Program-made: the position numbers and the translations under genes
The notes under the pieces: model-generated
What the model was told of the DNA's origin: nothing
What the model saw: only the letters and a program-made list of their open reading frames with translations
Database searches by the model: none
In this document: in pieces, positions 1 to 64,000 of the stretch
Layout: each line of letters begins with the position of its first letter
Position numbering within the stretch: position 1 is the first letter of the stretch
Source: Pegea sp. RAD2-039
Lineage: Eukaryota; Chordata; Thaliacea; Salpida; Salpidae
Direction: 5' to 3'
Assembly (NCBI GenBank): GCA_034620365.1
Contig: JAQGEQ010000171.1
Location: forward strand, 331,615-395,614
DNA: 64,000 nucleotides

Positions 1-160
1 TTGGTTTAAAAACTTGAAAATTTGGATAATACAGGTTTGAAAATAAACTTTTTAAACTAAATTCTATGGTAAAATAAATACAATTTTCCAGAAAAGAATT
101 GCTCCTACTCTGAATAATAATTTGGAACATGGAGAGATAACTAATTTATGAAAACTAGAA

Positions 161-1010
161 ATATATGTGAAGTATCAGTCATCATATGATGTTACAAATG
201 TTGATGTGAAAATTGTAGTTAATAATTTGTAAAACTGTTTATTAATCATTCGTATTTTTGTATCATCAGTTTGTTTTTTTTTGAAAAGTTTGCTGTAAAA
301 GATTCGCCTTACTTAAATGATATAGAAATACAACTTCATGTAATAAAAACAAAACTTACAAAAACAATTTGAATCAATTTATTTTAAGAGTCTTCCTTAC
401 ATTATTCCTTATGGTAATTTTCAAGCAAAGTTTTTAATCTAGAGTCTTGTTTGTTGTCATAAATGGCAAAGATTGATTGAAAGCCAAATACTTGATGAGT
501 AATCTCTTAACTCAGAGGCATGACAGAGGCCCCACGAGCTGGATGGATTCATTTATAGAGTTTAATCGAAGAAACGAAGTTCTTTCGCCAGTTTATTACC
601 GGGTATCAATCCAATTTAATAAAAAATATAATTAACGGACTGCTTAACCGAGTACGGCTATAAGGATTTTAAAATTCTTTCTCATATTCGAAGTTAGTTT
701 TTCATATCTACCCTTCAGTGGTTCGCGGAGTAGAGAGCTCCATAAGCAGCGATATCTTCTTAATTGTCGATATCAGTGTAGAGTGATTTCATATCGCGCT
801 TGCATGTATCTTTAAAACAAAGACAAGGACTGCTGATGTTACATATGCGGTTTGATAGCTTCCTATACAAAATTTCTTTGGGATCTTTCTGTTTTCCATC
901 CAACGAATGTGTCCAAGACAGCGAAACACTTGCTTGCATACTATGCTGTACGTGGTATTATTAGTGTTGAGTTATTTCGTATTGCGTTTGCATGTTTCCT
1001 GCATGCAGGG
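161..1010 (-). mobile_element. LINE 3' fragment, copy A (RT C-terminal relic)
   Basis: Read on the minus strand, about 730-1000 translates, with stops, to pieces typical of the end of animal LINE endonuclease/reverse-transcriptase proteins: GHIRWMENRKIPKK, then FKDTCKRDMKSL. Positions 161 to about 815 are almost identical to 9333-9988, with only a few substitutions, and the two copies share the same left end. Beyond 815 they are still related but clearly diverged. No intact ORF remains. Seen: the shared sequence and peptide fragments. Known: the G-H-x-R-M...R-x-P-K and FKDxCKRD motifs are common in RTE/Jockey-like LINEs. Inferred: the left edge is the 3' end of the element. Confidence 0.75.
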
Positions 1011-3460
1011 TCTGCTTCAGAGTTTTTTTGAAATCAAAATCTGTTTTCTGAAAATTCGGAAGAAGTTATAAAGTATTATATGGTATAAAGAATTGTTAAG
1101 AGTCAACATGAATAAAAGAACATAACTCTGACGAACTCCACTAGTGATTTGAATAGAAGTTAGTACAGATCTTTCAAAGTTAATGAACGTGCCTACTGTT
1201 ATTTATACAATGGACTTCTTTAAACTGTAACGTTTGGCTGAAAGAATGGTCTTCGCGTTTGTGCGCTAAAACGAAGTGAAAAAAGAAAATTTGGTCCCAG
1301 TGGTAATTTGCTACTTTCGTTGTTTGAAAAAACCTTGACAATTCTTAAGGCCCATGGGGAGATTCGAATTTTTTACTTGAAATCAGTTGGTTATTCCTTC
1401 TGATTTCTGTTATATGCTTCTTTCGGAGGATATTTCTATTGTAGGCAATCATCGTTACGCAAATTATGTGCTACTCTAACACGCTCGAATTATTTGCCAA
1501 GCTTTAGTCTATTAAGAATGGCGAGAAACTTGCGGTTGCTTCAATTGTTCTGAAAGGACACTTTCAATGGTTCCTGATAATCTGGAATCTCACCTTCAAG
1601 TTTGGTCAAAGATACTTCTGGAATGTCCACAAAATCAAAGTGTTGAGAATATCATTGCAAATTTTAGTTTTGGCCAATTTAGCAAATATTTAATTGCTGA
1701 TGTCGAATAGAAACTAGGAGAAATATTTATCGCGCTTCATTGCCGGATTCTCAACAGAACAAGTTTTGTTTCACGATTGGCAATCGCTATAACAAACTTA
1801 TTTTATTAAAGATTGTTTGTTAGAAATGGACTCTGATTTCTGCACACTACAATGTAGATTCTTGCTACGTTTACTTTAGTCCACCACAATTTTTACTTTC
1901 ATCTAAATAAATAGAAACATGAACGAATTTTCAGTTTCACCAAACAAAAAAAGTTAAAATCTATTCTTTATCCAAATAAAATAATTTATCAAAAGCAATA
2001 TACAAATAATTACTAAAAGTAATTTTATCACGACTTATAAGCCCTATTCAATAAAATATAACATACCTAGAAAAACTTATTCAAATATAACATCTATAGA
2101 TCAAACAAAGGTAAGTTGTACACATTAGATATGTATAATGATAATACTACTTTATATAAAGGTTTATTCTAATTATTAAGAAGACGACTAAAAACAATGA
2201 TATGTATGCTAACGATATGCGATACTCCTCAACATAGTCTATTACCAAATGATAACGACTGACGAAAGAAGGACGTTTAACACATTTACGTCAGCATCAA
2301 AATACTTTACTATAATACCACATTCTCTCGAATCCAAATAATTGGATCGAAAAGTATCCATGCTGTCTTATTATGGTCATTTACGACAATTAGTCCCAAC
2401 CGTATCGCTTTTGAGTTACACCTTTAAATGATCTGGTAAACTACCGAACGTCTACGCCACTGTTTATTCTGTTTTTCGTGCTGCCTTTACCACTCCTAGT
2501 AATCGAACCATCAAAGCTCGTTGTCATTTCCTCATTGGAAGCCTAGACACTAGGTTAGTCCCTCTCTTCATCCTCTTCAGATTAGTGAGAATGTTGTCAT
2601 CGTGATTCTCCCTCATATCACTTGGTGATACCCGTAACGACTTTATTACACCGTCACTGAATAAACACCAAAGTCCTGTTCATCAGAATTTGGGTATCCA
2701 GCTAGAATCCTCGAAAAAACGTTAGACTCTCCGCAATCAGGATAGCGGACTCGTGCGTACATCGTGTTTGCTTCCAGTAGATCAAACTACTTTAAACTAT
2801 CATCATGATATTCATTGGCTAGAATAAAAAGGAACCTTTAACATCTCTTCTTCTTAGATGATAGTACAAAGCTCTTTTTATGCTTAGCAAACCTATTTCT
2901 AAGACAACTGTCAATAAGAAAGATCTAACATTTCTTCAAAAAAAATCAACTTATTTAAAAAACTAATTTATTACAAAACAAATAATCTTCTTCTTATTTC
3001 TTAATAATTTTAAACAACTAATTAATAACATTAATGGAAAACTACAATTTATATATCTATTTTTAAAAGTTGTACATCTTGAAAATATTTGTTATCGGTC
3101 CTTTTTTAGTGAAACCCACTCTAGGATATTAGAGACAAGTTTAAATAATTTGCTTTACAAGAACTAACTGAGATGTTAGCTAATATACACTTTATTTTGT
3201 TTCATTGAATTTTTGTGTAATTTATTTCACAAATCACGTCATAATAAATTTTCATGATGCTTTAAACAAAAAACTTTCAAATCTTACGATAAATGTGGAA
3301 ACTTTAAAAGTAACTTAAAAGAAACAGATAAAAAAGAAAATTTGAAAAACAAGATTTCCAACTTTCAAGCATGCCACTATTAAAAAATCTCATGCCTCTC
3401 TTAGTAGATAGCTTAGAAATTATATCCAATAGTTTCAGATATAATAATTTTTTTTTACAG
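1010..3460. other. Gene-free, repeat-rich stretch
   Basis: No exon-like coding was found. About 1740-1960 is similar to 5725-5985 (see the repeat entry). About 2450-2800 is less AT-rich than its surroundings and looks like old repeat sequence, but no reading frame could be followed through it. Confidence 0.4.
1740..1965. repeat. Interspersed repeat of unknown type, copy 1
   Basis: This stretch shares ordered blocks with 5725-5985: ATTGCCGGAT, AGCAAGTTTTG, AAATGGACTC, GATTCTTGCTAC/GATTCCTGCTAC, then a similar run ending in AAACAAAAAAAGTT. Small indels separate the blocks, so it is an old duplicate or two copies of one repeat family. No coding was recognised. Confidence 0.6.
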
Positions 3461-3463
3461 ATT

Positions 3464-4520
3464 TTAAACTTTTTTCTCTTCTTCTGGCTTGAAACTAGAT
3501 GGAAAATCTATTATTGATATGTCAACTTGAGGAATATACCTTCTGGTAGCATAAACAACCTCCTTTCTTGACATCTTCTACAAAGCATTATGGTTTTAAT
3601 ATCATATTAGTCTTAGATTCGTCTTTAATTATTATTTTTCAAAATTTTCATAAATATAATTTTCTTGCTTTCAATAAACTTTTAAAACTAACCCAATATT
3701 TAAAAAAAAAAATTAAAAAAAAATATGAATGAAAAAATACCATAAAAGCTTCAATAAATTTAGTTTAGTTTATAAAAAAGAAAGTAAACAAATGTTTCAT
3801 AAAAGTGTAAACAAACAGTTTAGCAATTTATGAAATATAGTTACATCTATTTCCATTATCAAAGCTTTAATGAACTTACAACTAATAAATTTCCATATTC
3901 ATTTAAGCTGTATTCAATCAGCAGATCTTCAAAATTGCGAAACTTCATGTTTTGAACCACCTTTTTTTCTTTTGGAAGATATGAAGTAGAAGTCTAAAAA
4001 TATAAATTTCATTAAATGATTGAATTAACATCAAAAAGTTATGTCAAAGCATTAATATTAAATTTACCTTTCCAATATGAGAACTTGATAAGTTTTGAAA
4101 TATTAGTTTACTTTCTTTTGTTGGAGGAAATAATTGACTGAGACTATTTATAAACTTATAAATGTCATCTGATTTTTCACCAATGATCAATAGTTCATCC
4201 ACCATCATTGTTCCAATGATTTCTAGATCAGAAAATTAATTGATAATCAAGCAATATCACTTGCTTTGTGTTACCCCAAAAAATATTCTGAGAATATAAG
4301 AAATATGAAAGAAAATCATCTCACCATCATATCCTTTCCTAGTTTGATAATTTGCAGAACTACATAATATCCATTTACCAATAAACAAAGAATATTTCTG
4401 ATTAATAACAACTTTAGAACATTTCTTCTCTTCTTCTTCTTTCTTATGAACTTTCAAATCATCTTCATCAAGTCTTTTCAGACTACCTAAACTATCTAAT
4501 ATGGTGCTTAAAGTATTCAT
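3464..4520 (-). CDS. Unrecognised 192-residue protein, four exons
   Basis: Exons 4520-4325, 4222-4068, 3993-3880 and 3577-3464 join in phase (579 bp) from ATG to TAA with consensus splice sites. The protein begins MNTLSTILDSLGSL and has a basic/acidic stretch at about residues 25-37. Next comes a hydrophobic core (YSLFIGKWILC, then GTMMVDELLIIGEKSDD), then KFRNFEDLLIEYSLNEYGN, and a C-terminal part with VVYATRRYIPQVD and a lysine-rich end. No signal peptide or membrane segment is evident. The regular exon structure and conserved-looking core argue that it is real. I could not assign a family and do not give a function. Confidence 0.72.
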
Positions 4521-4529
4521 AATCACAAG

Positions 4530-7500
4530 TATTGAATAATCCTTGAATGAAACATATAAGTATCAATTTAAACTATTAAACCTAATGAGCCGAAATGGCC
4601 ATTGCATATTTAGATATACAATTAAATTAATCTAATAATCATACTTTTATTATGCTTACTTTATTTGTTTATATTTAAATATGTATAAACAAATTAAAAT
4701 TTTTTATTACACTTATATCAAAAAAATGAACCTAAAATAAATAACTTGACACATTTGTTCAAAGCTTTGTATAAATAAATGCTTGCTTTTCTAAATCTAC
4801 TAACTTTCAAATATAATCAGCCAAGTCATAAACAATGTTAAAAAGTAAAAAATTGTGAATAAAATTTAGGAGGAAATTTATTGGTATAGTTGGAAGTAAA
4901 TATTATAAAAATAAAATCTTATTTTATTAAGAGTATAGAAAGAAAAAAAGATGAACCAAAGCTATAAACAAAGTTTGTAAATCATTAGACTATATAGGTT
5001 TTAAATCAGAAAATAAAAATAGTTTTAACAAACTCCAATCGTTGATCAATGAAGAGGCCTAAGCCTTCTCGATGCAATAAAAATAAAAATGAAGACAAAA
5101 GAAACCACAATCCTTGGCTTGATTAGTATGAGCGTTTTCTAATTAATAAAGTTGAATTTCGTAAAGAAGAAGTATTCTTTAGTTTAAAAACTTTCGATAG
5201 CACAGCTCCATACTATCTACAGGGCAATGTTCAGATAAAATGATTCGGAACGTTTTAGACTTCAAATGAACTCAAGTTCAGTACCCTAAAAATCCAAATT
5301 CATTGCAGAAAGCGATTTAATTTTTGAATAGGGATAAATAATTTAAAACGGTCTTTTTAGTTTTTATGAGTAAATAGAGATTCCTGATCATGAATATCAT
5401 TAAATAAATAGAAAGATGTAATCGGCTCAAAGCTACATTGGTGTGTTTTGATATTACAATAACTGGAGATAACTTATTAGATTAGATACAAAGGGTTTAT
5501 GAAATTCATCGGAAATTCGTATAAGGCAAAGTTAACATTAACATTAATTATTGCAAATTTCGGAAATCAGATTCGAATTGAAATTTGAGGAGGTAAGTGT
5601 TTCGTCAATGGCTCTACGGTTATTGTGAGAATCATTTAAAACCAGTTGGCTTCATCATTAATATTTCATGAAATCTTTTGTTCACTTCGATAGAGATGAG
5701 ATGAACCAAGGGGAGGCATTAATGAAACTCTATTGCCGGATCCTCTTTAGAGCAAGTTTTGATTGATAATCTCCATTACAAGTTTGTGCTGATAAAGATG
5801 GTTTGCCAAAAATGGACTCGAAATTTTGTATACTAGAATTTGGATTCCTGCTACTTTTATCAGGGCTCATCACAATTAATCATAAGCACGTGGTTCACTT
5901 GATGACAGTTTTTACCTTCATTGATTTAAATAGAAACGTCTAACAAAGTTTTTTTCACCATTGATTTTTAGTTTAACAAAACAAAAAAAGTTTGAATAGA
6001 TTTTTGACCAAATATTTTAGTTCATTTCTAGTAATATACAAATCACTCAGTATAAACAATTTTTTCACAACTCATGCTTAGCCTTAACAATAAATATAAC
6101 CTTAAATTAAAAAACCTTATGTAAATATACTTGGATGGCAGTAAAATATTTTGCCGCTTACGTTAATGAGTCAATAACAAACTCTGTTAGAGATAGACGT
6201 TTTTGGCATTTATCATCTTTAAAGCTTTTGGATATTATATAACTGATGATTATATAAACAGCAACTGAAAATAAATTTTATGGCTTTCAAAGTTATCAAA
6301 AAATTTACTCGTCTGTTTCAGCCACTCGTGTAAAGTACTAGTTGTTAGGAGTTGTCACGCTAAAGTGGAGGAAGAAACAGATATTATATTTCATTTGTAA
6401 CCAATACTTTATAATAAAGAAAACAACTAATTTTATATTTGACTATGCCAGCAAAATGATAAGGAAGATATCTCATAGTTTTGGAAAAGTTAGTAAGTTT
6501 AAATCATTGACAAAATGATAAATGGAGTTACAAACGTTTTCTGAAATATATCTGAAATTTGTGGAAGACAAAGTCTTGACTTTAAACGACTCCAGTATAT
6601 ACCAGTATATGATGACATATATTTAAATAAATTAGATGGTAGTAATGTGTGGGTTCAAGCCCAAAAAACTAACAGCAAAAAATTGGAAAAGTTACCAGAT
6701 ATTTTGTACTTCCTAAGAATTTGCACTAAAACGGAATTTTTGTCGGAGAAGAAGCACGGAGTCAAACATAGAAAGTAAGATAAATTTGTTGTTTTTTTAT
6801 TTACCAGCAAGCCTTATAAATGAATGCAAAATATAGAAATAATTATCTTCAAAGAAACAAAATACTTGAAGAAGAAAAACTTGATTGTTAGATTAATTAG
6901 ATGAATATTTTATTTTATCGAGCATTGTATGAGAAAGCATATATCTAGCTAGTCGTCAGTGACTCTATTTTCATAAGCAATTTAATGCTCGTAAACTAAT
7001 AACTTATAAGAAAAATAAATTGCAGTAATTAGCAGTAAGCAAATTCTGTAGCAAGTTTGGCAGTTTATAAATGACATAGTGAACTGCAGAAACAAAATAA
7101 CTTTAAGTAAATTTAGCATTTTGAAATAATAAATCTGGAAAAAGTATGAACACTACGGAGGCATAAATAAATACAAATTTTTAATTAAAAATACATTTAA
7201 AGCAGAGAAACGAGGAAACTAACAAAGTTTCCATCGTTATGGAATTCATCTATTATTATTCTTAAGTAAATATATTCAACAATAGTATTCCAAGGACAAC
7301 ATAACTTGAATATCCATTCAGATGTAAATTATTATCAAACATTTTTTAATGTATATTTGCAGAAACTGTGCTTGAATAATTGAAATTTTTTAACAAATAC
7401 TGCAGAATTAATATCTGTTCACAAATTTAATAGAACTTTTTTAATTAATGAACTACTACGAAACAATTGTCATAGTGATGTCATAATTGATCACATCAAC

Positions 7501-7560
7501 TGACTAACTTTTTCAACTTTTTCACTAAATTATATTTTGATCCTGAGGAGTATATATTTC
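4530..7560. other. Intergenic stretch
   Basis: Mostly AT-rich sequence with no recognisable exon. It holds the second copy of an unknown repeat (about 5725-5985). The last 100 bp lie just upstream of the ARL13B-like start, but no promoter element stands out. Confidence 0.5.
5725..5985. repeat. Interspersed repeat of unknown type, copy 2
   Basis: Counterpart of 1740-1965 with the same order of short matching blocks. This copy carries a small extra segment (about 5880-5920). Its nature is not known. Confidence 0.6.
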
Positions 7561-7563
7561 AAA

Positions 7564-9332
7564 ATGAATAAACTTATTAATTTTTTTCGACCAACACGGT
7601 AAGACTTAATCTGATAAAGACTTCTATAACTGACTAATTATAATATTATTTCAGTGAAATCTCACTTCCTGTAGTGGGTCTGGACGGCAGTGGAAAGACC
7701 ACACTAGTGAATAGGTTGGCTGGCTTGCCAGCTTATGACGATATTCCTACGATTGGTTTAAACACTGTTTTTATCAAAAAAGGTTTGTAGTGAAATATTT
7801 TCTCAGTTTTGATACACAATTATCGATTTGATGCTAATAGGACGTTATGATATCAACTTTTTTGACTTGGGTGGTGGAAAATCTATCAGAAATATTTGGA
7901 AAAGTTTTAATGCTGAAGCTCATGGTATAGTCTTTGTTTTGGACTCTACGAACCCATTTAGACTTTTAGAAGCTAAATCTGCTTTGCAAGAGCTTTTGAC
8001 TGATGACCATTTGAAAAATAAGCCGATCTTAATGTGAGATAAGCCATTTATAATTTACTATAAAATTTAATTAGTAACATTTGCTATAAAGAATTGAAAA
8101 CTTAATTGAATGAAGTTAAGAAGTTGTTTTTCTATAAAATTTGTTTTGTTTTGCAGCTTTGCTAATAAAAGTGACCAAAAAGAATCTATGACTAAAAAAC
8201 AAGTTGAAATTTGGCTTAATTTGGATGATCTCTGTAAAAATCATCCTTACCAACTGGTAATGAAAATTTTTGTTAATAACTTTTAATTTAAGTTTTATTT
8301 TACTTCGAAATAAACTTTAAAACATATCACAATTTTAGATTGAAGAAAGCTAAACGATGTAAACTCTAGAGATATTTAGAAATCGAAATAAAAATTGTTT
8401 GTTTGATTATGTATAAATTAAAAATCTATGTAAATTTTGTATTTATTAATAATATTCAAATCATTTAATAAAAGGTACGAGCTTCTGCCACTGAAAAGCG
8501 ATCAGTAAATGGTGGAATAAGATGGTTACTGAAAAGTATTGCTAAAAAGTATGAAATGTTAGAGAAACAAGTTGCAGAAGATGCTGAAAAGATAAAGAAG
8601 ATGATTAAGAAGGAAAACGCTCTTAGAAAAGAACGAATTAAGAAGATAATTGAAGAGAGGTTAGATTGAGTTTTAATTTAACATTTTTGTTTGTATGTAT
8701 ATCGATTATATGATTTCAGTGAAGAAATAGTTGAGAATGCTGAAAAACCAAAAATCAAAACTAGCAAAAAGTTAGAATCTACCGAGGGAACGTTGACAGT
8801 GAATAAGAAAAAGTTGCAACCAACTCTGGAAAAGTTGAAACCAACTCTTGAGAAGTTGGAACCAACTCTTGAGAAGTTGAAACCAACTCTTGAGAAGGTG
8901 GAACCAACTCTTGAAAAGGTGGAACCAACTCTTGAGAAGGTGCAACCAACTCTTGAAAAGGTGGAACCAACTCTTGAGAAGGTGGAATCAACTCTTAAGA
9001 AGTTTGAACCAACTCTTGAGAAGGTGGAACCAACTCTTGAGAAGGTGGAACCAACTCTTGAGAAGGTGGAACCAACTCTTGAGAAGTTTGAACCAACTCT
9101 TGAGAAGTTTGAACCAACTCTTAAGAAGTTTGAACCAACTTTTGAGAAGTTTGAACCAACTCTTGAGAAGGTGGAACCAACTCTTGAGAAGTTGGAACCA
9201 ACTCTTGAGAAGGTGGAACCATCTCTTGAGAAGTTGGAACCAACACTTGAGAAGGTGGAACCAACACTTGAGAAGGTGGAACCAACTCTTGAGAAGGTGG
9301 AACCAACTCTTGAAAAGGTGGAACATATGTGA
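7564..9332 (+). CDS. ARL13B: ARL13B-like ciliary small GTPase with 24-unit repeat tail
   Basis: Six exons (7564-7598, 7655-7782, 7841-8033, 8157-8256, 8475-8659, 8720-9332) join in phase to 417 residues. Residues 20-28 are the P-loop GLDGSGKTT. Switch II reads DLGGG, as in ARL13B, where the usual catalytic Gln of Arf proteins is absent. ANKSD is the base-recognition motif. A charged coiled coil (KKYEMLEKQVAEDAEKIKK) follows, as in ARL13B. Human ARL13B acts in the ciliary membrane in Arl3 activation and Hedgehog signalling. Odd features: the N-terminus (MNKLINFFRPTR) lacks the palmitoylated cysteines of vertebrate ARL13B, and the tail is a 24-unit heptad array. The TGA stop directly abuts a LINE relic. 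The GTPase identity is secure; ciliary function is inferred. Confidence 0.9.
8339..8392 (+). other. Possible alternative terminal exon of the ARL13B-like gene
   Basis: A good acceptor (AATTTTAG, ending at 8338) would join exon 4 in phase to five codons, ATT GAA GAA AGC TAA. AATAAA follows at 8387-8392. Use of this site would end the protein after the GTPase fold and remove the coiled coil and repeat tail. Seen: the site, in-phase stop and signal. Inferred: that it is ever used. Confidence 0.3.
8815..9323 (+). repeat. Coding minisatellite, 21-bp unit
   Basis: About 24 direct units of 21 bp (for example GAACCAACTCTTGAGAAGGT plus G) lie inside the last ARL13B-like exon and encode the heptad V/L/F-E-P-T-L-E-K. 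Variation between units is mostly at the first residue (V, L or F). The period is a multiple of three, so unit gain or loss keeps the frame. Both strands are open in several frames here because of the repeat; those frames are shadows. Confidence 0.97.
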
Positions 9333-10510
9333 ATATATGTGAAGTATCAGCCACCATATGATGTTACAAATGTTGATGTGAAAATTGTAGTTAATAATTT
9401 GTAAAACTGTTTATTAATCATTCGTATTTTTGTATCATCAGTTTGTTTTTTTTTGAAAAGTTTGCTGTAAAAGATTCGCCTTACTTAAATGATATAGAAA
9501 TACAACTTCATGTAATAAAAACAAAACTTACAAAAACAATTTGAATCAATTTATTTTAAGAGTCTTCCTTACATTATTCCTTATGGTAATTTTCAAGCGA
9601 AGTTTTTAATCTAGAGTCTTGTTTGTTGTCATAAATGGCAAAGATTGATTGAAAGCCAAATACTTGATGAGTAATCTCTTAACTCAGAGGCATGACAGAG
9701 GCCCCACGAGCTGGATGAATTCATTTATAGAGTTTAATCGAAGAAACGAAGTTCTTTCGCCAGTTTATTACCGGGTATCAATCCAATTTAATAAAAAATA
9801 TAATTAACGGACTGCTTAACCGAGTACGGCTATAAGGATTTTAAAATTCTTTCTCATATTCGAAGTTAGTTTTTCATATCTACCCTTCAGTGGTTCGCGG
9901 AGTAGAGAGCTCCATAAGCAGCGATATCTTCTTAATTGTCGATATCAGTGTAGAGTGATTTCATATCGCGCTTGCATGTATCTTTAAAAGAAAGACAGGA
10001 CGGCCGATGTTACGGCCTCCTATACAACAAACTCTTTGGGATCTTTCTATTTTCCATCTGACGGACGTATACGAGTTAACGAAGCCCTTGTTTGCATACT
10101 ATGTTGTACATTGTTGTCAGGTGATTCAAGATTTTTTTGTTTAAGATATGTTGCTGTCACCTGATAAGTTGGATACGACAATGACTGCAAAATTGAAAAA
10201 TGTTAAGTTTATTTTTGTTAACTTTCGACAAATTCATAGTTCCGCTGGCGTAGAATAGTGTACTGCGGACAAAGGCTCTTTGAATAGCAGTCTTTGTGTT
10301 AATAAAAAGCTTTGGATTCTCCCTGACCCTGGAGTTGAACTGTTCAAGTGTACCCGATGCCTTACCGATGCGATTGTTGGTCTCGGCTTCGATTATGTTG
10401 ATTGTGTTATTTTTGAGCCAACATACATTATACATATACTCCTTATACAAATAATCCTTGAGGGAATTTTCGCTCGCTGATATTTGGTTTCTAACTATAT
10501 TCCTCAACTA
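9333..10510 (-). mobile_element. LINE 3' fragment, copy B (RT thumb and C-terminus relic)
   Basis: On the minus strand, 10420-10160 gives a nearly open segment with NNRIGKASGTLEQF, RVRENPKL and FVRSTLFYASGT. Then, after breaks, come QMENRKIPKSLLY and SFKDTCKRDMKSL. These match in order the end of animal LINE reverse transcriptases (IGKAS...ENPKL...STLLYGSE...GHxxRM). The left part is nearly identical to copy A. Stops and frameshifts make it inactive. It begins at the base after the ARL13B-like stop codon. Confidence 0.82.
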
Positions 10511-12240
10511 AAACTAAGATTTTATTTTTGGTTGATGAAAATCCTGAGCTTTTAATGAAGTAGCCTACAACAATTCAACTTTTTCCGAACTTTCAATTAT
10601 TCTTGCTTCTGTGTATAAAATTTGTTAGTATTGATTCTGGATTGTGGTTAATCTCTCTTTCTCTCAGAGGTTGATGATGGAAATTTTTAGTCGTTTAACC
10701 TCATCCAAAAATATACAAATTCATTTTGAGCAAAAAGTAAAAATTCAAAAAAACACTTCTTTGCAACATCTTCAACCAGAGTCGAGGCTTGACTACCGCA
10801 CAATTATGTCTAGAATCTACTACTAAATCTTTCTAATTAAAACTTCACCCTCCTATGACTTTTGAAGAAATACCTTTCCAGAAATATATCTCAACAAAGT
10901 ACTTCCTGTTGTAATTAGCTTACAAATACTAGATGACAGAGCCTTTTTCACCTAAAATTGAAACTTATTTTTTTTCATTTTTTCATGAGCAACTCTTTCG
11001 TTTTTATATTTGAGGATCTTTTATGAATGTCTTGATTACTTTACTCCTTTTAAAAACATCTATAATGGCATGGTTCAATTTTTTCGACAACTGAGTCAAC
11101 CGCCGCACTTTATGGGCTTGGCTAGTCACTGTGGTTTCGCAATTACTTGTCTATCTTACTTTTTTTTGGAAGATCTCTTCTCAAGCTAACATACCCAGCT
11201 ATAGTTTTGCTCTTCCTCATATTTGAAACACGTGCGTGATCCAGCTCGAAATTTGTTAAAATCATGAAGCTTGTTATTTCCACACTTAAAATAAATCCGT
11301 TCAACTCTATTCAAGCTTCTACCAGTGTGTCATCATCGAAGAGCTGGTTGTTTCACTAGGTGTCCTTTATGATGAAGCCAAAGTTTTATTCTTTGACGAC
11401 CGTTGCCATAATCCATCTATAAATAATCTCTAATCCCGAAATACACTTGTCTAAGAAACAAGTAAAAGCTTTCTTCTAGCGACGCCACTCTTTTGCTACC
11501 GACGGCTTATCCGAGTTTATAAGCATTATTTTAGGCTCAAACAGCTTATCAATTTGTATATTAAAAAAAACTATAATATATACTGTTGCATACAAAACTT
11601 CATAACTGTCGCTGAACTTTAACTGCACTCCAATAACTAGCCAAGACTACTATTAACAATTTGGCCCCAAAAAGATAGCAGGATAACATGTAATGTTAAT
11701 AACTTCTTACAAAAGCTTTTTTTTATTATAAAATACATCCCACAGCAACCTAGATGTAGATCACACAGTTATGCCTGCTCTAGAATGACATTTACATATG
11801 CGGTAAAATAACCTTCTGTTATACAGTTCAAATAAACCATATTCATGTAAAGATTTAAGTGGAGTTCAAAAACGACTTTAAAAATTGATTCTAACATAAA
11901 TTGATAAGCAAGTGACTGTAAGAATATTTTCTAAATGGAAGCTAGTACTAAGCTTGTCGAAGTCCGTTTATATGCAGATAATTTTAACAAAAAGATTATA
12001 TTTAAAAAACTTTTATAAAAAAATCAGTTTTCAACTGACTGCAGAGATAAAACTGACTTGAAAAAAATGAAAAAGCTAAAAAGATTTCAAAAGATATATG
12101 CTTTGAATTCACGTTGAAGTTCTTTTAATACCAACAACCCCACCATAAATATAAAGTTAATTTTACACCAACTCAATTTTCTAAAAATGTCTGCAACTTA
12201 TCAAGAAAAAATGAAAATTATACAATAAGGTTTTGAATAA
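10510..12240. other. Gene-free stretch
   Basis: No gene recognised. Short open frames (for example 10644-10826) have no neighbouring exons and no family resemblance. The base composition of 11000-11500 is less AT-rich than intergenic DNA nearby and may be more of the decayed LINE, but I could not confirm this by reading motifs. Confidence 0.4.
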
Positions 12241-12249
12241 TTTAATTTT

Positions 12250-13426
12250 TCAAACAGTTTCCAGTTTCATTTGTTTTTTGCAATCTTCTTCAACCACTTC
12301 AAGCTGTGAGTAAGCTCTCTTTTCATGTTTTTCGACATTTTTTCCGAAATTCTTGTAGTAAGAAGAAACATTTTGCTGGATATCAGCAGATGAAAATTTA
12401 ATTGATGAAGCAAAGGAATCCAAAGCTTCATCAACTTTTTGAACCGACCAATCAGAAGTTGTGAAGACGTATTCAGATAAGACATACTGATCTTCCTTTG
12501 CAGATAACACTAACAAGACTTCTTCACTTGTAGACTTCCATGATTTGAAGCAACAATCCACCATCATAAAATTTGAAGGGAGATCAACCGTAAACTTCTC
12601 ACTCAAGTTACTTTCGTTAACTGAAAAAACTCGAAATACTGAAGACTGCACACAAGACACAACCACCAAATTGCTGTTGTTACACGCCTTCAATAGAGTT
12701 GGCGGAGTTTTGAACAAGTCGTTATTCATCAAATCAAAACTGGCCAATTCTTTTCCAGTTAGTAATTCCCACAGTTTAAGACTGCCGTCACCAGATGTCG
12801 AAAGAAGATTCTTTCCGTTGCACACCGGCAAAATTTTGCATACAAACTCTGTATGCCCCATGCAGAATGACTCAATGACGTATGGATGATTTAAAACACT
12901 AACACGAATCTTTTCATCGCGATCGCACGTGATTACATGATCACGTGTGCAAGCTACATCAAGAAGCATGGAAATGTGTCCGATAACAGGAAGATTTGTG
13001 TCTTCTTTTTTATCTACAGATAACAGAGAAAATTAAAAAAATTAATTTAGTAAAACTAATCATATATCTAGTAAACTCACCTTCACTTAAAATGTCATAA
13101 ATATAAACATTCCCGCATCTATCAGCAACAATTACTTTGGTTTCATCGTGATCAAAAGCAAAACTTGATGAACATCTTTTTAGATTTATAACTTTTAACT
13201 TCGTGAAATTTCTACTTTCAACCTTCCAAATTACCAGCTTCTTATCAGTATATAATAATCCAAATAAATTATAGCTAATTGAAAATTGAGCATTTTGAAA
13301 ACCCTTATCATCATCAAGTTCTTGAATAATTTCTGAATTAACATTCGGAGTAAAATAGATTTTGTTGGTAGTGACAACAACAGCACATGAAGGACTTAAT
13401 ACAAGTTTTGTCATTTTATTTAGCAT
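12250..13426 (-). CDS. WDR4: WDR4/Trm82-like subunit of tRNA m7G46 methyltransferase
   Basis: Two exons (13426-13081, 13013-12250) with a 67-bp intron join in phase to 369 residues. The core reads IGHISMLLDVA, TCDRDEKIRVS, PYVIESFCMGHTEFV, then SGDGSLKLWE. This order is the hallmark of WDR4, the non-catalytic WD40 partner of METTL1 that makes N7-methylguanosine at tRNA position 46. The family is usually about 400-450 residues, so the length fits. The C-terminus is lysine- and glutamate-rich. A second ATG five codons in (MTKLVLS) may be the true start. It lies 8 bp downstream of the FAM204A-like stop on the same strand. Confidence 0.92.
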
Positions 13427-13434
13427 CAGCTATT

Positions 13435-15083
13435 TTACATATTACTTTTAGTCTCCCACTTTTGTTTGGTTTCAAACCTATAAAAGCAAAATAATTACAT
13501 TTTAATTTCATCAACAAAAAACATTTATAAGAAAATAATGTTATAAAAAAGACCTTAAAATTTAATATTAGCAATTTGTATTGTAAAATATCATAAAAAG
13601 TAAACGCTGAAAAACGTTAATAGAAATTCATTTTTTAACTTGCTTTACAATGCAAGAGTAAATATATGAATTCATAAACAAATTATTAAATTAACAAAAA
13701 GAATTAAAAAGAAACAAAACTATTATCAAAAGTGATTTTGCAACAAGTTTATCAATAATAAAAATGAACGACTCTTGGTAAGACCAAATAGTAGTCTGTA
13801 AGCCCCTACACCACGTCAAGGTTGTCGCTCAAAGTAGGGGTAGATCAAGAAGATTCATCATATTTTTAAACTAAATATAATAACTAGAGAAGTATCAACT
13901 TTCTGCTTCTATTAAAACAATTCTTACGTCCAATGAAGCTTTTTCTTTCTTTTATGAAGTTTTTTTCGTTTGAACTCTTTTTCTTTATGAAAATCTTCAG
14001 TCATTTTTCTTTTTCTTAATATTTCAATTTCTTCCATTGCAGCTATTTGATCACTATAATCAGAAGCTAGTTGATACTTCCCTTTTTTCAAAGATTGCTC
14101 CAAAAGCATTTCTAATTTTTTCTTTTAAAAAAAAATCATCATTATGACAATTATTCTACAATTTATAAAACGACTGAGTTAATATTATTTAGTATTATTC
14201 AAACATTTTTATTCACTATTAGTTTTGAAACTATATTAAAAATATGAAAAAGCTTATATCAATAAAGTTAAAATATATTTTATATAATAAATAAATATAA
14301 AAAACTTTAATACAAATTATCTAAACTTTAAAATCAGTTAATAATTAAAAAAAACAAAAAAATTAAATATATTGATTCTTATAATAGCAAAGTATAGTTT
14401 TGATGAATTCATTAAAATCAAATCAATTAGCATAAAAATCTAAAAACCTGTTTTAATTGAAGTTCAATTCCATCTGTAGAAGTTGAAGCTTTATCTCCAA
14501 TTTGTTCAACAATTTTTTGATTTATTGTTGTACTTTAAAAAAATAAAAAAATATTCTAAAACATTAAAATTTATTTTGGTTTATTTTGAAACTTTTTAAT
14601 AATGAACAAAATTCTTAAATGAGGCCATAACAATAGTTAAGAAAAATTATATTTGATGAATTAGTTAGTAATATATTTTATAAAATAGAACAAAAAACAT
14701 TTAGACAATTATTTAATAAAACAATCTTACTTTTTAGAGCTATTTAATTTTTGCTTTTCAGGCCAATCAAGTACTTTTTTCTTGGGCACAGTTTTTATAC
14801 TTTCTTTATTTTCATGAGACAGCTTTACCACATGCTAAAAAAAAATTAACAATAATAACAGAGTCACAAGAATTAATTAAATAAAAAAATTAATTATGAA
14901 ATATTGACTAGGTTATAATTACTATAAATTTTTAGCTTATACAAAGTAGATTATTTTGAAAATTACATCCAGAAACTTCTTTTTTGCACAATCATTTAAC
15001 AAAATATTGTCGTCTTCTTCTTCTGTATCACTACCAGATGTTGAAGAAATATCTTCATCTTTTAATCTACCACTAAAAAACAT
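13435..15083 (-). CDS. FAM204A: FAM204A-like protein
   Basis: Exons 15083-14967, 14834-14731, 14532-14448, 14121-13928 and 13477-13435 join in phase to 180 residues. The start MFFSGRLKDED, followed by an acidic stretch, resembles the MWSG start and acidic N-terminus of human FAM204A. The middle LLEQSLKKGKYQLASDYSDQ matches its helical repeat, and the end KLHWTFETKQKWETKSNM matches the conserved C-terminal motif. The last exon has only 14 codons including the stop. The molecular role of the family is not known to me. It is shorter than the human protein (about 233). It is probably the upstream member of a two-gene unit with WDR4. Confidence 0.85.
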
Positions 15084-15687
15084 TCTCATAGTAATATTTA
15101 ACATGGTTTGATAAAACTTTAACCATTTGGATACAGTGATGCCAAACAAAAAAATAAATTTATTATTTAATTTTGAACTTAATTTAAAGAAAAATAAAAC
15201 TATATTAAGTTGAGCTTGAATAAACTATTTTTTGAAAAATTTCTTCTGTAAACAATAAAAAAGTTATAATCATTAAAATTTTTTAATATAGGTACTTTGC
15301 TGCACGTATTTGTACGTCTACTGAGTTTCATCCACCATCAAATAAATACATTATCTCCCTAAAATTCTTATTCGACTTGAAGACTTATTTGACAACTCTT
15401 GATTCATCTCTTCATATAATCGACCCGAATAGCTAATGGGTCCACCTAAAACGCTAATGGACTAGTGAGCTAATATTACAATTTAAAACTTGTAACACGA
15501 AATGAGTTCAGACCTTGCTCTATAAAGAAACTCAGACCTTGGTCTCTCATTTCAAACTTTTTAATCATCATCATAAGAACTTAAATGTTTTGCTTAAAAA
15601 TGACCGCTTGGAAAACCTTTAGAAATAATTAATAATATTCACTCTAGCTATGAGATTTAAATAGTAGTAGTATAATAATTTATATAT
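15084..15687. other. Intergenic stretch
   Basis: Upstream of the FAM204A-like start. AT-rich, with no recognisable exon. An in-frame ORF extension upstream of 15083 exists (to 15149), but the ATG at 15083 matches the family start better. Confidence 0.45.
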
Positions 15688-15719
15688 ATAATTTACATAA
15701 ATAACTCTCGACAATAGTT
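15688..15719. repeat. 32-bp direct repeat, left (likely target-site duplication)
   Basis: Identical over 32 bp to 16335-16366. The two copies exactly bracket a 5'-truncated LINE end, which is what target-primed reverse transcription leaves behind. Confidence 0.85.
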
Positions 15720-16334
15720 TAAATAGTAGTAATACAATTTATTTATTTCAATAAATGTGAAGGAAGGTGCCTGAAGAGAGCACATCCCGCTAACACACAT
15801 TCTCACAAACAATATCTATCAAGTTAGAAATATAGGAACAAAAAGATGTAACACATGGCATTTCAGTAATCCTCAAGGCAAACAACAGTGAAAAATTGAA
15901 AAAAAGTTAAAGGTATAAAAAATAGAAAACAATTGCAGTTTAGAAATGACAAGGTTGGCAATATTATAACGGTTCAATTGCTGCTTGAACAACACGAGTG
16001 ATTCTGATATGACAATGTCTGATGGCAGCTGGTTCCAAGTACTAATAATTGTGCGGTATGAGAAAAAAATTTGCTCTGATTAATGTACCCGGTGATATGG
16101 GTTTATTAGGATGTTATGTGTCGTCTGAGTTGATATAACTTGAGGAAAGGACTAATAGAAAAGAAATCATCAAACTTAAGGTCAATTAAATTGTGAATAA
16201 TTAAAAAAATAAGAATTAAGTCGTATTTAATTCGTCGAATTCCAAAATATTTAAATTTAAGAAGCTAAGAAGATGTTTATAACTATCGTATTTAATATTA
16301 AGTTTCTTGCATACCAATGATAATTTTGATGATA
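15720..16334 (-). mobile_element. 5'-truncated CR1/Jockey-like LINE (3' end only)
   Basis: The reverse complement matches the 3' part of the element at 39990-40570. Shared blocks include ATACGATAGTTATAAACATC, TCAAGTTATATCAACTCAGA, the region encoding FSNRTI-STWNQLP-like sequence, and TCAGGCACC close to the 3' tail. It ends at the left in an AAAT-type tail. It carries no complete gene. The 32-bp direct repeats on both sides show that it inserted as a unit. Confidence 0.85.
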
Positions 16335-16366
16335 ATAATTTACATAAATAACTCTCGACAATAGTT
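16335..16366. repeat. 32-bp direct repeat, right (likely target-site duplication)
   Basis: Partner of 15688-15719. Joining the flanks through one copy would give the uninterrupted pre-insertion site. Confidence 0.85.
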
Positions 16367-18034
16367 GGAATAAGAGGCTTTCTGTGCTGATGATGAAATA
16401 TCACACAGCTCTACTTTTGTTGGAAATTTCATCAGGAAATGTTCGCAAATGGCCAGAGAAGAATCGTTGTGATCCGCATCTGAGCACTTGTTTAAGATAT
16501 TAGTGAAAAATTAATCATTAACTGGAAAGTAGACAACGAGACAAATAAAGTTTGTTTCATATTTATCAAAAATATAATTAATGAATGTTGAATTCAACTC
16601 TTGTAGTTCTGAACTTTTGCAATATAATTTATGGCTGTTATTGTTGGGATCACGCCACTAAAAAAGCTCTACTATTCAACAAAGCTTTTTTTACGTGATT
16701 CAAGGTTACAAAAGTCACTATCAATTTATCAGCTCTGTAAGCTGAAGCAACAAATTATTGCACTACTTTTTTCAGCCTCATTTTTGGGTGAGCTAGTGTA
16801 CCAAAGAGTAGGTGAAAAGAAGCTTAAAGCTAAACTTCCCTTTTACCCATGGGATTTAATTCTCCCACTTTAGATTCGATGACTTGAAGTCAACGAAATG
16901 TAGGTTTCTGCTTGAGTTTACTCCTAGTCTTTGCTTCTGCCGAAGAAACCACGCGCTAGTGGCACTATTTATATATGGCAGGAAAAATACGTCCCGCACT
17001 TGTTATCTTAGTCGACAACCTAGCACACAAACCTCAATGGAGTTGAAGCTAACCGACTTTACCACTCATTCATTTCGTCGCCTTAATTGCATAATAACAA
17101 ATATCTAAAAGCTTCTGTTTTCAAATAGCTGCCTAAAATATTATTTGTATAATATCGACTAATCAAATAATAGTATAAAGTAGTTACCATTCGAAGAAAG
17201 TACAAAGCTCTTCTTAATCATACTAAACAATTGAAATAGGAAACGAAATAGGAAAACCTTGAGCGGAATACAGGGCTAGGAGAAAAACGAATGAAGAAAA
17301 AATGAGAAACTTTGACTTTATATTTCTTAGAGCTTTCATTATGCGATTTATAAGAAGCATCCACAATTGAACAAGTTTCTGGGACATAAAAGTATACTAG
17401 AGGGGTGATTTTTAATTTGCTTCTTTTACAAATATATCCTTTCTATAAATATATAAGAATAATGTAAATGAGACAACGTGCCAGCAAACCAGAAAATGAT
17501 GCAAGTATTTACAAATAAATCGAAGAAACAAAACAATTTAATTCTTCGTGATCTGCTGAATGGTCAAAAAACATCTCGATGAGTTCAAAGCAAACTGTTG
17601 GAATACAAACAAAATGACAAGTTTCATCAAACTTTATAAGAAAGTTGAATGAAAATCATAGCTACTGTATTTAAACGCGAAAGTCCATTAAGGACCAAAA
17701 GAGAATAAAATAAAGAGGTTCATTTGTAAATTAATTAAAATAAAGAAAAATAAATCGACTGCAACAAGCAGGTTTGCTTGTCGGTTGTGCAACTTCGTCA
17801 ACTGTGAGAGGTAAGATTCTTCTTGAAAAGATTTGAATTCCAATTCACACTTATCCTTTCTTTTTTCATAAAATTTTGTTCAGAATCCAGACAAAATCTG
17901 AAAAATCTCAGAGTTGATTAAATCGAAGTTGTCGCGATATAAACAATTTCAAATCAGCCAGATTCTTCCATTTAAAATAGAGTCAGTATTGTGATTAAAA
18001 AAACTGGAACTTTTCAGACTTTTAAAAAGTTGAA
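16367..18034. other. Gene-free stretch 3' of the FAM193 gene
   Basis: Two short plus-strand open frames (16631-16873 and 16884-17108) are less AT-rich than the surroundings and may be a decayed mobile element. The second contains FTTHSFRR, vaguely like the H-x-x-R motif of tyrosine recombinases, but that is too little to call. The rest shows nothing recognisable. Confidence 0.35.
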
Positions 18035-21000
18035 TCATAAAGAAGATGAGAGGGTATCAACTAACTTTTTAAAGCGCTCTACTTGAACATCGGCTGGATC
18101 CATGTCTTTAAAATCCTCTTCAGAGATCTCACGAGGTAGAAATATAGTAAGAGCCTCTTCTAAAGTCATCAACTCTCCTTTATTTTTCTTCTTCTGTTTC
18201 CGGTTCGTCTTCCTCCGATTGTCACTGTTACAAATAGAAGGTGAGAAGATGAATCTAGGAAGAGGTGGGCAGCAGACTTGTCTTTTTCCGGAGTTGATGC
18301 TTCACTTGTTTGATGATGTTCACCGGAAGCTGATCGCTCCGGCGTTCTCGATCGCGCTTCTTCACGTGACTTCAGATCTACATGTTCAGCCGAATTCTTG
18401 AAAGGAGAAAAGGGAATTGCTTGATGCTTTTTGTTTTCGACCTCACAATCAGTGATAAAGTTAGTGCGATAGGAGCCGCGCAACAAGAAGCGCCGATCGC
18501 GGAGCTCTTGTTCTGTCAATTTCACCGCTTGGTGGCACTGAAGATGAAGAAGATTTTCATGCTCAACATCTTCATGAATTGGTTCGCGCTGATAGAAGGT
18601 CTGAGTTATGTCAAGAGTGTATTCGTCGAAATCACTGTAAGAAGGATTTGAGTGGATCAAGTCCTTGTGAAGAATGATCGAACTGTCACTGGAGGCCGGT
18701 ATGTGTGGTTCACATGATAAGACAGATTCTTCATTCTCATTGGCTAGCTCACAGTTTATAGAAGGAAGTTCACTTCCGGTGTTACTACTAGCAACCTCGC
18801 TGGGAGATCGCGTCTTTTTCTTTTTCTTCTTTTTATTTCCAAGTTTTTCTCCATCACTCTCAGTGCCATTTTTTGCTACCGGTTGCTGTTTCCGGTTCTT
18901 CTGTCGTTGTTTCTTCCCTACAACTTTCTTGTCGTCTTCACCACCTTCGATATACACTAATAACTCGTCGACGGACAGTTGTGGCGTCTCCCGCATTTCC
19001 ACGGACAACTTGCGGTCCACATTCTTTACTCGAACATCAGGCGAGTGCGAGATGGACGCATCTCTACCTGATGTGACGTCACTATCCACATGTTGGTTCT
19101 TACTCTCTGCATAATAGCGACAAATTACAAACAAGCACAAAGCAAGCTCTTGATTTGATTACCTTGTACATCTCTCGGAGTCTTTTTGTTTTTATTCAAC
19201 TTCCGCCGCAAGCGATCTCTCATTTCTGGATAGTTTTTACTAGTTGGAGCTTGCTGAGGGGTCCCGTTACCGAAGAACTCGCAGTAGCAACAATTGCAGT
19301 ATTTGCAGTTGCTGTCAGCCGATCCATTCTTACTTCCATTACTGTTGGCTGCATCGTGATGTTGTGATGGTTGTTGATGATGGTTGTGAGGCATACCGCT
19401 CTCTACAATTTCAATAAGTTACACAACAGAAGTAGGAAGATTTAATGACTTACGATTCATTGGATGTTGGAATTGCTGCTGGCACTGATCGACAGTAGGT
19501 GGTTCGTGTCTGAGAGGCGGAGGTTCGCGCTGATGTGAAGCTATTAGCGATTTGTCAACTTTGCTATGAATTTGTGGATTCCACGGAGTTTTGGCTTCCT
19601 TCACTAATTTCGAGTCATCAGCAAGTCGCCCGTTAGATTGATTTGATGCTAGACTCTTGAATGTGGTTTCTAAGTGGTGGTCAGGTGATGTTTGAGCGTT
19701 GAAACACTGTTTCATGTGTGGTTGGCATGGTACCGGACCAGTTATTGGCGCTGTTGTCTTCTGATTGACAGCAATGGTGACAACAGCTGTCCGGCTGACA
19801 GGGGTTGTGTTGTAATTACGATTCATCGAGTTGTTTTGAAGTTGCAACGTTTGTAGCTGTTGATTTGCTCGGTTGGTGTTGCTAGGCAACGGGTTTCGCG
19901 TACTCCTTGACAATTTACTTTGTGGTCGTAATTTTTTGCGGCGGTTTGGAATCGACCCAGCTGAAGGGCTGGTCACACAAGAATGTTGAAGTTGTTGGTT
20001 GCTCATAGTAACTGAGTGAGGAGAAATGAAGTTGCTGGTTTGATCTACAGTTGACCCTAGAAAGAACACCAGTTGTCAAATAAGATTTGACTGAAATTAG
20101 ATAAGGAGATACTAACCGCTACTTCTTGTAGAAGCGTGTATGTTGAACTGGTTGGTGGTAAAGTCCCACTGGTGCGGATTTACCATCGAATTAGTAACAG
20201 GCTGGTTACTACATGGTGCCGTCGAATGTTGGACTGGAATTTCGACAAGTTCAAACATCAGATGAAATGGAAAAGAAGTTGAAACCTGAAGGCGATTGAA
20301 GCCCAAAAGAATGATAGTTGATTGAATTAGATATCCTAGGATCAGGTAAAGAGCTAGCATGAAAACGGAAGTCTTTCTTTGAGGCATCATCAAATGAATG
20401 AGAGCATGTAGTAATCGTTGTGTTGTCGTTTGCAGCTGTCACTGTACCTGTAAAATATTACCGCTAAATGAAAGTAGAGAGTCAAATCTAGAATTGCATA
20501 CAATGACTCATAGAAGAAGAGATGCAAGAAGACATCATCGTAATTGCAGTTGGTTCAAATTTTCTGCTAACTGAAGAATTTTCCGAAAAGATGTTGTTAT
20601 CTTTGTTTTCTCTGAATATTTTCATGATAGATTTGGAAATAATTTAAATCATCAAAAACTAACTGAATATTGTTGACAGTTGGATTAAAGATGTAATGAG
20701 TTTCACCATCGTCATACAAATGATGATGTTGGCGATCACCACTTGTATGTTCACACCTTGATGACGTCACGTGATTTGTATTGTTAAAGTAACGATGAAA
20801 TGATCCCGGAGTAATCCCACCACTGGATGAATTGACATTATTCCAGCCCTAAAACGTAACTGGTCAATTACAAATGGAAATATAGAAGAGATGATATCAG
20901 TTGACTTTTCATATATTTGATGTGAAGTTGATACACAAGCAGGCCTATCAGTAAATTCTTTCTCTCTAGTTACTGTTGTATTGAATCATTTCAGATTAAT

Positions 21001-24000
21001 CACTATTTGAACTTCATACTTTTTTAGAAGGAAATTTAAGTTTTATTTTTGTTTCGGGCTATTTTGTTAAAAACGTTACAAATTTGTAAGGAATTTTTAT
21101 CTAATAATCTGAAGTTATAAAAGAGAAGAGAATTTATTTATGAAAGTAACACAGACTTATTACAAATAACGAGATGAGACAACAACTTTAACGAGTTTTC
21201 AGTTAGTGATTTTCAGGTGATTAAGAATATCTATTTTTAACATAAACAACAATTTTTGAAATTCAAGAAAATTTTTTGGTATTTAAGCAAAAAAAACAAT
21301 TCAGAAATCAAAACCACCGGTTGTTCTTCAGTTTCAGCTGTTCAAATTTTAATTATGTATGTTAGCTGTTTGCTTGAAGCTGTTTAAAATTGCAATAAAT
21401 GGCACAAAGCAGCACTTTAACCAAAGCTAATATTAAACTCAGCTATCTGCTGCCTTAAAAAAGAATAAATGCAATTTTCAAGTCGAGAAAAACTTTGTAG
21501 ACACTAAACTGAAAACTTGAAATTTGTCAGTGAAAAATATACACAAGAGCAAAGATTTAAACAAGATAACAACTGGCAGATAGAAGAACAAATGATTATT
21601 TGATTCAAGCTACTAATTAAATAAGCAAATTGATAAAAAGTAATAAAATTGGAACAATTTGAGAAAGTTTAAAAATAACCGTTGAAAAATAGAAATTGCA
21701 GAATAATACAGACAATGCTTTGATTGAATTCGTAGAATTAACTAAAATCAGTTTGAAACACTGCAGCTTATCGTGAAGTAAAATCATTTTGTTTACAGAC
21801 CTTTTCGATTAGAATATCTTCAGTATCAACGTTTATTTACTCACTTTTTATCAAATATCATTTCTCACTGGAATCTTGAACAAAAATTAGTAAAAAGAGC
21901 AGATGAGCAACCTGTGTAAGCTGAATCTAAATCATCTGACATCTCTACTTATACTCCCTACTATTTATTGCACAAAAGATTTGATGCATGTTTCCTGTTT
22001 TCTTAATGTCATAATTCAAAATCTCAATAAAAATGAGATCGAAGTAATTTGCTTGACAAGACACCACTACCAAGTTCTTTACTTATTTTTGTTATATTAC
22101 GTTTTGGAGTCACAGTTTATATTTCACTTGTGCTTCTGCAGTGATTCTACTTTTCCTAAATGGTACTTTTAAACCTTTTTAATATCTTTTCCCTCATATT
22201 GTTTTGTTCGCTATAAGAACTGTATAATTGGTTACTTGCAGCTTAGCGTTAAATCAAATAAATCTATGAAAATAATGTGACTCTAATATTTGTTTAATTA
22301 GTTTGTTAAAAATGTTAAACTTGATTAAGATATCGTGAAAAGAACACGTGACTAGAAAACGTAAGAACAAAATTCACTTGTTGACTGCTTGGCCAATCGT
22401 TGATGTAGTTGTTGTGATTGTTACAAAACTTCTTCTTGCTAGATTTGTAAGTAGAATCTTGTAGCCAGTTGTCAGTACAGTTGTCAGTAAACGGACGATG
22501 AGAAAAAGCAACTGAATCATTGTAACGGTTCTTTAAAGAGTTGGCCATCTCAGATGAAGCTTTCATATTAAATTGTGATGGATTAAAACTTTCTTGTGTC
22601 ATATTCATGTCTACAAATGGATGTTCTCGCTTCTGCAAGACAAAGAAGACATAGAGAGTGGTTAATAATTGAAACAATTGATCAATTTACGACAAAAACT
22701 TCACACAAGAACTGAAACAGCAAATATTGTATCAAATGATGGGTTAAAATAAGAAGAGAGAAATACTAAGTAGAGAAATAAAAACTATCTTAGTTTGATT
22801 TGCAGCTGATGTAACCTGTGAGCAGTTTTGAAGATGTTTGCAACAAAATGTTTATATTTGAGAATTTTGTTAACATTGTATGACCTGCTTCGGCCGAGAA
22901 CGGCCATGCTGTAAACCAGGGCAGAATTTATGGAGATCCAGATGTTACCCATACAGCAACATTTTCTTGTTGCAAACATGTGTCCGCCCAGTCTCAAACC
23001 CGGGGTATTCCGCGTGTTAGGCGGGCGTGGTGACTGCTATACTACGTGTGGTATAAAAGAATATTTTGCCGCTGACGTAAATGCTTTAAACGTCATTCTC
23101 TTATATGCGGTTGTCATTTGGTAATAGACCGGCTGTGGGTAGCGTGTATCGTTGGTATAATTATCGTCGTTGTCAGTCGCCTTAATAATTTGTATAAAGC
23201 TCGATATAACGAGTCATTATTAGTAAACTATGAAGAAGGACATTTGAGAATAAGAGGTTTTAAAAATTAAGCAACAAAATATGTTACATACAAGTCACGT
23301 GACAATTGATTTATCAAATAACATGGTTGATGGCATATAAGTGAACGAATCAAGTTGAGATAGTACAAACCTCAAAGCGAGAACTTTCTACATTCGTGTC
23401 ACATCGAGCGTTGGAACCACGTGGACATTTGTTCAACGGGGCGTCTTGATCACTTATATCTGCTTCTTTTTGATGGAATAGTAGGCTTCGTGTATTTGCA
23501 CACGCATTAAAGGTGAACTAAAGATAAAAAAAAAATTATAAAATTGTAATTTATTGATAATTAGCTGCTTGTGAATCAAGCAGAAGATAAGCAGTTAGTA
23601 GATCAAGTAAAATCGATGACAGTTTTTAGAAAATAAATTCAAATTTAAATAATTCATCGCAAACAGAACGAGCTTCAATTGTTGAAGTTTTTCTATTTTC
23701 TATAAAATACTGAGAATTAGAAGCACCTCTGTATCACTCATCCTAGTGTGGAAGGCTTGAGAGTAATTATGATCACCACCGGAGGAAGCTCGATGATTCT
23801 TCTTCCTAGTTTTCACCCGTTTATGCCTAAATATAGAAGTTTTCTACATTAGATACTACAGACATCATTTGCTGCCAGTAAACAAACGTCGAAGCACAGA
23901 TACTTGGACATCAACTCACCGCAAAGGTGTGCTTTTAAGTGAAGATGAGGTAGAACGTGATTTATCATCGGATGTTGTAAACATATTCACTTGTGATGTA

Positions 24001-27000
24001 GGCGGTAGTGAAGATAATTTAAAAGAATTATAAAACTGTTGAAGTCTATCAGGATCAGATGTAAAGATATCGCTTTTCAGAAACTCCGGCACCTACAAAT
24101 TTGTTCAGACATTTTTCTTAGTTAAAATTTATGACTAGATCTAAAAATATTTTGTTGCAAAAAGAGGTTAAAAAGCTGGTTGAACTCTGCGGAGTTTTCA
24201 TCACTATAAACATCATTCATTCAAGTTGTTAATTTGCACTAAACAATTATAGGATGAACCTATAATCTCATATTTATGAGTAAACATCAGATTTGAAACC
24301 AATTGTGAATTATATCATAAATAGAAAAATGTTTTAAATATCATATTTGCAAGTGAGTAAATTCAAAGAGCAAACACTGACCTTATTTTCATTTGAACAA
24401 ATTCCAATATGGTTTAATATTAAACGGTCAGAGTCCAAATTACTAGAATCAAAAGATGATTGAACAGTAGGATTCATTCTTAAATGTATATTTTCAAACA
24501 AATCTGATTTTCTAAAGAATATGAAATGTGAGCATGAATTTCAGTAATGAGAGTAAACTGACTCATAATCATTAGATGAACTGTCAGAGAAGAATAGATT
24601 TACACCATTTTGCTCCAAGCTTCGATGAGCTACTATCGTAGGATAATCCTCATCCGAAGTCTCATCACTCGCAACACTAGGAGGACGAAGCTCAATATAA
24701 TCTGTTGTGGATTGTAATCCTCCACTGGATCCATTACACAGTGAAGGTGGTGATGATGTAGGTGATGGTGAAGTATGGTGTGAAAAACCATTTGTTGTAC
24801 TTACTCCACATGGTTCTCCGTCTGTTGGTTTATTTGCAGTCAACTGAAAAGTTGGAGGAGATAATGTGAGATTCGATCAGGTCGACTTGGAAGTAGTTGA
24901 GAGAAAACTGGAATTGGTTGGTGGAAATTTGGATTCAATTTAGAAGTAGTTTTAAATCACAAGTAGCTTAATGGTATCAATTAACAATTTTAGTCAGATA
25001 TTTGATGCAATTCTATAATCATACAGAAAATGGTAATTGTAAAATCATTATGAACCTTAAATGGTAGCGCTTGGCGACCAAACGTAAAAAATATATTTCT
25101 TAATGAATCAAACAACAAGTATGTGAAAAAGTTCCAAACTGATGATTCATAAAAACAAACCACAAAATTTATAAATCAAATTTGTAGAATACCTGTAAAC
25201 CTTTATCATAAGGAAAATGATAAGTTGGTGTGGGAGTATTTGAGTTGGAAAGTTCATAAGGATACTTGATATTTGCAGGATCTTTTAAACGTTTATGCCT
25301 CAGAAGTGAATCTTGCAAAATCTAAGTAGAAATAAGTTGAAAATTGACAATGTACTGCATTCGTGGTCACTTGAGGGAGCTAGATAGCTATTAAGCGTGC
25401 TTGCATTTTGAATCGAAGAAAATCAAATCAAATGTTACTAACTACAAATGTAAACAAAGTTTGACGTTTAATCTTTCGAATAAAAATCAACCCTAGAGAT
25501 AAGCGAAAGTTTTTTAGTATTTTTTTGATAATAATTAAATCATCTAACTGTTATAAACGATTCTTCAACAATAAAGATTGAGAAAAACAAAAATGAACTC
25601 ATTTTTTGGGCAATTACTCGAATCAACTGAACTATCACACAAAAAAAAATAAAATTGATACAAGTTTATGAATAAGGTGACAAGAGATACCTAAGAGCTT
25701 GCTCTTTCACTCAGACTCAATACATTACTTTAAGATGATTTAAAGATAAATCAAATCAATAAGATGACGTAATCAATATATAATAACAATAATATAAATC
25801 AATAAGATAATTACAAGGATATAACTGGGACATACTTTTTGACTCACAGGATCCAAATCAGATCGAATATTAATCACAGTCTTCTTTGAATGATTTTCAT
25901 CTAGTCTATATTTCAATGATTTTTCAGCAAAAATAAATTGTCCATTGTATAAACTCTTCTCAGATTTCTTCCAGTCATTTTCAGCACTTGCCGCACATTC
26001 TTTAATATTTAACAACCTATAAAAACCTCATTTTTTAGAATTGCATTTAAAATTCATTTCTATGAAAGTTGGGAAAATGACGAAGCAAAGAAACCGGAAT
26101 CATCCAGAAAACAACTTCAAAAACATTTAATTAAGAAGTATTATTGAATGAATAGTTTCATATTCTACCAACTTTAGTGAACCACCACTAAAGATTATGT
26201 ACATAAAGCATTTAAACATACGATATCAGAGATAACTCATTAGTTAAATAAAAAAAACTGATTCATTGAAATACATCAGATAGCTACACATTTTTAAGGA
26301 TAAATTATAAATATGTTCAACTTTAAAAACAAACTTTTGGAAAGATGTAATTAAGTAAAGTTGATTGAATTAAATATAAATTATACATGTCTTCAGTGGT
26401 ACCTATCACTAATTGATGAAAAAAATTGTAAAAAGTCCTTCACAAAGATGAACAGAAGAATGTAAAACCAATGAACTTAATTTGAAAAGTACAATTGAAA
26501 ATGTTTTCTTAAATAAATGATAATATATTTTTGGCATGATCATTTTATATATTTTTTTAATGTTTGGATTTCATTGTGTAACCAAAATGGGCAACTTCAG
26601 AAGAAGACAATTTTCTTGAATCAGATAAATTCAAATTTATGAATAAAGAAGTGAAATACAGAAATCAATTAGTAAAACAATTGATATAATCGTGGCATAA
26701 AAAGATATCAAAAGATACTTGCTTAGTCTTGAACAGAAAATTAATTAGGTAAAAATTAAAATGTACCAGAAACAAATTCCAACTAGACATTACACACTAG
26801 AAACTGAGTCTAAAAACTTTTATAAGAAAGTAGTTAAAAACCAGTTAAGAACAGAAAATAATTACTTTTCAATGTCTTCTTTTTGAGTTTTTGTTAAAGT
26901 TCGAGTTTTATCTCCTGACATAGATTCGATTTGATATAATAAGTTGTTGATTGCAACTTCAATGTGTTTATTTTGAAATATAGTCTTTTGAAAGAGACAT

Positions 27001-29052
27001 GCATTTAGCATTTCCCAGCTTCCACTATGATAAGCCATCAGGAAAGAATGTTCCTAAAATTTTAATCAATAAATCAGTTACCAACGGGTTAGCTTCAACT
27101 TTATGGTTTTTTAATAAAGTAGTTTCAAAATACTTCTTATCACATTAATCATTATTATTTAATTAAAAAGAAATTATAAAAATTAACAAATATCTATTAA
27201 GTATAGCTTAAAAATTATAAAATTTGATAAAATAAAAATAGCAAACAAAACTATCAGAAAAACTTACAAAATTGCGTAGAATGTGTAGACATCTTCTAGA
27301 CGATTCAATTACACTTTGATAATCATCAGAAATTCTTAATACCAGCCATTGAGAATTGTTATCAGAATTTTCATTTTTAGATAACTCATTCAATATTTTA
27401 TCCTGTATTAATATACTTTATTTAGTTTTTTGTGAGATCGTCAATAATATAACAAAATAATAAGATAAACACTGAACAACAAATACAAACAAATTTTTAT
27501 ATTTTAAAAATTAAACACTAGTTTTTTAAGATGCAATGTTCAAAATTTACAAAAATAGTTTCCCTAATCTAAGAAAATTGTGCCAATTCATGATTATATT
27601 TTCATTAAACTTATGATTAAATTACTATTTTATTTCTATTACTTAGCTTTCTTAAACTGATAAATAAGTGAAAACAAACAGTTTTAATTTTTCACCAATA
27701 ATCTTGCATGCAGTAAATCTTTATTTAAAACTAAATTCAAGTAGTAAATACTAAACCTTGATATCAGCGATCACATCTTCCGGGACTTTTTTCAGTTGCT
27801 CAAATAGCTGATATGGATCATCTGCTACAAAACTATAAAACAGTAATTTATGATGGTAATTGCGTTAATTAATTTCAGCACAAAGCTGAGGTAAAATAAA
27901 CTTAGACAAAGTGAAAATTATCCAGCTTTTATCTAACTGTATACTAATGAATAAATATATCACAATTATAACATTTAAATAAAGTAAATAAAAGATTTTA
28001 ATTGATTAATACAAACCGATTAATATAGCTGGAAAGCTCTTTAAAATCTGATCTATGCACCATATTAGGACATGTATAGAAACACTTAATTACATGCAAC
28101 GCTTCAGCTGCCAGACCTACTCTGTTGATAGAAACAATGTTTTATATATACTACAATAAATAATAAACAAGACTGATAAAACTTTGAATAAACTTTAAAA
28201 ATAAAAGTTGCAATTAATTCATTATTGTGAAAAAAGCTTAGAACAAATTTCATTCGAACTTAATACTTTATAGAAAAAATTCTTTATAATGAGAAAAAAA
28301 ACCTTAAATCAATTTTTTAAGTTTACAAAGCTTAGTTTTCAAAGCTATCTTTCGTAAGTAGAAAGTATTTAACATAAAATTGCATAATTTTTCAAAAACA
28401 ATGATCACATAACTACTTAAATTACACACATGTTCTAAGAGTAGATAAAAATAAAGTTGAAAATGTTACCCTGCAGCTAATTCATCACAAAAGAGACAGG
28501 GGCTAAAATGTTTTTCTAAAAGACCCACATTTCCATTCCAAACATAAGTACTACCATTTGAGTTATGTTTTAGATGACTATTATAAGGTCTGTTTTCAGA
28601 GTCCTTCAAAGTTAAAGGAAAAATACAAATTACATACAGATACCACAAATACAAAGAAAGCTCAAAAAGTAATTGAACATTTTGAGGAATAAAACCAATT
28701 ACTATTTTAATTACTTTGGTTTATTTTGAAATTATATATTTCAGTAAACTTAAGATTATCAAAACATTTTAGATGATAAAAAGTATAAATAAATAAAATC
28801 TTTGCTTATTAATTAAACAAAAAATAAAAAAAATATATATCAAATCAGTTGGTATATCCTTAAAAAATGTCTTAAAATAGCAACAAATAAACTGTTTAAA
28901 TAAATTATTTATAAAAAATTGTTTCCAATTAAAAGTAATTTAAAAGTAAGAACTAATGAACTTACTGCAACTACTGATGTACATCCATTGGTTAAATGAT
29001 TATCATTATTCTCATCTTTTGAGGAAGTATTACTTTGATTATTAGAAGTCAT
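18035..29052 (-). CDS. FAM193A: FAM193-family protein, 22 exons
   Basis: Exons: 29052-28966, 28603-28470, 28121-28017, 27832-27757, 27402-27268, 27053-26866, 26016-25836, 25321-25193, 24843-24563, 24511-24382, 24092-23920, 23826-23727, 23517-23371, 22632-22378, 20848-20664, 20611-20502, 20447-20286, 20233-20117, 20056-19454, 19402-19163, 19106-18278, 18224-18035. They sum to 1,518 codons plus stop with every phase matching. Family marks: ILQDSLLRHK; the cysteine cluster CKYCNCCYCEFFG at about 1132-1144, followed by APTSKNYPEMRDRLRRKL; SVDELLVYIEGG at about 1224-1235 before a Lys-rich segment; and the C-terminal FLPREI...VERFKKL. An early SPCLFCDELAAG may be a second Cys motif. The middle is Ser/Asn/Gln-rich and probably disordered. 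The family's biochemical role is poorly known. Introns of 52-53 bp split exons 17/18 and 21/22. Intron 13 carries a tRNA-like repeat. Confidence 0.9.
22797..23048 (-). repeat. tRNA-Val-like repeat unit, copy 1 (in FAM193 intron 13)
   Basis: The reverse complement of about 22978-23048 looks like tRNA-Val: a D-arm-like TAGTATAGC, an anticodon arm CCGC-CTAACAC-GCGG with anticodon AAC, and a T-arm around GGGTTTGAGAC. The acceptor stem is not paired and the T-loop is altered. An adjacent block (about 22885-22943) also recurs at 31055-31112. This is best read as a tRNA-derived SINE or tRNA pseudogene, not a working tRNA. Confidence 0.6.
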
Positions 29053-31040
29053 TTGTTTCAATATTTTAAAAATTAAATTCAGTATGAAAATTCTTATTGG
29101 AAAAATTTATGATACAACTAATAAGAAAAAACAACTTTATGAAATATTTTAAGCTATTAGATAATATATAACCCAAAAAGTAAACAACACAGAGAAAAGT
29201 TTTAATAGCAGTTATAATCTTATTTTTCTTATAATTATAAACGATTAATATCAATAAATAATACTGAACACATAAACTAATTTTTGAATAAGAAATGACA
29301 AGCTTTGAGGATATTCTATAAGTTACATAAAAAATAGATTCTATAAATAAAATATATAATATATATATATATATAGTTACATTAGGTATCATTGTATCTT
29401 TAATCTAGACATAACACTTTATTTGCAACAAAAACTTAGGATTAATAGAGATCTAAACAAACTGATGTACCATAGATTAAATATACATATAAGAATTAAA
29501 TCTAAGAAAAAAATTCAAATTATAAAATGATCAAATGACTTTACTATAAAAACAGATAGCTTAAAAGACATACAACTTTAGACATTTATTAAATCATTCA
29601 ATAGTTTTTTACTTACCTGAAACTATAATTTTTATTCATAAAAATAAATCTAATTTGAGAAAATATAATTTAGAAGCTTTTAAAAACACTTTGTTTTAAA
29701 AGTTTGCAAACAACAAAAACTCTTTTTTGAACATTAAGAGAAATACTCATCTATTACATACAACAAAAAATGAAGTGCAAACTGAAATGAAAAACAAACA
29801 AAATTTTTATATTCTTATATTACTTCTCATTAAATTTTAAAATCCATTTCAAATAAAAATTACCTTTAAATATAAATATAACTTAACATTGTATAAATCT
29901 TTAGCTTAATGAGATAACTAATTACTTAAAAATGTGAACAACCATTTACATAGGTAGACAACTAAAAGCAATATTTTTAAAAGCAAAAAAAGGTCATTTT
30001 TACATCTATAACAGTAATTTAAAGCTTTTGATCAAAAATATAAAAACATTATGCTGCACCTATGTTTCAAAATATGATAATAATGATCAAAATATCAATA
30101 ACAAATATCACAACAAAAATACAAGAATCAAAATTTTATTTTTACATGTCTGTGTAACCATAATAAAAAAAAATTAAACAAAATAAAAACAAATTGTCTA
30201 ATTCCCATTTTATGAAATTATTTTGCTATCTCACTTAAAAAATTTTAGATATAACAAAAATTTCATTAGAATTGTTACACTACTTCTTGTCAACAATATT
30301 TTGTTTCTAACAGTTTAATTAAACAGAGGCTTCGGCCTAGGTCAAACTTTACTTCAAACTTAACTGAACTACCGAACACTCGCCCAAAACGGTAAAACTT
30401 ACAACGGGTCTTTATTTATATACTTTTAATACCATCGTAAAAGCTAAAATTAAAATATAAGGCTCACAGTCAACTCTCAAAAAGTATCTATCAATTATAA
30501 AATTACTAAATTCTAAAATCTAAAATCAGCAGAAAAATATAGAAAGCAGTTGTTTTACCCGTATTGAAAATGTATATTTTAACTGCATTCTACAAATTAT
30601 GACCATATATGTTGTTACATTATAGATGAACTAAAGTTAAACTTTTTTCTTACAGGACTTTAAGGATTTTTTCTTTAAAATATGAAACTGTTTTAGTTAC
30701 AGTATTTAACTAGATATATTGATGCAACAATTTATCAAAATGATTCAAAATTTATGTTTTGTAAGTATACTTATTTAATCTCACCAATATTGTTTATTCA
30801 TCTGATTAAAACATAAAAGTATATAAAATCTAGTACACCTTGCAATACTCATCTTTATGAATATAGCTGCTAAAATGTTTTTTAAATAATTACAGTACCG
30901 TCAATAAATCAGCTGATGTAACCTACTTGTTTATATATTTTAGAAGAAAACACAAGAATTTCTATAAATTTTACGCTAAAAATATGTGTCTAAAAATGAC
31001 TTCTTCGTTATAGAATTATATATAAGAACAACTGTTTTAT
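29053..31040. other. Intergenic stretch upstream of FAM193
   Basis: Extremely AT-rich with no exon recognised. A short run of TA dinucleotides lies near 29355-29375. The FAM193 promoter and any 5' non-coding exon should lie here, but nothing identifies them. Confidence 0.45.
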
Positions 31041-31446
31041 TTGGTTTTGATGGTTTACTTGGGCCGAGAACGGCTATCCTGTAAGCCAGGACAGAATTTA
31101 TGAAGATCCAGCTGTTGTTTCAGCCCATGCGGAAGGATTCCACTCTCTACGTTAACAAAGTTATGCAGTAGAACAGAACGGCTGACGTAACTGCAACCAT
31201 CTGGTGTCGCATGAGCTACTAGAAGAACACTGAGTACATTGACAAACTGCCTACGGGGATCCAACTCCGATTTTAAATTCGGAATTTTTGCGTCTCTTAA
31301 GAGAATTATCATTAACCAGACTAACGAGGCCTTTTTACCCAAGTTTTTTATGGACTTTTCTTTGTCGCAAATATGTGTTCGCCCAGGCTTGAACCCGGGA
31401 CCTTCCGCGTGTTAGGCGGGCATGGTAGCCGCTATACTATGACTAA
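31041..31446 (-). repeat. tRNA-Val-like repeat unit, copy 2
   Basis: About 31370-31446 on the minus strand repeats the tRNA-Val(AAC)-like module of 22978-23048 and keeps the CTAACAC anticodon loop. The T-arm has an eight-base loop and the acceptor ends do not pair. Between the shared left block (31055-31112) and the tRNA part this copy has about 250 bp absent from copy 1. An open minus frame at 31055-31342 lies within this block and is probably repeat sequence. Confidence 0.6.
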
Positions 31447-31602
31447 ATATGTTACATACAAGTCACCTGACAACTGATTTATCAATTAAAATGGTTGACG
31501 CGGTATAAGTGAACAAATCAAGTTGAGATAGTACAAACCTCAAAGCGAAAATTTCTACATTCGTGTCACATTGAACGTTGGAACCAAGTGGACTACGGGG
31601 TT
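31443..31602 (-). pseudogene. Duplicated fragment of FAM193 exon 13 and its donor intron
   Basis: Positions 31443-31602 closely match 23278-23435. The match covers the 3' end of FAM193 exon 13 (encoding GSNARCDTNVES), its splice donor, and about 90 bp of the following intron. A small deletion is visible in the copied exon (ATTTTCGC against AGTTCTCGC). It lies upstream of the FAM193 start with no neighbouring coding, so it is a relic and not an exon. It is fused to the tRNA-like repeat, which suggests they moved together. Confidence 0.75.
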
Positions 31603-32445
31603 TTTTACTTGGCAAATGAGCTGTCGACTGGGAGGTCTTAATAGGTATAAATTTAAATGTAAAAAGAAAACCTAAGTCTGAACATAATTCTATGCTAACA
31701 ATGCTGTCATTTTTTGCAGTAAACCATAATGAGCATTAATGCCATTTCAAGAATATAAGTAGTAATAGAACTAGGGACAATTAAAGTAGTCTAAATACAA
31801 CAGAGATATATGAATAGCTAAGTAAAATGGAAAAATTCGTATACATCCGAATAAACAAAAAATCGTGGTTTTTAAACTAAGTTTTAGTTTTGATTTTCAC
31901 TATCATCTAAATTCTAGTCGTACGTAATAGTAACATCAAACTAAGCGTCTTTGTTAGTTCTTTAAAGGTTTAAAAAAGTTTTAATTTTCAATTTCTTATT
32001 ACGTGATCTTAATTATAGTATTTATGTTACACAAGTGTATACATTATTGAAAAACATAGTATTGCTGACAAGAATCGTTATGTTTACATAGTATTGTAAT
32101 TATTTATCAATTCATATACGTTATAATTCATTTAAAGTCAAACAGTGTATAACATAATAGAATACTACGATGTATTTCTTATGATAATAATAGGCTGAAG
32201 TTATATAATATGCAACTGATTAAAAAATGATGACATACAGTTATAAATCACAAAAAACATTGATTACATTTTAATGAAATCTGTTTTTATATTCACAATT
32301 GTTATATTTTGAATATAAAATCTTTTGATTAAAAATCATAAGTTATAATTATGTTTATTTCACTTATTACTTAATTTCGATAGAAAAGATAAACTCTCAT
32401 TACATAGATCAAATTTCGTATCGATGAAATTGAAAATCAGTTTTG
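31603..32445. other. Intergenic stretch
   Basis: AT-rich. Nothing recognisable between the duplicated FAM193 fragment and the end of the HHIP-like gene. Confidence 0.5.
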
Positions 32446-36946
<4,501 letters not shown>

Positions 36947-37639
36947 TTTAGTTCTCAAAATTGATACATCATCATCTTCTATAATTTTAATTTCATGAAA
37001 ACTTTATTCAAACATCAACAAAAGTCAGTCTATCTTTTATTTTATTGACTTTTACTGTATTTCTAGCTGAACGAGCAACAATATTTCTATACAACTGAAA
37101 ACAAGAAATCATTAAACAAAATGTTTTGATGATTTTTTTTCTTCACAAGTATCTGATCTTTTTAGACTTTACAAATATGTTATACATTTGCTTGAGGCAG
37201 TTTTTACTTAGTAGCTGTGAATAGTGTTATAAAACGTGAAATTATTTTGTATTTCATCCTACTATGTAATCGAATAAAAACGTTTTCAAAACGAAATAAA
37301 CTGTCACAACATATAAATAACTTATCATGAAAAATCATACAAACGCTGTTTAAAAAAAAATGATAACTTTGTTTTTATATCTTACAGCTTATTACTACAA
37401 CTGTTTCTGTTTGTTGTTCTGTTTTTCTTTAAATTTGCATAAAGCACTTTCATAGAATGGCGCAACCTAGATTTGTTTTAGTTTTAAAAGATATGAAACA
37501 TGATGACAGGTTTGTAATATAGCTTAATTATATATATATTTGAAACAAAAAATCAAATAAACTGTAAAATAATAAAAAAAGAGTTAAAAAAGGCTAACGA
37601 GAAAACAAGGTGCTTAGATATCTCACACCAAATAATCAA

Positions 37640-40575
37640 TTTCAATGTTTCCAAAAGCTGATTTCTTTCATTCTACCTAAATCTAATATCCGAAATCAAT
37701 AAATCAATATTCGCTGAATTGTCCAAATTTAAATCTAAAATTAAGAAAAAATTTCTGAATAAATGGATGAACAAGATGCCTCTACAAAGAAACATGTTAC
37801 ATGGGCCTCGGTGGTTGGTGATTCCGATTCCGACAAAAGTTCTAGCATGTTGCAGTTTCTTGCCAAGAAGGTCACCGACACGCACGAAAAACTTAATTTG
37901 GACCGTGAGGACAGAGAAAACAATGTCATCATCTTTAATGTCTCTGAGACTGATAAAGTTGATGACAATAAATTTTTTAATCAAATATGCTGTCAAAGTC
38001 TTAATTTTGTGGGTATTTCAAAGGTATCAATGATCAGACTTGAAGCAAAAAGCTCTGATCATCAAAGAACGTTGAAAGTGTCCTTTCAGGAAAGTTGGGA
38101 CAAACGCAAGTTTCTTGCCAAGCTGTATAGGCTAAAACTTGACAAAAAATTCGAGCGAATTAGAGTAGCGCATGATATGTGTGAAGATGATCGCTTAGAA
38201 AATAAGCGTCTTCTCAAAGCGGAGTATAACCGAAATCAGAAGGAACAACCAACTGATTTCAAATAAAAAGTTCGAGGTCCACCACGGGCCTTGAGAACTG
38301 TCAAGGTTTTTTAAAAAAACGGAACGGCAAATAACCACTGATCCCACATCTTCTTTTTTCACATTATCTCCGGATACAATTCTGAATACCACCCTTCCAG
38401 CCCAAGATATCAATTCATAGAAGCCCATTATCATCAAATCTAACAAGCGTCAAAAAGACAATTCTTCTATTATATCAGGTATGTTCTTTAACATCTGGTC
38501 TATTATTAACAACAATTTCCAATTGAAAGCTTTTTTGTATTCTTAAGATTTCACATTTGCTTTTATTACTGTAACTTGGTTGAAACCGTTTTATCCTGAT
38601 TCTTTTCCGGTTGACAGTAATCCTTTTTATGTTTTACAATGTGACAGACTTTATGATAGAAGCGGCGGTGTTTGCATAATTTACAAAACATCGATTGCAC
38701 CCAAGATCTCCAGAATTCAGATCGATACCATTAATCGTCCAAGATTTGAGATTATGACTTTCAATTTTCATTACTCAAAGTCCAAATTTTCTCGTTTTAT
38801 ATGTACCTACCTAATACCCTCTAAAACTAATGATGAGGTTACTATTAAGTCCCATTAAAGGTTTTGAAATGTGTTGTGTGTCCTGAGTTATATGCTTTGG
38901 GGGATTTTAATTTTAGTAAAATTGATTGAAATAACTTGAATTCAGCATTTATGGTAAAATCGTTTTACTTAGATAGCGACAATCCTAATTCAGCCATTTT
39001 ATGTCATACCTTTGCAAGCTTCCTCGATGCCAATAACCTATCTCAGATGGTTACTTTTGCAACCTGAGCTAGTGGTAATACTTTGTATCTTCTTATCACA
39101 TCAAACCCTCAAACTTAAAAACACCTCCCTTGCTTGATAACAGCAGCCAGATTGTGATGCAACCAGAGAATAAAGCTGAATTGTTAAACAATCAATTTAA
39201 TAGCTTCTTTCTTTTCTTACTCCGATATTCTTGCAAATGTCTCTGAGATCATCGATCTTGACATAACGGTCGATATGGTAGCTAAGGCTATTTTGTTTTT
39301 AAAATCATCAGTTTCAAACACCCCTGATCAGATCCCTGCTTTGTTTTTAAGAAAAAAACAATTTCCTGTTTGTCACTACCTTTATCACTACTCTTTAAAA
39401 TCACTCTGAAGTGAGGAGGAGTTCCACAAATTTGGAAGAAAGCTATCATTACTCCTATTCATAAAAAGGGTCTCAGAAACACTGCACTTAACTACAGACC
39501 AGTTTCGCTGACTTCAGTTATTTGCAAAAGTGAAGAACATATCATTCAAAATCATATGACAAGTCATTTGATGAAGCACAATTTAATATCTGATGTCCAG
39601 CATGGCCTTGTGAAGCGGAGATCTTCCCAGACTTAACTCCTACTTTTCCCAATGAGTTTACATCCCATTATGAAAGTAATACCTTTTGTAACATATATCT
39701 CGATTTTGCTACAACGTTTGATTCTGTCCCACACAAAAAGCTCATTATTGTTTTACAAAGTTTAAAAATCAATAGCTTTATCTTAAAGTAGATTGAAGAT
39801 TACTAATCAGGTAGAATTTAACAAAATCCTATTGAAAGATCTTTGTCTACTCCTAGTCAAGTAACCAGAGATGTTCCTCAAAGTTCCGTTCTGGGTCCTC
39901 TTCTTTTTTTAAATTTTCATTGAAGACCTCATCAGAAGATAAGTAGCAGTAGATAATGTCAGTGTGTTTGTGTATGCTGATGATATCAAGCTAGTATTAA
40001 ATACGATAGTTATAAACATTGTATTAGCTTCTTAAATTTAGATACTTTGGAATTTTGACAGGTTAGATACGACTTAATTCTTATTCTAAAAATTGCACAC
40101 TACTTAATTGATCTTCAGTTCGATGATTTCTTTTCCATTAGACCTTCCCTCAAGTTATATCAACTCAGATGACACACGTTACATCTTAATAAGCCCATAT
40201 AACCTGGTACATTAATGAGATTGAATTTTTTCTCAAACCGCACAATTAGTACTTGGAACCAGCTGCCATTAGACATTGTCATGTCAGAATCAATCGTGTG
40301 GTTCAGGCAGAAGTTGAACCGTTATAATAATTCCAACATTGCCATTTCTAACCTGTGATTTTTTATCTTTTTGTATATCTAGCATTCTATGTAGTTGTTC
40401 ACTGCTATATAATATACTTTGAGGACTACTGAAATACCATATATTGCATCTTTTGGTTTCTATATTTCTAACTTAATATGTATTATTCGTGAGATTGTGT
40501 GTTAGTGAGAGATGCTCTCTTCAGGCACCCTCCTTTACATTTGTTGTAATAAATAAATAAACAAATAAATAAATA
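37640..40575 (+). mobile_element. Decayed CR1/Jockey-type LINE, near full structure
   Basis: An ORF1-like frame (37763-38266) comes first. Fragments of an ORF2 follow: an endonuclease-like part near 38600-38860 (FYVLQCDRLYDRSGGVCIIY); reverse transcriptase from about 39420 (GVPQIWKKAIITPIHKKG, ALNYRPVSLTSVICK), with the catalytic YADD-type motif VYADDIKLV near 39970; and a 3' end with AAATAAATAAAC-type repeats at 40547-40575. ORF2 is broken by many stops and shifts, so it cannot be active. A 5'-truncated relative lies at 15720-16334. Confidence 0.88.
37763..38266 (+). CDS. LINE ORF1-like protein (167 residues)
   Basis: An open frame starting MDEQDASTKKHVTWASVV. The segment LDREDRENNVIIFNVSETD resembles the R-x-x-N-V-V-I-F-G-x-x-E sequence that opens the RNA-binding domain of CR1/Jockey/L2 ORF1 proteins, and WDKRKFLAKLYRL fits later in that domain. 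It lies just upstream of ORF2 fragments of the same element. It is intact as a frame but shorter than many ORF1 proteins, and its partner ORF2 is dead. Confidence 0.7.
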   Translation: MDEQDASTKKHVTWASVVGDSDSDKSSSMLQFLAKKVTDTHEKLNLDREDRENNVIIFNVSETDKVDDNKFFNQICCQSLNFVGISKVSMIRLEAKSSDHQRTLKVSFQESWDKRKFLAKLYRLKLDKKFERIRVAHDMCEDDRLENKRLLKAEYNRNQKEQPTDFK

Positions 40576-41869
40576 TCAAGTTTTTGATTCACAATTTAAG
40601 TCTTACCTATTCTTCTACAGTACTTGTATTCTTTCTAAATTGTGAAACCTAGGACCTTCCAATTACCTTTTTGTTTGCAATACTTGGTTTTTGTCTGCTA
40701 CTGGAGCTGCTGAATATGTCACTCACATCCATGCATTGATAAAATAAATAATTAAAGGTATATAAGAGCTGGAACTGATTAAAAAGTAAGTTTTGAAATT
40801 TAAAAATAAATTTGAAATAACCAGATATTTTTTAGTTAACTTCTTGTAAAACTTAGATAAAAAGATGGAAAAAAGATGGAAAAATGGAGAAAGTCTTACA
40901 CCTGTATAAAATAAACAATTTAAAGTAAAATGGACATACTGCAATACTTTCAAACGATAATAATTATCACAATACTTACAGATATGCATAAGTAAGAGTA
41001 CGGCACAACAACCTAAGTACAAATAATATGTAAAATTTAATTTCGATATTTTATGTGTTTTAAATGTATTGTATATTATTATGTGTATACATTTTAAATA
41101 TTAAGATCCAAGAAGGCTGATGGTTTCCTAAATCAAATAATACATTGAATAAAACAGTATTAAATCCCTTTTAATTAAATATAGAGCTTAGCCAGTTACA
41201 GTCATTTGGCAAAAAATTATTCAGCCATTTTAAGAAGTTTTTGACATTTTAGTTGATTTATTTGGTAAAATTAAAGTTATGTTTATACTTATTAACATAA
41301 AAGTGAAATTTGAATTTAACATTACTAAAAGCTAAAAATTTCATTTAAATATTTAAATCTGTTGTTTAACAAAAGTAAAATAAATAATTTTATCTGTCTG
41401 TTTTTATGCTTTTAATTTTAGACTATCATTTATTTTGTATGGAATAGATTGTTTGTAATTAGAAAAGCAATTCTTATAATTTTTATCATTATTTGAATAG
41501 ATAAATTTTGTATACTGATTGCTTTGATGCTTTGTACATTATAATTTTCTTGGCTGTCATTAATGATGTTTAAGCTTTGGATATGGGTAATGAAATAATT
41601 CAAAAAAATCCAGCTTAAAGAATAAAAGAACTATTTTTATAAAAGTTTCTCTAATAAATTCTCTAAAAGATATATACTTTTTTTCATAAATTATTTCTTA
41701 ATTATTGACATTAATTATTGATGTTTTGTAACTGATGGTCTATATATATAAATAAATATATATAACTATCTGAACTATTATTTATTAAACTTATTGTCTT
41801 CTAAATTAAGACTTTTATGGCATTTCTATAAAAGTAATCTTGCTTTTTAGCTGTTAGGAAGGTATAGAA
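40576..41869. other. Intergenic stretch between LINE and GADD45GIP1
   Basis: AT-rich. A minus-strand open frame at 40723-41022 codes for a hydrophobic, low-complexity peptide with no neighbouring exons and is probably spurious. Confidence 0.45.
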
Positions 41870-42951
41870 ATGTTTTATAACTTGGTTCAAAGATGCCATC
41901 TGTGTAACAGACTGAAGCCATTGTCTCACATTCAGACACAGGTGTAATATTAATAATATTAAATTGATTTTCTAAGTTATAGACAAAAAATATTTTAAAT
42001 ATTTATATAATGTCTGAACTGATGAATGTATTAGAGTTTATTTCACTAAATTTATATTTCTTATAAATATATTATATGTTTTGTTGATTTAATTTTTGCT
42101 GAAAATTGGTTAATTTGTTTTGAAGGTTGCTTATTATAGAGATCCTTTGATGCCAACTGAACTATACAATCACTTAGTTAAAAGAAGTGAAATTAAAATC
42201 CCAGAAGATGATCAAAATGATAAGACCTTACGAAAAAAAGCTTTTATCTGGGCAAGGTGGTTGTAATTAGCAAAATTCTATCAAATTCTTTTTCACATAA
42301 TTTTGTAAATTCTATCTTTAAAGCAACTACAAGATGTTTCAAATAATGATCTTTGTTTATAAAAAGATATGGGAAAGTCAGTAGGATAGAAACGGGAAGT
42401 CTTTTGCCTAGCAAACGATGGGTTGAAAGAGAAGCAAAAGCAGAAAAGGAATGGTGGCCTACCTTTCAAGAAATGAAGCTAGAAAGTGAACAAAAGGAAG
42501 AACTTGAAAGAAAACAAAAACTAGAAAGGTATTATAAACTTAATAAGTTTATAACCTAACAATATTTTTACAAAAATCTGTAAAAAATTATATTCACAAC
42601 AAATTAATCAGAAGCTTTGATCAAAAATAGAACTCCTCTAAAAAAAGCAATTTATTTAGTTTCATAATGGTCAGTTTCGAAATTAGTAAAACTGAATGAA
42701 GTTGTACAGCGAACTACTAAACTTATATTTGCATTTGAAAATAAGTGAATAATTGGATTTTTTGTTTAAGAGAAAGAAAAGTTGCTGAAAATATGGCGAA
42801 GATGCCAGAGTGGATATCAAAATGGAAATTAGAGCAGAAAAAGGTTGAGGAGGATAAGCTGGCTAAAGCTGCTAAGCAAAAAGAAAAGCTTGAAAATGCC
42901 AAAGCTAAGACTCGTATGGAAATAATCAAGAGTCGACAAAAAAGACGTTAA
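41870..42951 (+). CDS. GADD45GIP1: GADD45GIP1/CRIF1 (mitoribosomal protein mL64)
   Basis: Exons 41870-41941, 42126-42256, 42367-42528 and 42771-42951 join in phase to 181 residues. The N-terminus (MFYNLVQRCHLCNRL) is basic and without acids, consistent with mitochondrial import. Then follow ARYGKVSRIETGSLLPSKRW and EKEWWPTF, equivalent to the GRYG...SGV...LWPS...EWYP block of the family. The hallmark RKVAENMAKMPEWISKWK corresponds to RIAECMAKMPQMIVNW in the human protein. The tail is a long Lys/Glu coiled coil. Family members are large-subunit mitoribosome proteins, also reported as nuclear regulators. The protein is shorter than the human one (222). Confidence 0.9.
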
Positions 42952-44397
42952 ACAACAAGAGATTTGTTATAAGATCTTCAGTAGGAGGGTTTTATATTTA
43001 TTACAAATCTTTATTTTGGCATCTTACTTTGAATAAAATTCATTCTTAAATTATTTTGGTTATCTGAAAACTTTTTTCATTTGGAGATCTCTATTTAAAA
43101 ATACTTTAACTATTCAAGTAGTAAAAGGTTAAAAATGAATCTGTTAATTCAGAATTGCATAAAATATTGAGTCATATGTTTTGAAGGTAGAGAAATAAAT
43201 TGACTTTTGTTTTAGCATCAATAGGAATTCGTCAGTCGAATGATGTATAATATACATTATTATAAAGCAAAAATACAACAAATATTTCTAGTTGTTTGCT
43301 TAGTGAGTTAGTTAAAAACTCAGTCAATAACAAAGAATCTCTTAAATCTGTCACTTATATTATAAAGCTAGGCTTATATAGCTTTAAAAATCGATGAAAC
43401 TAGCTATGAGCTTGAAAATTAATTTAATACGTAATAAAAAGGTTTAAGACATCATTAGTTGAATAATTTTATTTTCAACATTTCACATATATCAGATATT
43501 TATAAACCAAAGCTTACAGCTAGTCTTAACTCAAAATCATTACACAGAATATTTTTGTTTTCTACGTAGAAAAACTTTAACATCTGAAATAAAAACTCGC
43601 GATCAAGTTACTAAAAGTTTTATTAAAAGCCTAAGCCCAAAACGTTTGATAGAACAATAACAAAGTAGCTTTTACCAAATAATAAATTTCTGAAAAAGTT
43701 TATTAAAATACAAACAAATCATTGAACTTTTTTTGCAATGGAGATTTTTGTTAACAGAACAAAGTATTAAAAAGTTTTGTTTTATAAGTACACCCAGCTT
43801 TGTAAAACTTTATTTCTTTTTCTACAACAAAGTTCATTGTGTGAAAAATGCTTCCAACCATTTAAAACTACAAAATAAATGTAATTTATAAATTTTTCTG
43901 CGATAAAGGTAAATAATTAACCATCTTACTTCACTTTTTCTGTAGCTTGGCAAATATCTATTTAAACTAAATTTGAATAAAATGAAGAATTTCTGAGCAT
44001 CACTTTTATTGCTACGTATGATAAAAGCTACTTAAAGATGAGAATAGAACTTATATGGATCGATATGGGAGTTTGTACCAGTGCTGACAATGCTGTACAA
44101 CTCGTGTTACGTTATATGGAAATATTGTGCAAAATCTTAGTGACATGTTTTCAAGAAAGCAGCTTATAAATTAACTCAAATTATGCTGCTAAAATCATTA
44201 CAATAATTTTTACATTTTACTGAAAATTGTTTTCTTCTGGAATTCCAACATTTTGATATGAAACGGTCTTGGAAACTAACCAAAGAAACTAAAATCTTTT
44301 ATTTTTTTGGTGATTTTTTTTCTTTTTTAATTTTTTTCTTTTTTGTAGCTTCTGGTTCTATTAGAAAGTTGAATTACGACACGTGGCTTAGCAAAAG
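42952..44397. other. Intergenic stretch between convergent genes
   Basis: No exon recognised. The region holds the 3' ends of the convergent GADD45GIP1 and LRR genes. The open plus frame at 44258-44467 is antisense to the last LRR exon. Confidence 0.5.
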
Positions 44398-47300
44398 TCA
44401 AAGTAACCTACCCGGAGGTCTTTCATTTTCTTCATCACTACTTATCGGATCTCGTATTTTACGATAGACCTGATTTTGCTCTTTAAAATCAATCCGTGCT
44501 CGCAAGCTTGCTATACACTTCGGGTATTTTTGAAGTTTGTTGTTACTGACATCAAGTTTCTGTGAAATAGAAATCTGCAGTGCCTCTCTCTATGTCACAT
44601 GACTGGTACTTACTGCTAGGGCTGGCATCTTTCCGATACTTTCCGGAAGTGTTTCTAGCAGATTATCAGATAAATCTAAACTGATGACCGATTTCATTCT
44701 CCATACATCACCGGGAATCAACACGATGTTGTTTGCAGATAAATCAATCTCCTGTAAAAAAGAGTTTTCTGATTATGACAATTTGGAGTAATAATAAGTA
44801 GTTATAATACCTGCAGGCGATACAAATATTGCATATCGATAGGAATTGTTTTGATTCTGTTATTTGATGCATTCAAACTTATTAAAGTGGCTAACACGTC
44901 CAACTTATCATTCGGCATATGAATCAAGCGATTATCTATATAAAGGAATAATATTTATAATAAATCCAAAACAAAAATTGCTATTGATATAATAAATTGA
45001 TAAATATTTAACTTAATTTAAACAAATCAATCATAAAAGAAAGTAGAACTAACTTGATAAATTAAGAATATGCAGCTGCCTTAAAGCTCCAAAGTTGCTT
45101 GGTAGTCGTTTAATATTGTTGAAAGATAAATCCAACACTTGCAAAGATCTAAAGAACAAGATTGAAAGATCAAAATTTAAATTTTGAAGGTTCCACCTCA
45201 AATCCAGGATGTAGCTTTGGAAATTGTCAATTTTGTTATTGTGCAGGTGGAGCTGTTCTAGCTTCAATAATTGCGAAAATTGTGTCGGTAAAGAATGGAT
45301 GGAGTTGAAGGATACGTCAAGAATACGAAGCTCAGTTAAACAGCCTATTGCACAGGGAATTTCTACAGTACAAAATTAATTGTAAGACATTTCAAATCAG
45401 CAAAGATGTGGTTAAATAATTTACTTGAGATATCGTTTTTAGACAAAATCATTTCTTTTAAATTAAAACATTGAAAAAATGGGGACGGAATTTCTTCTAG
45501 ATCACAATTGCTCAAAGAGATCACAGTCAGACACCAAGAAAGATCTCTGAAAATATACAAAAGGTGTTTAGTGTAATACAAAGACAATTGTTAGATGAAC
45601 AGACTTTGCAGTTCTTATGATAAAATTACGGGCATCATCACTACCCAAGGGAGGTAATCGCCAAGGATTGCCACTTAGTTTAATAATTTTGAGATTAAGA
45701 GGAGCGTTTTCAGGTAGAGGAAGATAGCCACTAGTAAGTTGATTACTTGAAATATCTAGTTCATGTAAGCATGTTAGATATCGAATGCTTTTTGGTATCA
45801 ATTGCAGATTGTTGTGAGATAATCTTAAGATCTCTAAACTTCTCCAATTACGTATGTCGATAGGAAGTTGCTGGATGGAATTATGGGAAAGATCAAGAGT
45901 ACACAGCAGCTGCGATTCTCCAAGAGTCCCTGGAATTTCTTCAATCAAATTGTTTTCGAGGTAGAGATGTTTTAGAGACCGAATAAGGCCGATTGAATCT
46001 GGTAACCAAGCGATTTGATTACTGGCTAGATTTAAAGTTGTCAACCATCTGTAAAAAAGATGAAATTAACCAATCAGCAATCCTCATTTAAAGTCAAGCT
46101 GACGTCAATTTGGTCAAATCTTCGGAAAGCTGGCCAATCTGATTTGATGACGCATTCAAGAAAGTCAAATTTTCAAGTTCTATAAAAAATGATTTAAAAA
46201 TTACTTAATGGTTTTGCTAATGGTAAACAAGCTTTTGTTCATCGAATTGATCGACTTAAGCCGCGTCAATGTTCGTTTTTTTAGTCAAAAAGCTAAATGT
46301 CAAGAAGACCGCATGAAAACGTCATCCAAGCCTTGTTAAACACCGAACAAACAAATACAAAAAACGAAATAAAACTTTCGGTTATACAAACGAGTAGAGT
46401 TTGAAGGACGCTTTTCTAGTTGCTAATACAACTTTCTTTTAATAAGATACAAACTTGATTTTATAAAAGATTGAAACTTTTTTGATTCCTAAATGAAAAC
46501 TTTTTTATGTTTATTTTAATCTGTTTCACCCATACAACAAAAGTATTTTAAAGATCTGTAAAAACCACTTTTGCTAAAATTGACTTCACCTAATAGGGAT
46601 GAAATATCTTCAATATTATTGTGTGTTATTTCTATCTCTTCTAAACTCTTCATAGAATTCATTTCTGATGGAATCATTTCAATTTGATTGTTAGAAAAGT
46701 TCAAGACTCGAAGACGCTGCAAATTTCCAATCTTTGGATCAATTCCAGGAATTCTATTAAAATATAAGTCAGAAAAAATTCAGAAAAAAACAAATCTTAC
46801 TGGTTATTCGAAACGTTTAAAGTTTCAAGACAGTATACCAAAGAATACAAAGAATTTGGTAAAGATGTTAACTTGTTTCGAGAAAGATTTAATTTATGTA
46901 GGTATTTCAACTCTCCAATACCTATTAGATTAAAAAATAGGTCTAAGATTTGAAGATCGATGGTCAAATAAAAGAATCTTTAAACAAACTTTCAGGAATT
47001 TCTTCGAGTCCATTGTTTTCCAGATTTAATATGGAAAGTCTAACCAATTTTTGGATTTCAATTGGAAGCTTTGTCAGCTTATTATTTGCTAAATTCATGT
47101 GTGAGATAGATCCTTTCTTTTTTGCTTTAAACTTTATATCAGGTAAAGAAATAAGTAGGTTATCTGAAGCATCCAAAGTATCTTGAAGCATATACACAGA
47201 TTTGGGTAAGGTCTTTATTGTGTTGTGCGAAACATTTAAAAGACCCATTTTGGGCGACTGTCCAATAGTTTTAGGAAGCTTCTTAATCTTATTGTGGGTT

Positions 47301-47911
47301 ACTTCACATTCTTCAAGTGCTGAAGCCTTATAAATTGTTCTTGGCAGGGTTTTAAGCTTATTTTTTGACATGTTTATAACTGCAAGTTTCTTTAATTTAC
47401 CCAAGGCTGCTGGTATAGTTGCTGGAAAATTATAAGTTGAGGTGAAGCAGACCACTTTTTATTTAACTTACTTATGCCATTGTTAGAAAGATCCACCTGA
47501 TAAAGATTTTTTAATTCACCAACACCTTTAGGCAACTTCTTCAATTTATTATTTTTTGCTTTGAGAGTTTGCATCATTCTAGATACTTCTTCATTTGCAT
47601 AGATCTCTTCTGGAAGCGCCTAAAAATAAGTTTTATAATTTCAGAACTTCTTACTACCTTTCTTGCAACTGTTATTACTTTCATACGAAATGTATCCATG
47701 TCAACATCAATTCGGTTGCCATAACGATGTAGATGACGTTTCACAAGATCAGGAACTGCATCATAAGTACTTCCAGGTCCTGTACGGATTGGTTTGGGCT
47801 CCTTTTTCTTTCTGCTTCCATCCATTCCAGATTTTATATTTCTAATAAAAATATGAAAACTAAGTTTGTGATGATAAATAATTTCTTTATAAAAATTTAC
47901 CTGGGTGCCAT
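44398..47911 (-). CDS. Leucine-rich-repeat protein, 795 residues, 14 exons
   Basis: Exons 47911-47901, 47841-47658, 47619-47472, 47421-46990, 46921-46801, 46753-46590, 46179-46104, 46048-45605, 45546-45425, 45362-45197, 45148-45054, 44935-44811, 44751-44614 and 44559-44398 join in phase. After a basic N-terminus (MAPRNIKSGMDGSRKKK) there are about 25-30 LRRs of the Shoc2/LRRC40 type (LxxLxLSxNxIxxLPxxIGxL) filling most of the protein. One irregular junction (GNPWRLPPLGSDDARNFIIRTAK, near residue 525) resembles the break between LRR blocks in LRRC40. There is no signal peptide or membrane segment, so it is probably intracellular. The C-terminus is acidic and short. The first exon holds only 11 coding bases, and introns of 47 and 50 bp occur. 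I do not assign an ortholog. Confidence 0.85.
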
Positions 47912-49900
47912 TGTTATTAATAGATATCACTGGTTTTAATATAAATAATTATTAATATTTAAATAACATTTAATTGTAGTTAATTAAGCCAAAGTTACAA
48001 AAACTTTTTTGTTAAGGAATAAATTATTAAAAAATTGGTTTTATTAAATTTAAGGGAAACTAAACAGAGAAAATAAGAATAAACAAATTAAAAACAATTT
48101 TATTCTGAATTCAACACATTTTATTAAATAATACAATAGTTCCGAAATCAAAAAGTAAACTAGACTGAGTATAATAAAACATTTAAAATGAATTCTTATA
48201 AATTACTTAAGTAATTCATGAATCTTTAAATCAGTTTAGTCAGTTTCTAAGTTTGAATTAAAACATATCTAAAACTCTAGTGAAATCTCAACAAATCTTC
48301 TTTAATAATTTGATTTAAGCTAATTTGATATTTATCTTATGGTAAATAACTTCTCACATAATAAAATATTCTATTCTGTTTGAGTTATAATGTAATTTTT
48401 TATTTTTATTTGGTACTTAATTTCTAAAAATGAAAAATACTGAGTTAGCTAAAACTTATGAAAACAAAATCTTTCTTATTCTAAAGTATATCAAGTTGAA
48501 TAAATAATTCTTACTTCTCATAAAAAAATTCTATTCTTCATAAATCACTACACCACACTAAGGACATCAATTTTTATATTGTTTTGATCATTTAAACATT
48601 AACAACAAATACTAACAAATATTTAGGTAAACAAGTAATTAACAAAAAACAGATGTTTAGTGTATTATTGTAGCTTGCCGTTGCTTAGATACTAAGACAA
48701 ATTGACTTTTACTTGAACTGCCTTATTAGATATTACACAAGGTTATTTTTATAGCAATGTTCACTTTTTCAGGTTTAACTGAATTTCGTAGAAACAAAAA
48801 AATATTTCTCTACTTTACTCTAAAGTTTTAATTTTTTGTTTATTTTCTGATCATATATAAATATTTTAACTTCGATTGTAAGTTTCACACTTTTTTGTAT
48901 CAAATTATTATTATGTATGTTTTCGATCAAATGTGAATTTTATCTTTTAAATTATTCTTGATAAATTTACCTTTGCTTCTCCCATTGCCTTGTGGGTCCT
49001 GTTAAGCACCTAATTTATTACAAGAGAAAAGTCTGAAACAAAACCTACAATCTGTTGACTTCAAAATCACTATCACTATACAGTCAAGATTACTGAGGAG
49101 TATCATCAAACAATTGAAATAAGGAGTGGGATGCACAATAATCTCTAGCATACATGTACAAGCAGGAAATAAGACTGGCTATCAACTTTCTTTCACCTAC
49201 TGCTTCAGTTAACGAAGCTCAGCCGAAAAAGATATTTTTAGTTTACTTGTTCAACTCGCAAAAGTTATAATTCAGCTCCTACACTTATAAATATATAAAA
49301 TTTTTGATTTTATTTTAACTACTTTTATAAATTAGTTTACAAAAGTTTTTAACCGATTGTAAAGCAAGGGCGTTTTTAAATGAATAACTAGGAATCAATT
49401 TTGAAATTCAGTAACAAAAAATGTTTCTCGGCAATTGAACAGTTAGTATTTTAATTTTTTTGTTTTGTTTACATTGTTGGAAATTTTATATCTATAATGC
49501 GTCTCATAAAAATTCTCACAAAAGAGAGATGTTCATTGAATTTTATCAAGTTGACATTTTATAGTTTATTATCGAATAATATGCAAAGCAAAATTAAAAA
49601 TGCTTAGTCTTAGTTGATACTACTATGAATCTTAACAAACTTTAGTAAACAGATTTCTGTTGAATTTCAAACTATCCTTTACTCCATCAAGGTTTATGAA
49701 AAATGGCTGTTTTAATTTACAGCAATTTAATGTTACAGAAGATTTAAGCTGTAAGCAGTCAGAATAAAAATTAGCTAGCAGTTAATTCAAGGCGTTAATT
49801 TGTGTGACAAATCTGATTTTTGTAACTCTAAATCAACAAGTGAAGTCATTTCACACGAATAAGGCAACAGTTATGATGAAAGTTGCTCTGAACCATTTAC
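47912..49900. other. Intergenic stretch
   Basis: AT-rich with no exon recognised. It contains the upstream region of the LRR gene. Confidence 0.5.
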
Positions 49901-49904
49901 CATC

Positions 49905-50665
49905 AAAAACGAGATAAGACAGGCACGTGACCTTGCCACAGGGCTCTTCGGGATTTTTTTCAATGTTGCTAAAACATGGTTTCATGCGTGTACTGAGGAA
50001 GTCTATCTTTATTCAAGATCTGACTGTATAACGTCTAAAAGCAAAGAACAAGGCAAAAAAGATCACGATCTTTGACCTGCCTTTTGCCGATGACGCAGCA
50101 ATTCAGCACATTTCAATATAACTACATATTCTAATAGACTGATTTTCATCTTCCTATACAGACTTTGGAAGGAAAATCAGTCTAAAAACAAAGTTCTAAG
50201 CCATGGTGTCAACGTTCCACAACCAATCAACATCGATGGTTGCGACGTTGAGGCTTTTGTCTATCTTGACTCAAAAATAACATCATTAATATCAATTGAA
50301 GCCGAGATTAGCAGTTGCATCGGTAAAGCATCGAATAAATTTGCATAGTTCACCTACAGTGTATGGGATAATCCAAAATTATCCATCAAAACCAAGCCTA
50401 GCATCTATATAGATTTTGTCTGTAGTGCACTACTGTACGCCAGCAAATTTGGAATTTGTCTTAAGCTTACGAAAATAAACTCAATCTTTCATTTTTGTTG
50501 TCTTCGTCGTATCTTTTGTATAAGGTGACAGCAAAAGATCTCAAACGCGGAAGTCATAAGGAGGACTGGCCTAACAACAATGTACACATAGGCTTCGCTG
50601 GCTCAGTCACATACGTCGTATAAGCTGATATCAACTCTTATACTATATCAGCTTCGAAAATCTTG
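49905..50665 (+). mobile_element. LINE reverse-transcriptase relic, copy C
   Basis: With stops and shifts, the plus strand reads LATGLFGIFF, HACTEEVYLYSRSD, DLPFADDAAIQHI (the catalytic F-A-D-D motif), then EISSCIGKAS, VWDNPKLSIKTKP, VCSALLYAS, LRRIF and RLRWLSHIRR. This is the palm and thumb part of the same kind of LINE as 9333-10510, with the same peptide order. It is a dead, 5'- and 3'-truncated copy. Confidence 0.85.
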
Positions 50666-52679
50666 TAAGACTTTTTATTACTGTGGTTGGTAAAATTATT
50701 TAAACTATCTAATAAATCTAATTATAAGCAAAATCAAGTATGAAAACAAATCAATCAATTTTGAAAAATGATGAAAGTGACAGAAAACTTAAACTTTCTT
50801 TATTAAAACTACCGGAATTTAATAATTGGGACTTAAATTATTTTAAACTCGATTAGTGCAATTGCACAATCACTCACAAGAATTGCAACGTGTGCACAGC
50901 TAAAACCTTGACTAGTTCAAAAGTGATTTTAAAAGTTTTCTTTCTTAAATGTTTTTGTTACAATATTTAAAACATTTATAATTTCATCTAAATTTAAGCT
51001 ATTTGAAAAAAGCTTTAAGGTTATTTAGAAACTTTACATTTTAAGATTGAAATTGTATCGGTTAACTCTATTATAATGATTAGAATGAAATACAAAACCG
51101 TTAACATATGTCATACGATCAAGTTTAAGTTCATTGCTGATTTGTTTTAAGTGTTTTGATACTTAATCAAATCAAGTTGATAAAATTGATTTTTATCTTA
51201 ATTGTTGAAAGCTTAATAATTTCACGAAACATTTAATTATGTAATTTGTTTTTCAACCTTTTCAAATCATCGAAATCATTTCATTCAAATATTAAAACTG
51301 AATGTTTTGAGAAACAAAAAAGATCTATTATAACAAAATTTATGAAAAATATTTTTGGCAAATAGAATTTGATTAAGCGATACTGTTACTCGCTGTTAAA
51401 TGATATTTAAATGGAAAATTTCAGTAACATTTCACTATTGATCAACAAAACTACAAAATTATTTTAACATTATTTTTTGATCAATTTTTTACATTTATTG
51501 CTAAGCAATATAAAGTCAGCTGTGAAGAAAATTAAGACATTTCTTTAAACTACTCTATAATTTCAAAAAATAAATTGTTTTAAAATCATTAAATAAGCAA
51601 AGGAGTGAATCTAGTCGAAAAAATTCTTTTTAAACATTAGAATCTATGAAGAAATTAGAATATTGGTTACAAACCATCTTTCAATAGTTTTAAACTATGC
51701 AACATTTATCAACAGCAAGTTTTGTTTGACTAATCTTTACAATTAAAAATATACTTTTAACACAAATCAATCTTTTAAATTAGAATAATAAGTCGACTTA
51801 TTTCAATTGTGAATAATCGAAAATATTTTTGATTCCTTTGAAAAAGCTCATAAAATTAATTTAATTCTGTTGATTTGTTCAAATAGTATTTTCCTCAAGA
51901 TGTTTAGATACCTTACACATTTTCTTATCTTAGTTTATTAAATTTATAAACTTAGCATGTCAAAATGCATATTGTCGAAATCATTTTCAAAAAAAGTACA
52001 AATTTTATTGAATATTAAATTATTAAATTCAATATGAAATTCAATAATTTGAAAGATGGTTTTTTGCAGGTTTCTAATATACATAATCTGTGAAAATTCT
52101 TTACGAAAACATATTAATAAACATTTTAAAGAATATTTCAATGAGTAAAAGAAAATTACTTTAATTACTTTTAAAGAATGAAAAAGATAAAACTAAATTC
52201 AAACAAAGCCAGTATTTAAAGATAAAGTTAGTGCAAAAAAAGATTTTTATTCTTAACTTAAAATCCAGTAATTAAAATTTAAGATAACTTTATTTTGTTC
52301 AATTTTATTTCTGATTTTTGCGCAATTTTAAAAATTGTACTTGAATTGATTTACGTGGCAGTAATTGTTAAATGGCATTGCTAAATATGTACAAAAACAA
52401 TTAGCTAAACAATAGAACAAGCAAAAATTCAGATGAAGAGTTCTCAACAGAGCTATAATTGATAAATATTTAATTAACTTCAAGTAGATTCGATTGATTG
52501 AAGGGTGAAGTTAACAAGTGGATAAAAATGATATAAAAGCTGCAAATTAATATCGATAAATCACATTTGCAGTTTCGTACTTTGCTCCGAAACATTGCAA
52601 GAAATCTCACTTTTCAAAAAAAGCCAATTTCTCTGGTTGAGTACAACAAAGAAGAAACCGACAACCATCCAAAGCTATC
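50666..52679. other. Intergenic stretch upstream of the VWD gene
   Basis: Very AT-rich. A minus-strand frame (51944-52141) is hydrophobic and AT-driven. No exon recognised. The promoter of the VWD gene should lie in the last few hundred bases, where TATAAAAG occurs at about 52534-52541. Confidence 0.45.
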
Positions 52680-53882
52680 ATGGCACTTAGTGCCCTTTTA
52701 CTAGCTTTTATTTTTTTTAGCAGTGCTGTTCCCCACTGGTTAGTCAATCTTATGAGTTATTTTGTCTATTTTTATAATTGTCTATTTTTGTTACAGTGCT
52801 GCTACCATTGATCGTAAGTCTTTTCAGTTTGTTATTAAGCTTAGCAAATATTTCTAATCAATTATTAAGATTAATTAGTTTTTACATTGAATTATCATTT
52901 TACAGCTAAGTCGACGGAATCATCTTCCCCTGAATGTGAGTATTTAATAGTTAACTGAACGTTGGTTAATTTATTTTTGTCATTTTGCTAATTATGATTT
53001 TTACAGCATCTTATATCGAACCACCTGTCAACGGAGATGCTTATTGTGACACAAGCGAAGATAAACGGTTTGTTTCAGCAAAATAGCTGATAGCCAATTC
53101 GTTTCAGCGAAAATATGTAACACATTCGACTTACAGAGTGTGTAGCGGGGTTTGTAAGCCCGGCTACCGGTTCGACCTTCCTGACTCTGCCGAGGGAGAT
53201 GAGCTAATCAATGAGTTTGTTGATGGTTCTTGGTCTATTGGCGCTACATTTCCACCTTGTAAACGTCAGTTGCACTTGACAGTTTCTGAAAAACAACATT
53301 TTCGATTTTAGCATTACATTTCATTACGATTTAGTGGTTAGAATTATATCTGCTAAAAAAATGATTGGATTCACTAAAGTTTGCTAAGAACTATGCTGAA
53401 ACTGGAAAAAGTAATAATCAATTAATAAAAAGTTGAGTCTTGTATCTTTCAGTGGTGGCTTGTGACGCTGAGGCACCATTAAACGGTGAAGCAGACTGTG
53501 AGACGAACGGAGACTTTATTCTCTGCTCACTAAAGTGCGCCACTGGTTACCGTATCTCACACACTCATCTCTACATGTGCGACCTTAAAAGTGGTCTCTG
53601 GTCACCGAAGCTGCCCCAACCAGGCAGTTTTGGACAGTGCTTAGGAGGCGACAAGAGGTAAGTGAATTTGAGATGAATGATTAATGTTAAACTATTTGAT
53701 TAACAGCTGCCAAAACATGGATGCGCCCGAAAACGGATACATAATGTGTGATCACGTAGGATCTGAGCATAGATGTACAGTTTCATGTAGGAAAGGTTAT
53801 GCTCTAACAACTGCACCAGCTTCTGGATACTTTGTATGTCAAAATGGTATTTGGAGTCCTGACAATGTTGCAGTCTGTTCGC
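52680..53882 (+). other. VWD gene 5' exons: signal peptide, microexons, sushi modules
   Basis: Exons 52680-52738, 52797-52813, 52906-52935, 53007-53067, 53137-53264, 53453-53657 and 53707-53882 encode residues 1-225. Exons two and three are only 17 and 30 bp and code a short Ser/Thr linker. Exons four to seven encode three modules of about 60 residues with the pattern PxNGxxxC...C...CxxGY...C...GxWS...C, which is the sushi (CCP) consensus (APLNGEADCE, GLWSP; APENGYIMCD, NGIWSP). The first is the most divergent. Confidence 0.85.
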
Positions 53883-56800
53883 GTAAGTTACTTAGATTTA
53901 AACAAATAGGTTATTTTTTAAAGATATTTTTCATTTTCAGCAACTGATGATCCAAACGACCAGCTTGGTATCTCAGCAACCACTGCTATCTACACAAGCA
54001 CCGATCTTCCCACTGAACAAACTGGCTACTGTATGACTTGGGGTCAACATCATTATCGAAGTTTCGATGGAAAGATTTATAGATTCCAGGGAGATTGTTC
54101 ATACACATTGGTAGAAGATAACGAACATTTCATATCAGTTGTTTCACACAATACTAATGTTTGTTCTGTTGGTCGATGTCTAAGGTATTGTATAAATAGA
54201 ATTAGCTTTCTGAGCTAAGATGAATATATACTTTGAACTGCAGGAGTTTGTCGATCTTTGTGAGCGATTTGATCATTGAACTGAAAAGAGACAGTTTTGA
54301 TGAAATGCCAAAAGCATATGTAGACGGTCAAAGTCTTGGCTTGCCTTCATCTATGTCCGGTGTCCTTATCCAACGAGTTGCTGATTTTATTGTGGTCCGC
54401 GATCCAGATACCGACTTTTACGTTAAATGGGACGGTGTAGATTCAATTTTCGTCCGGGTAAGTTTTATTTGCCAAACTAAATTGTCTGTGCAGTGATGGA
54501 TGATGTTGATCAAGGTTGGAGAAGACCACATCGGTAAAACTCGTGGATTGTGTGGAGTGTACGATGGAAATGTTGGTAATGACTTCACTACTAAATCATC
54601 AGCGATTACTTCAACAGTTGAAGACTTTGCTAATTCATGGGCATACGGATGTAAATCTTAAAAGTAATACTTTCTTCTTTATTCTAATCGTGCTTCTTCT
54701 ACAGCATGTGGAAAGACATCATCACACACTTACTGCTCACGAGCAACTGAAGACGATCGAAGAATAGTTGCAACTGCTCTACGCGCTTGTCAATACTTGA
54801 TGGACACATCTTGTAGATATGTGAGTAGTTTCTACTAAATGCTTGATGACCAGATAAACAACTACTTGATTACAGGTTGTCAATCCTGTTCCATATTTTG
54901 AAGCTTGTAAAGAAGATGTTTGTTGGAGTAAAGATGATGATAGTGTTTGTAGTTCTATGGCTGCTTATTTCCGCGAATGTGCTCGCTTTGGAGTGATTGT
55001 AGACTGGCGAGAAGAAGACAGATGCAGTGAGTCTTCTAGATTTGATGACGTCATTCTGTTTTGTAATTATATCTTGCTTTCAGTGATCACTTGTCCGGGT
55101 AAACTATCTTATGATGTTTGTGGAACTTCTTGTCCAAGAACATGTTTTGATACAAGTTACAATTGTGAAAATGATCATTGTATCGAAGGCTGTCATTGTC
55201 CATCAGGTACTTGCCTCAGATATTTAATATAAAACCAAAAAAAGTTATTTTAAACGATCAAAATAACCGTGTCATGATTTCATGAAAATAAATGTATTTT
55301 TTTTATTGTTTAATAGGAACTTATCTTCACAATGGAACATGTGTGAAAAGAAACGAATGTCCATGTCAGTTTGGAAGACGTGAATACAGTCCTGGGTCGA
55401 AGATTCGTCGCGATTGCAATCGATGGTCAGTTTCAATTTAAATCACTCTTAATTAAATAAAATCATTTGTAGCGTTTGCGCCCGTGGTCGTTGGGTATGT
55501 ACAAGGAACTTATGTGATGCAGTTTGTAAATCAGTTGGAAACCATTTCACTTCATTCGACGGTAAAACCTTTGATTTTGCTGGCAAATGCAGCTACACCT
55601 TGGTTCGTAGCAGTGGTGTTCAGGATATCGCCTTTGAAGTTGTGTTGATAAATACTTGCACGTAAGTATGCTACACTAAAACTAACAAATTAAGCTACAA
55701 CAAATACCTGATTATTTGTTATTACCAACAACAGACAAAACTATTGTGATCGATCAGTTAAAGTGTTTGTGAATAATGAAGAAGTTCATATCATGAAGGA
55801 TGGTAAAGTTGAGATCAGAAACAAAGAAGTTCTTCTACCTTACCACACTTACTTTTATGCTATGGAGAAAGTCACCACAACATTCTTCAAAGTATTTTCA
55901 TTCTTGAGACGATCAGTTTTCAGATGTTGACAAATACCGAACTTTTGTGTGCAGTTGACTATCAATAATGGACTAACTATTTTGTTCGATGGTAAAGACA
56001 GTGTTTACATCAGAGCCACATCAGACTTGTCTGGACGTATGGGAGGTATTTGTGGAAACTTTAACGAACAAACTACAGATGACTTCTGGACAAAGAATGG
56101 AGATATCGCTACAAATGAAAACGATTTTGGAGATGAATGGTGAGTACAAAGTTAACATTTATAGATAAATATAATCTTTTTCTTTTTTATTGCAGGGCTC
56201 ATGGGGAGTGTAGTGCCCCAGTTACTAATCCAGTTTACAGTAACCCATGCGACAACAACTGGACTTTCAAGTCAAAAGCTCGTGAAAGTTGTGAAGTTAT
56301 CACCGCTTCACCATTTACAAGTAATTTTAAACTTATTTTAAATAGATTAATTTAAAAAAAGAAGTGTTTAAATATAAGTAAAACTTTCAATCATTAACTG
56401 CAAGAGACAATAGATAACAAAATTTCATATTTTAGAATGTCATGATGTCGTAAATCATAAAATCTTCTTCCAAAACTGTATGGATGACGTTTGTACTTCT
56501 AGTGATATTAAATCACAGTGTCGATCGCTTGCTGATTATGCAATGGCTTGTACCAAGCTTGGAGTAGTTCTCGGCAACTGGAGAGAGAAAGTACACGAAT
56601 GCGGTGAGTTGAAATTTACAAACATACATTTGAGTTAAAACAAAAATGCTTTTTGTCACAGCTGCAGAGATTCAATGTCCAGCAGGAACCATCTATAAGG
56701 AATGCGCAAATGCTTGTGGGTCTTCTTGTGGAGCTCTTCAAAGTAGCTCTGTGTGCAATGAGCAATGTGTTCCTGGATGTACATGTCCTTCCGGACAGGT

Positions 56801-59800
56801 AAACATCTTTGAACTGAAATTTACTAACTTAATATATTTACCATTTTTATTTGATTTAAAAACTTGTGTCCAGGTCTTTGACTACACTGGTCACTGTGTG
56901 AATATCCCTCATTGTTCTTGTATGTTTGAAAACGTCATATATGAAGCCGGCGAATCAAGAATGCAAGATTGTAATGTTTGGTGAGCCCTTAACCTTTCTC
57001 TAAATTTAAATATTAAAGATTTTTTGTTTTTGAACAACTGAACAAGTTATCTTTTAATCAATTTTTATATGTTGAAAATGTTTATGCGTATTACAGTGAA
57101 TGTCACCATGGGACCTGGGCCTGTACAGATAATGTTTGCCCTGTCAGTACCAAATGTCTAGTGAATGAGGAGTTTACAAGCTGTATGAAACCAGAAATTC
57201 TCACTTGTAGCAACATGCACCTCCCAAAAATAAATAGAAAGGTGAAATTATCAATGAGTTTGATTGATTATAAAATACATTATGATATTAATGTACTAAA
57301 AATAAAATAAGTTGAGAATATATATTTCAACTAAGATGTTCAAGTTTTTTAATCCATAAACAGGTAAACCATTGCATTGCTGGCTGTCAATGTGTTACTG
57401 GGTTTGTTTGGGATGCAAGCTCTTCAACTTGTGTGACTCCGAAAACTTGTCCTTGTTATCACGGAGGTAGAAGTTACGATGAAAGTGAAACTATGCAACA
57501 GGACTGTAACACATGGTGAGAAAATTATCAACATTAAAGAATGCGTGGATAAAGAAACATAATATTAATTTCAGTTTTTGTTTAACTTCAAATGTTCTTC
57601 TCACAGTCGTTGTTTATCTGGCGTATGGCAATGTGAAGAGAATGAATGCGCTGGATTATGTAGAGCATACGGTGAATCACATTACACAACATTTGATGGG
57701 AAAAACTATCAATTTACTGGAATCAATACTTTTACATTTGTTCGATCAACTGCAGAAAATCCACATAAGTTTCAGGTTTCAATCGAAATGATTTATTTTA
57801 TCCTTTAAGAAAATATATAAAGACACTTTTTAGATAAATGTTAAACTTTTTTTACTAAGTTTATTACAAGCTGCAAGTAAAGCAGGAAAATTTATGAAAA
57901 TATATTTCAAATAGATTTCAATTGAAAATGTGGCCTGTGGTAGTTCTGGAGCGACTTGCTCCAAAAGAATTATCTTTTCCATTAACCTTGGTGATGCTGC
58001 TCGTGAAAACAGCGTCGAGCTGGTGAAAGGTAAAAGTGTTCAACAAAGAAAAGTGAGTTTAACTTGTTTAGTTGTAAGTTTCAATCAGTAATGACTTATT
58101 AAATATACACAGATTGGTAGCTTTGATGTTTCATATGTCGGTCTTTGGATATTTATAAGAGCTGTTGATATGGGTGTAACACTTCAATGGGATAAAGGAA
58201 CTACTGTAGTTGTTCGTGTTGATCCTGAACATAAGGGAAGTGTTGAAGGTAACATTGTTACAACTGTACAATTATATCAAAAAACTTAAATGCAATATGT
58301 TACTTCATAACTTCTAACTATCTCTAAATTAAGTTTTAGTGATATTCACATAAAAGCTTAACTACAAACGAGTAAAATACAATGAAAAGAAGCAAGTTTT
58401 TATTGCTACTAATGTTTTCATTTATTATTTTACAGGTCTGTGTGGTAACTTTGATGATAGCGAATCAAATGATTTCAGAACACCTCAAAATATATTTGAA
58501 GCCAACGAAGTTTTCTTTGTTAATTCTTGGAAGGTAAAACTTTCTATTAAATCTAAAGTAAATTCTACCTAAAAATAAAGCTGAGGTTTTAGTCTTCACC
58601 TTTGAGTGACAGTAGTTTAAGCATGATTCATAATTTCATTTCAGACATATGCAAACGGAACAAGTGCAGAGGAATCTGATGGGGATATTTGTGCTACAAA
58701 TAGTCATCGAAAACATTGGGCTGATAGAAAATGTTCAGTTTTAACAAGCGAATTGTTTGAAGTAAGTCTTTTGATACGAAAAATACTTAAAAATTAAACA
58801 TCAATCACAGTAGAAATAAAATTATTTTAAAAATGATAAGCATTCAGCAGTTACAGAATTAATTGATAACTTATTTCAGCCTTGTCACTCGCTAGTTGAT
58901 CCACGAAGTTACCAAGCTGCTTGTGTCTATGATGCTTGCGCTTGTAACTCTGGTGGTGATTGTGAATGCTTCTGTACAGCTATCCATGCTTATGCACAAG
59001 AATGTAACCGTCGCGGTGTTCACATCTACTGGCGTTCACAGTCTCTTTGTCGTAAGTAGCATAGTAATTAAAAGCTGCTTGCTCCATTACATTTTCGCAG
59101 TTAGTTACTAACAAAAATCCTTTTTCAGCTATCATGTGCTCTGGAATGAACCGAGATTATACTCCATGTATGTCTGCATGTCCGAAGACTTGTGATAACT
59201 TCAACAGTTATGATCGAATCAAGAGCAATTGCGAACTTAGCTGCGTTGAGGGTTGTACTTGTGGAGAAGGAACAGTGAGTGTAAAATGCAAAATATATTT
59301 TCAACTAGTTTGTTATAACTTATGAAATATAAAATCAATATATAAAATAACTACGATTTCTATAAAGCTTAAGCTAATTATTACAGCTTGCATTAACTTT
59401 TTGTATATAAATTCAAGCTTTAAACTAAGAGTGTTTGTTGACGTTTTGGCTACAAAACCCTGTTTTTGTGCAGGTGGCAACACATGACGGTGAAGTTTGT
59501 ATGCTAATTGAAGAATGCGTTTGTAAAGAGATTGAAGGAGTTAATTATGGTGATGGAGAAAAGATTGAATCGATGTCAGATCAGTGTAGAAGCTGGTAAG
59601 CAACAAAAGATTTATTAACTTTATACTTAGAGAATTGAACCGATATAAACTACTAAAATTATTCAAGTTATTGTATGGATCACGAAATATCATGTCTCGG
59701 ACTTCCTTGTAACGAAGGTGGTCTTGTTCCTCTTATTTCAACTGGAATTGGTAAGTAATGTAATTACCTCAATATTGTTAATGTATGAAAATCTTTTGAT

Positions 59801-62800
59801 ACCGACTGAAATACTTAATGATAAAAAGCTTTTAGTATATAATTAGTGTTCATAGCTTGCACAAATTAATTCAATAAAACTTTTGGTCTTATTAGGGGAA
59901 CATGGTAAAGCTGCTGAATATGGAGGGTTCCAATTTAAACCAGCTGAATTAACTCCAGCTCTTTGTTCTGATTTATATGACAACCTCGTCAGTAAGTAAC
60001 AAGAACTCGAACTACCAACCTTTAATTTTCAAAATAATACGATTTAAAAATTGACTTTTTATAAGTTAAAATTAATGCTTAGTAAGCTTTTCAATAAAAG
60101 TTACTTTTTTATTATTATTAAGGTACCTGTGGAAGTGAAAACATGATGAACTGTTCCTTCCGATGCAACAATATTTGTCATGCATGGAAAGTTTCTACAT
60201 ATCAGTGTACACATGCTACTTCTGATGATCAATGTGTGGACACATGTGGTGAAGAGTGCGTTTCGTGTCCAATCAACTACGTATTGAAAGACCCACAAAC
60301 TTGTGTGCGACCATCTGACTGCGTTTGTATGTTACCAGATGGATCAACTCTTGGTGTAAGTTACTTTTATTTTCCTTGAAGTTCCGCTGATTATGTTATC
60401 TTTATTTTCAGCCTGGACAAGTTAAGAACGACTTGAAATCTTGTCTTCGCTATTACTGCTGGAACAATGAGCTTACTGATGAAGTTCTTCCTGGATGTTC
60501 ACAATCATTTGATCAACCAGAAGCTCTCGGTTTTAGTGACCCTTCTATTTTTGGAATGGACCCTAAATCAGGCTCTGGGATTGGAGTAGCTTCCAAAGTT
60601 GGTAAAAGTGGAACTACAATCGTTTTGCCAACTAGATACAAAGATAAAGATGTAATGAAAAAGTCGGGTGTAGTGGTGGATGATGAGGTACCGAACTTTG
60701 ACGGTCAAAACAAGCCTGAAGTTGCTACTAAAAAACAATTTAAACCAATTTTTGAAGTTGTTAAAGAAGATAATGGAGTAATTACAAAGCATCTTCCTGA
60801 AGATTCTTCAGAATTATTTACTTCTGCTGCTGCTTCCTTCCCAGCTTTTGCCGGCTACACAGAGGCTGAGTGGCCAATAGTGAAGAGAGATGGACCAATG
60901 GGACTCACAAATGATGGTTCTCCTAGTTTATTCCATGATGCAAAAGTAGTTGCAATCGATTTGACGACACAATCAGCAGAGTTGGAAAAACTACCTCTGC
61001 TTGCAATAGAGGATGAAAAGACAAAACCCGTCAAAGATAAGAGTACGCCAGATCATAGTGGCTACAAAATTATTGACGAAAAAGCAATTTGCATTGACGA
61101 GTCTGGTGTTGAACGTTGTTATGGTGACAGTTGGGTGTATGCAAGTGATCCATGCAAGACTTGCTCATGTATCAACTCTGCTACAGTAGTGTGTCAGCAA
61201 CATACTTGTGATCCATATCCTGATTGCCCTGAAGGACATTTTGTTGTTGAAGTGAAAACTAATGAATGTTGCTCCACTTTTCGAGTTGTCAAAGATAGTT
61301 GTGACGTATCTAGATGCTCTGATATCCCAAAATCATGTTTGCCAAATGAAATATCAGTAGTTTATCCAATTGATGAATGTTGTGCGAGCTACGAATGTCA
61401 TTGTGACGTGGCAAGTTGCTTCAAACTTGCTGATGTTCCCTGCCCAGTTGGCAGTGTTCGTCAAGTTGTTGATTCAAGTCAATGCTGTGCTGTGGGTAAA
61501 TGTGTTGTCATAAGTGAAACCTCTGCTCTTGCTACTGCTGTTGGTACTTCATCAGTTCCAACTGGGCATGTTTTGAGTGATTTTTCTGGATTAAGCCCAG
61601 AAGACTTTTTAAATGACAAAAAATCAAATGAGCCAACAGCGTATCCATCAAGTGATGAGCTTTACAATAAACCTTACCAACCAGATGGCTATCCTTCAGA
61701 TGGTAAAGCAAGTACATATTCACCTTTGATCATTAGTGGAGGCGGCTCAAGCGATGGAAGTTCAAAATCACATGCAGATAGTCAGGGATTTTCACCACTA
61801 ATTATGGATTCAGGATTACCATTCTGGGGTTTACCGAAACAAGAAAGTGGAGCAAGTGGTGAAAAGAAGAGAAACAAACCAGTAGATATTAATACTATAC
61901 ACTTACCTTCAAAAGATGACTCTGATTTCACTGGTAGAAATTTGCCATATCCTTTAGACGATGGTACTTTTAGAAGTCAGTCAACTGCTGATAACAGCAA
62001 ATTTCTTCCGCATATCGCAGATGAAGCAACAATTTGCCTAGATGATAAGGGTTATGAGCGCAAGTTTGGCGAACAATGGTTTAAACACGATAATGTTTGT
62101 CAGTTCTGCACTTGTACAGATTTAAACACAATCAGTTGTATGGAAGAAGAATGTGAACCTTACCCTACTGAAGTTAAGAAAGGAATGAAAGTTGAAGAAG
62201 AAACATTTAGTGAATGTTGTAAAAAATACCGAATTATTCCTGAAAAATGCAACTTATCAACTTGTCAATATCAACCTCTTCAGTGTTCACCTTATGAAAG
62301 ATTACTCAGCTACAAAATAGATGATTGCTGCTCTACATATGAGTGTGTTTGTCAAGAAGCAACGTGTGTAAGCTTGGCAAACCCACCTTGTCCACCAGGT
62401 TCAAAACGTGTTGTCATTGAGCAGGACACTTGCTGTCCAGTTCCTAAGTGTTTCTATGTTGACAAAAGTGAGGCTGCTAACTCTGCAAGTGTTTTGTCTG
62501 CTGTTTCCAAGCTTACATCGTTGCATCCGTTTAATCCAGATGAAAAAGGATCAAAATATCAACAGGACTCATTTTCACCAGATGAAAAGGTTTATCCTGA
62601 GCCAGATGTCAACAAGGCCTCTGAACTGCTGGATGATCTACCTAGTGGTAAAGAAAAGGGTGAAACATACGTAACTTCATTTGTACCAGGTAAAACCGCT
62701 ATAGGGAGCTCCTCTCTATTAGATTTAGATGACAATAAAAGTCTCTTTCCTTCAAGTTTCAACTCAGAGGTTTCTTCAATTCTTCCATCTCCCAAAGGTA

Positions 62801-64000
62801 GCTTACTAGATGGTTTATATGCTGATAAGCTAGCTGAAAGCATAGCTGAAAAGCTTCACAAACATCCACATAGAATAGAAAGTGATCATCCTCACGGTTA
62901 CAGTGATGCTGATGTTAGCTCGTCGGCTTTTAGCCATAGCCTTGACAACGTAAATACAAATGATCTTAAAATTGCTTCAGAAGCAGCAATTTGCATTGAT
63001 GCTAATGGAAAAGAACGATGTTATGGCGAACAATGGTTAAAGAAAGATAATATCTGCAGTCTCTGTACTTGCGTTGACATTGAAACCATACAGTGTAAAG
63101 AAGAATCTTGCGCTAGTGTACCGCATATCGAAGTTGGATTCAAACTAGTTTCTGAAAATAGTGATAAATGCTGCATGAAGTATCGAGTTGTTCCACAATC
63201 ATGTGATGTAACTATGTGCCAAATTGAAGCACCAAGCTGCAAAATTAATGAAATGTTAGTCACTTATCCATTAGATGATTGTTGTGTTACTTATGAATGT
63301 ATTTGTAACAAGCAAATGTGTGCTAGCTTAGGTAATGTTCCATGTGGACAAGGATTTGAAAGAGTTCAGGTTGAGCCTAACTCATGCTGCCCAGTTGCTA
63401 AATGCGTATCTTCCTCTCGGGCTGACACTTTTGTAGATGAATCTATATCACCTTTCTTATTCATCCAAACTCCTTCAGATGTTGACGAAGATGATAAAAA
63501 GCCAAAATACGGCTCTGCTATTATTGCTGATGGTACTTTAAGTGCTCAAACTTCCACAGATGCTGAGAAGTATCTTTTGAGTTCAGCTGAACAGGTTTGT
63601 ATGGATGAAAAAGGGCGTTCTCGGTGTTATGGGGAAACTTGGTATAAGGATGGCGATGCTTGTCATGTTTGTGCTTGTGTTAGCAAAGATGCAGTAAGTT
63701 GTGAAGCACAGACTTGTGATCCTTATCCATCAGTACCAGCTGGCCATAAAGTTATCAACGAAAAATCTGACGATTGTTGTTATTCCTACAAAATAGTACC
63801 TAATGACTGCAACTTGAATAATTGTGAAGAAGTTGCACCAGTTTGTTCGCATTTTGAAGACTTGATTCGATACAGTGTTGATGAATGTTGTAGTACTTAC
63901 GAATGTGCTTGCAATCCAAAGAAATGCTTCCAACTGCTTCAAGCTCCTTGTCCTATAGGAATGGAGCGTGCTACTACACAGCAAGACTCTTGTTGTAGTA
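52680..64000 (+). CDS. Giant secreted protein: sushi-like, VWD-C8-TIL x3, Cys-rich repeats (3' incomplete)
   Basis: Thirty-five exons join in phase from the ATG at 52680 with no stop to the window edge, giving 1,548 residues before the last exon and over 2,740 in all. A hydrophobic signal peptide (MALSALLLAFIFFSSAV) opens the protein. The order then is sushi-like modules, three VWD domains each followed by C8 and trypsin-inhibitor-like cysteine-rich domains, and a long exon of VWC-like modules with linkers. This D-domain layout is shared by von Willebrand factor, gel-forming mucins, insect hemolectin/hemocytin and SCO-spondin. Such proteins are secreted, disulphide-linked multimers in clotting, mucus or matrix. 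Sushi domains in front of the D assemblies are unlike VWF. I infer secretion and multimerisation; the exact ortholog is open. Confidence 0.9.
53941..55425 (+). other. VWD gene: first VWD-C8-TIL unit
   Basis: Exons 53941-54184, 54244-54457, 54515-54650, 54705-54820, 54876-55026, 55084-55206 and 55317-55425. The VWD domain opens CMTWGQHHYRSFDGKIYRF and closes RGLCGVYDGNVGNDF, the usual start and the GLCGxxDGN calcium-region motif. C8 cysteines follow (ALRACQYL, YFEACKEDVCW). The TIL domain reads LSYDVCGTSCPRTC with a CxEGCxCPxG end. Confidence 0.9.
55473..57515 (+). other. VWD gene: second VWD-C8-TIL unit
   Basis: Exons 55473-55661, 55735-55891, 55955-56139, 56196-56320, 56436-56603, 56662-56798, 56874-56980, 57097-57241 and 57364-57515. 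The VWD part contains HFTSFDGKTFDFAGKCSYTL and RMGGICGNFNEQTTDDF. C8 has FFQNCMDDVC. Two consecutive Cys-rich TIL/TIL'-like segments follow (GTIYKECANACGSSC; then a shorter, less regular one ending HCIAGCQC). Confidence 0.9.
57607..60355 (+). other. VWD gene: third VWD-C8-TIL unit and following Cys-rich part
   Basis: Exons 57607-57775, 57915-58052, 58113-58248, 58436-58533, 58645-58761, 58880-59051, 59129-59274, 59474-59595, 59668-59750, 59896-59991 and 60123-60355. The third VWD starts GLCRAYGESHYTTFDGKNY and ends VEGLCGNFDDSESNDF. C8 has ACVYDACACNSGGDCECFCT, the form seen in D3-type units of VWF and mucins. TIL reads RDYTPCMSACPKTC. The last exons add a further Cys-rich module (NCSFRCNNICHAW). 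Confidence 0.9.
60412..64000 (+). other. VWD gene: giant exon with repeated Cys-rich modules (open at edge)
   Basis: One uninterrupted frame of 3,589 bp, against a typical exon of about 140 bp elsewhere in the gene. After a linker of about 226 residues, four modules begin at 61090, 62035, 62992 and 63598 with C-x-D-x-x-G-x-x-R-x-x-G-E/D-x-W (for example CIDESGVERCYGDSWV). Each is about 138 residues, with CxxCxC and CC pairs and ending DxCCPVxKC-like. They resemble VWC domains followed by further C-type modules. Between them lie linkers of about 177, 180 and 64 residues rich in Ser, Asp, Lys and Pro. No stop is reached. Confidence 0.85.

Follow-up and report, generated by a model that had tools for sequence, protein, structure and literature searches.

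The tail of repeated seven-residue units that ends the ARL13B-like gene in the window (the whole stretch of 64,000 nucleotides analysed, C5:331615-395614 of an animal genome of 105.7 Mb in 387 contigs) is most likely a spacer or stalk and is unlikely to be a multiplied ciliary address. Our preferred reading, to which we give a probability of about 0.6, is that the array is a coding 21-bp minisatellite serving as a length-variable spacer or weakly multivalent stalk on a derived, amplified ARL13 paralog, and that its K-V-E-P strings are not a multiplied ancestral RVxP. In the scheme that we propose, the gene belongs to a derived ARL13 paralog that was amplified recently, and the 21-bp minisatellite in its final exon would encode a tail rich in Pro, Glu, Lys and Val/Leu behind the GTPase domain, probably acting as a spacer of variable length or as a weakly multivalent stalk. 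A Leu-to-Val codon change (TTG to GTG) would have spread by repeat turnover within an older L-x-P array and produced K-V-E-P, and the ancestral RVxP would not have been multiplied, being held by a separate exon in the canonical paralogs. The copies on C5 would be expressed and the derived proteins may have changed their location or partners.

The window gene, copy D, is one of four near-identical copies on C5, the others being A, B and C. It was modelled from GT/AG boundaries and the open frame as six exons encoding 417 aa. Its features, in window coordinates, are as follows.

1..9201, unstranded: the part inside the window of the palindrome arm that holds copy D (self-comparison)
7564..7598, plus strand: exon 1, N-terminus MNKLINFFRPT(R) with no Gly2 and no Cys (open frame, GT donor)
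7655..7782, plus strand: exon 2, P-loop GLDGSGKTT and switch I (AG/GT boundaries, open frame, Pfam Arf)
7841..8033, plus strand: exon 3, switch II DLGGGKSIRNIW (AG/GT boundaries, Pfam Arf, alignment to CrARL13B)
8157..8256, plus strand: exon 4, NKSD guanine-specificity motif (AG/GT boundaries, Pfam Arf)
8475..8659, plus strand: exon 5, end of the G domain and charged C-terminal helix (AG/GT boundaries, aligns to the matching part of CrARL13B)
8720..9332, plus strand: exon 6, the last of the model, with linker, heptad array and stop TGA (AG acceptor, open frame)
8814..9317, plus strand: heptad array of 24 units, commonest V-E-P-T-L-E-K, 12 of them V-x-P (TRF, unit table)
9318..9332, plus strand: array end, VEHM and stop, where the unique end of about 50 residues of copies A, B and C is absent (3' ends of the four copies compared)

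The array is confirmed as real. TRF reports it at 8811-9324 with 24.5 copies, 92% matches and a score of 804, against 71 for the runner-up among the 15 rows found in the window, and the unit table places 24 full heptads in frame at 8814-9317 in the predicted last exon, which closes with the TGA at 9330-9332. The first slot of the 24 units holds V 13 times, L six times and F five times; 12 units read V-x-P, one of these being V-Q-P, the remaining V unit is V-E-S, and Pro is present in 23. The original prediction had described a tail of 24 heptads with about a dozen V-x-P and L or F in the rest, and its counts and coordinates were correct, with at most one base of difference; the spacing of three that it gave for the hydrophobic residues holds, and a spacing of four occurs as well. 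Pfam matches on the array (DASH_Duo1 and others, among the best 25 of 85 families) were weak and were set aside as low-complexity.

The sequence relationships of the protein support membership of the ARL13 family, in agreement with the ARL13B-like label that the gene had been given. The best solved relatives of residues 1-231 are 4m9q, named only as an ARF-like GTPase, and 5di3 chain B, the nearest solved relative named ARL13B, both at E about 1e-38, and an ARF-type G domain is present (Pfam Arf, E 3e-40). At least six further ARL13-like genes, and in addition one pseudogene, are present in the genome. Copies A, B and C account for three of the six; the four loci beyond the C5 copies are C10, C11a, C11b and C3. 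Full models were obtained for C10 (717 aa), C11a (310 aa) and C11b (400 aa), with residues at some exon junctions uncertain in the first two, and an exon 1 of identical 35-nt length and phase was modelled in copies A to C, C11a, C11b and C10. In a tree of 13 rows, rooted for drawing only and with CrARL13B as the single external ARL13, CrARL13B and the seven paralogs group apart from five other ARF/ARL rows of the genome with support 98/94; L004 and L008 (no frame under the filter), L007 and C3 were left out. Within the group C10 lies outside C11a, which lies outside C11b, which lies outside C5 copies A to D, the forks having ultrafast bootstrap values of 93 to 98%. The P-loop Lys is kept in all seven aligned paralogs, as are R and W at switch II Arg77 and Trp80 (Cr numbering). 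The C3 locus (L033, C3:1737500-1744500) is close to the window gene and looks like an ARL13-like pseudogene: no start codon was found where one is expected, the tail frame is closed and the place of the switch II Trp, outside the seven-paralog alignment, reads Cys. About one heptad-like unit can be made out there by eye. A one-piece ARF-like frame, L006 (C49:151881-152372), has a switch II, DAGGGKFIRNLW, reminiscent of ARL13 and falls outside the ARL13 group in the tree, with a very long branch.

Copy D shares with ARL13B/ARL-13, the exchange factor for ARL3, its G domain, the charged C-terminal helix and the switch II Arg and Trp, and differs from it in having no N-terminal Cys, in R194Q, K210N and Y83F (Chlamydomonas numbering), and in ending with a heptad array in place of a detected exon-7 VxP. 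The C10 protein begins MGNC; an N-terminal Cys is absent from C11a, C11b and the C5 copies, the first Cys of copy D being residue 145. According to passages of PMC8358228 a putative N-terminal palmitoylated Cys occurs in about half of ARL13 sequences, so it is not strictly a defining feature of the family. At Y83, R194, K210 and R213 (CrARL13B numbering) C10 reads Y R K R, the C5 copies F Q N R, C11b V Q N Q and C11a F K L K, so that only C10 among the seven aligned paralogs keeps all four; R216 is kept in C5 and C10. The site of F53 is Leu in all seven, and even C10 therefore differs at the exchange surface. Passages of PMC4868535 describe salt bridges from K210 and R213 of ARL13B to ARL3, an inactive K210E/R216E double mutant, R194C as a Joubert-type change, a minor effect only for Y83A alone, and a marked loss of exchange when F53, there the most important switch I residue, is changed. 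Copy D thus appears to miss residues implicated in ARL3 exchange, two of the residues having apparently changed on the derived branch. Lineage-specific change outside the ARL13 G domain has precedents in the variants with DD_RI_PKA, TUDOR and EF-hand domains recorded in parts of PMC8358228, and in these, as in copy D, it is the part outside the G domain that is altered; they differ in that the best 12 of 19 passages of that source contain neither a heptad array nor an animal multi-copy cluster. No repeat-tailed ARL13 was found among the literature matches listed, as judged by title and the start of the abstract.

The VxP of the canonical paralogs has an exon to itself. C10 (K-V-K-P) and C11a (R-V-S-P) have a homologous exon 7 in which a basic stretch is followed by the VxP (E about 1e-7 in both directions). 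The two exon-7 peptides detected no such exon by tblastn in the 92.6-kb region around the C5 array genes, and none was detected in 7 kb around C11b. The idea of a hidden exon 7 downstream of the array genes was dropped, the best tblastn match having E 0.02 and the best matches lacking V-x-P where the motif should be; an exon 7 that has diverged might be missed in this way. The original prediction had named a separate conserved RVxP and unrelated tails in related species as evidence that would speak against a multiplied signal, and this is largely the arrangement within this genome, C10 and C11a having the separate homologous VxP exon and other tails. At the DNA level the V units of the array (8814-9329) read AAG|GTGGAA, which weakly resembles the consensus of a 5' splice site; tblastn detected near the array genes no downstream VxP exon that it could serve.

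The 88 units of the four C5 copies were analysed slot by slot. Slot 1 is hydrophobic in every unit (V 46, L 30, F 10, I 1, M 1), slot 3 is P in 85 and S in three, slot 5 is Leu, Phe or Val in 84 and slot 7 is K in all 88. Nucleotide diversity points the same way: piN is highest in the V codon, at 0.309 compared with 0 to 0.170 in the other six, and piN/piS is 0.89 for the whole unit, 0.59 without slot 1 and 0.39 without slots 1 and 2, values that are rough since homogenisation of the array blurs per-codon tests. From these counts and the codon diversity it follows that the hydrophobic residue, the Pro and the Lys are kept and that Val as such is not. A working VxP signal would conserve both Val and Pro, and here only Pro is conserved. 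In the sister array of C11b, slot 1 is Leu in 13 of 13 and slot 3 Pro in 11 of the 13 units taken, a count that leaves out looser upstream units, one of them with Ile; C11b has no V-x-P at all, and its DNA unit agrees with that of copy D at 17 of 21 bases (0 of 1000 shuffles). At the start of the C5 arrays, units one to four have TTG in slot 1, and so Leu, in 15 of 16 cases, compared with TTG in 15 of 72 later units (TTG vs GTG, Fisher p 7e-7, the units not being independent). Because the C11b units taken are uniformly Leu and the first four units of the C5 copies nearly so, Val looks derived and young within the array, the direction of change from Leu to Val being one that we infer, and an L-x-P array with a later spread of GTG would be the simplest account.

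Some features of the array pull against our preferred reading. Val is in the majority in B (16/28) and D (13/24) and near half in A (9/19) and C (8/17), and Lys precedes every V-x-P in the four copies, which brings the string near to R-V-x-P; a newly selected VxP is possible. Slot 1 is also fully hydrophobic and Pro nearly fixed, a regularity beyond what a pure spacer would require.

The most direct use of the Val units would be as an amplified ciliary address, in which K-V-E-P units work as VxP signals and replace the exon-7 VxP and the lipid anchor, bringing the proteins to cilia. The K-V-x-P string occurs 12 times in copy D and 9, 14 and 8 times in A, B and C, and the array genes lack the N-terminal Cys and show no exon-7 VxP in the search. 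In the sources, VxP is a functional motif of ARL13 in both mouse and worm, and in mouse, by the account in parts of PMC7075693, the motif is RVEP and V358A keeps ARL13B out of cilia; a passage of PMC7860134 terms the working of VxP in ARL13B unknown. However, Val is the least conserved slot and the older units look Leu, C11b has no V-x-P, the array lacks the basic stretch that precedes the VxP of C10 and C11a, and, as stated in passages of PMC5409180, 58% of mouse proteins contain VxPx strings, which do not predict ciliary proteins. The string turns up in a second protein of this genome as well. A 438-codon open frame from base 1566 of L047 (C44:488000-491500), matched in the repeat protein search, is AP endonuclease 1 (best solved relative 2o3c, APEX nuclease 1, E 1.9e-102) and carries eight consecutive K-V-E-P heptads (K-V-E-P-S-E-N) in its N-terminal tail. 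APEX1, a repair enzyme of the nucleus and mitochondria, is not known to be ciliary. It serves as an internal control: since it carries eight K-V-E-P heptads, their occurrence in the genome is not bound to ciliary proteins. Compared with the known RVxP motif, then, the array resembles it in having K-V-x-P 8 to 14 times per C5 copy and differs in its unconserved Val, the missing basic stretch and the sharing of the string with APEX1. An amplified ancestral VxP was rejected as the leading reading on Val variability, Leu-first units, C11b, APEX1, the missing basic stretch and VxPx frequency, and we regard working K-V-E-P addresses as improbable. Thus the spacer among the options that had been offered for the array gained support, and the multiplied ancestral VxP lost it through the separate VxP exon, the unconstrained Val, the 13 Leu units of C11b and the K-V-E-P of APEX1. 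More generally, VxP strings within repeats are weak evidence for ciliary targeting.

The spacer or stalk that we prefer is carried by a gene that has been copied recently. Copies A and B are on the minus strand and C and D on the plus strand; A, B and C precede the start of the window, C ending within its first ten bases. By self-comparison C5:331118-340815 is the inverse of C5:313746-323435, with 98.35% identity over 9705 bases. Exons 1-5 differ from those of copy D at 0 (A), 3 (B) and 5 (C) of 641 sites and the introns at 4, 8 and 7 of 515. Unit number is 19 in A, 28 in B, 17 in C and 24 in D, and so varies between A and D despite identical exons 1-5; an in-frame tandem unit whose number differs among four copies of one genome is what characterises a coding minisatellite. 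A unique stretch, without a Pfam family at E up to 10, follows the last unit in A, B and C and is gone from D. The array has GGAACC and the 3' UTR of A to C has GGAACAT; the junction in D is GGAACAT, so its end may have been lost by a microhomology deletion.

It is conceivable that copy D, or even the palindromic cluster as a whole, arose as a by-product when the gene was duplicated and its minisatellite grew, and has no function or is not expressed. Copy D has lost the unique C-terminal end of the other three, the C3 paralog looks like a pseudogene, and most of the few G-domain changes that separate the C5 copies alter the protein (0 synonymous and 3 nonsynonymous between A or D and B; 1 and 4 between A or D and C). 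Yet each of the four copies keeps its open frames and GT/AG sites, exons 1-5 do not differ between A and D even though their introns differ at 4 of 515 sites, and dN/dS of the C5 copies against C11b, C11a or C10 is 0.26-0.33, within a range of 0.15-0.35 for exons 1-5 between C5, C11b, C11a and C10. Pairwise comparisons of this sort pool changes from a long history, and several dS exceed 1. The dN/dS range speaks for past constraint on the gene, and the predominantly amino-acid-changing differences among the C5 copies give no sign of present constraint on them. We consider a by-product very improbable.

The regular slots raise the question of structure. Alternatively, the array could be a docking or oligomerising stalk that is multivalent, with a hydrophobic a/d stripe and exposed prolines, a curved helix or coiled coil that associates with itself or binds a partner repeatedly, and in which V, L and F are interchangeable. 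If L is a and V is d, our own assignment, the heptad Pro falls at the exposed position f. The hydrophobic slots 1 (88/88) and 5 (84/88) and the similar pattern in C11b fit such a stalk, and AlphaFold2, run on the single sequence of the exon 6 piece, predicts helices at 29-129 and 134-201. These helices count, with middling confidence (mean pLDDT 69, the five models spreading widely from 38 to 69), against a purely disordered spacer; in our judgement single-sequence models over-read regular repeats. With the same middling confidence, helices predicted despite the prolines count against the earlier view that a normal coiled coil is unlikely. Against the docking stalk, a Pro every seven residues normally breaks soluble helices, and unit number is unequal between copies; we hold this reading possible but doubtful.

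A bolder proposal, which we regard as speculative, is that a branch of ARL13 has become a new multi-copy GTPase family that shed the anchor, the ARL3-exchange residues and the old VxP, and that a growing hydrophobic-x-Pro stalk would act as a multivalent targeting or assembly device in which the rise of Val re-created K-V-x-P by convergence. If so, one genome would contain a natural series, from the near-canonical C10 through C11a, without the N-terminal Cys, to the heptad-tailed C11b and C5, without the VxP exon, and this series would let the ciliary and exchange roles of ARL13B be tied to its parts.

Under the preferred reading, the nearest known likenesses of the array are coding minisatellites and tails of the PEVK type, titin PEVK being a low-complexity tail of this kind. 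The array is likewise an in-frame 21-bp repeat of variable number, rich in Pro, Glu, Val and Lys, and the genome has other period-7 open frames; it differs in its regular hydrophobic slots, being more patterned than a random linker. A common DNA core of the period-7 arrays was considered and rejected, since among ten other loci only C11b matched strongly. The APEX1 and L050 units agree more weakly with that of copy D (13/21 bases each, shuffle p 0.011 and 0.005) and the other seven loci have shuffle p from 0.06 to 0.55; all but C11b were picked by heptad queries and so form a biased sample, giving no genome-wide rate. Long 21-bp arrays, some of them open in more than one frame, were also seen at L055 (C77), L056 (C19) and L058 (C29), with an open frame of up to 990 codons at L055. 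Searches of the genome for COX1 and for the nematode and arthropod cuticle families gave no match, the cuticle families being silent in the control genomes too. Open frames neighbouring copy D match SRCR, C8/TIL, WD40-type and LRR sequences, a set that would suit an animal. In the window itself, a SRCR domain frame lies at 32446-32796, C8/TIL domain frames lie at 54870-56984, and a frame at 37763-38266 resembles LINE ORF1 by eye (no Pfam match).
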